Assembly (NCBI GenBank): GCA_002255985.1
Contig: NKIR01000001.1
Span: 428,914 to 492,913 of the forward strand
From: Sphingomonadaceae bacterium PASS1
GTDB taxonomy: Bacteria > Pseudomonadota > Alphaproteobacteria > Sphingomonadales > Sphingomonadaceae
Length of the DNA stretch: 64,000 nucleotides
Reading direction: 5' to 3'
Under the pieces are notes generated by a model. The model did not search any database and was not told the DNA's origin. It was given only the letters and a program-made list of their open reading frames with translations. The position numbers and the translations under genes are program-made. This document shows positions 1-64,000 of this stretch, in pieces (the stretch's first letter is position 1; each line of letters opens with the position of its first letter).

Positions 1-530
1 AGGTCGACACCGAAATCAACTTGTACCGTGCGTTCATCGACGCTGGCCTGATTGTGCTCGACGGTAACGGCAAAATCAAAAGCTGGGAAGCCAGCCCCTG
101 GAACTCGGGCGGATCGTCAGCTATCATTTTGTCACGTCCAGATGATGCCGCGCTGAAAGCGCGTGTCGCCAGTCTATTAGCTGAGATCAAGGCCGATCCG
201 AAAAACTGCATCGCAGAAATCGCAGAGCATGCAGAAATAGCGCGGCTCGGCGGAAACCCAGAAGCAAGCTTCTATATCGGTTTTACCTCCAATGCTTACG
301 CAGGCGGTTTCAAGGGACCGGCTGTCCCATTGGTCAGCCCGTCTGGCAGCAAGGGTATGCACGGTTACTTTCCACATAGCGCATCGATGCGGTCAGGCTT
401 CATGATGATGGGTAAAGGCATTACCAAGGGACGCAGCCTGGGTGAAATAGATATGCGCTCCATTGCACCAACGCTTGCAAAAGCCATGGGTGTGCTTCTG
501 CCTGATGCGGAGATGCCTGCGGTCCAATAA
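1..530 (+). CDS. Alkaline phosphatase superfamily protein (nucleotide pyrophosphatase/phosphodiesterase-like), C-terminal part
   Basis: The reading frame is open from the window edge (codons start at base 3), so the N-terminus lies outside. About 175 residues are visible. The GMHGYFP stretch near residue 120 resembles the conserved His-Gly metal-binding segment of type I phosphodiesterase/nucleotide pyrophosphatases, and the end (DMRSIAPTLAKAMGVLLPDA) is the usual tail of that family, in which a metal-dependent domain hydrolyses phosphodiester or pyrophosphate bonds. The nucleophile region is not in view, so substrate and export cannot be judged. A 104-bp gap separates it from the next gene. 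Confidence 0.7.
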   Translation, partial: VDTEINLYRAFIDAGLIVLDGNGKIKSWEASPWNSGGSSAIILSRPDDAALKARVASLLAEIKADPKNCIAEIAEHAEIARLGGNPEASFYIGFTSNAYAGGFKGPAVPLVSPSGSKGMHGYFPHSASMRSGFMMMGKGITKGRSLGEIDMRSIAPTLAKAMGVLLPDAEMPAVQ

Positions 531-634
531 TGACAATTGGCAATTCTTAACGGCAAAAAAACTGTCATGTATCTGCCATGAGCAAGACCCAACTGTTGGT
601 TAATGTTGCGCAACGACAACAGGGGACGGGCAAT

Positions 635-1513
635 ATGACAACCACTGAATTAAGCGACAGCCTGCTTTTTAAAAGCGATGGAAAAGGTCCAAAACTGCCA
701 TCATGGTTCGATAAGCCCGAACCAAAAAGCTACCAACCAAAGATGCGGTTTCGCACGGTGTGGATTTCTGATGTGCATTTGGGGACAGCAGGGTGTCAGG
801 CGGGGCTGCTGAGTGATTTTCTGCATTCCATCGAATGTGAGACGCTATATCTGGTTGGCGACATTGTCGATGGCTGGCGGTTGCGTAAGGGTTGGTATTG
901 GCCAGACCAGCATAATGAAGTGATCAGACGGGTGTTGAAAATGGCGCATCGCGGTACCCGCGTCATTTATATTCCGGGCAACCATGACGAAATGTTCCGC
1001 GATTACGCAGGCCTGAGCTTTGGTGGCGTCGAGGTGCAGTTGGAAGCGATTCACCAAACCGCCGACGGACGTGCTTTGCTTGTGACGCACGGCGATGCCT
1101 TTGACGGCATCGTGCTATATGCCCGCTGGCTCGCCTTTTTGGGTGACCAAGCGTATACCTTGTTGTTAAGAGCAAATATCGTTCTCAACGCGGTGCGCCG
1201 CAGGTTGAACATGCCTTATTGGTCGCTTTCATCCTATCTTAAAATGCGCGTCAAAAACGCGGTACAGTTTATCGGGCAATATGAAGAAGTGGTGGCGCGT
1301 GAAGCCTCGCTTCGCGGCGTTGAGGGCGTTGTCTGCGGCCACATCCATTCTGCCGAAATCCGGCAGTTTGGATCGATTACTTATTATAATGACGGCGACT
1401 GGGTCGAAAGCTGCACCGCGCTGACCGAGGCGAAAGACGGGTCCATGGCGATTATCGATTGGGCAGAGCACGTCCGGAAAGCGGCTGAAAAGCGGGCTTC
1501 GGTCGCAGCGTGA
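635..1513 (+). CDS. UDP-2,3-diacylglucosamine diphosphatase-like metallophosphoesterase (LpxH family)
   Basis: A calcineurin-like phosphoesterase of 292 residues. All metal-site motifs are visible in order: ISDVHLG, VGDIVDGW, GNHDE, THGD and GHIH. This is the fold of LpxH, which cleaves UDP-2,3-diacylglucosamine to lipid X in lipid A synthesis. Sphingomonads usually make glycosphingolipids instead of LPS, so the true substrate here is uncertain. The start at 635 is preferred because AGGGGACGGG lies just upstream; a start at 578 would add 19 residues without a convincing Shine-Dalgarno. The stop overlaps the next start by 4 bp (GTGA), so the two genes are translationally coupled. Confidence 0.8.
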   Translation: MTTTELSDSLLFKSDGKGPKLPSWFDKPEPKSYQPKMRFRTVWISDVHLGTAGCQAGLLSDFLHSIECETLYLVGDIVDGWRLRKGWYWPDQHNEVIRRVLKMAHRGTRVIYIPGNHDEMFRDYAGLSFGGVEVQLEAIHQTADGRALLVTHGDAFDGIVLYARWLAFLGDQAYTLLLRANIVLNAVRRRLNMPYWSLSSYLKMRVKNAVQFIGQYEEVVAREASLRGVEGVVCGHIHSAEIRQFGSITYYNDGDWVESCTALTEAKDGSMAIIDWAEHVRKAAEKRASVAA

Positions 1514-2571
1514 GGATCGCCATCGCAACGGACGCTTGGTTGCCGCAAGTCAACGGCGTTGTCCGGACGATGACCGAAACCGTCAACAGGTTGAAGTCCC
1601 GCGGACATACCGTCGAAGTCATCGCGCCAGACCGGTTCACAACCATTCCCTGCCCTGGCTACGCGGAAATACGCCTTGCGTTGGCACCACGTTTTGGCGT
1701 GCGGAAGGGTTTACATGCCTTTGCCCCCGACATTGTTCATATCGCAACCGAAGGCCCAATTGGGTGGAGCGCACGGGCATGGTGCCTCGCGCATGATATG
1801 CCATTTACCTCGGCATTTCATACCCGCTTTCCGGAATATGTTGCAGCGCGCACGCCGTTATCGCCCGACCTGATCTGGCCCATCATGCGTAAATTCCACA
1901 GCCCTTCGCGCACAGTCCTTACAGCAACGCAGAGCCTGCGAAACGAGCTGGCAGGACGCGGGATAGCCAATACGGCAATTTGGTCGCGCGGCATTGACCG
2001 CGAATTGTTTCACCCGAACCAACCAGCCCATCCGGCACTTGCGCAGCTTAAAAAGCCAATATTGTTGTCGGTTGGCCGCGTTGCTGTCGAAAAGAATCTG
2101 CATGCGTTCCTAAGCGCAGACACCGAGGGAACTAAAGTCATTGTCGGCGACGGCCCCGCCCGCGCCGCGCTTGCCGCGCAATATCCCGACGCCATATTTA
2201 TGGGAACGCGCAAGGGCGCTGAACTCGCCAGCATCTATGCCTCAGCAGACGTGTTCGTCTTCCCCAGCAGAACAGATACATTTGGCCTTGTGATATTGGA
2301 AGCGCTGGCATGTGGCACTCCAGTGGCCGCTTACCCCGTACCCGGCCCGCTCGATATTATCGGACTCGACGGCCGCGGACCGGCCAGTGACCTACCCAAG
2401 CCTGTCGGCGCGCTGAACGAAGATTTATGCGCGGCGATAACCGCAGCGCTTACTCTCGACCGAAAAGCCGCTGCGGATTATGGCGCGCAATATTGCTGGG
2501 ACAAATGCACCGACCAATTTTTGAACGGGCTGCAATCAGCAGTTACTTGCGCGCAATCAAGAGCGGCGTAA
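1510..2571 (+). CDS. GT4-family glycosyltransferase (glycosyltransferase family 1 fold)
   Basis: 353 residues with a GT-B fold. The N-terminal acceptor domain begins RIAIATDAWLPQVNGVVRT. The C-terminal nucleotide-sugar domain carries SVGRVAVEKNL, and an E-x7-E-type region reads FGLVILEALACGTPVAAYP. It resembles GDP-mannose-dependent alpha-mannosyltransferases of the MgtA/PimB type, but donor and acceptor cannot be read from sequence. The GTG start at 1510 overlaps the stop of the phosphoesterase gene, so the pair probably acts in one envelope lipid or glycolipid step. Confidence 0.85.
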   Translation: MRIAIATDAWLPQVNGVVRTMTETVNRLKSRGHTVEVIAPDRFTTIPCPGYAEIRLALAPRFGVRKGLHAFAPDIVHIATEGPIGWSARAWCLAHDMPFTSAFHTRFPEYVAARTPLSPDLIWPIMRKFHSPSRTVLTATQSLRNELAGRGIANTAIWSRGIDRELFHPNQPAHPALAQLKKPILLSVGRVAVEKNLHAFLSADTEGTKVIVGDGPARAALAAQYPDAIFMGTRKGAELASIYASADVFVFPSRTDTFGLVILEALACGTPVAAYPVPGPLDIIGLDGRGPASDLPKPVGALNEDLCAAITAALTLDRKAAADYGAQYCWDKCTDQFLNGLQSAVTCAQSRAA

Positions 2572-2601
2572 AAGCCGGCCCAACTGGCATCGCAAATTCG
2601 T

Positions 2602-2742
2602 TCATCGCGCGCGTCTGCAGCGATCCGAACAGAAGCGCACATTTTCCCAATCTTTCGCCCACTTTTTGCGCCACGCAAACGGCTTTTCACATGCCGCGCA
2701 TATTTTTGACGGCAGGTCTGCTTTTTTGACCATCTTGGGCAT
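2602..2742 (-). CDS. DUF2256-type small zinc-ribbon-like protein
   Basis: A 46-codon gene that is easily missed for its length. The translation starts [18 protein letters not shown] and contains [19 protein letters not shown] followed by DRCRRAR. The spacing C-x2-C ... C-x3-C with the central W-R-K-K-W is the signature of DUF2256, a family of unknown function often found near cryptochrome/photolyase-related genes; none is visible here. A second ATG at 2733 is an alternative start. A 20-codon frame overlaps its stop by ATGA and runs into the 3' end of the glycosyltransferase gene; it may be noise. This gene explains half of the gap before the TonB receptor. Confidence 0.75.
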
Positions 2743-2965
2743 TGCGAAATTCCATATTTGACCGCGTATGACATGCGTAACATTTTTATCGCAGTGCCTG
2801 CTATATTTTTGCGAATGAAACTAACTATTTGCTGCGCAGCATTTCAAACGTTATCAGGTACGAACGCCATAAGGCTGCTCAGAGGGATGCTGGGGGCAAT
2901 TCAAGCTTTCATCCCCAATAAAAATGGTGAAAAGCCTTACAAAAGTGATCAACAGGAGAGTGAAT

Positions 2966-5518
2966 ATGAAATTCGGAAATCATCTGCTGAAGGCTGCAAT
3001 GCTGTCGACGATCAGCATTGCGTCGCTGAGCGTTGGCTCGGTAGCTTTCGCACAAGACACTGCGCCTCAGGCAAGCGACGAAGCTGACGAAAATGTTATC
3101 ATCGTAACCGCGACCAAGCGCGAACAGACACTTGAAGAAGTGCCAGTGGCCGTTTCGGTAACCTCGGCTGCTGCAATTGAACGCGCGCAAGTTCGCGACC
3201 TTAAGGATCTGCAGACACTCGTTCCCTCGCTCCGCGTCAGCCAGCTGCAAAGCTCGGCCAACACGAACTTCATCATTCGCGGCTTCGGCAACGGCGCCAA
3301 CAACCCCGGCATCGAAGGCTCGGTTGGCGTGTTCATCGACGGCGTTTACCGTTCGCGTTCAGCTTCAGCGATCAGCGATCTTCCAAACCTGCAACGCGTC
3401 GAAGTGTTGCGCGGTCCACAATCGACGCTGTTCGGCAAAAACGCCTCGGCTGGCGTTATTTCGATTGTTACTGCAGCACCAAGCTATGAATTCGGCGGTT
3501 CGGCTGAAATCAGCTATGGCAATCGCAACGCAATCGTAGCGAAGGCCGATATCACTGGCCCGATCTCTGACAATATCGCTTTCAGCCTTGCTGGCGGCAT
3601 AAACAAAGCTGACGGTTACGGCACCAACCTGACCGACGGATCAAAAACAAGCGAGCGTAACCGCTGGTTCGGCCGCGCGCAGTTGTTGATCGAGCCTTCG
3701 GACAGCTTCAAGCTGCGCTTCATTGGTGACTATGACAAGATTGATGAAAATTGCTGCTTCGTTGGCAATATCTTCGACGGTCCAACTGGCAATGCCATTC
3801 GCGCCATCGGTGGACGGGTAAACTCGCGTGGCATCTTCAGCTATACCGAATATCAGAACTTCAATTCGGAAAACGACATCACCAATGGTGGTATCTCGAT
3901 GCAGGCGGATTACGAAATGGGTTCGTTGAGCCTCACTTCCATTACCGCCTATCGTGAATCGCGCGCAAAAACCAATGCGGACAGTGATTTCACCAGCGCA
4001 GATTTGATCGGTGCAAACCGCGGCGATGTGGACATCACCACAAAAACCCAGGAACTGCGTTTGGCGTCGGATTTTGACGGTCCATTCAACTTCTTGCTTG
4101 GTGGCTATTATTTTGATGAAAGCATTAGCAACAAACAGGCACTGACACTCGGTCGTGATTTCCGCAATTATGCCAACGCCCTCACCGGCGGTGCATATAC
4201 CGGCAATGAAGCACTCATCCGCGCATTGGCAGGTATCCCTTCGACTGCAGCCCAATTTGGTGGCCAAGGACAAGGTCGTTTTGAAGATTGGGATTACACG
4301 AACAAAGCCTATTCCGTCTTCGGTACGGCGGACCTTGAACTCACCGATGGTCTCGTTCTGACGGGCGGCTTCAACTACACCAAGGACAAGAAGAACATTG
4401 CGAGCGACATTCGGATTACGGACGTCTTCTCAAGCATCGATTTGATCCAGGTTGCTGGTGCTGCCGGCGTTCCTGCGGTTCTTCCGGCCGGTGCAGTTGG
4501 CAATACAAGCACATTGTACCCACGCATCACCGCCTGCCCGAATAGAAATGGCGCACCAACTGTCTGTAACCCGTTCCTCGGCCTTCAGGCGCTGCAATTC
4601 TTGCCGCCGTTCCTGAACCTTCCAAATGCCGTTGAAGATGGCCGCACCAGCGATGGTAAGCTGACCTATTCGGCGCGTATTGCGTGGGAAGCGACCGACA
4701 ATATCAACCTGTATGCCAGCTATGGCACAGGGTTTAAGGCAACATCGTGGAACATGTCGATTGACTCACGTCCGTTCCTATCGGATTTTGTAGCGGGTTC
4801 ACCTGCACAAGGCGCACCGATAACGGCGTCGCCCATTCGCACCGCGGGTCTTGCCACAACCAACCTTACCAGTGGAACGCGTTACGCGCTTCCTGAAGAG
4901 GCAAAGGTTATGGAATTGGGCTTGAAAGCCAAATGGGACCGTGTTGCATTCAACCTGACGATCTTTGATCAAGCGATCAAGAATTTCCAGGGCAACAGCT
5001 TCATCGGTACGGGCTTCGTTCTGTCGAACGCCGGTAAGCAATCGGTCAAGGGCATCGAATTTGACAGCAGTGTCAATCCGATCGACGCACTGCAATTGCG
5101 TGCAGCCTTTGTCTATCTCGACTCCAAATATGACAGCTATGTTGGGTCGCAATTTGGTGACATCAGCGGCCGGTCGGTCGGTGGAATTCCAGAACTGTCG
5201 ACAACATTGGGTGCAACCTACACGGCGGACTTGAACGACGGCAAAGCGCTCATCCTGAATACGGACTACCACTTTGAGTCAAACACGGTGATGAACGATG
5301 ATCCAGCTGCTGCCATCTACAAGCGTGAAGTGAAAGATCTAAGCGCAGCGGTAACGCTTCGTTTGGACAGCGGTCTGCAATTCTCGCTTTGGGGCCGCAA
5401 CTTGACGAATGCGAAGTATCTGTCCGTCATTTTCCCAAGTGTCGTGCAGTCCGGTTCGATTTCGGGCTATCCAAACTCACCGCGCACTTATGGTGCATCG
5501 GTGAAGTACAAGTTCTAA
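2966..5518 (+). CDS. TonB-dependent outer-membrane receptor
   Basis: 850 residues. The start at 2966 is chosen over an in-frame ATG at 2924 because CAGGAGAG precedes it and the protein then begins directly with a signal peptide (MKFGNHLLKAAMLSTISIAS ... VAFA, cleavage before QDT). A TonB-box-like IIVTATKREQ follows, then a plug domain (VPVAVSVTSAAAIERAQ; VEVLRGPQSTLFGKNASAG) and a long barrel ending in an aromatic residue (VKYKF). These proteins import iron chelates, vitamins or sugars with TonB energy; the substrate cannot be assigned. It stands alone, with a 220-bp upstream region after the DUF2256 gene and its own terminator. Confidence 0.93.
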   Translation: MKFGNHLLKAAMLSTISIASLSVGSVAFAQDTAPQASDEADENVIIVTATKREQTLEEVPVAVSVTSAAAIERAQVRDLKDLQTLVPSLRVSQLQSSANTNFIIRGFGNGANNPGIEGSVGVFIDGVYRSRSASAISDLPNLQRVEVLRGPQSTLFGKNASAGVISIVTAAPSYEFGGSAEISYGNRNAIVAKADITGPISDNIAFSLAGGINKADGYGTNLTDGSKTSERNRWFGRAQLLIEPSDSFKLRFIGDYDKIDENCCFVGNIFDGPTGNAIRAIGGRVNSRGIFSYTEYQNFNSENDITNGGISMQADYEMGSLSLTSITAYRESRAKTNADSDFTSADLIGANRGDVDITTKTQELRLASDFDGPFNFLLGGYYFDESISNKQALTLGRDFRNYANALTGGAYTGNEALIRALAGIPSTAAQFGGQGQGRFEDWDYTNKAYSVFGTADLELTDGLVLTGGFNYTKDKKNIASDIRITDVFSSIDLIQVAGAAGVPAVLPAGAVGNTSTLYPRITACPNRNGAPTVCNPFLGLQALQFLPPFLNLPNAVEDGRTSDGKLTYSARIAWEATDNINLYASYGTGFKATSWNMSIDSRPFLSDFVAGSPAQGAPITASPIRTAGLATTNLTSGTRYALPEEAKVMELGLKAKWDRVAFNLTIFDQAIKNFQGNSFIGTGFVLSNAGKQSVKGIEFDSSVNPIDALQLRAAFVYLDSKYDSYVGSQFGDISGRSVGGIPELSTTLGATYTADLNDGKALILNTDYHFESNTVMNDDPAAAIYKREVKDLSAAVTLRLDSGLQFSLWGRNLTNAKYLSVIFPSVVQSGSISGYPNSPRTYGASVKYKF

Positions 5519-5544
5519 TATCCTGAGATCCTCAGGGCAAAATG

Positions 5545-5575
5545 AGCCGGGGCAGCATTGCTGCTCCGGCTTTTT
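5545..5575 (+). terminator. Rho-independent terminator of the TonB receptor gene
   Basis: AGCCGGGGCAGCA and TGCTGCTCCGGCT form a 13-bp stem with a single wobble pair and a minimal loop, followed by TTTTTC. It lies 27 bp after the receptor stop codon. Confidence 0.85.
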
Positions 5576-5663
5576 CTTTGCCAGTTGCAGACGAACGGCG
5601 CGCAAAAGCCAACGACCGGCCAAATAGGGCGCGCGCTGGATATAATACAAAACACCGGAAAAA

Positions 5664-5738
5664 TGGTGCCCGAGGGCGGATTTGAACCACCGACACGCGG
5701 ATTTTCAATCCGCTGCTCTACCCCTGAGCTACTCGGGC
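5664..5738 (-). tRNA. tRNA-Phe (GAA)
   Basis: Read on the minus strand, 5' GCCCGAG pairs with 3' CTCGGGC in the acceptor stem. The D-arm is AGCTCAGGGGTAGAGC, the anticodon arm is GCGGA-TTGAAAA-TCCGC with anticodon GAA, and the T-arm carries GGTTCAAATCC. The discriminator is A and the CCA end is encoded. The length is 75 nt including CCA. It lies between the yacG gene and the TonB receptor terminator. Confidence 0.97.
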
Positions 5739-5767
5739 TACACGGCAAAAACCGCGTGGGAGCGCAG

Positions 5768-5797
5768 CCTATAGAGAGGCGATACGCCCCTTGGCAA
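5768..5797 (-). promoter_or_regulatory. Candidate sigma-70 promoter for tRNA-Phe
   Basis: On the minus strand TTGCCA is followed after 18 bp by TATAGG, about 30 bp before the tRNA 5' end. Position and spacing fit a housekeeping promoter giving a short leader. This is a visual match only. Confidence 0.4.
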
Positions 5798-5805
5798 GCG
5801 CAAAA

Positions 5806-5985
5806 TCAGTCTATGTCGTCTCCGCCAAAACTATCTGCATAATCCGCCGGTGGACCAGGCACGCTATAGCCTTCATCCAGCCATTTGAGCAGATCGCGAT
5901 CCTTACAACCCTGACTGCAAAAAGGTTTGGTTTCAGGCTTTTGTGGTTTCCCACACAGCGGGCATTGATTAGCTTTGCGCGACAT
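5806..5985 (-). CDS. yacG: DNA gyrase inhibitor YacG (zinc-ribbon protein)
   Basis: 59 residues from the ATG giving MSRKANQCPLCGKP. The four-cysteine zinc site is complete: C-P-L-C near residue 8 and PFCSQGCKDRDLLKW further on. The acidic tail (YADSFGGDDID) is also typical. YacG binds GyrB and blocks DNA binding by gyrase in E. coli. The gene overlaps the 3' end of the upstream RNase gene by 17 bp, so it is probably co-transcribed with it. Two in-frame ATGs further upstream are less likely starts. Confidence 0.88.
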   Translation of the reverse strand: MSRKANQCPLCGKPQKPETKPFCSQGCKDRDLLKWLDEGYSVPGPPADYADSFGGDDID

Positions 5986-6958
5986 GCACATGCCCATAGC
6001 CGGTGGCATTTTCATCTGCAACAACGGCAACCCCTGCCCCCACCAGACGCGCGCATTCGGCGCGCAGCGGCTGCCAGCGTTCCGACGACAGCAGATGGGC
6101 CACCGCGGGGCGTGCCGTTATCGTTCTGTCCCCGAAACCGGACGACCGCGCAGCGCTGCGCAATAACCAATAAGCCTGCGTTTCATCGGACAAGGCGGCA
6201 ATGCGGGTGCCAAACAGATGATCCACCACAGAAGGCCGCGGACGCGCGCGCACCACTTGCATAAGGCCATAGCCATTGATCGCGGTGCGTTCGAAGGGAC
6301 GGCTGTCCTTCGCGGACACCGCGTCGAATATGTTTGCGATTTCGGCGCGCTGGGCTTTGGCCTCCATCGACACAAAATCGATCATGACCATCGCACCGAC
6401 CTGATACAGACGCAGCAGCCGCGCGATTTCCCCGGCAGCGATGCGGTTAATCGCAAAGGCATCACCGATACCGTCGACATCGAATACCAGTCCGGCCTTC
6501 GTGCGTTGAAAGCTGACGATAACATCCCCGACCTGCGCATAGCCCGCAATTGCAATGTCAAAGCAGTCATCGAGAGTTTGCGAAGCTGTAGAGCGGCCAA
6601 AAGCCGCCAGACGCTGTTCCCAAAGACCATCTTTCGGCAAAAGGTCAGCGGGCACGCAATCGCGCAAGGCAACCTCTGGCGGCTTGATCCGGCCAGGTTC
6701 GGCAATGGCTTCCCGCGTCACTTCAAACGCGACATGTGTGCCCTCGGCTGCGCCCATCTTGCTGCGCAGCAAAACTTCGCTGCCATCTTCAGTAATGATA
6801 TAGGCGCCCGCCGGTGTGCGCCGGTCGACACGGCCCATGCCGCATTCGCCAAGCACCCAATGTGCATCGCGCTGAATATGGATCTCAACGATTTTACCAT
6901 CTTCAATGCGCGCGGCGCGGCGTTCGCCCGGCGCATCGTCGCGCCAAAGTTCAGGCAA
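5969..6958 (-). CDS. Ribonuclease E/G family protein
   Basis: About 329 residues, shorter than RNase G (about 490) and RNase E. It contains the ribonuclease core signatures TEDGSEVLLRSKMGAAEGTH, VDGIGDAFAINRIAAGEIAR and GAMVMIDFVSMEAKAQRAEI. FVSM is close to the catalytic-loop region of the family. The start is unclear: the sequence that aligns with family N-termini begins at a TTG (LPELWRDDAPGERRAARIEDG), which overlaps the maf stop by 8 bp. An ATG at 6997 would lie inside maf. It sits in the infA-maf-RNase-yacG block. Cytoplasmic RNA processing is the expected role. Confidence 0.8.
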   Translation of the reverse strand: MPELWRDDAPGERRAARIEDGKIVEIHIQRDAHWVLGECGMGRVDRRTPAGAYIITEDGSEVLLRSKMGAAEGTHVAFEVTREAIAEPGRIKPPEVALRDCVPADLLPKDGLWEQRLAAFGRSTASQTLDDCFDIAIAGYAQVGDVIVSFQRTKAGLVFDVDGIGDAFAINRIAAGEIARLLRLYQVGAMVMIDFVSMEAKAQRAEIANIFDAVSAKDSRPFERTAINGYGLMQVVRARPRPSVVDHLFGTRIAALSDETQAYWLLRSAARSSGFGDRTITARPAVAHLLSSERWQPLRAECARLVGAGVAVVADENATGYGHVHVAQS

Positions 6959-7532
6959 GTGAATAACCCGATGCCCGCAACAACGTGCGCGTTTCATAAA
7001 GCGGCAAGCCAACGACGCCCGAATGGCTGCCCGCCATCCAGTCAATCAACGCCTCTGCCCTGCCCTGAATGGCGTAGCCACCCGCTTTGCCGAGCCCCTC
7101 GCCGCACGCGATGTAGCTTTCGATTTCCTCGGACGACAAACGCTTGAAGCGGACGATGCTGTCGCAAAGGCGGCTGCGCATCCGTCCGTCCGCGTCAATC
7201 ACGGCGACCGCGCTCAAAACATGGTGGCGGCGGCCATTCAGCAGCTCCAGAAACCCGCGTTGCATATCGCCATCGGCCGCTTGCGGCAGGATACGGCGGC
7301 CGACTGCGACCGTGGTGTCGCCTGCAATGACTATTTCACCTGTTGCGCGCGGAACAGCGACAGCCTTTTCCTCGGCCATGCGCAGCGCATAGACGCGTGG
7401 CACTTCGCCCTTGCGCGGCGTTTCGTCAATGTCCGGCGAAGCTATGCGGTCAGGCACCACGCCAAGACGCGCAAGCAATTCGCGCCTGCGCGGGCTTGAT
7501 GATGCCAATATGAGTGCAGGGTTCAGACCCAA
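6951..7532 (-). CDS. maf: Maf-family nucleoside triphosphate pyrophosphatase
   Basis: 193 residues. The family signature SSSPRR is at residues 11-16, the catalytic-site GDTTV near residue 71, and KAGGYAIQG near residue 149. Maf proteins hydrolyse non-canonical or canonical nucleoside triphosphates (dTTP, UTP, modified pyrimidines) to monophosphates and act as housecleaning enzymes linked to septum control. The start codon is TTG at 7532. Upstream lies infA with a gap of 12 bp; downstream the RNase gene overlaps by a few bases. Confidence 0.9.
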   Translation of the reverse strand: MGLNPALILASSSPRRRELLARLGVVPDRIASPDIDETPRKGEVPRVYALRMAEEKAVAVPRATGEIVIAGDTTVAVGRRILPQAADGDMQRGFLELLNGRRHHVLSAVAVIDADGRMRSRLCDSIVRFKRLSSEEIESYIACGEGLGKAGGYAIQGRAEALIDWMAGSHSGVVGLPLYETRTLLRASGYSLA

Positions 7533-7544
7533 GGTCTGCCGCCC

Positions 7545-7763
7545 TTATTTAAAGCGGTAAGTGATCCGGCCCTTGGTCAGATCATAAGGGGTGAGTTCGC
7601 ACAAAACCTCGTCACCCACGAGAACGCGGATGCGGTTTTTGCGCATTTTTCCGGCGGTATGGCCCAACACTTCATGGCCATTTTCCAGCTCGACACGGAA
7701 CATCGCATTGGGCAGCAGTTCACGTACTGTCCCGCGCATTTCGAGTAATTCTTCTTTTGCCAT
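7545..7763 (-). CDS. infA: Translation initiation factor IF-1
   Basis: 72 residues forming one S1/OB-fold domain: [20 protein letters not shown] ... [19 protein letters not shown] ... [11 protein letters not shown]. Length and sequence are standard for IF-1, which binds the ribosomal A site during initiation. AAGGGG precedes the ATG. It is the first gene of the run infA-maf-RNase-yacG on the minus strand. The 183-bp gap to the divergent TonB receptor should hold its promoter. Confidence 0.98.
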
Positions 7764-7946
7764 TCGGCCCCTTAAATCGTCAAAAATCTAAACTTGGTGC
7801 GCCTTTAAACCACATGTTGGAAAAAGGGAAGAGCTACAGTATATTCACGCTATTGCGACAAAATGCTACAAAGTTCAGGTGTGCGCAACGTTGTAATGCG
7901 TTATGAAACCCGTGCTTTCACAATATAAACTGAGTTTCTCCCCCCA

Positions 7947-10661
7947 ATGAAAATTTTTCCGTTTAGCATCATCCTGCTTGCTACGACTGCTGCCCCCGCC
8001 ATGGCGGCCGTTGATGCGCAGGCCACCGGCAGCACCGTTGCCATCGCGCAAGACGACGAAGAAATGCCCGTTGAAGAAGGTACATCGGGTGAAATCGTCG
8101 TAACCGCAGAACGCATTCCCGGGTCGGTAGATACCGACGTCCCACCCGTGGAGCAGTTGAACGAAGCCGATATTGCGTCATTAGGCGCATCATCGCTGAC
8201 CGAGCTTGTCGCGGCGGTTGCACCGCAAGCCAATTCGGGCCGTGGCCGAGGCGGCGGCATGCCAATCATATTGCTAAATGGCCAGCGCGTTTCGGGCTTT
8301 CGCGAATTGCGCGATCTGCCGCCCGAGGCCATTCGGCAGGTCCAGATTTTCCCCGAAGAAGTTGCGTTGAAATATGGCTATCGCCCCGATCAACGCGTCA
8401 TCAACTTCATTCTGAAAGACAATTTCGCATCCTTCGCCACCGAGTTTGAACATGCACAGCCCGAAGCTGGCGGTTTTGGTAGCAATGAATTGGAAGCGAC
8501 GCTGACGCGCATTGGCGCCAGCACGCGCTTCAACCTTGATGTGGAACTGGAACGCGCGACCGCGTTGACGGAAAGCGAACGCGACCTGATTGCGACCAAT
8601 GGGTCGCTGCTGGCGCGTGGCGGTAATATCAGCGGTCTTGGCCTGAACGGCGTTATATCGCCATCACTCAACGCTGCTGCAGGTTCGACGGTTACACAGG
8701 CAGGCGTTCCGATTGGCATTGCCAACCCGACCTTGGCGCAATTTGCAGGCACCGCAAACCGGCTGAACAACAGCGACATCGGCGATGCCCGCACGCTGTT
8801 GCCGCGAACCGAACGGATAGAAGTCAACGGCACATGGAGCCGATCGCTCGGCCCACAGACGGTGCTGTCGCTCAACGCCAATTATGCGCTGAATGGCAGC
8901 GCATCGTTGCTTGGATTACCCGGAACCAGCTTCATACTGCCGGGCAGCAGCCGCTATTCGCCTTTTGGCCAAGACGTAATGCTCAGCCGTTATTTCGATA
9001 CACCGCGGCCGCTTGGGCGCGAGAGCGAAACGCATGTTTTCCAAACCGGTGGCACGTTCAATCATGTGCTCGGCGGATGGCGCTGGACGGTGACGGGGAA
9101 TTACGCGCGCACGGACAATGAAACCCGCACCACGCGCAACGCAGACTATACTGCTTTGCGCGCGGGCATCCTTGCGGGAACGGTGAACCCGTTTGCCGCT
9201 GACTTTGGGTCGGACCTGTTGTTTCTGGCACCCGATCTGGCGAGCAGCCTCAGCCAAAATCTGGATGTCCGCAGCACCTTGGCGGGTTCCGTGCTCACCC
9301 TACCCGCTGGCGAGGTGCAGACAACATTTGCGTCCGGTTTCACACGCCAGATGCTCGACAGCGAAACATGGCGGTCGGGCGTCACCAACAATGTTGCCCT
9401 GCGCCGCAATATCATAAACCATTCGGTCAACGCAGAAGTGCCCATCACAGGCCGCGATTTCGGCATTGGTTCAACCATCGGCGAATGGTCAATCAACGGC
9501 AATATCGGGTTCAGCGACCTGTCGGACTTTGGCCAACTTGTTGAATATGGCGCAGGTCTGCGTTGGGCCCCTGCCCGCAACCTGACATTTCAGGCGTCGA
9601 TTACTGGTGATGAAAATGCGCCGGGCATTGGCCAGTTGGGCAACCCCACCTTGGTCACGCCAAATGTCGCGACCTATGACTTTACCCGCGGCGAGAGCCT
9701 GTTCATCAATGTCACAACCGGCGGCAACCCGGCGTTGATTGGTGAAAAGCGCCGCGACCTGATCCTAAATGCCAACTGGACCCCGACCTTCATTAAGGAT
9801 TTCGCGCTGCAGGCGAGCTATTTTAGAAACAACAGCCGCAATACAACCGCGTCTTTTCCATTGCTGACCCCCGAAATTGAGGCTGCGTTCGCAAGCCGCG
9901 TCGTGCGTGACGTAAATGGTCGCCTAGTGAGCGTGGACCAGCGGCCGGTGAATTATGATCGTGAAACGTCGCAGCGCATCCGTTGGGGCTTTAATGTGTC
10001 CGGAAATATCGGTGCAGCACCGCCAGCACGTGGGCCCTTTGGTGGCCCTCCTGGTGCGGGCGGCCCCCGTGGCCCCGGTGGCGCACCCGGCGCGGCTGCA
10101 CCCGCTGGCGCGCCGCGTGCCGGTGGCGGTCGAGGATTTGGCGGCGGCGGCGGTTTTGGTGGTGGTGGCGGTCAGCCAAGCCGCTGGAACATCGCTTTGT
10201 ACCACACATATCGCATTCAGGAGGAAATCCTGATCCGTCCCGGCGTTCCGCTGCTCGATTTGCTCAATGGATCGGCCACGAGCAGCAATGGGGGCGCGTC
10301 ACGGCATGAGGTCGAGCTTTCGGGTGGCATGTTCCACAAGGGCTTTGGTTTGCGCCTGCAGGGCACGTACAAGAGCGGCACGACCGCCAATGGCACCGGA
10401 TTGCCCGGCAGCAATAATCTGCGCTTCAGCGACATTGCGGCGATCAACGCCTTCCTGTTCGTGAACCTCGACCAACAGGCACGCGTTGTAAAGGCACTGC
10501 CGTTCTTGAAAGGCAGCCGCGTGACATTCCGTGTTGAAAACATCCTCAATGACATTGTCGATGTGCGTGACCAAAATGGCAATGTGCCGCTGGGCTATCA
10601 ACCGGGATATATCGACCCGCGTGGCCGTGTGTTTGAACTAAGCTTTAGAAAGCGGTTTTAA
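7947..10661 (+). CDS. TonB-dependent receptor with a Gly/Pro-rich insert
   Basis: 904 residues with a signal peptide (MKIFPFSIILLATTAAPAMA) and an acidic leader, then EIVVTAERIPG (TonB box/plug start). The plug includes MPIILLNGQRVSGFRELRDL and EEVALKYGYRPDQRVINFIL, and the barrel ends in F (ELSFRKRF). Roughly residues 688-745 form a low-complexity segment rich in Gly, Pro and Ala (for example GGPPGAGGPRGPGG, RGFGGGGGFGGGGG), presumably an exposed loop or periplasmic turn. The plug lacks the usual RGPQ-type motif of siderophore receptors, so this belongs to a divergent branch found in sphingomonads. No clear Shine-Dalgarno precedes the ATG. Substrate unknown. Confidence 0.88.
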   Translation: MKIFPFSIILLATTAAPAMAAVDAQATGSTVAIAQDDEEMPVEEGTSGEIVVTAERIPGSVDTDVPPVEQLNEADIASLGASSLTELVAAVAPQANSGRGRGGGMPIILLNGQRVSGFRELRDLPPEAIRQVQIFPEEVALKYGYRPDQRVINFILKDNFASFATEFEHAQPEAGGFGSNELEATLTRIGASTRFNLDVELERATALTESERDLIATNGSLLARGGNISGLGLNGVISPSLNAAAGSTVTQAGVPIGIANPTLAQFAGTANRLNNSDIGDARTLLPRTERIEVNGTWSRSLGPQTVLSLNANYALNGSASLLGLPGTSFILPGSSRYSPFGQDVMLSRYFDTPRPLGRESETHVFQTGGTFNHVLGGWRWTVTGNYARTDNETRTTRNADYTALRAGILAGTVNPFAADFGSDLLFLAPDLASSLSQNLDVRSTLAGSVLTLPAGEVQTTFASGFTRQMLDSETWRSGVTNNVALRRNIINHSVNAEVPITGRDFGIGSTIGEWSINGNIGFSDLSDFGQLVEYGAGLRWAPARNLTFQASITGDENAPGIGQLGNPTLVTPNVATYDFTRGESLFINVTTGGNPALIGEKRRDLILNANWTPTFIKDFALQASYFRNNSRNTTASFPLLTPEIEAAFASRVVRDVNGRLVSVDQRPVNYDRETSQRIRWGFNVSGNIGAAPPARGPFGGPPGAGGPRGPGGAPGAAAPAGAPRAGGGRGFGGGGGFGGGGGQPSRWNIALYHTYRIQEEILIRPGVPLLDLLNGSATSSNGGASRHEVELSGGMFHKGFGLRLQGTYKSGTTANGTGLPGSNNLRFSDIAAINAFLFVNLDQQARVVKALPFLKGSRVTFRVENILNDIVDVRDQNGNVPLGYQPGYIDPRGRVFELSFRKRF

Positions 10662-10670
10662 CCGACGCGT

Positions 10671-11513
10671 TCACCCCACGCGCAATTTGCGCATGACGCG
10701 CCATGCCATCGCCTTGGCTTTGTTTTCGTGCGGGAAACGACCGGGCGCCTTTGGCCGTACGCCTAGCTTGCGCAGGATGCTGTTGAACGCGCGCGCGTCT
10801 GCCTCGGCAAAGCTCCAGTCGCTGCGCCACGTAATCGACAAAGATATCGACACGTCCGGCCCGTTGCGCACGAAATGCGGCGCCATGACGGGCACGAACA
10901 GCGCTTCGCCGGGCATCAGCGGCCATTCGGTGCCACCCTCGGCCATGCTGTCATGCCAAACAAGGTTGCGGTGCCCGCCTATGTGATAGCTTTCGTGCGT
11001 TTCATCAGGGGCAAAGCGCGGGTCGCCTGCTGGAAACTGCGTCAACACTTTCGTTCCACGCAGTTGAAGCAGAATGTTGTGTTCGGGGTCGAAGTGATAC
11101 GGCGTCACAGCATTGGGGCTGGACACAAATACGAACGCCTGCGGCTTCATCATCCGCCCAGTCTTCTGTTCGATATGCGGCCGTAGCTCCGCAAGCATCC
11201 CCAACAGCAAATCTGCATATTCCGGCTTTTGTTCGATATTTTTCAAAACCGCCCAACTGCCGCTGCTTTCTGCGTTGCGAATGGTATCCCCGATGCTCAG
11301 GCCGTTTGCAGGCACCAACGCGGGATCAATGCCGACGGGAATATCGCCCTTGTTATACTCAACTGATGCAGCGGGTAGCGCTTCCCCGAGCGCCGCCAGC
11401 GCGTCTATGGTCAGCAGCGGATAGCCGTGCATCTGGTGCCGCAATTTGTGCGGCGTTTCGGGGTACTGCGCCGCGAAATACTCCCGCTCAGCCGAGTCAA
11501 ATATAACGGTCAT
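10671..11513 (-). CDS. Cupin-like (JmjC-type) Fe(II)/2-oxoglutarate oxygenase-fold protein
   Basis: 280 residues. The central YHFDPEHNILLQLRGTKVL gives the H-x-D metal pair, and a second His follows in the cupin barrel (VPVMAPHFVRNGPDVSIS). This is the cupin-like domain related to JmjC hydroxylases and is often annotated as a transcriptional regulator. The natural substrate is unknown. Its start overlaps the stop of the GNAT gene by 4 bp, so the two are co-translated. It converges on the TonB receptor gene with a 9-bp gap and no visible terminator. Confidence 0.75.
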   Translation of the reverse strand: MTVIFDSAEREYFAAQYPETPHKLRHQMHGYPLLTIDALAALGEALPAASVEYNKGDIPVGIDPALVPANGLSIGDTIRNAESSGSWAVLKNIEQKPEYADLLLGMLAELRPHIEQKTGRMMKPQAFVFVSSPNAVTPYHFDPEHNILLQLRGTKVLTQFPAGDPRFAPDETHESYHIGGHRNLVWHDSMAEGGTEWPLMPGEALFVPVMAPHFVRNGPDVSISLSITWRSDWSFAEADARAFNSILRKLGVRPKAPGRFPHENKAKAMAWRVMRKLRVG

Positions 11514-12703
11514 GCTCGGTCCTTCATGTCGTCAAGGCTTTGGCCCGGCTGTGATGCGCGCGCATTGTTGCGGGCCAATTCTGCATTCAGCAGCCGGCCA
11601 AAAATGGCACGGCGGCCAGCGCCGCCAATGGCGACCGAATAGCGCCCGACACTTCGTCTGCCCGCCCACAGGCTATCAATCATCGGATGCCCCTCGGCAG
11701 CGCAACTGTCACACCAGTCAATGTCGCGCTGTTCCAACAGTGCGAGATTTTCAATCTGCAGCAATACACCCGGCGAAAAGCGTGCATAATCCTCATCAAA
11801 GGCTGTTTTGAAGGAGAAGCTTCCCGGCGCGCACAGGAAATTCACCAGCATCGCCAGCGGCTTGCCATCAAGACGCAGATCAAGCCGTTCGAGCTTGCCC
11901 GCAAATGCCGCGCCCTTCAGCGCCTCGATAAACAGGTTGCGCGTCGCGTCGACACATCCAAGTGCAGAGCCGTTCGGCCCCTTCCATCCGCGCTTTTCGA
12001 GCACGAGAAATTCTTCGGCCCACGCCTCAAGTCCCTCGTCGCCATCGCTCCGCAGGAATGTGAGAACGCCCTCCTCACTTAATCTGCTTTTCTGACGCCG
12101 CAGTTCCTTGCGCTTTTTCGCGCGCACCGCTTCGTCAAAATAAGCCTGTGGGGAAAGGTCGCTTTGCAGAAATGCGCGCGATGTGCGTCCAACACAGTCG
12201 AAGCGCCGTTGTTGAGTGTGTGCCACATGCGTCAGCGCAGTTACCACCGGCCCATCGTTGGGCAGCCCATTGAGGTGCGCGAATAGCGCGCGGCCCGGTT
12301 GGCGATCCATCAGACCCAGAAATGCCTGCCAAAAAGCAGTCTCATACCCCGTGCGGACAAGTGGCACGCCCAAAAATGCGTTGTGGTGCAGCCAGTTTTG
12401 CACATGCGGTATAAGCCATCGGCCATAACGCGGGTTTCCCGTGACAGGCATCAGCCCGCACAGTTCGCCGCCGCGCCAAATCGTGAATATCTGCACGCGG
12501 CCTTGTGGATCAAACTGCCGCAACGCAGGCGCTAAGAGCCAGCTTTCGCAAAAGGCATTGGGTTCAGCGCAATCATGAGCAAGCGCATTCCATTGCGCCA
12601 CAAACGTGCTGCTAAACAGCACTTTCCAGCTTTCCAGCCGGGAAGCGACAATTGCGCTATCGTCGTTGCTATATGCCTGTGTTGCCACCCTGCACCTATC
12701 CAT
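11510..12703 (-). CDS. GNAT-fold acetyltransferase (BioF2/CelD-like)
   Basis: 397 residues. The N-terminal part (SRLESWKVLFSSTFVAQWNA ... FCESWLLAPALRQF) and the C-terminal GNAT half (RKELRRQKSRLSEEG ... FKTAFDEDYARFSPGVLLQIENL) match the double-GNAT architecture seen in exopolysaccharide-linked CelD/BcsL and FemAB-like proteins. These transfer acyl or aminoacyl groups; here the acceptor is unknown. Coupled to the downstream cupin-like gene through a 4-bp overlap. Confidence 0.75.
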   Translation of the reverse strand: MDRCRVATQAYSNDDSAIVASRLESWKVLFSSTFVAQWNALAHDCAEPNAFCESWLLAPALRQFDPQGRVQIFTIWRGGELCGLMPVTGNPRYGRWLIPHVQNWLHHNAFLGVPLVRTGYETAFWQAFLGLMDRQPGRALFAHLNGLPNDGPVVTALTHVAHTQQRRFDCVGRTSRAFLQSDLSPQAYFDEAVRAKKRKELRRQKSRLSEEGVLTFLRSDGDEGLEAWAEEFLVLEKRGWKGPNGSALGCVDATRNLFIEALKGAAFAGKLERLDLRLDGKPLAMLVNFLCAPGSFSFKTAFDEDYARFSPGVLLQIENLALLEQRDIDWCDSCAAEGHPMIDSLWAGRRSVGRYSVAIGGAGRRAIFGRLLNAELARNNARASQPGQSLDDMKDRA

Positions 12704-12762
12704 CTTGCCCCAATGTCAGTGGCCTAGCAGACAGCGGCAAATAAAATGCTAATGCCCAACGA

Positions 12763-12793
12763 AAAAGGCCGCCCCCTTCGGGACGGCCCTTTC
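12763..12793 (-). terminator. Rho-independent terminator of the S9 peptidase gene
   Basis: On the minus strand GGGCCGTCCC pairs with GGGGGCGGCC around GAA and is followed by TTTTTC. It lies 18 bp past the peptidase stop codon. Confidence 0.8.
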
Positions 12794-12810
12794 GTCGTAG
12801 CATTTTCAGC

Positions 12811-14910
12811 TTATTTGGATGCGAGGGTAACCGTTACGGGTGGCGCCTTGTCCGGGTCAGATGCGATATAGGCCGGGTTAAAGCGTTCGGCCCAAGCCTC
12901 TGCCTCTTTCAACCATTCAATATGCACGTCTTCGTAAGGCAAGTTATGCGTACCCTTTGGCTGTTCGACATAGCGGAAATCGATACCCTCTTTTTTGCCC
13001 GAACTCTTTAACCGCGACACAAGTGTGCGTGATTGTTCGATGGGGATACGCGCATCGCGCAATCCTGCGACGATCAAGATAGGAGACCATGGCCCGTTGG
13101 TGTTACGCGCTGATGAAATGCCGATGAGGTCATCTGCCGTCGCCTGGAAGTTTGCACCAAAATCACCAAATGCACGCGTGTCATAGGCTTTCATCATCGG
13201 GAAGTCATAGACACCCGCACCGGCAATCGCGCATTTCCACTTATCCGCATCGCGCTGCGCACCACGCGCCGTGGCGTAACCGCCATAGGACCAGCCCATG
13301 ATGCATGCACGTTTGGGGTCGATCAGTCCGGATTGGCCAAACCATGTCAGCACGTCGTTCAAATCGTCCTGCATGCGCAAGCCATAACCATTGGTCTTGC
13401 GACCTTCCTTGACGAATTCCTTACCGTAGCCACCCGAACCACGGTAATTTGGCTGAATGACAACATAGCCGAGCTCTGCCATCGCCTGATGCCATGGGAA
13501 GAAGCCAAATTCTTCTTGGTCACGCACGCCGTAAGGGCCGCCATGAGGCATGACAATGACGGGCAAATTCTTGCGTACGGGACGGTGGCGCGGGTAGGTG
13601 ACCACGGCCTCAATTTCCATGCCGTCCGATGCCTTGTACCGGATGGAATCGGTTGGATTCATCTGGAAATCCTTGAGCACAGGGTGCGCCCAGCCAAGCA
13701 GGTTCAGGTTACCAGTCTCTGTATCAAATAGATAATAGCCACCCGGCGCATCAACATCGGCGATGAGCATAAGTATTTTGGTATCGCCGTCGTTCGTCGC
13801 AATGATTTGCGCATTCCCACGGCCAAAATCTTCATCCATCAGCTTTTGGACTTCAGCCAAACGCGGATCAAACCAACGCGTACGATCTCTCGTGCTCGTG
13901 TACGATACCCCGGCAAGCTGGTTGCGGTCCTTGTTGGCAATTGGCCCGCCAACATCATAGCCTTTGACACCAAACATGGGTTCGCCAACGATCTGCATCG
14001 TCTTCATGCTGACCTTGTAGACCTTGCGATAGCCATCCTTGTTGCTCGTCGCGATGGCCATGTCCGGCTCATCCAGGAAAATATCCGGTGTGATCTGAGT
14101 GCCCGTAAATGTGGTATCGGCTTCATTCGAAACGGTCTTCATGCTGCCGCTGGCATCCGAACGATACATCAGTCGTTGCTTGCCGCTATCGTCATCACTG
14201 CCAACACCAGCGCGGATGACACCCTTGCCATCGACCAACCAGAAACTGACTTCAACGTTGGGACGCATGACGGTCTTGAATTTTCCAGAGCGGACATCAA
14301 CTTCGATGACTTCCGGATTCCCGCTGTAGCTCATGTCTTTCAGGACATCGCGCGAAACCAATAATGTCTCCTTTTCATCATCAATGAACAGGATATTCGC
14401 GCCGCTTCCGCCCGCACCATCCCACGCCAGCGGGCTGATTTTTTTGGTCTCCAAATCATAAGAAACTAAACGGGAAACATCGGAGCGGCGACCCTGAAGG
14501 ATTTCACGTGACGCGACGGTAAAAACGATAGTGCGGTTGCCGACAAAGCGCCATGAACCGATGGTGCGATCTCCCGCCTCACGGAATTCTTCTGCTTGGG
14601 CAAAGAATATCGGCGCAGATCCGGGCTTGGTAACATCGATATAACCCAGGCTATCGACACCATCCTTGGTCATCATCACAGCGATTTTGGTGCCGTCGGG
14701 TGACAGGCGCGGAGAGCGCATGAACGGGCGCTTCCCAAATACAGCCGTATCGACCCGGCCACGAGGCGCATTAACGACGATTGTACGGGCATCGGTCGCT
14801 TGCATGGCAGCTGCGGTGGCGGACGCAGCGCCAGTTCCGGTTTCCGCAGCAGCAACGCTAAAAGGAAGGGCGGCACTCGCGAGTAATGTCGTCAAAATCA
14901 CTTTATTCAC
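12811..14910 (-). CDS. S9 family (prolyl oligopeptidase) serine peptidase, exported
   Basis: 699 residues from a GTG start at 14910, chosen because GGGGAG lies 8 bp upstream and the protein then opens with a signal peptide (NKVILTTLLASAALPFSVAAA). An N-terminal beta-propeller region (RSPRLSPDGTKIAVMM) precedes the alpha/beta hydrolase catalytic domain. The triad is visible: Ser in GWSYGGY (about residue 540), Asp in AGLRDARIP and His in PKGTHNLPYED. Such enzymes cleave peptides after Pro or small residues (DPP4/acylaminoacyl-type). Predicted periplasmic. Monocistronic, with terminators on both sides. Confidence 0.9.
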   Translation of the reverse strand: MNKVILTTLLASAALPFSVAAAETGTGAASATAAAMQATDARTIVVNAPRGRVDTAVFGKRPFMRSPRLSPDGTKIAVMMTKDGVDSLGYIDVTKPGSAPIFFAQAEEFREAGDRTIGSWRFVGNRTIVFTVASREILQGRRSDVSRLVSYDLETKKISPLAWDGAGGSGANILFIDDEKETLLVSRDVLKDMSYSGNPEVIEVDVRSGKFKTVMRPNVEVSFWLVDGKGVIRAGVGSDDDSGKQRLMYRSDASGSMKTVSNEADTTFTGTQITPDIFLDEPDMAIATSNKDGYRKVYKVSMKTMQIVGEPMFGVKGYDVGGPIANKDRNQLAGVSYTSTRDRTRWFDPRLAEVQKLMDEDFGRGNAQIIATNDGDTKILMLIADVDAPGGYYLFDTETGNLNLLGWAHPVLKDFQMNPTDSIRYKASDGMEIEAVVTYPRHRPVRKNLPVIVMPHGGPYGVRDQEEFGFFPWHQAMAELGYVVIQPNYRGSGGYGKEFVKEGRKTNGYGLRMQDDLNDVLTWFGQSGLIDPKRACIMGWSYGGYATARGAQRDADKWKCAIAGAGVYDFPMMKAYDTRAFGDFGANFQATADDLIGISSARNTNGPWSPILIVAGLRDARIPIEQSRTLVSRLKSSGKKEGIDFRYVEQPKGTHNLPYEDVHIEWLKEAEAWAERFNPAYIASDPDKAPPVTVTLASK

Positions 14911-15028
14911 AGTCTCTGCTCCCCAGCAAATGATTACTAATATTCTGGTTATACGTTCGATAAAAAGAGACGCAAGCAAGACAAAATATTGTGTCGACGT
15001 TTTTCGATGAATGCAGCGGACGGGCACG

Positions 15029-15066
15029 AAAAACCCCGCCGAAATCGCTTCCGGCGGGGCTTTTTA
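15029..15066 (-). terminator. Rho-independent terminator of hppA
   Basis: On the minus strand AGCCCCGCCGGAAGC pairs with the GGCGGGGTT arm around GATTTC, flanked by A-rich and T-rich runs on both sides. It lies 22 bp after the hppA stop. Confidence 0.85.
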
Positions 15067-15087
15067 AACCGTTACTGCGGATAAGCT

Positions 15088-17184
15088 TTAGATGGCACCA
15101 TGGGCCAAGGCCGCCAACAGAAGCAAGGCCACGATGTTCGTGATCTTGATCATTGGGTTTACCGCTGGACCAGCGGTATCCTTATATGGGTCACCAACGG
15201 TGTCGCCGGTAACGGCTGCCTTATGGGCCTCCGAACCTTTACCACCATGGTTGCCGTCTTCGATATACTTCTTGGCGTTGTCCCATGCGCCGCCGCCCGA
15301 GGTCATCGAGATAGCAACGAAAAGTCCGCCCACAATCACACCAAGCAAGAGAGCGCCGAGAGCCGCAAAGCCCTCCGCCTGACCTGCAACGGCCGTGATG
15401 ATGAAATATACCGCAATTGGCGTCAGTACGGGCAGCAACGAAGGAATAATCATTTCCTTGATTGCGGCCTTGGTCACGAGGTCAACTGTACGGGCATAAT
15501 TTGGCTTTGACGCGTAGGTCATGATGCCGGGGTCGTTCGCGAACTGGTCACGCACGTCCTTCACCACTTCACCCGCCGCACGGCCAACCGCTGTCATGCC
15601 CATCGCACCAAACAGGTACGGCAGAAGCGCGCCGAGCAGGAGCCCAACGATGACATAGGGGTTCTCAAGGCTGAAATTTACCTCAAGATCGGGGAAATAT
15701 TCCCGAAGGTCGGCAGTGTAGCACGCGAACAGCACAAGTGCTGCAAGACCAGCCGAACCGATGGCATAGCCCTTGGTTACAGCCTTTGTGGTGTTGCCAA
15801 CTGCGTCAAGTGCATCGGTCTTTTCACGAACCGATTCATCAAGGCCAGCCATTTCGGCAATACCACCGGCATTGTCGGTGACTGGGCCATAAGCATCAAG
15901 CGCCACAACCATACCGGCCAATGCCAACATAGCAGTTGCAGCAAAGGCAATGCCGATAACACCGGCAAGCTGATACGCGATGATGATACCTGCGCAGATC
16001 ACAAGCGTTGGCATCGCGGTGGATTCAAGGCTGATCGCCAGACCTTGAATAACGTTGGTGCCGTGGCCCGTTTCCGATGCTTTCGCAATCGAACGGACCG
16101 GACGGTAATTGGTGCCGGTATAATATTCGGTGATCCAGATAATCAGGCCAGTGATGACCAGACCCAGCAGCGAGCAATAGAATAATGTCCGACCGGTGAA
16201 CCCGCCAACATTCGTTTCCATACCGCCAAGCGCATAGCTGATTGCCCACCAGATCGCAGGAACCGAAAGCACTGCTGTTACAAGGAAGCCCTTGTACATT
16301 GCGCCCATGATGTTCTTTCCACCGCCAAGACGGACGAAATAGGTTCCGATGATCGACGTGATAACGCACACGCCGCCAATCAACAGCGGCAAGCTCATGA
16401 GGTTCATGAACAATCCACTGTCAGTGACGCCCTGCACCAGCAGCGCGATCAAAACCATCGTTGCGCCAACGGTGACGACATAGGTTTCGAACAAGTCAGC
16501 CGCCATACCAGCGCAATCGCCTACGTTGTCGCCAACGTTATCGGCGATAACGGCAGGATTGCGTGGATCGTCTTCGGGAATTCCAGCCTCAACTTTGCCA
16601 ACAAGGTCAGCGCCGACGTCAGCGGCCTTGGTAAAAATACCACCGCCCAAACGTGCGAAGATGGAAATGAGCGACGCGCCGAATGCCAATGCGACCAGCG
16701 CATCGATTACAGGGCGGCTGTTCGGTGCCATCATCGCGACATCGGTCAGATACCAAAAGAAGCCTGCAATCGCGAGCAAGGCAAGGCCAGCCACGAGCAT
16801 GCCGGTAATCGCCCCTGCGCGGAATGCCATGGTCAGACCGGCCTGAAGCCCTGTCTGCGCCGCAGCAGCCGTACGGACGTTTGCACGGACCGAGATGTTC
16901 ATCCCAATATAACCCGCAACGCCCGAAAGCACCGCACCGAGGACAAAGCCAACGGTTGGAATGACGCCAAGGAAAACCGCCACAAGCACCGCAACAGCAA
17001 CGCCGACGATGGCGATGGTCCGGTATTGACGGCCAAGATAGGCTTTTGCGCCTTCCTGAATGGCCGCAGCGATTTCCTGCATTTTTTCATTGCCAGCCGA
17101 GGCGCTCAGCACCTGGCGGCTGGTTACAAAACCGTACACGACGGCAAGTAACCCGCATAATATTGCAATAATTGTCAGAGACAT
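15088..17184 (-). CDS. hppA: Membrane-bound K+-independent H+-translocating pyrophosphatase
   Basis: 698 residues with about 16 hydrophobic segments, the normal size. The pyrophosphate site [19 protein letters not shown], the upstream [20 protein letters not shown] and the C-terminal [19 protein letters not shown] are all present. The enzyme couples PPi hydrolysis to ion export across the inner membrane. Lys467 in [10 protein letters not shown] is the residue that replaces K+ in the K+-independent, proton-pumping class; K+-dependent enzymes have Ala there. It is followed by its own terminator and lies downstream of thiL with a 137-bp gap. Confidence 0.95.
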
Positions 17185-17321
17185 GAAATTATCTCTCCCC
17201 TCCTGTATTGGATAAACAACGAATGTTGCCCCTCTCCGCCCGAGATTTGCAAGCCATAGGCGTATAAGGCGGCATCGTCAGAGATGGCAACCCTTAAACG
17301 CCCCCATTTTCGCCACTTCAG

Positions 17322-18239
17322 TCAATGGTGTTGATAACCCAGTGTAGGCGGCAATTTCACAGGATTATCGCCGTTACACAATGTCAGCCCGCCGCCCGCA
17401 ATCACGCGTCCCACCGCGGTTGCGTCGACGGTTATCCGTGCGTTCGCCGGCGCGCAGAACAGCAGTTCATAATCATCGCCCCAGCTTGCCGCCTGCATCC
17501 GGCTTTCCAGACTGTCCGTCCGATAGCTGACATAAGAAGGCGACAATGGAATACGCGCCAGGTCGATTTCGATGCCAAGCCGGCTGGCCGTCGCCATGCG
17601 CTCTGCGTCGATCAAAAGTCCGTCGGATATGTCCATCATCGCGTGGACAAATGGCGCAAGCTTCTGCCCTTCGGACAAGCGCGCCTGTGGCCGGTTGAAC
17701 GCATCGGCAAGCGCGGCAACCTCGTCAAAGCCTGCGTCGATCAGCTCAAATCCGGCAAGTGCGTCGCCCAATGTTCCGGTAACGTAAACGACATCCCCGA
17801 TCTGAGCGCCCGCGCGTGAAGGCACCGGGCGGGTGGTCGCGATACCGAGCGCAGTTAGCCCAAGCGCCCGTTTATCACCGCGGTTGGAAACCGTATCCCC
17901 ACCAAGCAGGGCAACGCCATAATGGCCAAGCACCTTTTCCAGACCGGCAGCAAATGCCCTGTCCCAATCATCATCACCAAGCATGAAGCCAAGCAGCACG
18001 CCAATGGGCCAAGCCCCCTTCGCCGCGAGGTCGGACAGGTTCGAGGCAACGAGTTTCCACGCGACATCGGCGGGATTTGCATTGGATCTGAAATGCACAT
18101 CTTCGGCCATCATGTCGTGCGTGATGATTAGGCAGCTGTCGCCCACTTCAACGACCGCAGCGTCATCCAGAAGCCCGCGCGCAGCGGGGTCTTTCGCGAA
18201 GCCACGCAATATATTGATGAAGGCGGATTCGGTGGTCAT
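17322..18239 (-). CDS. thiL: Thiamine-monophosphate kinase
   Basis: 305 residues. Conserved segments include LLDDAAVVEVGDSCLIITHD, AEDVHFRSNANPADVAWKLVASNLSDLAAKGA, GGDTVSNRGD and MDISDGLLIDAERM. ThiL phosphorylates thiamine monophosphate to thiamine diphosphate with ATP. It is the last gene of hisG-hisD-nusB-thiL, 58 bp after nusB. No TPP riboswitch is visible in that gap, which instead holds a short palindromic repeat. Confidence 0.93.
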   Translation of the reverse strand: MTTESAFINILRGFAKDPAARGLLDDAAVVEVGDSCLIITHDMMAEDVHFRSNANPADVAWKLVASNLSDLAAKGAWPIGVLLGFMLGDDDWDRAFAAGLEKVLGHYGVALLGGDTVSNRGDKRALGLTALGIATTRPVPSRAGAQIGDVVYVTGTLGDALAGFELIDAGFDEVAALADAFNRPQARLSEGQKLAPFVHAMMDISDGLLIDAERMATASRLGIEIDLARIPLSPSYVSYRTDSLESRMQAASWGDDYELLFCAPANARITVDATAVGRVIAGGGLTLCNGDNPVKLPPTLGYQHH

Positions 18240-18267
18240 GCTGCAATGCTAGCCGATGTGTCCGCTA

Positions 18268-18287
18268 TCCTGAAACAAGTTCAGGAC
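18268..18287. repeat. Short family-1 palindrome
   Basis: TCCTGAAACAAGTTCAGGA is the core half-element of the family-1 palindromic repeats seen in full at 28669-28751. It sits between nusB and thiL and can form a small hairpin in the transcript. Confidence 0.7.
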
Positions 18288-18297
18288 AAAAGGACAT

Positions 18298-18759
18298 TCA
18301 GTTACGAACATCTTTCGCCACGGCGTCCAGCAAACCGTTGACGAACTTCGCATCTTTCTTGTCGAAAAAGGCGTGCGCGACGTCGAGATATTCGTCGATC
18401 ACCGTCGCAGTGGGAACATCTGGGCGCGCGATCAATTCATAAGTACCGCAACGCAGAAGCTGAAGCATCGTCTTGTCCAGACGGCCCATCTTCCATTGTT
18501 CACCAAGCTTGGCATCAACGAGCAGGTCAATTTCTTCGCGGCGGGCATCAACGCCAGATACAACGTCGTCGAAAAAGTCGGCGTCGGCATCCGCATATTG
18601 CGCGTCTTCAATTTCCTGACCCAAACGGTGCGAATGGAATTCATTCAAAAGGCGCGCAATGCCGATATTTTCCATATCCATCTGGTACAACGCCTGCACG
18701 GACGCAAGACGCGCTGCCGAACGGGATTTTGATTTCGCACTGGCGTTATTGGCACTCAT
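18298..18759 (-). CDS. nusB: Transcription antitermination factor NusB
   Basis: 153 residues: RSAARLASVQALYQMDMENI ... EIDLLVDAKLGEQWKMGRLDKTMLQLLRCGTYELIARPDVPTATVIDEYLDVAHAF ... FVNGLLDAVAK. All helices of the NusB fold are represented. It binds boxA RNA with NusE (S10) in rRNA antitermination. Its ATG overlaps the hisD stop by 4 bp, an arrangement that couples rRNA transcription and histidine genes in one operon. Confidence 0.96.
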   Translation of the reverse strand: MSANNASAKSKSRSAARLASVQALYQMDMENIGIARLLNEFHSHRLGQEIEDAQYADADADFFDDVVSGVDARREEIDLLVDAKLGEQWKMGRLDKTMLQLLRCGTYELIARPDVPTATVIDEYLDVAHAFFDKKDAKFVNGLLDAVAKDVRN

Positions 18760-20045
18760 AATCTTTTCCTGACACTCGCCGCGTGGGCGGGTAAACCTTC
18801 GGCATCGGCAAGCGTTGCCGCTGCCGGGCCTATAGCATTGATGGCGGCTTTATCGAGCGCGATAAAACTGGTGCGCTTCATGAAATCGAGAACCGACAAG
18901 CCCGACGCAAATCGCGCGCGGCGTCCCGTTGGCAGCACATGGTTTGGCCCGGCAACATAATCGCCAATGGCCTCGGGTGTCATCCGGCCTAAGAAAACCG
19001 AACCTGCATGCCGCACCAGATCGAAAAGCCGTTCGGCGCGGTCATCATCCACCGCAAGCTCCAAATGCTCACCCGCCAAGCGGTTGACCAAAGGCATTGC
19101 GCCTTCCAGATCGTCGACGAGCACAATCGCGCCGAAATCATCCCAGCTCTGCCGCGCGACGGCGCCGGTTGCGAGCGTTGCAATCTGGGCAACAACGGCT
19201 TTTGCGACTGTGTCGGCAAAACCGGCGTCATCGGTGAACAGGATCGACTGGCTGGTGGGGTCATGCTCGGCCTGGCTCAACAGGTCTGCCGCAATCCATT
19301 CAGGATCGTTCTTTGCGTCTGCGACCACCAATATTTCGGAAGGGCCGGCAACCATATCAATGCCGACCACGCCATAAAGCTGACGCTTGGCTTCGGCGAC
19401 CCATGCATTGCCGGGCCCGGTAATGACATCAACGGGGCGAATACGTTCCGTGCCATAAGCGAGCGCCGCAATTGCCTGTGCGCCGCCGACGCGCCAGATT
19501 TCATCGACACCAGCCAGATAGGCCGCAGCCATAACCGTTTGGTTTGTCTCTCCGCCGGGCGTTGGCGTGACCATGACGATCCGCTCCACTCCTGCAACCT
19601 TCGCAGGAATGGCGTTCATCAGCACCGACGATGGATAGGCTGCACGGCCACCGGGGACATAGACCCCCGCCGCATCGACCGCTGACCAACGCGCGCCCAA
19701 ACGCACATTGTCGGCATCGCGATAGTCGCGATTTTCGGGCAATTGCGCGTTGTGATACGCCTCTATCCGCTTTGCCGCGAGCGTCAGCGCATCGCGCAAA
19801 TCCGGCGCGAGGCCATCATAGGCCGCCTTGCACTGCGCGGCATCAATGTGCCAACCCGCCGCATGGAGGTCGAAGCCGTCAAAACGCTGGGTCATTTCGG
19901 CCAAAGTCACATCGCCACGCGCACGAACATCGCGGATGGTTTGCGTGACAACGCTGGAGACGTCGGCATCCGCCTCGCGCCGGCCATTTACCAGCGCATC
20001 AAATGCGTCAGCAAAGCCCGCGTCAGATGCGTTAAGCCGCTGCAC
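18756..20045 (-). CDS. hisD: Histidinol dehydrogenase
   Basis: 429 residues, the usual length. Signatures: [59 protein letters not shown], the zinc/substrate segment [13 protein letters not shown] and the conserved C-terminal [20 protein letters not shown]. It oxidises L-histidinol to L-histidine in two NAD+-dependent steps. The start overlaps the end of hisG by 14 bp. Confidence 0.97.
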
Positions 20046-20688
20046 GTGCGCCCGACAATTCCCGAAATGTCTGGACCAACGCAGGAATAGTACCGCTCAT
20101 CATTTTAAAGGCCGCACGATTAACGATCAGCCGCGCCGAAACGTGCGAGATGATCGCCGTTTCGACCAAACCGTTTTCTGCGAGCGTCTTGCCCGACGAC
20201 ACCAGATCGACAATGCGTCCCGAAAGGCCAAGCGATGGCGCCAACTCCATCGCTCCGTTCAGCTTGACGCATTCGGCCTGAATACCGCGCGCATGATAAT
20301 AGCGCGCCGTGGTCGCCGGATATTTGGTTGCGACGCGGATATGCCCTGCCTGAACATCGTCAACGGCATCATGCGGCATCGCGACCGAAATTCGGCAGCG
20401 GCCAATGCCGAGGTCAACCGGTGCGTAAAGCTCCGAATAATCAAATTCATCGATCACGTCGGACCCGACAATACCAATATGCGCCGCGCCATGGGCTACG
20501 AAGGTGGCAACATCAAAAGCGCGCACGCGAATGATGCTGATTGCGGGATTATTGGTCGCAAAAAGCAACGCGCGGCTGCTCTCGTCAAAGAACGCTGGCT
20601 CAGGCTCGATACCTGCCGCTTGCATAAGCGGCAAAGCCTGGTCGAGAATCCGTCCCTTGGGGATTGCAAAGATGATGCGTTCAGTCAC
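20032..20688 (-). CDS. hisG: ATP phosphoribosyltransferase, short form
   Basis: 218 residues, lacking the C-terminal regulatory domain of long HisG. It begins [20 protein letters not shown], with [32 protein letters not shown] and [21 protein letters not shown]. It catalyses the first step of histidine synthesis from ATP and PRPP. Short forms need the HisRS-like regulatory subunit HisZ; no hisZ is present in the window, so it must lie elsewhere. First gene of the hisG-hisD-nusB-thiL run. Confidence 0.96.
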
Positions 20689-20792
20689 AATGCCCGCGCT
20701 TTAGGGGCCGCGCGCAGAAAGGGCAATATGCCAGAAGCCCTATTTGCCCTTCGATTTCACGATCGCGACAATCCGTTCATACGCTTTGGAAG

Positions 20793-21707
20793 TCAGTTTA
20801 AAAATGCCTCCATGGCCGCGTTCACCGCGTCCGGCCGTTCCCAGATGACAAAATGACCGCAATCCTCGACGGGGGTGATCGTCACATTAGACACCAATTT
20901 TTCGATGCCATCGATGTTGCTTGCGGGCAGCGCGAGATCATCCATCGCCCAGACAACCAGCGTCGGCGTCAAAAGCGTCGGGAATTCGCTTGCGGCAAAC
21001 GCAGGCATTTCGGCATCTTCATCCATCGCTGGCACATATATTGCCGATGCGCGGTACCAATTGAGCATGCCAAAACATGCATCGCGGTCTTGCCAATCTT
21101 TCAACAACGCAGCCCGCTCTTCGGGCTCCATTGCGCTTGGCTTATCCCAGCTAACTGTCTTCAGCATCAAACCTGTTAGGCCAGCCTCACGCACCACAGC
21201 ATCATTTTCGGGGTCACGAAACGCACGCATATACTGGCTGGCCGCCCGCTGCTGCATGTCGTTAATCATCAGCCGCTGGAACAGATAGGGATGCGGCGCA
21301 TTGGCGATGATTGCACGCGTCACGCGGCCTGCCCATGCGGGGTTAAGTCCGCCTGGCTGCCCATTTAACGCAACACTCCATGCAATCGCGCCACCCCAAT
21401 CATGACCCGCAATGATGAACTTATGGATACCAAGCGCGTCGGCCAGGGCAAAGATATCCGCAGTCAACTTGTCAGCAGTATAGGCATCGACATTTTGTGG
21501 CTTTGATGAATTTCGATAGCCGCGCTGATCGGGCGCGATACAGAAAAAACGATCTGAAAAATGGGCAATCTGGTGCCGCCATGTGCGGTGCGATTCCGGA
21601 AATCCGTGCAAGAATATTATCGCAGGATTGGCGGGGTCACCTGCAGTAAACGCATCCATTTCAATCCCTGTTGAAAGGGAAAAACGGCGATGGTTTAGTT
21701 CGGTCAT
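20793..21707 (-). CDS. Alpha/beta hydrolase, epoxide hydrolase/haloalkane dehalogenase type
   Basis: 304 residues. The oxyanion motif HGFPESHRTWRHQ, the nucleophile elbow GHDWGGAIAW with Asp at about residue 102, a late acidic residue in VWAMDDLALP and the catalytic His in EDCGHFVIWERP fit the Asp-nucleophile alpha/beta hydrolases. Epoxide hydrolase is the likeliest activity; dehalogenase cannot be excluded. Cytoplasmic, no signal peptide. The 104-bp gap to hisG contains a short open stretch with no start of its own. Confidence 0.85.
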   Translation of the reverse strand: MTELNHRRFSLSTGIEMDAFTAGDPANPAIIFLHGFPESHRTWRHQIAHFSDRFFCIAPDQRGYRNSSKPQNVDAYTADKLTADIFALADALGIHKFIIAGHDWGGAIAWSVALNGQPGGLNPAWAGRVTRAIIANAPHPYLFQRLMINDMQQRAASQYMRAFRDPENDAVVREAGLTGLMLKTVSWDKPSAMEPEERAALLKDWQDRDACFGMLNWYRASAIYVPAMDEDAEMPAFAASEFPTLLTPTLVVWAMDDLALPASNIDGIEKLVSNVTITPVEDCGHFVIWERPDAVNAAMEAFLN

Positions 21708-21826
21708 GATGTTTTGCCTTATAGAATTGCGACAGTTGTTGGACCGCGAATTTCTCTAAACGCAAACACGCCCATTTTGATTGTAAGAAATCGGCACTAG
21801 CTGGTAATATTGCGCCAAACTTGGCT

Positions 21827-22345
21827 TTAGCTAACCCGCTTAACGCGAATGGCTCTGCCGTTAACCACCAGCATATAGCTGCCAACAGCGCCACGTTTGA
21901 TTTTAAGCTTTTGCCCGTTCTTCAGAATAAACCAACTGCCTTCAGTGGTTTGCCATGTGCCAGCGTCTTTTACCGCAAACTGATATCGGCCGTTGCTAAG
22001 TGCTTGAATACCGTCAATCTCGCCTTCGATCTGCTTGAACTCCTCGTCCTGCTCCTCGTCGCTTTCCCCGAAAAACGGAATTTTGGGCAAGGAGAAACCA
22101 AATAACGACCGCTTGGTCTTCCGCACGTCGCCTTGATCAAGCAACACGACCTGCCGGCTTTCGGTTGCCTCTTCCAACGACTTGCTGGCCGCGTCAAAGC
22201 ATTCCAAGCGCGCAGCGGCATCTGCCAAGGCACGGCACGCAACGATGTCGCTATAAACTTTGGGACGATTTACGGTCGTTTCGGCTGCTTGCGCTGATGA
22301 CGCGCATAGGCCAGCGATAAGAACAGCATAGGTCAGCTTTGGCAT
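21827..22345 (-). CDS. Exported protein of unknown function
   Basis: 172 residues from an ATG preceded by GGGAGAA; an ATG 13 codons earlier has no such site. A signal peptide (MPKLTYAVLIAGLCASSAQA, cleavage before AET) precedes a mature domain with one Cys pair (IVACRALADAAARLECFDAAS), an acidic linker (GESDEEQDEEF) and a C-terminal domain that reads like a small beta sandwich (YQFAVKDAGTWQTTEGSWFI ... IRVKRV). I recognise no family with a known function. Confidence 0.7.
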   Translation of the reverse strand: MPKLTYAVLIAGLCASSAQAAETTVNRPKVYSDIVACRALADAAARLECFDAASKSLEEATESRQVVLLDQGDVRKTKRSLFGFSLPKIPFFGESDEEQDEEFKQIEGEIDGIQALSNGRYQFAVKDAGTWQTTEGSWFILKNGQKLKIKRGAVGSYMLVVNGRAIRVKRVS

Positions 22346-22397
22346 TTTCGTTTCTCCCGCATTGGACCGTCGTTTCGTTTCCACTTTAGGCTAGCTG

Positions 22398-22673
22398 CTA
22401 TTCGCCCGGCGCACTAGCCTTGATCGCCAGCGCGTGGACGCGCGTGCCGGGAATATCACCCAGCGCCTTGTTCACCATCCGCTGCCGCATCAGGCGGGAT
22501 ACGCCCGCAAACGCCGCGCTTTGTATTTCCACGGTGAAGTGCGATTCACCCGAGCCATCGTCACCGCTATGGCCATGGTGTTTTGCGCTGTCGTTGATGA
22601 CCGCGAGATGTGTCGGCGCAAATGCTGCCGTCAGCAGCGTTTCCATTTCGATGTGTGCAGGGCCTTTTTCCAT
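22398..22673 (-). CDS. bolA: BolA family protein
   Basis: 91 residues from the ATG giving MEKGPAHIEMETLLTAAFAP. The BolA fold is seen as TLLTAAFAPTHLAVINDSAKHHGH ... SHFTVEIQSAAFAGVSRLMRQRMVNKAL ... VHALAIKASAP. BolA proteins partner with monothiol glutaredoxins through a His-ligated [2Fe-2S] cluster and affect iron homeostasis and morphology. It is divergent from the J-domain gene, sharing a 44-bp spacer. An upstream ATG at 22709 would add 12 residues and overlap the promoter space. Confidence 0.88.
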   Translation of the reverse strand: MEKGPAHIEMETLLTAAFAPTHLAVINDSAKHHGHSGDDGSGESHFTVEIQSAAFAGVSRLMRQRMVNKALGDIPGTRVHALAIKASAPGE

Positions 22674-22717
22674 AAGCTCTGTATTCCCATATCCGCAGTT
22701 TTTCGCCAAGGGGAATT

Positions 22718-23314
22718 ATGGATTCGCGGCAGACATTCGACCGATTTCACGGCCGCGTTCGCGGTGCGCAGCGGCATTGCGCACACCCGCACTGCCGAGA
22801 GGCAGGCGAATTTCGCGCGCCTGACCCGCATGGCCAGCGCGCGTCGGCCAATGGCCCCGGCGACTATCAATATCTGTGCCTTGAACATGTCCGGCAGTTT
22901 AATGCAGGCTATAACTGGTTCGCTGGCATGACCGCCGAACAAATCATGGAAGCACAAAGCCCCATCAACGCATGGCCAAGCGAAACCCGTGCCTTTCGTG
23001 CCAGCGGCAGTGTCGATTCGCCGCCCAAATGGGCGGACTTCAAAGACCCGTTGGATGCCATATCCACACGCTTCCGGTCACGCATGCCAAAGGAACGCGC
23101 TGACGGCCAATTCCTGTCGCCTGAGGACCGCAAAGCGCTCAAGACGCTAGGGCTTGGCGAGGATGCGGATAGGCGCGCCTTACGCAGCGCCTATTCAGCC
23201 AAGGTACGCGCCTATCATCCTGATAAAAATGGCGGCAACCGGTCTTATGAAAAGGCTTTGCAAGACGTCATTGCTGCCTATACGCACCTTAAAACATCTC
23301 CCGCCTTTATTTGA
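22718..23314 (+). CDS. J-domain (DnaJ-like) protein
   Basis: 198 residues preceded by a strong AAGGGGAA. The J domain is at the C-terminus (about 145-195): [34 protein letters not shown], with the HPD tripeptide that stimulates DnaK ATPase. The N-terminal part has a Cys/His cluster ([15 protein letters not shown] ... [11 protein letters not shown]) that may bind metal. There is no Gly/Phe region or DnaJ zinc finger, so it is a specialised co-chaperone. It is the first gene of the plus-strand run toward cobS, 10 bp upstream of the latter. Confidence 0.85.
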
Positions 23315-23324
23315 CGAGAACGAC

Positions 23325-24317
23325 ATGACTGACATTCCAAATATCCAGCCCAACAGCAGCGACACGACCATCCTCGCTGCCCCTGACAAAACCGTCAGCG
23401 TGCGCGAAATGTTCGGCATTGACGTCGACATGGAATGTCCTGCGTTTTCCATTGCCGATGAGCGGGTTCCAGACACCGACGACAGCTATGTCTTTGACCC
23501 CGACACCACGCTCGCGATCCTTGCTGGCTTTGCCCACAACCGCCGCGTGATGGTTCAGGGGTACCACGGCACCGGTAAATCGACGCACATCGAACAGGTG
23601 GCCGCGCGTTTGAAATGGCCGTGCATCCGTATCAACCTCGACGCGCATATCAGCCGTATCGACCTTATCGGCCGTGATGCTATCGTTCTGCGCGATGGCC
23701 AGCAAGTCACAGAATTCCGCGAAGGCCTTTTGCCTTGGGCGCTGCAGACACCGACCGCTTTGGTGTTCGACGAATATGATGCTGGCCGTCCGGACGTTAT
23801 GTTCGTGATCCAGCGCGTGTTGGAGACCGAGGGCAAGCTAACGCTGCTCGACCAGAACCGCGTCATTCGTCCGAACCCATATTTCCGCCTGTTCGCGACT
23901 GCCAACACCGTTGGTCTTGGTGACACCAGCGGGCTGTATCACGGCACGCAAGCGATCAACCAAGGGCAGATGGACCGCTGGAACATTGTCGTTGGCCTGA
24001 ATTATCTGCCCGCGCAGGTCGAAAGCGAAATCGTTTTGGCCAAGGCATCGGGCACCGATGCCGCGACCGTCGCCAACATGGTCAAGGTCGCTGAAATGAC
24101 GCGTCAGGGCTTTATCAATGGCGACATTTCGACCGTCATGAGCCCACGCACCGTCATCACATGGGCACAAAATACCGCCATTTTCAAAAATGTCGGCTTT
24201 GCGTTCCGCCTGTCGTTCCTTAACAAATGTGACGATGCAGAGCGCGCTTTGGTCGCAGAATATTATCAGCGCGTCTTTGGTCAGGATCTGCCCGAAAGCG
24301 TCGTTGGCAAGTTATAA
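23325..24317 (+). CDS. cobS: Cobaltochelatase-type AAA+ ATPase subunit CobS
   Basis: 330 residues from the ATG at 23325 ([13 protein letters not shown]). Walker A is [13 protein letters not shown] at about 78-86, Walker B is [10 protein letters not shown], and [23 protein letters not shown] is the sensor region. CobS forms a hexameric ring that, with CobT, drives Co2+ insertion into hydrogenobyrinate a,c-diamide by CobN in aerobic B12 synthesis. No other B12 gene is in the window. The bolA/J-protein/cobS/cobT order is a recurring alphaproteobacterial arrangement. Confidence 0.95.
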
Positions 24318-24360
24318 GCACGTTGGCCATTTCGCCGAAACACCGTTGAAGGGACCATTT

Positions 24361-24897
24361 ATGAAACGTACTGCTCTTATTCTGGCGCTCGCGCTCAGCG
24401 CATCACCTGCATTTGCCGCGCTCAAGCCCGGTACACGCGCGACCGATTTCACCACGCAGGCTGTTTTGGCGGGCGACGCATATACCTATAATTTGAACAA
24501 GGCCCTGAAACGCGGCCCCGTCGTTTTATATTTCTATCCAAAGGCATTCACCTCGGGCTGCACCGTCGAGGCGCATGAATTTTCCGAAGCAGCCGATGAT
24601 TTTGCGGCCTATGGCGCATCGATCATTGGCATGTCGGCGGACAATATCGACACGTTGAAGCGTTTTTCGGTGGAGGCATGCCGCAACAAATTCACCGTTG
24701 GTATCGCATCCAAACCCGTCATCAAAAACTATAAGGTCAGCCTTCCCATCATGGGCGGTTCGAACCGCACGACTTATGTGATTGCGCCTGATGGAAAGGT
24801 GCTGTTCGCCTATTCCGAACTGGGCGTGAAGGGTCATGTGTCCGGCGCACTGAACGCGGTAAAGGCATGGCGCGCAGCCAATCCTAAAGGGAAATAA
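24361..24897 (+). CDS. Exported peroxiredoxin (AhpC/TSA, BCP-like)
   Basis: 178 residues. A signal peptide (MKRTALILALALSASPAFA) directs it to the periplasm. The thioredoxin fold carries FYPKAFTSGCTVEAHEF with the peroxidatic Cys at residue 67. A second Cys at residue 107 (VEACRNKF) could resolve the sulfenic acid. The family reduces hydroperoxides with thioredoxin-like donors. It sits between cobS and the lipoprotein hydrolase, and its stop shares one base with the next ATG (TAATG). Confidence 0.88.
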   Translation: MKRTALILALALSASPAFAALKPGTRATDFTTQAVLAGDAYTYNLNKALKRGPVVLYFYPKAFTSGCTVEAHEFSEAADDFAAYGASIIGMSADNIDTLKRFSVEACRNKFTVGIASKPVIKNYKVSLPIMGGSNRTTYVIAPDGKVLFAYSELGVKGHVSGALNAVKAWRAANPKGK

Positions 24898-26093
24898 TGC
24901 GCAAAGCTCCCCTTCTCCTTTTGCCGATGCTGCTGGCGGGCTGCACTGTGGCTGTCGAATATGGCGACATTCCCCACAATGTGCTGGCGGAAAACCCGCG
25001 CTGTAACCCGGCGCAGAATGACAGCGCGTCGGTCAGCGGAAAAGATTATTTCATCGTCACCAGCCGGCTGCCCGATTGCCGCGGCGACACCATCAAACTG
25101 ACCAACCATCGCGCCGACCGGCTTCGATTTGGCCGGTTCTCTCCGCCAGAAACGATCAAGCCCGCCAAGGGCGACAAGCAATTGGTGGTGCCATTAGCGT
25201 TTCAACAGGAAGACGCATGGTGGGCTGGATTGCGTGATGCCGCGAACCTGCGCAAGGGCCGCGTCCTTTTATATGTGCATGGCTATCGCGAGACATTGCA
25301 AACCACCGCCCGCGACACCGTCCAGATTGGCGCAATGAGCAATTTTGACGGCCCGATTGTGCATTATAGCTGGCCATCGCAGGGCAATCTGTTGAGCTAC
25401 GCCGTTGACGAAACAAACATGTATTGGGACGAGCGCAATTTCCGGAACTTTCTGACCAAATTGGCGCGAACACAATGGGTCAAGGAAATTGTGATTGTCT
25501 CGCATTCGCTCGGCGCACGGCTTGTCACCCCGGCAGTGGAATATGTCGACCGCACATCGACCAATGCCGATTCCAGCAATATTTCCAATATCATATTGGC
25601 GTCGCCTGATGTTGATCGTGAAGATTTCGAACGCGATATTGCTGAAGAAGTGTTGGCCGCCCGCCGCGTCAATAACGACCGGCGCGTGACCGTCTACGCC
25701 TCTCTGAGCGACCGTGCACTTGCTGTGTCGCGCGCTGTCCATGGATATCCGCGCCTGGGATCACCTTATTGCTTCAGTCCGTTCGAAGCCAAGGATTTGA
25801 AGGCCAAAGGACTGCCGCAGCGTTGCTTTGCAACAAAGACCAAATATCAGACAGAGCCTGCCAAAACGGGCTTTACCATCATTGATACCACCGATGTATC
25901 GGGCGGCGGTGCTGGCCATAGCGATTATTTGCGCAGCCTTGCCGTGTGCAAGGATTTTGCGGCTGTCGTCAATGGCGCGCGCACAACCGAAGATCGCGTT
26001 GCCACCGCACAGGCGCACGTCTTTACGCTGCGCGCGCCGGTTAAGCCGACGAAAGCAGACATTGCAGCGGCATGTAAGCGGGTGGCCGATTGA
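24897..26093 (+). CDS. Lipoprotein alpha/beta hydrolase (DUF900 type)
   Basis: 398 residues. The N-terminus [17 protein letters not shown] is a lipoprotein signal with lipobox LAGC. The hydrolase domain has [20 protein letters not shown] (oxyanion region), [16 protein letters not shown] and the nucleophile elbow SHSLGAR near residue 203. This matches the DUF900 group of serine hydrolases of unknown substrate. Overlaps of 1 bp with the preceding and following genes indicate co-translation within the cobS-cobT run. Confidence 0.83.
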
Positions 26094-27907
26094 TGGCGAA
26101 CGAATCTCCACTTGAACAGTTCAAACAAGTCCTGACCGGCACGGCCCGCGCACTCGCGCATGAGCCGGAGATTGAACTTGCGTTCACCGCCGACGCGCCG
26201 ACGCAAGCGGGCAAAAATTTTAAAGTGCCCATGCCCGGCCGGTTGCTGCCGCCAGAGCAAGTGGCCGAAGCACGTGGCTTTGCCGATAGTTTCTCCCTGA
26301 AGCTCAAGCACCATAATGCCGCGCGCCATGCGGCATTGCGTCCATCCGAAGTCATTGCTGGCGCTGCGTTTGACGCCGTGGAAAATGCACGCGTTGAGGC
26401 ATTGGGTTCCCGCAACATGGCGGGTATTGCCGCAAATCTTGGCCACGCGCTTGAACTCAAATTGCGTACCGACCCGATCAGCCGCGCACAGTCCGCTGAC
26501 GAAGTACCGATATCGACGGCGTTATCGCTTATCGTGCGCGAACGCCTGACGGGCGCAACCATACCTGACGCGGCGGTTGCTGGCGTCGATATGCTACGTG
26601 GCTGGATTGAGGAAAAAGCAGGCAGCGACCTTGATGCACTCGGTCGTGCGCTTGACGATCAGGGTGCATTTGCAGCGCTTACGCAATCGATGTTGGAGCA
26701 TCTGAACCTGACCGAGGGCGACATCGACCCGTCCGATGCCGATGAGGGCGGCGACGATGCCGAGGACAGCCAAGACCAAGATGGCGACAGCGATGATGAT
26801 GGCGAAGGCGAAGCTGGCCAAGCCGAAGCGCGCGCCGAACCACAACAGGGCGAAGGCGAAGAAACCGAGGCCGATTATGACGGCGAGGATATGGACGATC
26901 AGGACGGTGCCGACGGCGAAATGGGGGATGACGGCATGCAGCCCGTTACCCCGCAGCGCCGCAATTGGGACCATCTGCCGCAAAGCGATTACAAAATCTG
27001 GTCGACCAAATATGACGAGACCATCACCGCGACCGAGCTTGCCGACGAAGAAGAGCTGAACCGGCTGCGCGCTTATCTCGACCAGCAATTGTCCAACCTG
27101 CAATCGGTGGTGACAAAGCTCGCCAACCGTCTGCAACGCCGCCTGATGGCGCAGCAAAACCGCAGTTGGGATTTCGATCAGGAAGAAGGCATGATCGACG
27201 CAGCGCGGCTCGCGCGCAACGTCGTCTCGCCGGGCAGCTCGCTGTCGTACAAAATCGAACGCGAAACCGATTTCCGCGACACCGTGGTAACCTTGCTTAT
27301 CGACAACAGCGGATCGATGCGCGGACGGCCGATCAGCATCGCCGCGATCAGCGCCGACATATTGGCGCGCACGCTGGAACGCTGCGGCGTTAAAACCGAA
27401 ATTTTGGGCTTCACCACCCGTGCGTGGAAAGGCGGGCAAGCGCGTGAGGATTGGCTCGCTGCTGGACGGCAACCCATGCCCGGCCGCCTCAACGACTTGC
27501 GCCACATCGTCTACAAAAAAGCCGATGAGCCATGGCGTCATGCCAAGCGCAACCTTGGCCTGATGATGCGCGAAGGTTTGCTTAAAGAGAATATCGACGG
27601 CGAAGCTTTGCTATGGGCGCACAACCGCCTGATTGCGCGCGCAGAAGACCGCCGCATTTTGATGGTCATTTCTGACGGCGCGCCAGTTGATGACAGCACC
27701 TTGTCGGTCAACCATGGCGGCTATCTGGAACAGCATTTGCGCAAGGTTATCGAGATGATCGAAACGCGATCGCCCGTGCAATTGGTCGCGATCGGCATCG
27801 GCCATGACGTCACCCGTTATTACAAACGCGCCGTCACCATCATGGACGTTGAACAATTGGGCGGCACGATGATCGAACAGCTCGCCGGCTTGTTTGACGA
27901 GGAATAG
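26093..27907 (+). CDS. cobT: Cobaltochelatase subunit CobT
   Basis: 604 residues from the ATG; a TTG one codon earlier is an alternative. It has a helical N-terminal domain, a very acidic middle region (about 208-281, rich in D and E) and a C-terminal VWA domain with the MIDAS motif [11 protein letters not shown] near residue 402 plus [10 protein letters not shown]. This is the standard CobT architecture, equivalent to ChlD. It pairs with CobS to power CobN. The peroxiredoxin and lipoprotein genes separate it from cobS, but all are packed without gaps. Confidence 0.95.
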
Positions 27908-27971
27908 GCTTGCCTTTCACACCCCGCAGAATATGCTTTAATCAGACGATTAAATCTGCGGGGAAATACAC

Positions 27972-28643
27972 ATGAACGTTACCGAAGCCGTCGCATCACG
28001 GCGTTCCGTCCGTCAATTTCTGGATACGCCCGTCGAAAGGGAAATCCTCGAACGCGTGCTCAAAAAGGCGCAGCGAGCACCATCGGGTGGCAATACGCAG
28101 CCTTGGAATGCCGTCATAATGACAGGTGCGCCGCTGGCTGACCTCACCGCAAAGATAAAGGCCAAAGCCGCCACTGCGCCCATGGGTGATGGCCATGAAT
28201 ATGACATCTATCCCAAGGGGCTGGAGGGCCGTTACGAAGACCAACGCCGCGGCGTGGGCAAGGCGATGTTTGACGCGCTTGGCTTGGCGCGCGAAGATGG
28301 CGCTGGCCGTGTCGCGCAAATGGCGAAAAACTGGGACAGCTTCGGCGCGCCGGTGCAATTGTTCACCTACACGCGCAAATATATGGGCCCGCCGCAATGG
28401 TCGGACATGGGCATGTGGCTGCAAACGGTCATGCTGTTGCTGCGCGAAGAAGGCCTCGACAGCTGCGCGCAGGAAATTTGGGCGATGTACGGCATGACGA
28501 TGCGCGCATTGCTCAACATTGATGACGATCATATTTTCTTCTGCGGCATGGCGATTGGCTATCGCGATGCCGATGCGCCAGTGAACAGTTTCAATGTCCC
28601 CCGCGTGGAGATTGACCAAGCGATCCGCTGGGACGGGTTTTGA
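27972..28643 (+). CDS. Nitroreductase family FMN-dependent oxidoreductase
   Basis: 223 residues. FMN-binding signatures are VASRRSVRQFLDTPV at the N-terminus, APSGGNTQPWNAVI, and MGMWLQTVMLLLREEGLDSC in the middle. The C-terminus VEIDQAIRWDGF is typical of a sphingomonad subgroup. Such enzymes reduce nitroaromatics, quinones or enones with NAD(P)H. The last 75 bp of the gene recur downstream of the desaturase gene (29906-29980). Confidence 0.9.
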   Translation: MNVTEAVASRRSVRQFLDTPVEREILERVLKKAQRAPSGGNTQPWNAVIMTGAPLADLTAKIKAKAATAPMGDGHEYDIYPKGLEGRYEDQRRGVGKAMFDALGLAREDGAGRVAQMAKNWDSFGAPVQLFTYTRKYMGPPQWSDMGMWLQTVMLLLREEGLDSCAQEIWAMYGMTMRALLNIDDDHIFFCGMAIGYRDADAPVNSFNVPRVEIDQAIRWDGF

Positions 28644-28668
28644 AAACCGCAGCCCTATGAGAATATCT

Positions 28669-28751
28669 GTCACCCTGAACTTGTTTCAGGGTCTTACTTT
28701 CGCGGCGGTAAAGGCGAAAAAATTAAGACCCTGAAACAAGTTCAGGGTGAC
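28669..28751. repeat. Family-1 long palindromic repeat (complete)
   Basis: Two 28-bp arms are perfect inverted copies (28669-28696 and 28724-28751; each arm contains CCCTGAACTTGTTTCAGGG), separated by 27 bp. Each arm is itself a small palindrome, so the RNA can fold either as one long hairpin or as two short ones. It lies right after the nitroreductase and may terminate transcription. Confidence 0.9.
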
Positions 28752-28837
28752 GGTTGGAGGCAGGAGGTTGGAGGTGGGAGTTTCGACGGCGCAAGCTGCC
28801 TTGACCTAATCGCGCATTTCCAGCATTGTCGACACCA

Positions 28838-29029
28838 ATGTCAGTAGTGAAGTCTCTCTTCTTTTTCGGGCCATTGTTCTTTGGCCTCGCCTTCCTTGCG
28901 CCTTTGGTTGCGCAAGTGATGGTCCGGCTGGATTTGAACGCACCCTTTGCGTTGTCGCCGCTCCAATTCGGTCTGATTATCGGAACGGTGCTGGGCTTGA
29001 TCGCGACATATCGGGGCAAATGGATATGA
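28838..29029 (+). CDS. Small two-helix membrane protein
   Basis: 63 residues from ATG 28838 (MSVVKSLFFFGPLFFGLAFL). Two hydrophobic segments flank a short polar turn (VRLDLNAPFALSPLQF). No family recognised. Its TGA overlaps the ATG of the desaturase gene by 4 bp, so the two proteins are made together and may interact in the membrane. GTG at 28847 is an alternative start. Confidence 0.65.
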   Translation: MSVVKSLFFFGPLFFGLAFLAPLVAQVMVRLDLNAPFALSPLQFGLIIGTVLGLIATYRGKWI

Positions 29030-29883
29030 CCAGTCAAAGCCTGCGCGCGCGGGAAAAGGCAATTGCCGAACAGTTCATGGGCGGCATTCCGTGGCTCATG
29101 GTGTTTTGGGGCATTACGAACACGGCCATTTGGATCGCATTATGGCCGTTGGTCTTTACCGGCATTATGCCGTTGTGGCTTGGCTTCATCATCGCGACGA
29201 TCAATATCACGGCGAGCTACCTGCCCTCGCATGATGCCCAGCACTATATTATCGCGCCAAAGGGATCAAAACTGGAATGGTTCAACGAGCTCGTCGGACA
29301 CTGGTCGCTCATTCCGTTGACGCTTCCGCTGCGTACGGCGCGGATCACGCATATGGAGCATCATAAGCACGCCAATGATCCGCTGTTGGACCCCGACTAT
29401 TCGACCCACGCAACCGGTCCGTTGCAGGCATTATGGAAAACCATCGTCAACCGCCAACCCCGGGCCGAAGGGGGCTTTAACCGTTATGGCCAGCTGTTGC
29501 AGCAATGGGACAGCCCAGCCGCCAAGTCCGCTTTGACGGACGCGATTATCAACAAAATCTTGTTCTTCGGCATTCTCGCCGCTTTGGCACTGAGCGGCTA
29601 TGCGATAGAGGCTGCGTTGCTGTGGTGGCTGCCGCGGCATTTGGCGCTGACCTATATTTCATTCTACCTCAGCTGGGCTCCGCATCATCCCGGCGTCGAA
29701 AAAGGACGGTATAAGGACACCAGAGCCTTCAAAAGCCGCATGGGCAATATCTGGTCATCGGGCATGCAATATCACATCGTTCATCATCTTTATCCCACGA
29801 TCCCGCTGAACAAGACCCCGGCGGCATACCGCGCGCTCCGCCCGATATTGTTGGAACGTGGCTGTAATCTCGACCATATGTAG
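29026..29883 (+). CDS. Membrane fatty acid desaturase/hydroxylase family protein
   Basis: 285 residues with four or more membrane segments. All three di-iron His boxes are present: HDAQH near residue 69, HMEHHKH near 109 and HIVHHLYP near 250. These ligate the non-heme di-iron centre of membrane desaturases, hydroxylases and carotene ketolases. The substrate is not evident; fatty acid or carotenoid are both possible in sphingomonads. Together with its small membrane partner it is bracketed by 75-bp direct repeats derived from the nitroreductase gene. Confidence 0.88.
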   Translation: MTSQSLRAREKAIAEQFMGGIPWLMVFWGITNTAIWIALWPLVFTGIMPLWLGFIIATINITASYLPSHDAQHYIIAPKGSKLEWFNELVGHWSLIPLTLPLRTARITHMEHHKHANDPLLDPDYSTHATGPLQALWKTIVNRQPRAEGGFNRYGQLLQQWDSPAAKSALTDAIINKILFFGILAALALSGYAIEAALLWWLPRHLALTYISFYLSWAPHHPGVEKGRYKDTRAFKSRMGNIWSSGMQYHIVHHLYPTIPLNKTPAAYRALRPILLERGCNLDHM

Positions 29884-29905
29884 GGCAGTAGAAATCCACG
29901 CCGCA

Positions 29906-29980
29906 GCCGATGCGCCGGTGAACAATATTACCGTAGCCAGCGTGGAGATTGATCAAGCGATCCGCTGGGACGGGTTTTAA
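29906..29980 (+). pseudogene. Remnant of a second nitroreductase 3' end
   Basis: About 64 of 75 bases match the last 75 bp of the nitroreductase gene (28569-28643). The translation ends SVEIDQAIRWDGF then a stop, just as in the intact gene. No reading frame leads into it. This is a leftover of a tandem duplication or of a recombination event that placed the desaturase pair here. Confidence 0.8.
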
Positions 29981-29985
29981 ATATT

Positions 29986-30088
29986 ACCGTAGCCCTGAGC
30001 AGCAGGCAGCGCCTGCGCCCGTCGAAGGGCGCCTCTCGACTGCAGCGCAACACCGATAAGCGCCCTTCGACAGGCTCAGGGCTACGGT
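29986..30088. repeat. Family-3 palindromic repeat
   Basis: The ends are inverted: ACCGTAGCCCTGAGC at the left and the GGCTCAGGGCTACGGT type at the right. Internal blocks CGTCGAAGGGCGC and GCGCCCTTCGAC are also inverted, and a small GCAGGC..GCCTGC stem lies in the left part. The same layout recurs at 32914-33007 and 37178-37306. It fills most of the 246-bp gap before cysS. Confidence 0.85.
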
Positions 30089-30129
30089 GAGTGTTGACGA
30101 TTCCAGTTTGGCAACGCAAGGAACCATCC

Positions 30130-31614
30130 ATGTCCGAGCTTAAACTCTTTAACAGCCTGACCCGGCAACTGGAAACCTTCACACCCGTTCATCATGGCGA
30201 GGCGCGGGTCTATACCTGCGGCCCGACGGTCTATAATTACCCGCACATCGGCAACATGCGCGCATATGTTTTTGCCGATACGCTTGGCCGGGTGCTGTCA
30301 TATAAGGGCTATAAGCTCACCCATGTCATCAACATCACCGATGTCGGCCATCTGACCGACGACGCCGATGCGGGCGAAGACAAGATGGAGAAGATGGCGG
30401 CGGAAAAGGCGCAGTCGATCTGGGACATCGCGCGGCATTACACGCAAGCCTATTGGGACGACATCAAGGCGCTGAACATCCGTCAGCCCGCGCATTGGTC
30501 GATTGCGACCGAATATGTCCCTGCGATGATCGCCTATGCGACCAGCATTGCCGACAAGCATTGCTACGAATTGGAATCTGGCCTGTATTTCGACACATCG
30601 ACCGTTGCCAATTATGGCGCATTGGCCCGAGCCAAGACCGAGGACGGAGAAGGCCGCATCGAAGAGGTCGAAGGCAAACGCCACGCCGCCGACTTTGCCA
30701 TCTGGCGCAAGACGCCAGCGGGCGAAAAACGGCAAATGGAATGGGACAGCCCATGGGGCAAAGGCGCGCCGGGTTGGCATTTGGAATGCTCGGTAATGTC
30801 AGAGGCGCTGCTCGGCCTGCCGTTTGACATCCACACCGGCGGCATCGACCACCGCGAAATCCACCACCCCAATGAAATCGCCCAAAATCAGGCGCGCTGC
30901 GGCAGTGGCCACAGCGGCGCACAATTTTGGATGCACAACAATTTCCTGATCGAACGCAGTGGGAAGATGAGCAAATCATCTGGCGAATTTCTGCGCGTGC
31001 AATTGCTGATCGACAAAGGCTTCCACCCCCTCGCCTACCGCCTGATGTGCCTGCAAGCGCATTACCGCAGCGAACTGGAGTTTAGCTGGGAGGGTTTGCA
31101 GGCTGCGCTGGTGCGGTTGAAGCGGATGGTGATGGCTGTCTCAAACCTCAAGGCTCGTCATGCTGAACTTGTTTCAGCATCTTACTTAGCGACGTCGGAA
31201 AGTAAGACCCTGAAACACGTTCAGGGTGACGTTGCTCCGGGAATTTCGGCGACGCTTAACGATTTTGCGGCGGCTGTTTCAGATGACCTCAATACCGCAA
31301 TTGCGATCACGTCACTCGAAACGCTCATCGGCTTGAAAAAGGTCGACGTTGCACAGCATATTGCCGCGATTGCCGAGATGGACGCAGTTCTGGGTCTGAA
31401 CCTTAATAGCCTCACCCGCACCGACCTGCGCATCCGCCCTAAAGCCGCCGTCATCACCGAAGCCGAAATCGAAGCCGCCCTTGCCGCCCGCAAGGAAGCC
31501 CGCGCCGCCAAGGACTTCGCCAAGTCCGACGCGATCCGCGACGACCTGATCGCCAAAGGCGTAGAAGTGATGGACGGCGACCCGCTGGGTTGGGATTGGA
31601 AGTTGGATATATGA
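30130..31614 (+). CDS. cysS: Cysteinyl-tRNA synthetase with a repeat-derived insert
   Basis: 494 residues. Class I signatures: PHIGNMRAYV near residue 38 and KMSKS at 279; the zinc-site region CGPTVYN and WHLECSVMS and the conserved GGIDHREIHHPNE are intact. It charges tRNA-Cys. The start is the ATG at 30130 (MSELKLFNSL) after AAGGAACC. Residues about 343-367 (HAELVSAS ... SKTLKHVQGD) are encoded by a family-1 palindromic repeat and lie between the catalytic core and the C-terminal helical DALR-type domain, a place where an extra loop could be tolerated. The stop overlaps the next ATG by 4 bp. Confidence 0.95.
   Translation: MSELKLFNSLTRQLETFTPVHHGEARVYTCGPTVYNYPHIGNMRAYVFADTLGRVLSYKGYKLTHVINITDVGHLTDDADAGEDKMEKMAAEKAQSIWDIARHYTQAYWDDIKALNIRQPAHWSIATEYVPAMIAYATSIADKHCYELESGLYFDTSTVANYGALARAKTEDGEGRIEEVEGKRHAADFAIWRKTPAGEKRQMEWDSPWGKGAPGWHLECSVMSEALLGLPFDIHTGGIDHREIHHPNEIAQNQARCGSGHSGAQFWMHNNFLIERSGKMSKSSGEFLRVQLLIDKGFHPLAYRLMCLQAHYRSELEFSWEGLQAALVRLKRMVMAVSNLKARHAELVSASYLATSESKTLKHVQGDVAPGISATLNDFAAAVSDDLNTAIAITSLETLIGLKKVDVAQHIAAIAEMDAVLGLNLNSLTRTDLRIRPKAAVITEAEIEAALAARKEARAAKDFAKSDAIRDDLIAKGVEVMDGDPLGWDWKLDI
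31157..31230. repeat. Family-1 palindromic repeat inside cysS
   Basis: GTCATGCTGAACTTGTTTCAG on the left and CCTGAAACACGTTCAGGGTG on the right mirror each other around a 20-odd-bp centre. The copy keeps the cysS frame open and adds about 25 residues. It has mismatches compared with the 28669 copy, which suggests that it is not brand new. Confidence 0.88.
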
Positions 31615-31967
31615 TGCTCAAAATTGCTTGGCTCATCCTTGCGGGTATCCACGCGTTGCCCGCGCTAGCGCTGTTCCGTCCGGCGATGATTGGGCAGCTT
31701 TACCGCGTCGCTAGCGACAACCCCTTGTTTCTGTTGCTGCATCATCGCGCTGCGCTGTTCCTCGTTATCTTTCTGCTTGCTGTCTGGGCTGCTTTTGACC
31801 CTGCGAGCCGCCGCATTGCCAGCGTTGGCGTCGGCGTCAGCATGTTGTCATTCTTGGTTCTCTATTGGTCTGCAGGCTCCCCGCCCGCGCTGAAAACCAT
31901 TGCGGTGACCGATCTTGTCGGCATCCCGTTCTTAATCTTTGTAACTTGGAAGGCTTTTGCCGCATGA
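31611..31967 (+). CDS. Four-helix membrane protein of unknown function
   Basis: 118 residues, nearly all hydrophobic: four predicted membrane helices (IAWLILAGIHALPALALF; FLVIFLLAVWAAF; VGVSMLSFLVLYWSAG; TDLVGIPFLIFVTWKAF). It starts at an ATG overlapping the cysS stop and itself overlaps the dehydrogenase start (ATGA), so it is translated as part of a three-gene unit. No family assigned. Confidence 0.75.
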   Translation: MMLKIAWLILAGIHALPALALFRPAMIGQLYRVASDNPLFLLLHHRAALFLVIFLLAVWAAFDPASRRIASVGVGVSMLSFLVLYWSAGSPPALKTIAVTDLVGIPFLIFVTWKAFAA

Positions 31968-32908
31968 CCAAAACGAAACTCGTGATGTCGGGCCTTGTGC
32001 GCCCCCTCATTGAACCGCGTTTGCCCGATTGGATCGAGCCGCATTTCTTCATGTCCAAGGAAGAGGCGCTCGCCCTCTCACCGCAGGCCGAGATTGGCTG
32101 GTTCGACATGTATGACAAGGGCGATATGGCCACGGTCATCAATGCCGCGACCAACATGAAATGGCTGAACAGCATCTATGCCGGTGTCGACGGCATGCCG
32201 CTGGCGCAGTTGAAGGCGCAGGGCTGCGTTGTCACCAATGGCGCAGGCATTAACGCGATCACCATCGCCGAATATGTCGTCATGGGCACGCTGACCGTCG
32301 CCAAAAACTATCGCGAAGTTGTCCGCGCGCAGGAACGCCGCGAATGGCTGCTCGATTCGCCCGGCAAGGTTGAACTGTTCGGTTCCAAGGCTTTGCTGCT
32401 TGGCTATGGCGCGATCGGGAAGCTTATTGCAGAGCGGCTGAAGCCATTTGGCGTCGATGTCACCATTGTGCGCCGCTCGGCGGGTCCAAACACGCTAACG
32501 CCCGATCAATGGCGTGCCCAATTGGGCGATTTTGACTGGGTCATCCTTGCCGTTCCCGCGACCGCGGAAACCGACGGCATGATTGGCGCAGACGAACTTG
32601 CCGCGATGAAAAATAGCGCAACGCTCATCAACATCGCGCGCGGTTCCGTCATCGATCAGGACGCATTGGTCACCGCGTTGCAGGACAAGCACATCGCCAA
32701 TGCCTTCCTTGATGTGACGACGCCCGAACCTTTGCCCGCCGATCACCCTTTGTGGAGCCTCGACAACGCGCATGTCACCATGCACCTGTCGGGCCGTGCG
32801 CAGGACAAGATGTTCGTGCGCTCCGCCACGCGCTTCTTCGAAAATCTGGAGCGCTACCGCCAAGGCGCGCCGCTTGAGCCAATGGTAAACCTCGATCTGG
32901 GATATTAA
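31964..32908 (+). CDS. D-2-hydroxyacid dehydrogenase (NAD(P)-binding)
   Basis: 314 residues. The Rossmann motif is GYGAIGKLIAERL. The catalytic Arg region is TLINIARGSVIDQDAL, then a Glu in DVTTPEPLPADHPLW, and His is seen in HVTMHLSGRAQ. These are the features of the D-isomer 2-hydroxyacid dehydrogenases, which interconvert 2-oxo and D-2-hydroxy acids; the exact acid is not evident. Coupled by ATGA to the upstream membrane gene and followed by a family-3 repeat. Confidence 0.88.
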   Translation: MTKTKLVMSGLVRPLIEPRLPDWIEPHFFMSKEEALALSPQAEIGWFDMYDKGDMATVINAATNMKWLNSIYAGVDGMPLAQLKAQGCVVTNGAGINAITIAEYVVMGTLTVAKNYREVVRAQERREWLLDSPGKVELFGSKALLLGYGAIGKLIAERLKPFGVDVTIVRRSAGPNTLTPDQWRAQLGDFDWVILAVPATAETDGMIGADELAAMKNSATLINIARGSVIDQDALVTALQDKHIANAFLDVTTPEPLPADHPLWSLDNAHVTMHLSGRAQDKMFVRSATRFFENLERYRQGAPLEPMVNLDLGY

Positions 32909-32913
32909 TAAAC

Positions 32914-33007
32914 ACCGTAGCCCTGAGCAGCAGCCGCAAAGCGGCTGCGTCCGTCGAAGGGCGCTTATCGGGTGTAGCACTACCCCCGACAGGCTCAGCA
33001 CTACGGT
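32914..33007. repeat. Family-3 palindromic repeat
   Basis: ACCGTAGCCCTGAGCAGCAG on the left and GGCTCAGCACTACGGT on the right form imperfect outer arms, with CCGTCGAAGGGCGC internally and a GCAGCCGC..GCGGCTGC stem. Occupies nearly all of the gap before the SnoaL-like gene. Confidence 0.85.
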
Positions 33008-33022
33008 ATAGGAGAACACGTC

Positions 33023-33415
33023 ATGCCCCATAACCCCGCCGAAATCTGGCACAAAGTTGCCCTGTCACGCGATGCAACGGCTATATCCGCCGTGCTGCAC
33101 GACGACTGTGTATTTGAAAGCCCGGTTGTGCACTCGCCGCAAATGGGCAAGGCAATCACCGCCAAATATCTCGCCGCCGCAGGGCATACGCTGGGCAATG
33201 CCGAATTTTCCTATGTCGGCGAATGGCACCGCGAGAATAGCGCCATCCTGGAATTCAAGACCGTGATCGACGGTATCGCGATCAATGGCATCGACATGAT
33301 CAGCTGCGATGATGATGGCCTCATCACCCATTTCAAGGTCATGGTTCGGCCGTTGAAGGCAATGAATATGCTCCACCAGAAAATGGGCGAGATGCTGCAG
33401 CACATGAGCGCATAA
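33023..33415 (+). CDS. SnoaL/NTF2-like domain protein
   Basis: 130 residues: an N-terminal helix (PAEIWHKVALSRDATAISAVLHDDCVFESPVV) and a cone-shaped beta sheet (AILEFKTVIDGIAINGIDMISCDDDGLITHFKVMVRPLKAM) typical of the NTF2-like superfamily, which includes ketosteroid isomerases and polyketide cyclases. No catalytic residues can be assigned with certainty. The gap to the HPP gene is 4 bp. Confidence 0.8.
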   Translation: MPHNPAEIWHKVALSRDATAISAVLHDDCVFESPVVHSPQMGKAITAKYLAAAGHTLGNAEFSYVGEWHRENSAILEFKTVIDGIAINGIDMISCDDDGLITHFKVMVRPLKAMNMLHQKMGEMLQHMSA

Positions 33416-33419
33416 GCGT

Positions 33420-34112
33420 ATGGCGACCGGAGAAACATCCAGCCGGTGGCGTTTTTTCGTACCGAAACTGGCCGGCGCAAGCTTGCATGACCGGTTGGTT
33501 GCATGTGCCGGTGCCGGCCTTGGCGTCCTTATCGCGGCGCTTGTGGGACTTGGCATTCAGGACATGTTCCCTGCTTTGCCGTTCCTAATTGCCCCCATTG
33601 GCGCATCGGCCGTGCTGCTATTCGTAGTGCCATCAAGCCCATTGGCACAGCCATGGCCCGTGTTCGGCGGCAATGTCATTTCCGCGATGGTCGGCGTGAC
33701 GGTGCTGCATTGGGTACCCGTCACTTTTGCCGCCATCGCCATTGCCGTTGCCGCGTCGATATTATTGATGTCGTTGCTGCGTTGTCTTCATCCACCCAGC
33801 GGCGCGGTCGCAATCACGACCATATTGGGCGGCCAAGCCATTGTCGACGCGGGCTATTTGTACCCCCTGTCGATCGTCGCTGCCAATTCCGCGGCATTGC
33901 TTGCGGCAGGCTGGTTATTCCACCGCTTCAGCGGCCACAGCTATCCACATCGCGCGGTTCCTGCGCCTACCCTGCCCGTTGGACTGTTACGGGCCGATAT
34001 CGATCAGGCCGTCCAAGAAGCGCATGAAAGCTTCGACATCGATCTGGCTGACCTAGAAGCTTTGCTCCTCACCGCCGAACGCATCGCCGAACAACGCCGC
34101 GGCGCGAAGTAA
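33420..34112 (+). CDS. HPP family integral membrane protein
   Basis: 230 residues with four or five membrane helices and the family motif CLHPPSGAVAITTILGG. It ends in a short cytoplasmic helix (ADLEALLLTAERIAEQRR). HPP proteins have been linked to nitrite transport in some bacteria; the role here is not shown. Transcribed with the SnoaL-like gene and convergent with groEL, sharing the terminator between them. Confidence 0.85.
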   Translation: MATGETSSRWRFFVPKLAGASLHDRLVACAGAGLGVLIAALVGLGIQDMFPALPFLIAPIGASAVLLFVVPSSPLAQPWPVFGGNVISAMVGVTVLHWVPVTFAAIAIAVAASILLMSLLRCLHPPSGAVAITTILGGQAIVDAGYLYPLSIVAANSAALLAAGWLFHRFSGHSYPHRAVPAPTLPVGLLRADIDQAVQEAHESFDIDLADLEALLLTAERIAEQRRGAK

Positions 34113-34138
34113 GCGCCGCCACACACGGAACCACACAA

Positions 34139-34170
34139 CAAAAAGGCCGGAAGGTCTCCCCTCCGGCCCA
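34139..34170 (-). terminator. Terminator of groESL
   Basis: On the minus strand GGCCGGAGGGG ... CTTCCGGCC is followed by TTTTTG. On the plus strand the stem is the same but the tail is poor in T, so it works mainly for groESL. Confidence 0.8.
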
Positions 34171-34199
34171 TTTGCTGTGCTTCAAAAAGCGTTGGACTA

Positions 34200-35867
<1,668 letters not shown>

Positions 35868-35876
35868 TTAATTGTG

Positions 35877-35943
35877 TGCCCCAGCGAAGGCTGGGGTCCA
35901 GATTCTTGTGTTTGGACTGGATCCCGGCCTGCGCCGGGAAACA
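35877..35943. repeat. Family-2 palindromic repeat between groES and groEL
   Basis: TGCCCCAGCGAAGGCTGGGG and GATCCCGGCCTGCGCCGGGA are two hairpins facing each other, with GGTCCAG..CTGGATC as outer complementary parts. It shares sequence and structure with the copy in mccB (58980-59046). It occupies most of the 98-bp intergenic gap. Confidence 0.85.
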
Positions 35944-35953
35944 TGTGCGTTGT

Positions 35954-36241
35954 TTAGGAAACGATTCCCAAAATATCCGATTCCTTCATGATCAACAGGT
36001 CTTCACCATCGATCTTGACTTCGGTGCCCGACCATTTGCCGAACAGGATCTTGTCGCCAGCTTTGACGTCGAGTGCGGTTACAGTGCCGTCATCGGCGCG
36101 TGTACCGGTACCCACGGAGACGACTTCGCCTTCCTGTGGCTTTTCCTGAGCTGTATCAGGGATGATGATCCCGCCAGCGGTTTTTGCTTCGGCCTCGACC
36201 CGACGGACGAGAACGCGATCATGCAATGGACGAAATGCCAT
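35954..36241 (-). CDS. groES: Co-chaperonin GroES
   Basis: 95 residues: [20 protein letters not shown], the mobile loop [19 protein letters not shown] and the roof hairpin [12 protein letters not shown]. Standard length. It caps the GroEL ring. First gene of the groESL operon, with a CIRCE element in its leader. Confidence 0.99.
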
Positions 36242-36313
36242 GTTGAACTATCCTTTTTCTGTTTCGCCATCCCGCCACGCCTACAACAAGCAGGGGACGG
36301 CAATGAATGTGCG

Positions 36314-36340
36314 CTAGCACTCATACAGGACGAGTGCTAA
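36314..36340 (-). promoter_or_regulatory. CIRCE operator (HrcA binding site)
   Basis: TTAGCACTC-N9-GAGTGCTAG on the minus strand matches the CIRCE consensus with one change in 18 positions. It lies 73 bp upstream of groES and just downstream of the candidate promoter, the usual position for repression by HrcA until heat shock. Confidence 0.93.
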
Positions 36341-36347
36341 CGGAGCC

Positions 36348-36375
36348 CAGATAGGGTGTTTTTATGACACGTCAA
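36348..36375 (-). promoter_or_regulatory. Candidate sigma-70 promoter of groESL
   Basis: On the minus strand TTGACG and TATCTG are separated by 16 bp, immediately upstream of the CIRCE palindrome. The position agrees with transcription starting at or just before CIRCE. Only read by eye. Confidence 0.55.
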
Positions 36376-36395
36376 GGACTCGGGAAGCGAATTTT

Positions 36396-37154
36396 TTAGT
36401 TCCGCGCAGGCAATCCCGCCGCCAGTAACGCCGCATGGGCGTCGGCGATGCTGTGCTGACCAAAGTGGAAAATCGACGCAGCAAGCACCGCGCTCGCATG
36501 GCCTTCGCGGACGCCGTCGACCAAATGGTCAAGGTTACCGACGCCGCCGCTGGCGACAACGGGGATATTGACCGCATCGGCAATTGCGCGGGTAAGTGCA
36601 AGGTCATAGCCATCACGTGTACCGTCACGGTCCATGCTGGTGACGAGCAATTCGCCTGCGCCAAGTTCGGCGAGTTTTACGGCATGTTCTAGTGCATTTA
36701 TGCCCGTCGGCTTGCGTCCGCCATGGGTGAAGATTTCCCAATGGTCACCGGTCCTGCGCGCATCAACCGAAGCGACCACGCACTGGCTACCGAAACGTGT
36801 GGCGATATCGGCGACGACTTCGGGCCGCGCGACTGCAGCACTGTTGACCGCAACCTTGTCCGCGCCTGCAAGCAGCAATGCCCGCGCATCCTCCGCACTG
36901 CGGACGCCGCCGCCAACGGTCAGCGGCATGAAACATACTTCTGCGGTCCGCCGGACCACATCGATAATGGTACCGCGCCCTTCATGGCTTGCGCCAATAT
37001 CCAAAAAGCAAAGCTCGTCGGCACCTGCCGCATCATATGCCTGCGCCTGCTCCACCGGATCACCGGCGTCACGCAGGTCGACAAAGTTCACACCCTTGAC
37101 CACGCGGCCATTGGAGACGTCCAGACAGGGAATGACACGGACGCGGACGGTCAA
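36396..37154 (-). CDS. hisF: Imidazole glycerol phosphate synthase, cyclase subunit HisF
   Basis: About 252 residues of (beta-alpha)8 barrel: [60 protein letters not shown]. With HisH it forms imidazole glycerol phosphate and AICAR. The start is a TTG: 37154 gives the family-like [13 protein letters not shown], 37160 gives two more residues. It is the last his gene of the group and is separated from hisA by a 163-bp gap containing a family-3 repeat. hisE and hisI, often next to hisF, are not here. Confidence 0.95.
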
Positions 37155-37177
37155 CCGCAATTCGCCATCGACGTTTC

Positions 37178-37306
37178 ACCGCAGTCCTGAGCCATCAGCG
37201 CGGCACGCGCTGATGAACGTCGAAGAACGCCCATCGTTGATGCACCAGCATTATACGCACCCTTCGACGGACGCAGCCGCAAGCGGCCGCTGCTCAGGGC
37301 TTCGGT
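37178..37306. repeat. Family-3 palindromic repeat in the hisA-hisF gap
   Basis: Left end ACCGCAGTCCTGAGC and right end GCTCAGGGCTTCGGT are inverted, with internal ACGTCGAAGAACGCCC and CACCCTTCGACGGACG, and two further stems: CAGCGCG..CGCGCTG and GCAGCCGC..GCGGCCGC. Longer than the other two copies. It could attenuate hisF expression relative to hisA. Confidence 0.8.
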
Positions 37307-37323
37307 GTAATTTGAAGGCACGT

Positions 37324-38061
37324 TCACGCCCGCTCCGCCACTTTAATCGCCGTGGCCAGATCCAGCCGTCCGTCATAAATCGCGCGGCCGGTAATCACGC
37401 CCTCGATTCCGTCCTTGGCATGCAGCGCGAGCATGTGGATGTCATCAATGCCCTTCACCCCGCCGCTGGCAATCACGGGAATGTTCACCCGCCGCGCCAG
37501 ATCAACGGTCGCGTCGATATTACATCCGGTCAGCATCCCGTCGCGCCCCACATCGGTGAACAGGATGGACGCCACGCCTGCATCTTCGAACCGGCGGGCC
37601 AGATCAATCACCGGCATGTCCGATTTCTCAGCCCAGCCCTCGGTCGAGACGAAGCCGTCGCGTGCGTCCACGGCAACCACAATGCCATCTTCAAATTCGC
37701 GCGCCATCTCTTTGACAAACTGCGGGTCTTTGAGCGCGGCCGTGCCAATCACCAACCGCGCGACGCCCATGTCGAACCAGCGTTCAACCGTCTGCGTATT
37801 GCGGATGCCGCCACCCAATTGGATGTACCCGGGGAAGTTTTCGATGATGCCTTCAACCGCCTCGGCATTTTCGGGACGACCGGCAAAGGCGCCATCCAAA
37901 TCCACCACATGCAGGAACTCTGCGCCTTGTTCGGCAAACAGCATCGCCTGCGCAGCGGGGTCATCGGCATAGACCGTTGCGCGGTTCATATCGCCTTCGG
38001 CCAAGCGCACAACTTCGCCGCCTTTAAGGTCAATCGCGGGGAAGACTATCACGGCATCCAC
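37324..38061 (-). CDS. hisA: Phosphoribosylformimino-5-aminoimidazole carboxamide ribotide isomerase HisA
   Basis: 245 residues. It begins VIVFPAIDLKGGEVVRLAEGD (catalytic Asp in PAIDLKGG), with IQLGGGIRNTQTVERW, FTDVGRDGMLTGCNID and VIASGGVKGIDDI. It converts ProFAR to PRFAR. The start overlaps the hisH end by 13 bp, so the genes are translated in sequence. Confidence 0.97.
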   Translation of the reverse strand: MDAVIVFPAIDLKGGEVVRLAEGDMNRATVYADDPAAQAMLFAEQGAEFLHVVDLDGAFAGRPENAEAVEGIIENFPGYIQLGGGIRNTQTVERWFDMGVARLVIGTAALKDPQFVKEMAREFEDGIVVAVDARDGFVSTEGWAEKSDMPVIDLARRFEDAGVASILFTDVGRDGMLTGCNIDATVDLARRVNIPVIASGGVKGIDDIHMLALHAKDGIEGVITGRAIYDGRLDLATAIKVAERA

Positions 38062-38660
38062 TCCAAAAAGCGTTTGAGGAAATTTATGCCATAAGTCTGG
38101 CTTTTCTCGGGATGAAACTGAACACCCATTATGTTGTCACGACCAACTGCCGCGACCAAAGGCCCGCCATGGTCGGTTTTCGCCAGCACCTCCGCATCGT
38201 CCGTCGCACCAAAATGGTAACTATGCAGAAAATACGCCTCGCCCGCTTCGATCAGCGGCGCGCCTTGCGTTGGAACAACGTCGTTCCAACCCATATGCGG
38301 GATTTTCAAATCTACAGCCGGTGCAATCGCGCGGACGGTGCCACTGATCCAGCCGAGCCCGCGCGTCGTGCCGTGCTCAACGCCCGCATCCGCCAACAGC
38401 TGCATCCCGACGCAAATGCCTAGAAACGGAATGCCCTCAACGCGCACGCGCTGCTCCATTGCGGCAACCATGCCGTCAATCGCGGACAGCGCCTCCATGC
38501 AATGCGCAAAGGCGCCAACGCCGGGCAGAACGATGCGGTTGGCTTTGGCAACAACATTAGGGTCGGCGGTCACATGCACGTCGCCTGCGTCCGCCGCTTT
38601 CAACGCATTGTGCACCGAATGCAGATTGCCCGCGCCATAATCAATCAGCGCAAGCGACAC
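38049..38660 (-). CDS. hisH: Imidazole glycerol phosphate synthase, glutaminase subunit HisH
   Basis: 203 residues, a class I glutamine amidotransferase with Cys in GICVGMQLL and the His/Glu pair in GVQFHPEKSQ. It supplies ammonia to HisF. It lies 3 bp after hisB and overlaps hisA, in the order hisB-hisH-hisA-hisF. Confidence 0.97.
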   Translation of the reverse strand: MSLALIDYGAGNLHSVHNALKAADAGDVHVTADPNVVAKANRIVLPGVGAFAHCMEALSAIDGMVAAMEQRVRVEGIPFLGICVGMQLLADAGVEHGTTRGLGWISGTVRAIAPAVDLKIPHMGWNDVVPTQGAPLIEAGEAYFLHSYHFGATDDAEVLAKTDHGGPLVAAVGRDNIMGVQFHPEKSQTYGINFLKRFLEWMP

Positions 38661-38663
38661 GGC

Positions 38664-39251
38664 CTAGAGCGTGCCCTTGGTCGACGGAATGGCGTCTGCC
38701 TTGCGCGGGTCAATCTCGACCGCTTGGCGCAATGCGCGGGCCAAAGCCTTGTAGCAGCTTTCGACGATGTGGTGGTTGTTCGAACCATAGAGATTTTCGA
38801 TGTGCAGCGTAATGCCCGCGCTGGTCGCAAAGCTGTGGAACCAATGTTCGATCAGCTCGGTATCCCACTCGCCAAGACGCGGCATACCAAGTGACACTTT
38901 CCACACGAAATAGGGCCGCCCCGAAATGTCGAGCGCACAGCGCGTCAACGTTTCATCCATCGGCGCATAAGCCGTGCCATAACGCGTAATACCGCGCTTA
39001 TCGCCCAATGCCTGCAACACCGCCTCACCAATCGCGATGCCGGTGTCTTCGGTGGTGTGGTGCTGGTCAATGTGCAGATCGCCAACGGCCTTCACCTTCA
39101 GGTCGATCAGCGAATGGCGCGACAGTTGCTCAAGCATATGGTCGAGAAAACCGATGCCCGTTGACACTTCATATACACCAGTGCCGTCGAGGTTCACCTC
39201 AACATCAATGGACGTTTCGTTCGTCTTGCGACTTATGGAGCCTGTACGCAT
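38664..39251 (-). CDS. hisB: Imidazoleglycerol-phosphate dehydratase HisB (monofunctional)
   Basis: 195 residues from ATG 39251 ([20 protein letters not shown]). Metal-binding motifs are [24 protein letters not shown] and the later NNHHIVES. It lacks the phosphatase domain found in enterobacterial HisB. The frame stays open far upstream but there it runs antisense to sspB. First gene of the hisBHAF group, divergent from sspB with a 93-bp spacer. Confidence 0.97.
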
Positions 39252-39344
39252 GACCGCCGATATAGCCACATGCGCGCATTTGGCAAGTTGGCTTAAGGCA
39301 ACAAGTATCTTGATTTCACACGCCCGGCGGTCCACCAAGTAACC

Positions 39345-39821
39345 ATGACCGAAGAGCATGTAGATAGCCTGATTCCTTACGATGACGTCGTGCAAGAGGC
39401 ATTGCGCGCCGTCGTTGGCCGCGTGCTGGGCGATGTCGCGCGCGATGGCCTGCCCGGCGACCATCATTTCTACATCACGTTCAAGACGCAAGCACCGGGC
39501 GTTGCCATTCCGCAGCATCTGCACGAACGCTTCCCCGATGAAATGACCATTGTGCTTCAGCACAAATATTGGGACCTGAAGGTTGAGGCTGAACATTTCG
39601 AAGTTGGCCTGTCGTTCAGCCAGATCCCCTCGCACCTGTTCATCCCTTACTCCGCGATCACCGCCTTCGTTGACCCGGCCGTAGATTTCGCGCTGCAATT
39701 CCATGTCGATGCAGGCGAAAGCGCGCCCGAACCGCATGAAGAAGCCGGCAATGACGGCCCCACCGTCGTCGTCGAAGATGGCTCCAACGTCGTAAGCGTG
39801 GACTTCGGACGGAAAAAGTGA
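39345..39821 (+). CDS. sspB: SspB-family ClpXP adaptor
   Basis: 158 residues. It starts [24 protein letters not shown], with the substrate-binding groove segment [18 protein letters not shown] and [21 protein letters not shown], followed by an acidic disordered linker ([14 protein letters not shown]) and a C-terminal tail that in this family docks onto ClpX (SVDFGRKK). This is the alphaproteobacterial SspB form, which delivers ssrA-tagged proteins for degradation. GTGA overlap with fumC. Confidence 0.88.
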
Positions 39822-41209
39822 CGGGAAAAACCCGCACTGAAACCGACAGTTTTGGACCGATAGAGGTCCCCGCAGACGCCTATTGGGGCGCGCAGACGCA
39901 GCGGAGTATCGCGAACTTTCCCTTTCCGGCGCATGAGCGGATGCCGATTGGCATTATCCACGGCCTTGCCCATGTAAAACGTGCCGCCGCGTTAACGCAC
40001 AAAACATCGGGCGCGCTGCCTGCGGACATTGCCGACGCGATGATCGCCGCCGCAGACGACATATTGGCGGGCAAGCATGACGATCAATTCCCGCTCGTCA
40101 TCTGGCAAACGGGCAGCGGCACGCAGTCGAACATGAATGTGAACGAGGTTATCGCCGGCATCGCCAATGATGCGCTGGCGGGCACACGCGGCGGCAAAAC
40201 GCCGGTGCACCCCAATGACCATGTCAACATGGGGCAGTCATCGAACGACAGCTTTCCCACCGCAATCCATGTCGCGGTGGCCATCGCGGTGTGGCGCGAT
40301 CTGCTCCCCGCGCTGCAACGCTTAACCGATACGCTGACCGAAAAATGCAAAGCGTGGGGCGCGATCATCAAAATCGGCCGCACCCATTTGCAGGACGCAA
40401 CGCCGCTGACCTTGGGTCAGGAATTTTCCGCCTTTGTCGCGCAACTGATCGCCAACCGTGCGCGGGTCGAAGGGACGGTTGTTCATAATGTGCAAAAGCT
40501 TGCGCAGGGCGGCACAGCGGTCGGCACGGGCCTGAATGCGCCAGCGGGTTTTGACGTTGCGATTGCCGCCGAAATCTCGACCGCGACGGGCATCGCCTTT
40601 GAACCCGCCCGCAACAAGTTTGAGGCGTTGACATCCAATGACGGGCTTGTGCAAATGTCCGGCACGCTCAACACGCTTGCCGTGTCCCTCACAAAGATCG
40701 CCAACGACATCCGCTTGCTTGGTTCGGGGCCGCGCTCGGGCCTTGGCGAACTGCATTTGCCGGAGAACGAGCCGGGCAGCTCGATTATGCCGGGCAAGGT
40801 CAACCCCACGCAGTGCGAAATGCTGACGATGGTCGCAGCGCAAGTGATGGGCAATCATCAGGCGGTGACGATTGGCGGGCTACAAGGACATTTGCAGCTC
40901 AACGTATTCAAGCCGCTCATCGGTGCCAATGTACTGCGCGCGGTGGAATTGCTCAGCATCGGCATGGACAGCTTTGCCAAAAACTGCGTCGCCGGACTTG
41001 AACCGGATCGCGCGCGCATTGCGGACCTTGTCGAACGCTCGCTCATGCTCGTCACCGCGCTTACGCCCGTCATCGGTTATGACAACGCAGCCAACATTGC
41101 CAAAGCCGCACACAAAAATGGAACCACCCTGCGCGAAGCCGCTTTAGCATCCGGACTGGTTGACGAAGCGACGTTCGATACCCACGTGAGACCGGAAGAT
41201 ATGGTTTGA
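39818..41209 (+). CDS. fumC: Class II fumarate hydratase FumC
   Basis: 463 residues, starting at GTG. Signatures: [75 protein letters not shown] and the superfamily motif [13 protein letters not shown] near residue 322. An Fe-S-free homotetramer catalysing fumarate to L-malate in the TCA cycle. Co-translated with sspB. Confidence 0.97.
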
Positions 41210-41222
41210 TCGCCGACACTCC

Positions 41223-41301
41223 GTAATGCTGAACTTGTTTCAGCATCTTAATTTTCGTTGGACGGTGATAAAGTAAGATCCTGAAACAAGTTCAGGATGA
41301 C
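41223..41301. repeat. Family-1 palindromic repeat
   Basis: GTAATGCTGAACTTGTTTCA and TCCTGAAACAAGTTCAGGAT arms flank a centre with TCTTAATTTTC..AAAGTAAGA. It follows fumC by 13 bp and may act as its transcription end. The left arm has the TGCTGAAC variant also seen in the cysS copy. Confidence 0.85.
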
Positions 41302-41348
41302 GAAGTTGGTAAACGTTCGATGACCGTCATGAAAACAAGGAGCGTGAA

Positions 41349-41543
41349 ATGCTAAGATCCATCGCAGGTGCCGTTGTCGGCGAAGTGATTGGCCGCAAAA
41401 GTGGCCATGGCTTGCTGGGTGCAGGCATTGGCCTTGTTGCGACCCGTTTGGCGACGCGCTCAATTCCGGGGCTATTGCTTGTAGGCGGCGCGATCGTCGC
41501 CAAAAGCATATATGATCAGCGCAAGGGCCGCAAAGAGGGCTAA
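41349..41543 (+). CDS. Small Gly/Ala-rich hydrophobic protein
   Basis: 64 residues preceded by AAGGAGCG. Two glycine-rich hydrophobic segments (IAGAVVGEVIGRKSGHGLLG; LLLVGGAIVAKSIY) and a basic tail (DQRKGRKEG). The glycine-zipper look suggests a small membrane-embedded protein. No family recognised. Confidence 0.6.
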   Translation: MLRSIAGAVVGEVIGRKSGHGLLGAGIGLVATRLATRSIPGLLLVGGAIVAKSIYDQRKGRKEG

Positions 41544-41608
41544 CGCGCTTTCATTGCCACTAAAGCTTCCCTCTTGACGCCGCCCTGCCGTTTCGCGCAC
41601 TAGCGGCT

Positions 41609-42262
41609 ATGGGCAATACCGATAATCATAAGCCGCACGAACTGGAACGCCGGGGCCTCCTATTCGTGCTTTCGTCACCTTCAGGCGCAGGTAAATCGAC
41701 GCTTTCACGTATGTTGTTGGAAGCGGACGAAAAAATCGCCTTATCGGTTTCCTACACCACGCGCGAACCGCGGCCCGGTGAGATTGAAGGCGTCCATTAC
41801 CATTTCACCGACACAGCAACCTTCAAGAAAATGGCCGCAGACGGCGAATTCCTCGAATGGGCGCATGTTTTTGGCCATCGCTACGGCACGCCAAAGGGCC
41901 CGGTTGAAGACAAGCTGGCCGCCGGATGCGACGTCTTGTTCGACATTGACTGGCAAGGCGCGCAGCAGCTGTATCAGGAAGCTGGACCCGACGTCGTGCG
42001 CGTATTCATCTTGCCGCCATCCATCGAAGAACTCGAACGCCGCCTGCATAGCCGCGCGCAAGATAGCGAAGCGGTCATCGCGGACCGGATGAGCCGCGCC
42101 AAGGCCGAAATCGGCCACTGGGACGGCTATGATTATGTCATTATCAATGACGATGTGCAGACCTGTTTTGAAAAGGTCCGCCAGATTCTTGCCGCAGAAC
42201 GCATGAAGCGCCGCCGGCAAAAGGGGCTCATTGGTTTCGTGCGCGACCTCGCGGCGTCTTAA
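41609..42262 (+). CDS. gmk: Guanylate kinase
   Basis: 217 residues. P-loop SSPSGAGKSTLSRML near residue 21, the GMP-binding YTTREPRPGEIEGVHYHF, and DWQGAQQL. It phosphorylates GMP to GDP. Its TAA lies within the same 4 bp as the stop of the convergent DUF3429 gene. Confidence 0.97.
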   Translation: MGNTDNHKPHELERRGLLFVLSSPSGAGKSTLSRMLLEADEKIALSVSYTTREPRPGEIEGVHYHFTDTATFKKMAADGEFLEWAHVFGHRYGTPKGPVEDKLAAGCDVLFDIDWQGAQQLYQEAGPDVVRVFILPPSIEELERRLHSRAQDSEAVIADRMSRAKAEIGHWDGYDYVIINDDVQTCFEKVRQILAAERMKRRRQKGLIGFVRDLAAS

Positions 42263-42759
42263 GCGGTCGGGGCCACCGCTGCGAGTAACAGCGTAATCCC
42301 GCCCAAGCCGATCGACAGATGCCAACGCAGCTTCATCCAGCCGCCCGGCAACTGGCAGCGCGCGGAAAGCCAGCGATCCGCCAGTGGTGAACCCAGCACG
42401 AAAAACCCAAGCCACGCCAGCGACGGTCCGGGCCATTCCAGGCCCCATATCCACGGCAAATAGGTGGCGAACGCCAACAGGCTTGGTGCCACAGCTAGCG
42501 CAAATATCGCGGTTGCCGAGGCATCATCACGGCGCGTGGTAACGCCCAGTCCCCACCACATGCCGCCCAAAAAGCTGAAGATAAACGCGGCATAGCCATA
42601 AGCCGCGGCCAGCCCAATCCAGCGATATTCCGATCCCGAAAACACCAACAAAGCGGCAAAAATCTGCGGCAGCAAACCCGCATAGCCCGCGACAAACGCC
42701 GCCTTGGGTAGCGGCCTTAACGTGAATATCGCGGTATTTTTGGGCGAAGCGTCGGTCAT
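42259..42759 (-). CDS. DUF3429 family membrane protein
   Basis: 166 residues from the ATG preceded by AAGGAAA. Five hydrophobic stretches, with the family segment FIFSFLGGMWWGLG and a conserved ending LRWHLSIGLGGITLLLAA. Function unknown. It converges on gmk with a 4-bp overlap of stop codons; the upstream 78-bp gap separates it from the ATP12 gene, whose strand it shares. Confidence 0.82.
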   Translation of the reverse strand: MTDASPKNTAIFTLRPLPKAAFVAGYAGLLPQIFAALLVFSGSEYRWIGLAAAYGYAAFIFSFLGGMWWGLGVTTRRDDASATAIFALAVAPSLLAFATYLPWIWGLEWPGPSLAWLGFFVLGSPLADRWLSARCQLPGGWMKLRWHLSIGLGGITLLLAAVAPTA

Positions 42760-42837
42760 CGGGGTTTCCTTACATGCTGCATGCACATAAGTCCGGTCCA
42801 GCTTTGGCCCAAGATGGGCTTTTACCTATGGTCGGGC

Positions 42838-43539
42838 TTACATACCGGGCGCCAGCAGGTCGAGAAACCGGACGGCGGCCATGAATTCACCGGCGCGGTC
42901 GTTGCGGTTTTTCTGCGCCCAATGGTCCTCACCCCACAATTCTTCCTGCCACAGTTCATCGAGGCAGCTTGCGTTCCACATATCTTCCGCCGCGCCTGCG
43001 CGCTCCACAACCGCCAGCGTCGCGATCAGCGAGCCCGACAGATGCGCCAGCTTTGCCATGGCGGCCAGTTCGAACGTGCCGCGTGCCGCCACCGCAGCGC
43101 GCAGGGTTTCCAGCGTGGCTTCGGGCTGTGGCTGGTGCATGATGCCCTCCACAATCACAAAGCTGACATCATAACGCGTACGTGCCCAATCAAGCCAAGG
43201 GTCCCAGATTTCGGCTTGCCGGTCCGCCAATGCTTCACCCGATGCGCCGCGATAACAAAACAGATCGGTTTCGCCATAGGCCGCAATCGCGGCGGCAAAG
43301 CCATCCCTATCGGGACCAATGCGATCAATCGCCGCATTGGCAAAACCCGTCATCGGCATCAACAGCGGATCGACGGTCTTTTCCACCGCGTCCCATTCGG
43401 CAACCACCGCATCCGCCAGCTTTTGCGTCGGCAGTGCCAGCACATTGTGCGTGGGCGTTTTAATCGGCCGGCCATCCAGCCGCACCGCATGCCCAAAACT
43501 GCTTGGCTCTAGGGTAACTTCTTTCCAAAATCGTCTCAT
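42838..43539 (-). CDS. ATP12-family F1-ATPase assembly chaperone
   Basis: 233 residues from ATG 43539 (MRRFWKEVTLEP). Typical segments: RLDGRPIKTPTHNVLALPT, DLFCYRGASGEALADRQAEIWDPWLDWA and TFELAAMAKLAHLSGSLIATLAV. ATP12 proteins help F1 alpha subunit assembly and are characteristic of alphaproteobacteria and mitochondria. Overlaps the small membrane gene upstream by 4 bp (ATGA). Confidence 0.88.
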   Translation of the reverse strand: MRRFWKEVTLEPSSFGHAVRLDGRPIKTPTHNVLALPTQKLADAVVAEWDAVEKTVDPLLMPMTGFANAAIDRIGPDRDGFAAAIAAYGETDLFCYRGASGEALADRQAEIWDPWLDWARTRYDVSFVIVEGIMHQPQPEATLETLRAAVAARGTFELAAMAKLAHLSGSLIATLAVVERAGAAEDMWNASCLDELWQEELWGEDHWAQKNRNDRAGEFMAAVRFLDLLAPGM

Positions 43540-43775
43540 GGCAGCGGCTTGCTCTTCCACTTTTTGGCCAGAAACACCGGCACGAGCAGGAACGCGAACA
43601 TGCCAATCAGAAACAGCCCATAACCCGCGGCGATGGGCAGGCCAAAGGCCTGACGCGCGATGACCGCCAGCCCTATCACCAACATGATCGCACCGCCAAT
43701 CCGGCACAGGTTGATGACCAGAAACCGATATTGCGCCTGCGTATCGTCGCGCGTCTTGTCATCGTTCGGCGTCAT
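43536..43775 (-). CDS. Two-helix membrane protein
   Basis: 79 residues with a polar N-terminus (MTPNDDKTRDDTQAQYRF), two membrane helices and a basic end (AKKWKSKPLP). Linked by 4-bp overlaps to the HAD gene upstream and the ATP12 gene downstream, which makes it a genuine gene. No family recognised. Confidence 0.75.
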   Translation of the reverse strand: MTPNDDKTRDDTQAQYRFLVINLCRIGGAIMLVIGLAVIARQAFGLPIAAGYGLFLIGMFAFLLVPVFLAKKWKSKPLP

Positions 43776-44431
43776 TCAAAATTCTCCAGATAGATTTTCA
43801 GCTCATCCATGCTTTCGGCGATGTAATCGGCGCCTGCCTCGCGCAAGTCGGCGACGCTGTGATAGCCCCAATTAACCCCGACAGTGCGTGTCCCCGCCGC
43901 GCGGCCCATGTGAATGTCATACACCGTATCGCCAATGACAACCGCATTAGCGGCGTCGGTCCCTGCATCGGCCAAGGCTTGATACACCATCGACGGATGT
44001 GGCTTTGACGGGTGGCGGTCCGCGGTCTGCAATGTGACGAACAAGGGCCGGATGGCGTGGTGGTCAAGGCAGCGCGTCAGCCCCCGGTCGGACTTGCCGG
44101 TAGCGACGCCCAGCATCCATCCGCTTTCATCCAGAAATGATAAAAGCGCCGCCATGCCGTCATATAATGGTTCATCGACCAGACCATTGCTGCGCAATGT
44201 CCAAAATGCCACGCGGTATTTTTCGGCCAAATCATGGTGCAGATCGTCCGCTGCCTCTGGCAACAACATCCGCATCGATTCCACCAAAGATAATCCGACC
44301 ACACGCCGCGTTTCATGCCGCATCGGTGGAGTCAGCCCCGCCTCTTCAAAGGCATGCTCCATCGCCATGCAAATATTTGCCTGACTGTCGACGAGCGTGC
44401 CGTCGCAATCAAAAATGGCGAGTTTTGTCAT
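43772..44431 (-). CDS. HAD-superfamily phosphatase (phosphoglycolate phosphatase-like)
   Basis: 219 residues. Motif I FDCDGTLVDS at the N-terminus, motif II VATGKSDRG, motif III Lys in SKPHPSM and motif IV VIGDTVYDIHMG. Cap domain of the HAD-IA type. Likely a small-molecule phosphatase such as phosphoglycolate phosphatase. Overlaps both neighbours by 4 bp. Confidence 0.88.
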   Translation of the reverse strand: MTKLAIFDCDGTLVDSQANICMAMEHAFEEAGLTPPMRHETRRVVGLSLVESMRMLLPEAADDLHHDLAEKYRVAFWTLRSNGLVDEPLYDGMAALLSFLDESGWMLGVATGKSDRGLTRCLDHHAIRPLFVTLQTADRHPSKPHPSMVYQALADAGTDAANAVVIGDTVYDIHMGRAAGTRTVGVNWGYHSVADLREAGADYIAESMDELKIYLENFE

Positions 44432-45030
44432 GTGGTGAAATGACGCATGGCATTGGCGATGGCAACATTACCGGCTTCCTCTGCACCATCTGCGGCCGAT
44501 AACCGCACTGCTTCGGCTTTGTTTTGACCAAGCTTTAACGTGCTGCGCCACGTGGTGATGTGCATTTCAAAACCGTAAATCCCGCGCAGCATTTTTTCAA
44601 ACATGCCGTCGGCCATTTTGGCGCGCGTCCAAACGGGTTTGGGCGCCAGCTTCAATTCTTGATGATGGGACAGCGCGTCCGATTGAGCAATCAACGCTGT
44701 TTCGTCCATTTTCCGAACGGAGCCCACAAGCTCAATCGCCACATAATTCCATGTCGGCACCTGATCAGGAATGCCGTAATAATCGGGGCTGATATAACCG
44801 TCCGGTCCGTTTATCACGAACAATGCCTCTGCCCCCTCCAAATAGCGCGCTACCGCATTGTTGCGCGCCATATGGAAACCGATGCGATCATCGTCCAGAA
44901 ATACAAATGGCAGATGCGCCACGTGCGGCCCATCGGGGGTATTCAGGAATAACATGCCAAAGCTGATATCCTTGGCCAAAGCGCGCATGGCGTCGCGATC
45001 TTCCCAACGAAATGAAGCATTGGGATGCAT
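44428..45030 (-). CDS. PaiB-family FMN-binding protein
   Basis: 200 residues: SFGMLFLNTPDGPHVAHLPFVFLDDDRIGFHMARNNAVAR, DGYISPDYYGIPDQVPTWNYVAIELVGSV, EKMLRGIYGFEMHI. This is the PaiB split-barrel flavin-binding fold, annotated as a negative transcriptional regulator in Bacillus. The role in this organism is open. Its ATG shares one base with the stop of the pseudouridine synthase gene. Confidence 0.87.
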   Translation of the reverse strand: MHPNASFRWEDRDAMRALAKDISFGMLFLNTPDGPHVAHLPFVFLDDDRIGFHMARNNAVARYLEGAEALFVINGPDGYISPDYYGIPDQVPTWNYVAIELVGSVRKMDETALIAQSDALSHHQELKLAPKPVWTRAKMADGMFEKMLRGIYGFEMHITTWRSTLKLGQNKAEAVRLSAADGAEEAGNVAIANAMRHFTT

Positions 45031-46265
45031 CAGGGCTTACCCTTTGACGTGACCTTCTTCCCCGCCGGTTTTTTGCTGGCGACTTTTTTGATCACAGGTT
45101 TTTTGGCGGCGATTTTCTTGCCGGCGGCCATTTGGCTGCGCTTATTGTCCTTGGGCTTGTCGGAGACCGAGCCACGCGAGCGGCGTTCGCCCTTGCGTTC
45201 CTTGCGCGCGGATTTGGCGATATTGGCGGCAACCCGCTTTTTGCCTTCAGCGGTTTCGCTGAACTTGGGTGCATCCAGCACCAGCGCGTCGCCCATTTCG
45301 ATGTCGAAGCCCAAATCGTCAAAGCTCGACTTCATATGCGGGGGCATGTCGGCGCGAACGTCAATCTGGTGCCCTGATGGATGGTCGATGCGGATGCGGC
45401 GCGCGTGCAAATGCATTTTGCGGCTGATCGTGCCCGTCAGAAACGCGTCCTTACCGCCATATTTGCCGTCGCCAACGATCGGGTGGCCAATGGCGGCCAT
45501 ATGCACGCGCAACTGGTGGGTGCGGCCGGTATAAGGCTGCAATTCGACCCAGGCGGTGGCGTTTCCGGCGCGTTCAACGATGCGATAACGGGTGCGGGCC
45601 GACTGCCCGTCCTTTTCATCGACATGCATTTTCTCGCCGCCGCTGCCGGGCTGCTTGCCGATCGGTAGGTCGATGAAACCATCGGCGATATCAGGCACAC
45701 CAACGACCAGCGCCCAATACACCTTGCGCGCGGTGCGTGAGGAAAATGCCTTGGCAAAATGCCCTGCCGACCGCGACGTGCGCGCCAGCAAAAGCGCGCC
45801 CGACGTGTCCTTGTCCAACCGGTGCACCAGCTTTGGCCGGTTATCGAGTTCAAATCCTAAGGCGTCGAGCAAACCATCGACATGGTTCTCGGTCTTGGTG
45901 CCGCCCTGCGTCGCGAGGCCAGCGGGTTTGTTGATCACGAGCGCCGCGTCATCCTTGTGGATCACCATGCTCAGCGCGAATTCCATTTCGTCTTCGGTCA
46001 GATCGCGGCGCTTGCGCACCGGACGCGCGCTGGAGGATGCCGACACATCAGCAGGCGGCACGCGCAGCATTTGCCCCGCCAACAGCCGATCGCCCGGCGT
46101 CGCGCGCTTTCCATCGACACGCAACTGCCCCGTGCGCGCCCAACGCGACACGATGTTGAACGATGCGTCGGGCAAATGCCGCTTAAACCAACGGTCCAGG
46201 CGAATGCCATCATCATCAGGGGCGACGACGAATTGCCGAATGCCTTTTTCGTCTTGCTTACTCAT
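45030..46265 (-). CDS. RluA-family 23S rRNA pseudouridine synthase with a basic C-terminal tail
   Basis: 411 residues. An N-terminal S4 RNA-binding domain (IRLDRWFKRHLPDASFNIVS ... LRVDGKRATPGDRLLAGQ) is followed by the RluA catalytic domain, with HRLDKDTSGALLLA holding the catalytic Asp near residue 150 and the conserved PYTGRTHQLRVHMA. After about residue 330 comes an unusual tail with many Lys/Arg (KKIAAKKPVIKKVASKKP). It resembles RluC. ATGA overlap with crcB. Confidence 0.9.
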   Translation of the reverse strand: MSKQDEKGIRQFVVAPDDDGIRLDRWFKRHLPDASFNIVSRWARTGQLRVDGKRATPGDRLLAGQMLRVPPADVSASSSARPVRKRRDLTEDEMEFALSMVIHKDDAALVINKPAGLATQGGTKTENHVDGLLDALGFELDNRPKLVHRLDKDTSGALLLARTSRSAGHFAKAFSSRTARKVYWALVVGVPDIADGFIDLPIGKQPGSGGEKMHVDEKDGQSARTRYRIVERAGNATAWVELQPYTGRTHQLRVHMAAIGHPIVGDGKYGGKDAFLTGTISRKMHLHARRIRIDHPSGHQIDVRADMPPHMKSSFDDLGFDIEMGDALVLDAPKFSETAEGKKRVAANIAKSARKERKGERRSRGSVSDKPKDNKRSQMAAGKKIAAKKPVIKKVASKKPAGKKVTSKGKP

Positions 46266-46639
46266 GTCCAAATTGTCCTTGCCAGCATCATTCCGGCGAA
46301 GACCGCACCCAATGCCAATATTACCGAAACCGCAGCATATGCCGCCGCCATCATTCCCTGCCCGCGTTGCACCATCTGCGCCATTTCAAGGCTGAAGGCA
46401 CTGAACGTCGTAAAGCCGCCCAACACACCCACACCCAAAAACAGACGCAACGGTTCCGCAGCGTTATCGCCGCGCACCAGCCACGCCGCCAGCAACCCCA
46501 TGGCCAGTCCGCCGAGCAGGTTGGCGGCAAAGGTCGGCCACGGCCAACCCCCGACGTTCACGGGTAGCGCACGCGACAGGCCATAGCGCAGTGCTGCACC
46601 TATCGCTCCGCCGGACATGACAAGGATTAAGGGATTCAT
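46262..46639 (-). CDS. crcB: Fluoride channel CrcB/Fluc
   Basis: 125 residues with four membrane helices. Fluc signatures GGAIGAALRYGLSR, FAANLLGGLAMGLLAAW and GVLGGFTTFSAFSLE are present. Forms dual-topology dimers that export fluoride. I looked for a fluoride riboswitch in the 56 bp upstream and saw none. First gene of the minus-strand run crcB-RluA-PaiB-HAD-membrane-ATP12. Confidence 0.93.
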   Translation of the reverse strand: MNPLILVMSGGAIGAALRYGLSRALPVNVGGWPWPTFAANLLGGLAMGLLAAWLVRGDNAAEPLRLFLGVGVLGGFTTFSAFSLEMAQMVQRGQGMMAAAYAAVSVILALGAVFAGMMLARTIWT

Positions 46640-46695
46640 CGGCCCGGCTGTAGCGGCGCTTGCGCGGAAAAGCCAGCCAAACCAATGGGCGCGGC

Positions 46696-47283
46696 TTACC
46701 CCTTCTGCATGAGAAAGGCGTTCCCAAGTTCTTTGAGCAGATGGACCTGAATACCATGGCCCGCGACATCCTTCTGTGCGGCGACCACGCTGATGCTGCC
46801 GGAACGTTCGCCATCGCCATCATATAAGGGTACGCCGACCATGAACTTCAGCCCGCGTTTAACAAGCTGGTCGGCCCAGTGGCTGAGCTCCGGATGCACG
46901 GCAAGATTGGGGACGACCGTCGCGCCCCTCCCGCATTGCGCGCCAAACGCGGTTGCCATGCCCGCCCGGTCAATATCGAGTTCAACTCCGAATGTCGCAA
47001 AGCGTCCAACGTCATTGCGGTTTTCATATGTCAATATGACCACAGGAACACCAAGGGCGTCAGCTATTTCCGAGAGTCTCAATGGGCCACCAGTTTCTTC
47101 GACGGGCGGACATGTAACAGCAGCGCACATAACGGGATCTCTCAGTACGAAAGCGGATGAAGATTCACGTGCGTCGATAAATACTGGCGCGCTGCCGAGG
47201 GCGAGCAGCGACTTAGTGATAGCTTCGCGCCATCGTGCGACCCGGTTTTCCGGAATGTTATGCCCTCGCCACCACCCACACAC
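46696..47283 (-). CDS. GAF-domain protein
   Basis: 195 residues if the GTG at 47283 is used; the true start is uncertain. A single GAF-like domain fills the protein: LRLSEIADALGVPVVILTYE ... MATAFGAQCGRGATVVPNLAVHPELSHWADQLVKRGLKFMVGVPLYD. GAF domains bind cyclic nucleotides or other small ligands. No output domain is attached. It is transcribed divergently from a membrane-anchored regulator, so it may be a sensor partner. Confidence 0.7.
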   Translation of the reverse strand: MCGWWRGHNIPENRVARWREAITKSLLALGSAPVFIDARESSSAFVLRDPVMCAAVTCPPVEETGGPLRLSEIADALGVPVVILTYENRNDVGRFATFGVELDIDRAGMATAFGAQCGRGATVVPNLAVHPELSHWADQLVKRGLKFMVGVPLYDGDGERSGSISVVAAQKDVAGHGIQVHLLKELGNAFLMQKG

Positions 47284-47457
47284 GACGTGCGGATGGTGAC
47301 AGAATTATCGCCGAGGACATTCAAGCCAGCTGAGGGGCAATTGGCTTCTGCGCAATGTCTGTCATGGACCAGCAGTCGAAACATGCGCTGAACCCCTGCA
47401 ACGAGCATTCATACGCCAGACCGTAATTTACATATGCAATTTGCAGGAGTTACGTCG

Positions 47458-47580
47458 GCGTTACATCCGCGATTACAGCAGAGCAGATTTCGCAGGCAGG
47501 GAACATTCCTCACTTATTGGTGTTTACGGGATGGCCACAATTTCCCAATTTTAAATGGCGTTACACTTGCCATGTAACGC
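47458..47580. promoter_or_regulatory. Repeated octamer and perfect inverted repeat upstream of the regulator
   Basis: GCGTTACA-N7-TGTAACGC at 47558-47580 is a perfect palindrome with 8-bp arms. The same octamer GCGTTACA occurs once more exactly 100 bp earlier (47458-47465). Both lie in the 357-bp region between the divergent GAF and regulator genes. No coding sequence is apparent in this region. A DNA-binding protein site is a reasonable guess; the protein is unknown. Confidence 0.5.
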
Positions 47581-47640
47581 TACGAAAAGTGCAGGCTTCA
47601 TAAACCTGTTGTAAAGCGCCTGCGTCGCGGGAGAATTTCA

Positions 47641-49443
47641 ATTAATTTCGATAGTGAAAATCCAGATCCGATATTTGCTATCAGGGTCAAGGCGGAGAGC
47701 GTTGCTGTTTTAGCCGCCCCCGCGTTCCAACGCTCCCCAGTGTTGTCGGGCTTGCTGCGCTATTTGATTGACGAAACCATTGCCGGCCGTGCTGCAACAT
47801 TGAAATCGTTCATCATCGCGGTTGACGCGCTTGGCCGTAAGGAAAATTTTGATTCCGCATCGGACAGTTCTGCACGGGTCCAAATGGGCCGTCTGAGAAA
47901 GGCACTGGAAAGCTATTATCGCCACAATGAAGCTGTCGATGGTGAATGCCTGTATTTGCAGCCCGGATCATATATTGTCCGGCGCGCACCTTTGTCGGTC
48001 GCCTATCCCGATTTACACCGGTTAATGCCCGATAACCCGGCACCCGCAATTTCGGACCGCGAAGCTGGAAACGACGCTTCGCCTCTTCGGAAGTCTACGC
48101 GAGCGCAACAGGCATTTCAAACTTTGGCGCGATTTATCCGCCACCCGTATATCCTTGGGACCATAGTTTTGGGCAGCATGCTATTTGGCGTGGCGTTGAT
48201 CGAAACGTGGCAAAACCGTCCGAGCAACGATTCCACTTACTACAGCCCTGTTCTTGAAATCATCCCCATTGAAAGCGGCGATGCCGCAAACGCGAAGCGA
48301 ACGACCCGGCTTATCACAAGTTTATTGGCCGATGACCTCAGCCGGTTTTCGACTGCACGCGTTCGCCTAAGCGGGAACACGTCGTCCGCAGAAAAAGAGG
48401 CGAGTGCGGGCAATTTATACCGGCTATATTCGCGGCTTGGCACCGCCAGCGACGATACGTTCACACTCTATCTGAACATTGATGATGCGCGCAATAATGT
48501 GCTTATCTGGTCGCGGATCGTTGTCCTTCCCCGCAAGCTTGAAGACGCAAAGGCTCTTCTTGTTCCTGTTATGGGTGAAATCAACGGCCCACAGGGCATC
48601 ATAGCGTCGCAGGAATTCGTTTTGGCCCGCGCATCGAACGCCGGCGGATATCCCTGCCTTTTAAACTATTTTGAATTTGCGCGTTCACCCCAGAAAAATC
48701 TGGAAGATCGCGTTGCAGACTGTTTGAAGAAACCCGTCAAAGAACAGACGCTCGTCGCAACCCTGCTTGGCGTGCGCGGTATGTTTGAAATTGATCGCAG
48801 CTCTGCCGCCAATGATATGGATGCAGCGGCCAAAAACGGGCTCGTGTTTGCCCGTTCGGCAATTGCAGCGCGCCCTGATGATGGTTGGGCCAATTTCGCC
48901 ATGGCGCGATTATCCTATGTTATCCGGGATTGCGACACCGCCCGGTTTTACACGCAGCGAACGATGAAGGCCAATCCAAACAGCCCGATATTTTCAAGCA
49001 TGCTGTCCGTATTGGCGCCCAATTGCGATTATCCATATGCCGAAGCCTTGCTGGATCAAGCCATCCAGACGCAAAGCCCCTTTAATGCCAAAGGACGCCT
49101 ATTGCTGGTGCTTGGCGCGCTATCCCAAAATAGGCCGGAAAAAATTGGCGAGATATACAACGCAGAACCGCCCTTATCCCGGAATGGCCGATCAATTCAT
49201 TATCTGACAGAAGCGCTGATTTCCGCATCAACGGATGACCGGGCCGAATCCGCCCGGAACTGGGCGTTATTTGCAGCCAGCACGTCGACAAGACACGTTA
49301 AAGCGGACCAGAAACTGCGCAACATCATCGCATCCCCCGAATTGCGCGCGCAGGTCATCACCTATTTAACCCAAAAGGGCGTTTTAAACACACGGGGCGA
49401 CATTGCGGCTACCCCAGCCGCTTTGGATACCAAGGGCAATTAA
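47641..49443 (+). CDS. Membrane-anchored winged-helix-type regulator with a TPR-like C-terminal part
   Basis: About 600 residues from an ATT at 47641, or 567 from GTG 47740. The N-terminal domain (VAVLAAPAFQRSPVLSGLLR ... RKENFDSASDSSARVQMGRLRKALESYY) matches the DNA-binding-like domain found at the front of TPR and adenylate cyclase-associated proteins. It begins before the GTG, so the GTG alone would truncate it. No ATG, GTG or TTG occurs in frame upstream as far as the stop at 47575; GGGAGA stands 7 bp before the ATT. One membrane helix (ILGTIVLGSMLFGVALIETW) divides the N-terminal domain from a periplasmic part with helical repeats. ToxR-like topology. Confidence 0.72.
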   Translation: MNFDSENPDPIFAIRVKAESVAVLAAPAFQRSPVLSGLLRYLIDETIAGRAATLKSFIIAVDALGRKENFDSASDSSARVQMGRLRKALESYYRHNEAVDGECLYLQPGSYIVRRAPLSVAYPDLHRLMPDNPAPAISDREAGNDASPLRKSTRAQQAFQTLARFIRHPYILGTIVLGSMLFGVALIETWQNRPSNDSTYYSPVLEIIPIESGDAANAKRTTRLITSLLADDLSRFSTARVRLSGNTSSAEKEASAGNLYRLYSRLGTASDDTFTLYLNIDDARNNVLIWSRIVVLPRKLEDAKALLVPVMGEINGPQGIIASQEFVLARASNAGGYPCLLNYFEFARSPQKNLEDRVADCLKKPVKEQTLVATLLGVRGMFEIDRSSAANDMDAAAKNGLVFARSAIAARPDDGWANFAMARLSYVIRDCDTARFYTQRTMKANPNSPIFSSMLSVLAPNCDYPYAEALLDQAIQTQSPFNAKGRLLLVLGALSQNRPEKIGEIYNAEPPLSRNGRSIHYLTEALISASTDDRAESARNWALFAASTSTRHVKADQKLRNIIASPELRAQVITYLTQKGVLNTRGDIAATPAALDTKGN

Positions 49444-50237
49444 CGCCCGTTGTTGGCAACAATATCCACCGATGTGCCGCCGCCGGGGTGCCGGTTGAAT
49501 GTGATAAAATAGGCGCCGCCATCATTATCGCGCGTGCCGCCCAATATATGTTCTCTGGCACGGATTTGATATTCAGCATTGTATCCCGACTTGCGCGCGC
49601 GGGTATAATAATAATCGACGACATTCTGCATTGATGCCGATGTCGTAAATGTTACCACGCGAATATCGCAAATGCCACCGTCAACACCGCCTGCTTCTTT
49701 CACGCGGCCACGGGGATAGACGGGGAATTCCGGCGGCATCCGTCCTGCCCAGCCCGCACCATATTGCAGTTTCGCATCGCACGTCCCTTTGCCGAGCGCC
49801 ACGCCTTGGTCTGCGGCAAGCCCGCCCAAAGTCACAGCACGCTGGCTTCCGCAATTTGCGCAGTCCTCCGCAGTGACAATGGTGGGCTTTGGCGCGCGCA
49901 TCAGTTTTGCCCCATCCAGAGCCGCAATCGACGCGTCATTGTCATAACCGGTGTCCGGCGGGATAGCGCCCGACAATGGCTTTTCCGCAACCTTCGCCGT
50001 GTTCATATTCGCGCCGTCGGTCAGGTCGGGATCAACAAGGATGCGATCATTCAGCGCAGCATTGAATGCAGGATCGCTTCCGGGGCCGACCAAACTGCTG
50101 TCGCGTTCAGCGACCGCCCCCGCATCGTCGCTGTTTGTCCCGCACGCCGCCAGCGGCAATGCAAGCGAAAGCCCGATAAGCAAGGGCATATTAAGCCGTG
50201 GGAGCGCGCGAATACTACCAGATCCTGTTTTTATCAT
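49440..50237 (-). CDS. Lipoprotein of unknown function
   Basis: 265 residues from ATG 50237. A lipobox is seen in LIGLSLALPLAACGTN. The mature part has an Asp/Ala-rich disordered start, a pair of Cys (AEDCANCGSQ) and a C-terminal domain (YPRGRVKEAGGVDGGICDIRVVTFTTSASMQNVVDYYYTRARKSGY) found in many sphingomonad proteins without a known role. Its stop overlaps the stop of the convergent regulator gene by 4 bp. The 225-bp gap upstream contains a hairpin CCACC-CCAAAA-GGTGG but no gene. Confidence 0.75.
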   Translation of the reverse strand: MIKTGSGSIRALPRLNMPLLIGLSLALPLAACGTNSDDAGAVAERDSSLVGPGSDPAFNAALNDRILVDPDLTDGANMNTAKVAEKPLSGAIPPDTGYDNDASIAALDGAKLMRAPKPTIVTAEDCANCGSQRAVTLGGLAADQGVALGKGTCDAKLQYGAGWAGRMPPEFPVYPRGRVKEAGGVDGGICDIRVVTFTTSASMQNVVDYYYTRARKSGYNAEYQIRAREHILGGTRDNDGGAYFITFNRHPGGGTSVDIVANNGR

Positions 50238-50462
50238 GCGATGACGCTGCGTCCCGCCGCGCCGGAAATCCACCCCAAAAGGTGGTTAACCGCGTCCGTG
50301 CGTGCCATTAACTCCGCCTCGACGGCTGCACTGTGTCAGCGCGGGACATCTCACCAGCGTGGGTTAATCATTTCACCACGCCGCGCGAGCGGACGGAAGT
50401 GTTAGAGCACAAGGCGCGCCTATGTTAAGGACACGGCTGAAATTCTCTCCAAAGGACAGCCC

Positions 50463-50648
50463 ATGATCCCCTTCGTTATGATGACCGACAGTCGCGGCCA
50501 GCGCATATCGGTGAACCCCGAAATCGTCCAATTCGTCCGCACCGCCGACAATGCCGACAACGAATGCCTAATCGTCTTTGGCAAGGACCAGCTTTTGCGC
50601 GTGCGCGGTAGCTTGGACGAGGTTACCGATCTTTTGCGCCAGGGGTAA
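50463..50648 (+). CDS. Small FlbD-like protein
   Basis: 61 residues after AAAGGACAG. The pattern VNPEIVQFVRTADNADNECLIVFGKDQLLRVRGSLDEVTDLL resembles the short FlbD family (a beta hairpin followed by a DEV helix), which in some bacteria sits in flagellar loci. There are no flagellar genes here, so the resemblance is only structural. The 224-bp stretch after it is AT-rich near 50800-50835 and shows no gene. Confidence 0.6.
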   Translation: MIPFVMMTDSRGQRISVNPEIVQFVRTADNADNECLIVFGKDQLLRVRGSLDEVTDLLRQG

Positions 50649-50872
50649 GTGCACGCTGCATTGGAACCCCCAGCCACCCGCGCCGCATCGCGCACACAAC
50701 TGCTATGGCCCAACGCATCAAAAAAGCGCTGCGCAGAATCGGGCAATATTGTCAAAAAGAGGTCACAAGAGGGGAATTTGCGTGCGATATAAACATGATT
50801 GGTTCATTATATAAAATATAATAACCTATATGGAATGTTGCAGGAAAGCGGTTCCTGCGCTATCGGATCGGC

Positions 50873-51145
50873 ATGTCTGCACTTACCCTGACCCCGGAAG
50901 CGATCACCGCGCTGGTGTCCGACCGAAACGAGCTATCGCTGCGCGTGGTGCCGGGGGCAAAGGTGGAAAAGGCGGCGATTGAAAATGGCACACTCAAAAT
51001 CTGTCTCCGCACCGCGCCGGAGGATGGCAAGGCGAACAAGGCCGTGCTGGCCATCTTGGCCAAGCGGTTGGGGATATCGATCAGCCAGTTGGAAATCACC
51101 CGTGGCCAAACTGCGCGCGATAAACGGGTACGGGTAGAGACGTAA
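50873..51145 (+). CDS. DUF167 (YggU family) protein
   Basis: 90 residues: LSLRVVPGAKVEKAAIENGTL ... LRTAPEDGKANKAVLAILAKRLGISISQLEI ... GQTARDKRVRV. This is the complete YggU/DUF167 fold with the conserved P-x-D-G-x-A-N-x-A signature. Function unknown. A truncated copy lies at 52821-53025 in the same orientation. Confidence 0.9.
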   Translation: MSALTLTPEAITALVSDRNELSLRVVPGAKVEKAAIENGTLKICLRTAPEDGKANKAVLAILAKRLGISISQLEITRGQTARDKRVRVET

Positions 51146-51187
51146 GCGAAGGGCTTTCTTGGCCGGGAAAGTGAAAGATCACACTCC

Positions 51188-51287
51188 GTAACCCTGAACT
51201 CGTTTTGGCTTTGCCAGCCTTCGGCCTCGGGGTCTTAATGAGGACCGAGCGCGAAAAAGTAAGACCCTGAAACAAGTTCAGGGTGAC
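51188..51287. repeat. Family-1 palindromic repeat, variant with an extended left arm
   Basis: The right arm (AAGACCCTGAAACAAGTTCA) is standard. The left arm carries an extra block of about 20 bp, GGCTTTGCCAGCCTTCGGC, in place of the core. The same block in inverse orientation appears in the right arm of the copy at 53068-53168. Confidence 0.8.
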
Positions 51288-51323
51288 AAGGATGAGTAAC
51301 GTGCTGCGGTTCAACATCCCCCC

Positions 51324-51351
51324 CGTCATGCTGAACTTGTTTGCATCTTAA
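51324..51351. repeat. Single arm of a family-1 repeat
   Basis: CGTCATGCTGAACTTGTTTG followed by CATCTTAATG. It lacks the second arm and has lost three bases of the TTTCAGCATC core. A decayed copy in the 311-bp gap between the DUF167 gene and the barrel gene. Just after it (about 51407-51440) GGGACGGCTG ... CAGCCGTCCC forms a hairpin suited to terminate the minus-strand barrel gene. Confidence 0.7.
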
Positions 51352-51456
51352 TGTTGCTTAAACTCCCAACGTTGGAAAATCTCCGCACCACGTCAAATAC
51401 GAAGGGACGGCTGATTTTTCACAAACCAGCCGTCCCTTGGTGCGACGCGTTTATTT

Positions 51457-52227
51457 TCAGTAACGAACCGAGACTTGCATTCCACCGCCAAGGTCGGCGC
51501 TGCCATCAGAAAAGCCTGTATAGCTATAACCTTGAAGGCGAAGCGCCTTGCTCAATTCGAAGGTAACAGATGCCGTTGCCTCACTTGTATCTGGCGCTCC
51601 GGCAATTGATCCCTGGCGCCACTCATAATCGAGGCTGATCGCGGTTTTGTTTTTCTTGTAATAAATACCGGCACCACCCAACCACACGTCACGAAGGTTG
51701 AACAGAGCGCTGGAGCCATTGAAACGGCGTCCACCAAAAGCACCGATGCTGACATCACCCATGCTATGCAAAATTTCACCTTGCGCGGTAAAATCGGTGC
51801 TACCGGTGCCCAGGAATTTGCTTTCGGAGGCAGTCGGCAATTTCACCTTTCCAACCGCATCGAAATAGGTGCTGCCACCCAAAAAGATGCTGTAACCAGC
51901 TGTAAGGTTTACGTCGCCTAGCCCGCTGCGCGAAACAACTTGGCCACCAGGGGTACCAGTGGTCACACCCCCGTCACCGGGGATGAAACCAGAAGGCCCT
52001 TTTACATCTACCCAAGACGTTGATGCGCGCACGTAGAAGTTCTCAGCTTGATATTTAACCGCGACGGGTACCGCCAAATAATCGGTATTGACCGTATCTC
52101 CATAATCTCCGCTGGAATAATCGACCCCGGTGCTGATTTGCAGATACGGCTCCGCCATTGCAGGCGACGCGACGAATGTTGCAGACGGCACAGCGGCCAC
52201 AAGCAGAAATGTCTTAAACTTACGCAT
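51457..52227 (-). CDS. Outer-membrane beta-barrel protein of unknown function
   Basis: 256 residues from ATG 52227, which has GGAG upstream. Signal peptide MRKFKTFLLVAAVPSATFVASPAMA. The mature part consists of alternating amphipathic strands (YLQISTGVDYSSGDYG; FYVRASTSWVDVKG; TYFDAVGKVKLPT) and ends with the aromatic beta-signal MQVSVRY. Probably an eight- to twelve-stranded barrel. It is 100 bp downstream of the charged-repeat gene and may be its partner. Confidence 0.75.
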   Translation of the reverse strand: MRKFKTFLLVAAVPSATFVASPAMAEPYLQISTGVDYSSGDYGDTVNTDYLAVPVAVKYQAENFYVRASTSWVDVKGPSGFIPGDGGVTTGTPGGQVVSRSGLGDVNLTAGYSIFLGGSTYFDAVGKVKLPTASESKFLGTGSTDFTAQGEILHSMGDVSIGAFGGRRFNGSSALFNLRDVWLGGAGIYYKKNKTAISLDYEWRQGSIAGAPDTSEATASVTFELSKALRLQGYSYTGFSDGSADLGGGMQVSVRY

Positions 52228-52327
52228 TGATATCTCCGGTATTATTTTCATTCAAACGCCGTGTGATGATGACGAAATTTCACACGGCGCGAATTATTTG
52301 ACAGTTCAGATCTAACCGAAGCGATGC

Positions 52328-52720
52328 TCAGCCCGACTTTTCTGGCTTCTCTGGCTTCTCTGGCTTCTCGGGCTTCTCTGCCTTTTCAGGCTTTTCTGGC
52401 TTCTCTGCCTTTTCAGGCTTCTCTGGCTTCTCTGCCTTCTCTGCCTTCTCTGCCTTCTCTGGCTTTTCTGCTCTCTCAGCACGCTCTGCACGTTCTTCGC
52501 GCTCAGGACGCTCGGCGCGTTCTTCCCGTTCAGCGCGCTCAGCGCGTTCTTCTCGCTCGGCGCGCTCAGCGCGTTCTTCTTCAGTATCTTCGCGATTTAC
52601 GACCGAACTCTTGCTTGCGCTATCGTCAGATCCAGACGTGCCCGTGGTCTGAGCCGACAGACCGGTCATGCCACCAATTGCCACAACGGCAGCCGTGCTG
52701 GCGATTATAAGTTTTTTCAT
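52328..52720 (-). CDS. Exported charged-repeat protein (A/P-E-R/K triplets)
   Basis: 130 residues. Signal peptide MKKLIIASTAAVVAIGGMTG...A, then a short Ser/Asp-rich part, then about 80 residues made of triplets [A/P]-E-[R/K]. They group into 9-residue units: AERAEREER (three times with small changes), then AEKPEKPEK (three or more). The first half should form a stiff single helix with E-R salt bridges; the second half, with Pro every third residue, should be extended. This recalls the EP/KP linkers of TonB but there is no recognisable binding domain. Composition differs sharply from neighbours. Confidence 0.75.
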   Translation of the reverse strand: MKKLIIASTAAVVAIGGMTGLSAQTTGTSGSDDSASKSSVVNREDTEEERAERAEREERAERAEREERAERPEREERAERAERAEKPEKAEKAEKAEKPEKPEKAEKPEKPEKAEKPEKPEKPEKPEKSG

Positions 52721-52820
52721 TTGGAATACCTTCGTTTAAAATTCTCGGATCAGATACCGCCTATTAGTTAACAATTCGTTAACCCCGAATTAAGGCGAAA
52801 ATTTAGGGATGTAGCATCAA

Positions 52821-53025
52821 GCGTGGCGTTGCGGGGGCAAAGGTGGAAAAGGCCGCGATTGAAAACGGCGCACTCAAAATCTGGCTCCGCACCGCGCCGG
52901 AGGATGGCAGGGCAAACAAGGCCGTGCTGGCCATCTTGGCAAAGCCGTTGAGGATATCGGTTAACCAGTTGGAAATCACCCACGGCCAAACGGCGCGGGA
53001 CAAACGGGTGCGGGTTTTGGTGTGA
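52821..53025 (+). pseudogene. 5'-truncated second copy of the DUF167 gene
   Basis: The 205-bp stretch repeats the 3' two thirds of the gene at 50873-51145: GAKVEKAAIENGALKIWLRT ... QLEITHGQTARDKRVRVLV. The first 24 or so residues are missing and no start in a proper context is present, although a GTG at 52843 would give 60 residues. The homology continues beyond the stop through a family-1 repeat, so the duplicated unit is about 340 bp. Confidence 0.75.
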
Positions 53026-53067
53026 GGGGCCGCCTCTCTTCGCCGGGAAAGTGAAACATCACTCTCC

Positions 53068-53168
53068 GTCACCCTGAACTTGTTTCAGGGTCTTAATTCT
53101 GCACCGCGCGCGAAAAAGTAAGACCCGGGAGCCCAAGGCTGGCAAAGCCAAAACAAGTTCAAGGTGAT
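53068..53168. repeat. Family-1 palindromic repeat, variant with an extended right arm
   Basis: The left arm is standard (GTCACCCTGAACTTGTTTCA). The right arm has the additional CCCAAGGCTGGCAAAGCC block, which is the inverse of the block in the left arm of the 51188 copy. It follows the truncated DUF167 copy in the same arrangement as around the intact gene. Confidence 0.8.
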
Positions 53169-53202
53169 GAGGAGGGGTGTAACATGGCCCGCCGCCGCGA
53201 CG

Positions 53203-53316
53203 CCCCTTCACCCCTTCACCCCTTCACCCCTTCCCCACCGCCCCTTCGCTACTTCGCTACTTCGTGCCTTCGTGCCTTCGTACCTTCGTACCTTCGTACC
53301 TTCGTACCTTCGTGCG
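53203..53316. repeat. Octamer microsatellite
   Basis: A run of 8-bp units all containing CTTC or TTCG: CCCCTTCA three times, TTCGCTAC twice, TTCGTGCC twice and TTCGTACC four times, with small interruptions. It sits 230 bp upstream of acnA in the 519-bp gap after the truncated DUF167 copy. The rest of the gap (53317-53544) has a CCACC..GGTGG hairpin near 53440 and no gene that I can support. Confidence 0.85.
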
Positions 53317-53544
53317 CCAAAATACCCCCCGCCACCAACCGGCAATTTTCCCCGTCGCCACCTTGCACCCCCACCCCATCCGCGCTAAGGCGCGGCCAGT
53401 AAACGAATCTCCCGCTTTTACGCTGGTTTGACGCCCCCTCCACCACCCTGTGGGTGGTCCTCCTCCCCGGTTCGGGGCGGTTCATTGGGAAGGACGCCAT
53501 CCCCATCCGGCCAAAAGCCTTAATTTTGAAGGGGTAGTACCAAC

Positions 53545-56220
<2,676 letters not shown>

Positions 56221-56310
56221 ACCGCCCCGTTACATTCTGGCTAAGACCGACAGCGCGCCGCCTGCAAATGCGGCGCGTCCGTACAGATGCACAACGCGCG
56301 ACGGTGTGGC

Positions 56311-56337
56311 GTTATCCTGAACTAAGTTCAGGATAAC
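56311..56337. terminator. Family-1-type hairpin between acnA and mccA
   Basis: GTTATCCTGAA-CTAAG-TTCAGGATAAC is a perfect 11-bp-arm hairpin between two convergent genes. It contains the CCTGAA..TTCAGG core of family 1. No T-tract follows, so termination is only suggested by position. Confidence 0.6.
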
Positions 56338-56351
56338 GAGACGTTTGTCCG

Positions 56352-58217
56352 TTATTCCAACGCCTCGATCCGTACCAACAAAGCCTCGACCTGCACCTGC
56401 GCGCCGGCTTCTGCGTTGAGTTCGGCCACAACGCCGTCGAACGGGGCGGTGAGGCTGTGTTCCATCTTCATCGCTTCTAGCGTGAGGAGTTTCTGACCCT
56501 TCGTCACGACATCGCCCGCCGCGACGTCCACGGCGATGATCCGGCCCGGCATGGGTGAGAGTATTGCACCATCTCCCAGCGCACTGATCCCCGACCCACG
56601 CGGTTCGGCCAAAACATAACGGCGCGCAAAGCCATCGGCAAAGGCAAGCACATCAGCTGTTGGCGCATCGGCCTCAACCTCGTCAAACGACACAACATAC
56701 GTTTGGCCACTGTCGTCCAGCAACCGCGCCTCGGCGCGTGGTCCAGCATTGAGCCGGAACCCAAGCGTTGCGCTAAATGGGCCTTCGCCCGGACTTGCGC
56801 ATAGCAACGCGGCTGCCGCGGCAAGCTCTTCGCTTTCGGGTGCAGGTGGAAGGACTAAGGAATCGACTTCGCGTGCGATGAGACCAGTGTCGACGTCACC
56901 TTCGCCAAATTCAGCCAGGTCCAACAGGCGACCCAGAAAGCCTGCATTGGTCTTTACGGGCCAAACTTCGGTGCCATCGATGCCGTCACGCAACGCGGCG
57001 ATCGCTTCGTCGCGTGTATCTCCGTGCGCAATCAGCTTTGCGATCATCGGATCGTAAAACGGGGAGACCTCTCCGCCCTGCTGAACACCTGTATCGATGC
57101 GCAGCTCGTCCGGGAATGCCAGATGGTCGAGCGAGCCGATGGATGGCAAAAAGCCAGTTGCCGGATTTTCAGCATAGAGCCGCGCTTCCATTGCCCAGCC
57201 ATTGATGCTCAGTTCGTCCTGCCGCAACGGCAACGCCTCGCCGCTCGCCACGCGCAACTGCCATTCGACGAGATCGACGCCGGTGATTTCCTCGGTCACG
57301 GGGTGTTCGACCTGTAACCGCGTGTTCATTTCCATGAACCAGATGCGGTCGGCGCGCAGGCCTTCTGAGGCGTCCGCGATGAACTCGATTGTACCTGCCC
57401 CGACATAATCGACCGCCTTGGCCGCCTTCACCGCCGCTGCGCAAAGCTGTTCGCGCGTTACTTCGTCCATTCCCGGCGCGGGGGCTTCTTCGATCACCTT
57501 CTGGTGGCGACGTTGCAGCGAACAATCTCGTTCGAAAAGATGAACAATATTGCCATGCGTGTCGCCAAACACCTGCACCTCAATATGGCGCGGGCGCTGG
57601 ATATACTTCTCGATCAGCACATGGGCGTTGCCGAACGAAGCGGTAGCCTCACGCTGGCAAGAGGCGAGCGCGTCGGTAAACTCAGCTGCGTCATCGACCT
57701 TGCGCATCCCCTTGCCGCCGCCGCCCGCGACTGCCTTGATGAGCACCGGATAACCGATCTCGGCGGCTTGCTGCCCAAGGAACGCCGGGTCTTGATTTGC
57801 ACCCATATAGCCGGGGGTAACGGGTACGCCCGCCTCTGCCATCAATGTCTTGGCCGCATCTTTCAGCCCCATTGCGGTGATGCTGGCCGGCGCCGGCCCG
57901 ACCCAGATTAGGCTAGCGTCGATCACGGCCTGCGCAAATTCCGCGTTTTCGGAAAGAAAGCCATAGCCCGGATGGATTGCGTCCGCTCCGCTGGCTTTGG
58001 CTGCGGCGATGATCTTCTCACCCACCAGATAGCTCTCACGCGCCGCCGACGGACCGATATGCAACGCCTCATCGGCTTGCTGCACATGCAGCGCCTTGGC
58101 ATCGGCATCCGAATAGACCGCAACTGTGCGGATACCCATGGCTCGGGCCGTGCGGATGATCCGGCAAGCAATTTCGCCACGGTTGGCGATCAGGAGGGAT
58201 TTGATCATCTGACTCAC
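56352..58217 (-). CDS. mccA: Acyl-CoA carboxylase biotin-carrying alpha subunit (methylcrotonyl-CoA carboxylase type)
   Basis: 621 residues. Biotin carboxylase domain: [22 protein letters not shown], the ATP-grasp [14 protein letters not shown], and [25 protein letters not shown]. The C-terminal biotin carrier domain has [10 protein letters not shown] with the biotinylated Lys. The size fits MCC or propionyl-CoA carboxylase alpha; the beta partner points to MCC. It acts in leucine breakdown. GTG start, with GTGA overlap with mccB. Confidence 0.9.
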
Positions 58218-59857
58218 ATCCGGAACACCCCAAAGCGGGGCGCCTCCTCGACGGGTGCGTTTAGCGCAGCCGCGAAGGCCAGCCCCAGCACATCTCTTGT
58301 TTGCGCCGGGTCGATAATGCCGTCATCCCACAGGCGCGATGTCGCGTAATATGGGTTTCCTTCATCTTCATATTTCTGCCGGATTGGCGCCTTGAATGCT
58401 TCGGCTTCTTCTGGCGTCCATGTCGCAGCGTCGCGGTGGACTGTCGCCAACACGCTCGCCGCCTGCTCGCCGCCCATTACCGAGATGCGCGCGTTGGGCC
58501 AAGTGAACAAGAAACGCGGCGAATAAGCACGTCCACACATACCGTAATTGCCTGCACCAAAGCTGCCGCCGATCAAGACGGTGATCTTGGGCACGCTCGC
58601 AGTGGCGACGGCGGTGACGAGCTTTGCGCCATGCTTGGCGATGCCCTCCGCCTCATATTTGCCGCCGACCATGAAGCCGCTGATGTTTTGCAGGAACAGC
58701 AACGGGATCCGCCGCTGGCAAGCAAGCTCGATGAAATGCGCGCCTTTGACCGCGCTTTCCGAAAACAGCACGCCGTTATTGGCGAGGATCGCGACGGGCA
58801 TTCCCCAGATATGCGCGAATCCGCAGACCAACGTCGTGCCATACAGCGCTTTAAATTCATGAAATTCGCTGCCGTCGACCAGGCGCGCAATGACTTCGTG
58901 CACATCATAAGGCGCACGCACGTCATCGGGGATGACGCCATACAGTTCTTCGGTGTCGTATTTGGAGGGACGTGGCTCGCGTGCCCCGGCGCAGGCCGGG
59001 GTCCAGCCTGATGATGTCTGGGCCCCAGCCTGCGCTGGGGAACACGCTCCACCAAGGTGCGAGATAATATCGCGCACGATGGTCAGTGCATGTTCGTCAT
59101 TCTCCGCGACATGATCGACCACGCCCGATTTGCGGCCATGCAAATCGCCGCCGCCCAAATCTTCGGCACTGATTTCCTCACCCGTCGCTGCCTTCACCAA
59201 AGGCGGACCGGCCAAGAAGATCGTACCCTGATTGCGAACAATGACGCTCTCGTCGGACATAGCGGGAACATACGCGCCACCCGCCGTGCAACTGCCCATG
59301 ACGCAGGCAATTTGCGGAATGCCCTTGGCGCTCATATTCGCTTGATTGAAGAAGATACGCCCGAAATGGTCGCGGTCGGGAAAGACTTCATCCTGATGCG
59401 GCAGGTTCGCACCGCCGCTGTCGACCAGATAGATGCACGGCAGGTGATTGGCCTCGGCAATCTCCTGCGCGCGCAAATGCTTTTTGACGGTCATGGGGTA
59501 GTACGTGCCACCCTTCACCGTCGCGTCGTTGCAGACGATCATACACTGGCGCCCCGAAACACGACCGATCCCGCAAATCAAACCCGCGCCGGGAATCTCG
59601 CCGTCGTAAAGGTCATTGGCCGCAAGCTGGCCGACTTCCAAAAATGGCGAGCCCGGATCAAGCAGACGTTCGACGCGCTCGCGCGGCAGTAACTTGCCGC
59701 GCGATGTATGCCGCTCGCGTGACTTTTCATTGCCGCCCAGCGCAGCCTCCGCAACCTTTGCCCACAATTCGTCGCGAAGCGCGCTATTGTGCGCGACACG
59801 TTTCTTGTAGTCGTCTGCTTCGGTGTTAATTTGGGTCGTTAAGGTTGGTGCGCTCAT
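58214..59857 (-). CDS. mccB: Methylcrotonyl-CoA carboxylase beta subunit with a repeat-derived insert
   Basis: 547 residues. Carboxyltransferase signatures [38 protein letters not shown] and [19 protein letters not shown] are those of MCC beta rather than of propionyl-CoA carboxylase. Residues about 271-293 ([23 protein letters not shown]) are encoded by a family-2 palindromic repeat between the [17 protein letters not shown] helix and the [14 protein letters not shown] start of the second domain. The frame stays open. Last but one gene of the ribBX-eamA-ribH-mccB-mccA run, 4 bp after ribH. Confidence 0.92.
58980..59046. repeat. Family-2 palindromic repeat inside mccB
   Basis: GTGCCCCGGCGCAGGCCGGG and CCCCAGCCTGCGCTGGGG are two hairpins joined by GGTCCAG..TGGGC. 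Closely related to the copy between groES and groEL. It is translated in mccB as a Pro/Ala/Gly-rich loop. Confidence 0.88.
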
Positions 59858-59861
59858 CGGG

Positions 59862-60281
59862 TCAATTGAAACGATTTTGTAAATTTAGCAAGGCCATCGC
59901 CGCGATGGATGCCTCACCGCCCTTGTCTTTCTGCTTGGGGTCAGCGCGGACAATGGCTTGTTCTTCATTCTCGACCGTCAAAATGCCGTTACCAATAGCG
60001 ATACCATCCATCGTCAACGCCATGATGCCGCGCGCGCTTTCACCAGCGACGATTTCAAAATGATAGGTTTCACCGCGAATAACGACACCAATGGCAACAA
60101 AGCCATCATATTGCTGCGCTTCGGCAGCCATGGCAATCGTGCCGGGAATTTCGAGTGCACCAGGAACAGTAATGACCTCAACCTCATGCCCCTTGGCTTT
60201 CAGCGCGGCTTTTGCACCAGCGACCAACATATCGTTCAAATGGTCGTAGAAACGCGCTTCAACTATTAAAAACTTTGCCAT
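59862..60281 (-). CDS. ribH: 6,7-dimethyl-8-ribityllumazine synthase
   Basis: 139 residues: [43 protein letters not shown], the conserved [20 protein letters not shown] with the catalytic His, and [13 protein letters not shown]. It condenses the DHBP made by RibB with the pyrimidine intermediate, in the penultimate step of riboflavin synthesis. Packed between the EamA gene and mccB with 3- and 4-bp gaps. Confidence 0.96.
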
Positions 60282-60284
60282 TAT

Positions 60285-61124
60285 CTAACCTGCTCCCAAA
60301 ATGATTGCGGCCGCACCGAATACTATCAGTAATCCCGAGGCGATGCGCCATCTATCCAAACGCTCTTTTAGCATCAGCGCCGCCAAGACAAGCGCAATTA
60401 ACACGCTGGATTCCCGAATGGCGGACACCAAGCCGACCGGAGCGAGCCGGACGGCGAACGACCAAGTCGCAAAAGAAATCAAAGTCAGCAAACCCGATTG
60501 CCACCCGATTGTCCACGCCGACCGCAAACGGGGCATAGCGTCCCGCCGAAACCGCCACGCCAGATAGATCGGCAGCAAAACGCCGTCGGTAACAAATAGC
60601 CATGCCAGAAAAGCAACGATATTGTCCGCTTCGCGCATGCCCTGCGCCGCGACTAAACTATAAATGATTGTCGTGAGTCCGGTGAACGCTGCCGCGCCCC
60701 ACCCGCGGCGGCTCATGCCCCGACCAAGCGCGAGCGCCAAAATTCCGAATGTTATCGAGAAAATGCCAAAAATTGCAGGGGTGGTCAGTGTATCGCCGAG
60801 ATAGAAAACCCCCAACATCGCCATAGCGAGCGGCACCACCCCGCGCGCCAGCGGGTAAGCATGCGAAAAATCGCTAATTTCGTAAGACACAACCATCGTA
60901 AGTTGGTTGATGAAACTCAGCAGCGCAAAGCCCGCGAGTAGCAGCCATAGATTAGGTGACAAATTTCCAGCCCATAGCGCCACTGGCAAGGCCAAGGCTG
61001 CACAAAGCAAGGACGACCAGACACGCACCGCCAACTTGTCTTCACCGGCCTTTAAATAGGCGTGCGACGTGGCCGCTGTAAAGGCGGACACCCCTGCGAG
61101 AGCAAGGCCGGCGCTTACCGACAC
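60285..61124 (-). CDS. EamA/DMT-family transporter in the riboflavin operon
   Basis: 279 residues with about ten membrane helices and two EamA repeats (first ending near FGILALALGRG; second ending DRWRIASGLLIVFGAAAIILG). DMT transporters export or import small metabolites. Some members (RibN) take up riboflavin. Here the gene lies between ribBX and ribH with gaps of 4 and 3 bp, which supports a flavin-related substrate, but this is inferred from position. Confidence 0.85.
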   Translation of the reverse strand: MSVSAGLALAGVSAFTAATSHAYLKAGEDKLAVRVWSSLLCAALALPVALWAGNLSPNLWLLLAGFALLSFINQLTMVVSYEISDFSHAYPLARGVVPLAMAMLGVFYLGDTLTTPAIFGIFSITFGILALALGRGMSRRGWGAAAFTGLTTIIYSLVAAQGMREADNIVAFLAWLFVTDGVLLPIYLAWRFRRDAMPRLRSAWTIGWQSGLLTLISFATWSFAVRLAPVGLVSAIRESSVLIALVLAALMLKERLDRWRIASGLLIVFGAAAIILGAG

Positions 61125-61128
61125 GCGA

Positions 61129-62430
61129 TTACTCGCCTCCGGTGCCGGGGATCGCGCGCTCGCCTACAATCGAAAGGCCATAACCTTCAAGCCCAACCAG
61201 GGTGTGATGGGTGTTGGTCAGCAAAATCATGTCATGCACACCCAGCTCGGTCAGGATTTGCGCGCCGCCGCCATAATCGCGCAGCTCTTCGATTTCGGGC
61301 GCGCCAGCCTGCTTGCCTTCGGCGCGAAGCTGCATGAAACGCGAGACCATACCTTTCATGGGCTTGTTGATCACGACAATGACACCTGCCCCTTCAGCCG
61401 CAATTGCTTCCATCGAACGTGACAGCAGGCCGGAACGTTCGCTCTCTTCTCCGAACACATCCACAAACATCGACATGGTGTGCATACGGACAAGTGTCGG
61501 CTTTTCGGGATCGATACGCCCCTTCACGAGCGCCATTGTCTCGTCGCCCGTGGCTTTGTTGTAAAAGGTCATTGCGACCCATTCACCGCCCCACTTGCTT
61601 TGAAACTTCATTTCCGCGCGCTTTTCGACCAGATGGTCATGCTGACGGCGATAGGCGATCAGGTCGCGGATCGTGCCCATTTTCAAATTGTGCATGCGCG
61701 CAAACGCGACAAGGTCATCCATCCGCGCCATGGTGCCGTCGTCCTTCATGATCTCGCAGATAACGCCCGACGGGTTGAGACCGGCAAGACGGCTGATGTC
61801 GACGGCCGCCTCGGTATGCCCTGCGCGCACGAGAACGCCGCCGTCGCGCGCAGTTAGCGGGAAGACATGCCCAGGGGAAACAATGTCGTCCGGCCCCATT
61901 GAGGCATCCACAGCCACCGAAATCGTGCGGGCGCGGTCAGCAGCACTAATGCCGGTCGTGACGCCCTCACGGGCTTCTATCGACACCGTAAAAGCAGTCT
62001 GCATGCTTTCGCGGTTCTCGCGCGCCATTGGCGTCAGTCCAAGCTGCTCGCAGCGCAGCTTTGTCATCGAAAGACAGATCAGGCCACGGCCATGGGTCGC
62101 CATGAAGTTAATAGCGTCCGGCGTTGCCATTTGCGCTGGAATGATAAGGTCGCCTTCATTTTCGCGATCTTCATCGTCAACGAGGATATACATGCGTCCA
62201 TTGCGGGCTTCTTCGATGATTTCCTCAATCGGAACGAGCGCAGGCGTGTCATCGTTCGAAAAGAGATAGATTTCCAGTTTGCGCAGCGTTTCCGCTGTTG
62301 GATTCCAGCCTGCATCATCCAGATCACGCAAGGTATTGGCATGAAGGCCAGCCGCGCGCGCAAGGCCAGAACGGGACAAGCCGCCTTCGTTGACGAGATT
62401 ACGAAGCTTTTCAATTAACTGGGTGGACAT
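61129..62430 (-). CDS. RibBX-type 3,4-dihydroxy-2-butanone-4-phosphate synthase with an N-terminal HTH domain
   Basis: 433 residues. Residues about 1-58 form an HTH (GLSRSGLARAAGLHANTLRDLDD ... TAETLRKLEIYLF) like that of XRE regulators. Next is the DHBP synthase domain with DDEDRENEGDL near residue 83 and GVTTGISAADRA. The C-terminal part has the GTP cyclohydrolase II fold but lacks the zinc cysteines: where RibA has H-S-E-C ... R-C-D-C, this one reads HTMSMFVDVFGEESERSG. It therefore probably makes DHBP only. Start at ATG 62430; an ATG further upstream would overlap the palindromic operator. No FMN riboswitch fits in the 103-bp promoter region. Confidence 0.9.
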   Translation of the reverse strand: MSTQLIEKLRNLVNEGGLSRSGLARAAGLHANTLRDLDDAGWNPTAETLRKLEIYLFSNDDTPALVPIEEIIEEARNGRMYILVDDEDRENEGDLIIPAQMATPDAINFMATHGRGLICLSMTKLRCEQLGLTPMARENRESMQTAFTVSIEAREGVTTGISAADRARTISVAVDASMGPDDIVSPGHVFPLTARDGGVLVRAGHTEAAVDISRLAGLNPSGVICEIMKDDGTMARMDDLVAFARMHNLKMGTIRDLIAYRRQHDHLVEKRAEMKFQSKWGGEWVAMTFYNKATGDETMALVKGRIDPEKPTLVRMHTMSMFVDVFGEESERSGLLSRSMEAIAAEGAGVIVVINKPMKGMVSRFMQLRAEGKQAGAPEIEELRDYGGGAQILTELGVHDMILLTNTHHTLVGLEGYGLSIVGERAIPGTGGE

Positions 62431-62450
62431 ATGACCTCCAACATTCGCAG

Positions 62451-62474
62451 AATAGCGAAACATGATTCGCTATT
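62451..62474. promoter_or_regulatory. Perfect 9-bp-arm palindrome upstream of ribBX
   Basis: AATAGCGAA-N6-TTCGCTATT, 21 bp before the ribBX start, in the divergent region shared with the DUF2855 gene. Too close to ribBX to leave room for much else; a repressor operator is likely. The binding protein is unknown; the HTH domain of RibBX itself is a candidate. Confidence 0.6.
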
Positions 62475-62484
62475 TTCACACTGA

Positions 62485-62513
62485 AATGTGATTGTCAAAG
62501 CATGAATCACATT
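62485..62513. promoter_or_regulatory. Second perfect 9-bp-arm palindrome upstream of the DUF2855 gene
   Basis: AATGTGATT-N11-AATCACATT, 20 bp before the DUF2855 start. A further TCACA-N6-TGTGA inverted repeat overlaps its left side (62476-62491). Spacing between the arms is one and a half to two helical turns, fitting a dimeric regulator. Confidence 0.6.
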
Positions 62514-62533
62514 GATATGTTGAGGAGAGTGTC

Positions 62534-63622
62534 ATGGCGCAGACAATATGGGTAAACAAAGCGAAGCTTTCGGAAAATATGGTCCATGATGCCGACCTGC
62601 CCATATTGGCGGATGGCGCCATCAGGCTGAAAATCGAAAGCTTCTCGGTAACCGCAAACAACATCACTTATGCCGTCATTGGCGACATGTTCGGATACTG
62701 GAACTTCTTTCCGGCTGAAGGCGCGTGGGGCGTCGTTCCCATGTGGGGACATGCGGTGGTCACCGAATCCCGCCACGCAGAAATCTCCGTTGGTGAGCGC
62801 GTATACGGCTATCTTCCCATGGGCACGCATTTGGACGTCTTGCCGGGAAAAGTGAGCGCCAGCGGCTTCAGCGACACCGCAGCCCATCGCCAGCCCATGA
62901 GCCCAATCTATAACCAGTATAGTCGTATTAACGCGGACCCTGAGCATGATGCGGCCAAAGAGACAGAGCGCATGCTATTTGGGCCGCTGTTCAAAACTGG
63001 TTTTCTCATTGAAGCCATGTTCCGCCGCGAAGATTGGTTCGGCGCGCAGAATTTGGTCATGACGAGCGCGTCGTCGAAAACATCTATGAGCCTCGCGAGC
63101 GTTGCGAAGGACTTGTCGCCCCATATCAAACGGATTGGCCTGACATCAAAAGGCAATGTCGCATTCGTTGCCAATTCAGGTCTCTATGACGAGGTCATCG
63201 CCTATGATGACATTGGCGATTTGCCCGCTGCGGTCTCGGTAGCCGTTGATTTTGCCGGTAACAGCGGATTGCTGCGCGGCATTCACGACGCGCTCGGGGA
63301 GCATCTAAAATATAGCTGCCTCGTCGGCGCAACGCATGTCGATGCACGCGGCGCGAACAGCCCGGGCGGCAATGGTGACGCAATGCCAGGCCCCAAGCCA
63401 ATTCTTTTCTTCGCACCCGATCACGCCGTCGCCACCATTCAGGAACTTGGTCCCAAAGGCTTTGGCGAAGCTGTTGCGACAAGCTGGAAAAGCTTCCTTG
63501 TCGCCGTAGACGGTGTCGTGGAAATCGATGAACGCACTGGAATAACCAATGCTATTCCCGCGTTCACCGACACATTTCAGGGCAAAGCAGAACCCGCGAT
63601 CGGGATTATCATTCGTCCTTAA
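62534..63622 (+). CDS. DUF2855 family protein
   Basis: 362 residues after GAGGAGAG. The N-terminal part (KIESFSVTANNITYAVIGDM ... WGVVPMWGHAVV) and a Rossmann-like central region (QNLVMTSASSKTSMSLASVAKDLS) recall medium-chain reductases, but zinc ligands and a normal GxGxxG are absent. This fits DUF2855, whose function is unknown. It is transcribed away from ribBX and ends by overlapping the amidohydrolase gene by 14 bp. Confidence 0.85.
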   Translation: MAQTIWVNKAKLSENMVHDADLPILADGAIRLKIESFSVTANNITYAVIGDMFGYWNFFPAEGAWGVVPMWGHAVVTESRHAEISVGERVYGYLPMGTHLDVLPGKVSASGFSDTAAHRQPMSPIYNQYSRINADPEHDAAKETERMLFGPLFKTGFLIEAMFRREDWFGAQNLVMTSASSKTSMSLASVAKDLSPHIKRIGLTSKGNVAFVANSGLYDEVIAYDDIGDLPAAVSVAVDFAGNSGLLRGIHDALGEHLKYSCLVGATHVDARGANSPGGNGDAMPGPKPILFFAPDHAVATIQELGPKGFGEAVATSWKSFLVAVDGVVEIDERTGITNAIPAFTDTFQGKAEPAIGIIIRP

Positions 63623-64000
63623 ATACCCGGCCGTCCTTCATCACGAACTTCACCGCTTTCAAAACGGTGACGTCTAATGTAGGATCGCCTGCAACGGCAA
63701 TAAGATCAGCAGCTTTGCCGAGCTCAAGGCTGCCCACTTCCTTCTCCACGCCTAACAGGGTTGCCGCGTTCATCGTCGCAGCCTGAATCGCCGCGCTGGC
63801 GGGCATGCCATGCTTGACCATCAGCTCGAACTCGTCAGCATTCTTTCCATGTTTTGAGACACCGGCATCTGTCCCGAACGCAATTTTCACGCCTGCGGGA
63901 TACGCCTTTTCAAGACCTTTGCCCGTAACGCCAATGCGCCATTTGACCTTTGCCAACACGTCTGGCGGATAGGCATTGGGGTTCGCCGCAAGCCGTTCAA
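63609..64000 (-). CDS. Amidohydrolase family protein (imidazolonepropionase-like), C-terminal part
   Basis: The frame is open to the window edge on this strand; about 130 residues are visible. AGVKIAFGTDAGVSKHGKN carries the metal-binding Asp of the TIM-barrel amidohydrolases, and ATLLGVEKEVGSLELGKAADLIAVAGDP is the usual end of the composite beta-sandwich. The earlier His ligands are outside. Substrate not evident; related enzymes cleave Xaa-Pro dipeptides or cyclic amides. It converges on the DUF2855 gene. Confidence 0.85.
   Translation of the reverse strand, partial: ERLAANPNAYPPDVLAKVKWRIGVTGKGLEKAYPAGVKIAFGTDAGVSKHGKNADEFELMVKHGMPASAAIQAATMNAATLLGVEKEVGSLELGKAADLIAVAGDPTLDVTVLKAVKFVMKDGRVFKDE

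Follow-up and report, generated by a model that had tools for sequence, protein, structure and literature searches.

How does a dispersed palindromic repeat come to be translated within an essential enzyme, and is it a recent arrival there or an old resident? The question is raised by cysS, an essential gene, in the 64,000-nucleotide stretch of the Sphingomonadaceae bacterium PASS1 genome analysed here (the window). An earlier note had proposed that a palindromic repeat adds about 25 residues, in frame, to the cysteinyl-tRNA synthetase (CysRS) encoded by this gene. This was confirmed, with limits one base wider on each side than the 31157..31230 given there. The genome (3.07 Mb, 95.9% complete) contains one full-length CysRS match; the other match is only a 49-residue piece covering the repeat. 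The gene, the parts of its repeat and the other copies in the window are as follows:

30130..31614, + strand: cysS, cysteinyl-tRNA synthetase, 494 aa with no internal stop, the sole full-length copy found in the genome
31156..31231, + strand: CGTC-tagged REP dimer, head to head with tags outside, in frame and coding for RHAELVSASYLATSESKTLKHVQGD (residues 343-367)
31156..31181, + strand: 5′ REP arm, tag CGTC, 8-bp stem ATGCTGAA/TTCAGCAT, loop CTTGT
31182..31205, + strand: element centre of the TTACTT..AAGTAA type, differing from the long centre of sister species
31206..31231, + strand: 3′ REP arm, inverted unit, stem ACCCTGAA/TTCAGGGT, one mismatch to the consensus
28675..28745: REP dimer of the same CGTC family, outside genes
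41229..41295: REP dimer of the same CGTC family, outside genes
51267..51281, 53074..53088 and 18270..18284: single REPs, each outside genes

The limits of the in-gene element are exact, running from 31156 (CGTC) to 31231 (GACG), and positions 31150-31236, folded as RNA, give one long hairpin (-45.1 kcal/mol, z -7.7) that none of 200 shuffles equalled. CGTC REPs are described in the available part of Di Nocera and others (2013, PMC3733652) as multicopy elements, mainly head-to-head dimers and mostly from alphaproteobacteria, with a CGTC tag, a stem of 8-9 bp in which A-T pairs nearly always come first and second, a loop of 4-5 bases and a short tail, most often of CCA type. In the window copy the terminal tag is present at 31156-31159 and, inverted, at 31228-31231, and the 5′ unit fits the description of stem and loop. 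The 3′ unit has an 8-bp stem and a 5-base loop, but starts with AC, which makes its second pair C-G. The tail reads CTT, as against CCA in most other cysS copies, a difference that does not decide membership since the class description itself says “most”. With both arms summed, the window copy has a single mismatch to the consensus. Judged by these sequence features, the repeat within cysS is a member of the CGTC-tagged REP class.

The repeat is dispersed in the genomes of these freshwater bacteria. Searching the window genome with the half-palindrome at up to one mismatch yielded 96 matches, compared with 10 for a backward control. Fifty-five sites were fetched (six one-mismatch places were left out), comprising 33 dimers and 22 singles; 30 of the dimers were judged by eye to have tags outside, and a TTA-type centre was present in 19 of the 33, counting the copies in cysS and ybeY. 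The statement in the earlier note that other copies in the window lie only between genes holds: at the five other sites no open frame that contains the entire repeat exceeds 77 aa, so there is no credible gene there. It does not extend to the genome as a whole, as a second intact dimer among the 55 fetched sites lies in frame in ybeY. A Pfam scan of ten open frames of at least 142 aa around these sites gave YbeY as its sole match, and in two longer open frames (635 and 288 aa) the repeat precedes the likely protein start, as judged by eye. No match to PF01797 (Y1_Tnp) was found in the window genome, whose completeness leaves room for a missed gene, and Rfam returned no family at gathering score for window positions 27500-54000.

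Other repeated sequences are also present in the window. The 3′ end (28569-28644) of the gene at 27972-28643 is repeated at 29906-29981 (86%), after the gene at 29020-29883, and this looks like insertion of the latter gene with duplication. A second repeat family (CCGTAGCCCTGAGC.., CGTCGAAGGGCGC..) lies at 29972-30090, directly 5′ of cysS, and again at 32900-32986 and 37253-37291. A 265-base direct repeat (85%; 50941-51205 and 52821-53085) has single REPs nearby, and a 9-base tandem array occupies 52310-52516.

The insert had been placed between the catalytic core and the helical domain of the enzyme. The Pfam catalytic match in the window CysRS stops at residue 326, and in the AlphaFold model a helix of residues 320-353 enters the insert, residues 354-366 have pLDDT values below 50 and the next helix spans 370-384. 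The model of Erythrobacter colymbi CysRS is similar (helix 325-356; 356-366 with pLDDT below 50). On these models the insert instead occupies the loop that joins the first and second helices following the catalytic domain. It is predicted to extend one helix and to make up a flexible loop, and about 25 residues of a surface loop would be encoded by the repeat.

To place the insert among relatives, 180 distinct CysRS sequences out of 196 were aligned, eight of them second records of a genome, giving 172 genomes. Both arms were present in 35 of these 172 genes, one arm in five and neither in 132; as 80 named loci were the best 80 of 585 and 60 further loci were taken by place among the matches listed, with later picks leaning to longer genes, 35/172 is not a population frequency. 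Two-arm calls relied on similarity (at most 7 mismatches per arm), a rule that favours conserved arms, and one out-of-frame locus (L033) was excluded. Carrier numbers, site, stem type, substitutions, synonymous difference and centres refer to the 172 genomes (35 two-arm); arm scoring, trees, codon use and the decayed-homologue, stem-pair and dispersed-arm analyses refer to all 180 rows (36 two-arm, eight genomes twice).

The carriers are records of Sphingorhabdus, E. colymbi, E. oryzae, Porphyrobacter, Altererythrobacter and Novosphingobium, and in all 35 the insert sits at the same codon in the same orientation. Counted from the start of the RLK motif, the 5′ arm begins 42 nt downstream in 30 genes and 63 nt downstream in five, the latter being those with a 21-nt duplication. 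Chance arm matches 5′ of the insert region in the same genes had, at best, at least 9 mismatches of 26 or at least 10 of 25. Stem type is identical in all 35 of the 5′ arms and in 34 of the 35 3′ arms, whereas 140 of 207 (5′) and 131 of 205 (3′) dispersed arm readings differ at a stem-type site, each dispersed repeat being read in both registers in a set that may include a few in-gene copies. Since the same site is occupied in other genera, the insert appears to be old. Its age had previously been argued from base differences to an intergenic copy, an argument undercut by the near-consensus arms of the window copy.

A similar segment in most CysRS proteins, which would count against the reading of the earlier note, is not what we found: besides the 132 genes with neither arm, the match to order-level relatives breaks off between residues 330 and 353 in 22 of 24 cases (G055 and G059 align through), and the E. 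coli CysRS alignment had no similarity at the insert. In a tree made from the alignment minus the insert columns, 19-20 changes between presence and absence are required (180 rows, 8 second copies), a number that does not separate gain from loss; a single origin therefore demands many losses. Intact arms were confined to genomes that have REPs at other places too (13 of 13 carriers, vs 44 of 78 non-carriers), and the five one-arm genes are read as partial loss.

Two genes, L107 and L184 (G281), have a different CGTC palindrome that begins at the same cysS nucleotide, with 24 and 28 matches in their own genomes at up to 2 mismatches, the cysS ones counted. The same loop contains a GATCCTCCCCC repeat in a Novosphingobium record (L101), whose genome has 36 matches at up to 3 mismatches, including two in cysS. 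The cysS loop thus tolerates several repeat families. GDV-type repeats occur 3′ of the insert in L049, L015, L011 and L013, and a 21-nt duplication 5′ of it in L049, L011 and L013; repeat slippage is thus a further source of variation in the loop. An uncultured Sphingorhabdus record (L024/L051, one contig) has an in-frame TAG in the loop, perhaps an assembly error.

In-frame REPs were also seen in two other genes. The ybeY gene of the window genome (L214 1314-2003, G000:C7) has its dimer between FPMLEHDELQYL and GAEMEILLGD, and three of the 23 genes aligned from 30 loci (G000, G016 and G027) have a dimer at that site, with two centre types among the three. For truB, 29 of 30 loci were aligned; four inserts look intact and three degenerate, including that of the window genome (L333), and the gene of G011 (L353) has a long array of REP-derived peptide repeats. 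In-frame REPs or apparent remnants are present in truB loci L330-L334, L336, L337 and L353.

Substitutions in the cysS arms fall at third codon positions in 43 of 67 cases, compared with 356 of 1361 in dispersed arms read in the same register. Excluding stem-type sites, the counts are 42/60 and 131/389 (Fisher p 1e-7; halving the dispersed counts, to allow for the reading of every dispersed repeat in both registers, gives 1e-6; both values are too small, as the rows are related). From this third-position excess, the arm peptide seems to be under selection as protein. All 29 distinct cysS elements found with a stricter pattern are in frame and open, vs 49 of 146 oriented dispersed elements.

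The DNA of the arms is also unusually uniform. The share of arm comparisons in which the same residue has different codons is 0.102 (504 carrier pairs with host identity below 0.85), and none of 403 host windows of the same shape was as low (lowest 0.242, median 0.405). Nucleotide difference is 0.070 in the arms vs 0.099 in the lowest host window, and neither result changes when the duplicate genome is included. Adding seven decayed homologues, chosen by eye, and taking all pairs gives a synonymous difference of 0.148, still below the lowest host window, and a nucleotide difference of 0.207, within the host range. Arm codons such as CGT, GCT, CTT and TCA are rare elsewhere in cysS. Decayed loops are present also in genomes rich in REPs, and the number of REP copies was no predictor of arm decay (Spearman -0.29, p 0.34, n 13). 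Per-site variation of the cysS arms did not track that of dispersed arms (rho 0.16, both arms).

The centre of the element tells a different part of the history. The short TTACTT..AAGTAA centre is common to the window genome (G000), G008, G015 and G028, and in the near relatives G014, G024 and G025 the centre is long, of the TCCAT..ATGGA type. The gene tree places the window cysS among these long-centre sisters, and over the 60 nt (twenty codons) up to the insert it is identical to the G014 gene (L005) at 58 of 60 positions. Outside its own four-genome clade, the best score of the window centre is -0.08 against other cysS centres, vs 0.62 against a dispersed copy (L227) of its own genome. Centres were compared for 32 of the 35 two-arm genes: 28 are nearest another cysS, one is tied and for three the nearest is a dispersed copy. 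In the thin sample of 160 oriented dispersed centres, none was an exact donor of the window centre. The window centre looks recently exchanged, and our reading of these comparisons is a single, old insertion that had its middle exchanged in the window's clade; loss followed by re-insertion would look alike.

The account that we favour, at about even odds, is an old insertion into a tolerant loop, retained as peptide while its DNA was refreshed by exchange with dispersed copies. A CGTC REP dimer would have entered cysS before the split of the Sphingorhabdus, Erythrobacter and Novosphingobium lineages sampled. The loop between the first two post-catalytic helices may tolerate about 25 extra residues, and the element could survive there because its length and one reading frame leave cysS open. 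The amino-acid sequence of the arms would then have been selected as part of the enzyme, which the codon-position bias supports, and exchange with REP copies elsewhere in the genome would have kept the arms near the dispersed consensus. In the window's clade the centre has been replaced, probably by such exchange. The element could be lost through deletions that keep the frame, or its codons could decay until they resemble those of the host. More tentatively, we propose that a surface loop of an essential enzyme is continually rewritten by non-coding repeats, with dispersed REPs templating the arms and swapping the centre, and protein selection acting as the filter.

The main rival to an old, refreshed insertion takes the site to be a target, which REP dimers entered at the exact cysS nucleotide many times, leaving arms that are truly young. 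Such re-insertion would explain the scattered distribution with its 19-20 changes, the equal length of the cysS element and common dispersed elements, and the centres of the window and L113, which are nearer to dispersed copies of their own genomes than to cysS centres outside the clade; the single sites used in ybeY, by two centre types in three genomes, and in truB of several genomes fit as well. Its strongest point is the exact nucleotide coincidence of CGTC elements, a different palindrome having the same start in two genomes and recurring elsewhere in both. We nevertheless consider re-insertion unlikely, as the carriers share orientation and, except in one 3′ arm, stem type, where dispersed arms are mixed, and 28 of 32 centres are nearest another cysS. 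Selection for one peptide could account for the shared orientation and stem type, but hardly for the nearest-cysS centres.

The low synonymous change could also mean that selection on the nucleic acid itself preserves the arms, for example as an mRNA hairpin or a protein-binding site within cysS. The arm loops are more variable than the stems, with 17 substitutions in the 5-base loop vs 20 at the 16 stem sites of the 5′ arm and 18 vs 11 in the 3′ arm, as such selection would predict. However, paired changes on both sides occur in just 3 of 576 stem-pair cells, with 18 broken and 6 wobble pairs, and this near-absence of compensation does not favour a selected hairpin. The element is, in addition, absent from most sampled cysS genes, and the Rfam search gave no family, and we regard this explanation as improbable. 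Slightly more improbable still is sideways spread of the insert among species by short homologous recombination of cysS: the inserts of L107 and L184 are identical over about 61 nt despite 82% identity in the 5′ host sequence, and centre types are mixed on the gene tree within the window's clade, but between genera the centres and flanks have diverged while the arms have not, unlike the product of a recent transfer.

The cysS genes of several genera form a natural series within one essential gene, from intact coding REP to decayed host-like loop to empty site. The series allows us to measure how selfish repeats turn into protein, and whether sequence is exchanged between dispersed and coding copies.

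REPINs, which are mobilised by RAYT transposases, resemble the cysS element in being an inverted REP pair able to form one hairpin; they differ in that the window genome has no Y1_Tnp family match. RAYTs are described in PMC3733652, and in its available part a dedicated transposase is reportedly absent for CGTC REPs. The RPE of Rickettsia are likewise palindromes translated in frame in housekeeping genes, but of another host order, and the likeness is one of description, not of sequence comparison. The available text of PMC3733652 assigns RPE-4 and RPE-6 to the CGTC class and reports an R. conorii truB interrupted by RPE-1, which bears out the comparison with RPE drawn in the earlier note for an essential enzyme carrying a dispersed palindrome. 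The interpretation offered there stands in this respect and as to the coding dispersed palindrome, and falls in its age argument and exact position in the enzyme.

The kind of element is already known: the same paper (PMC3733652, available part) reports in-gene CGTC REPs of sphingomonads, in tRNA-synthetase and truB genes of E. litoralis (spelt lithoralis) and S. alaskensis, as well as REPs at roughly one position in two recB genes of Xanthomonas. Its CGTC REP dimers share with the cysS element the CGTC tag, an 8-bp stem, a 5-base loop and tags outside. That part of the paper leaves the synthetase unnamed and gives no long-lived common site, codon selection or centre exchange. Within the literature searched, and as far as the searches show, four points are new: a site common to several genera, the evidence from codon positions, the conservation of synonymous codons and the exchanged centre.
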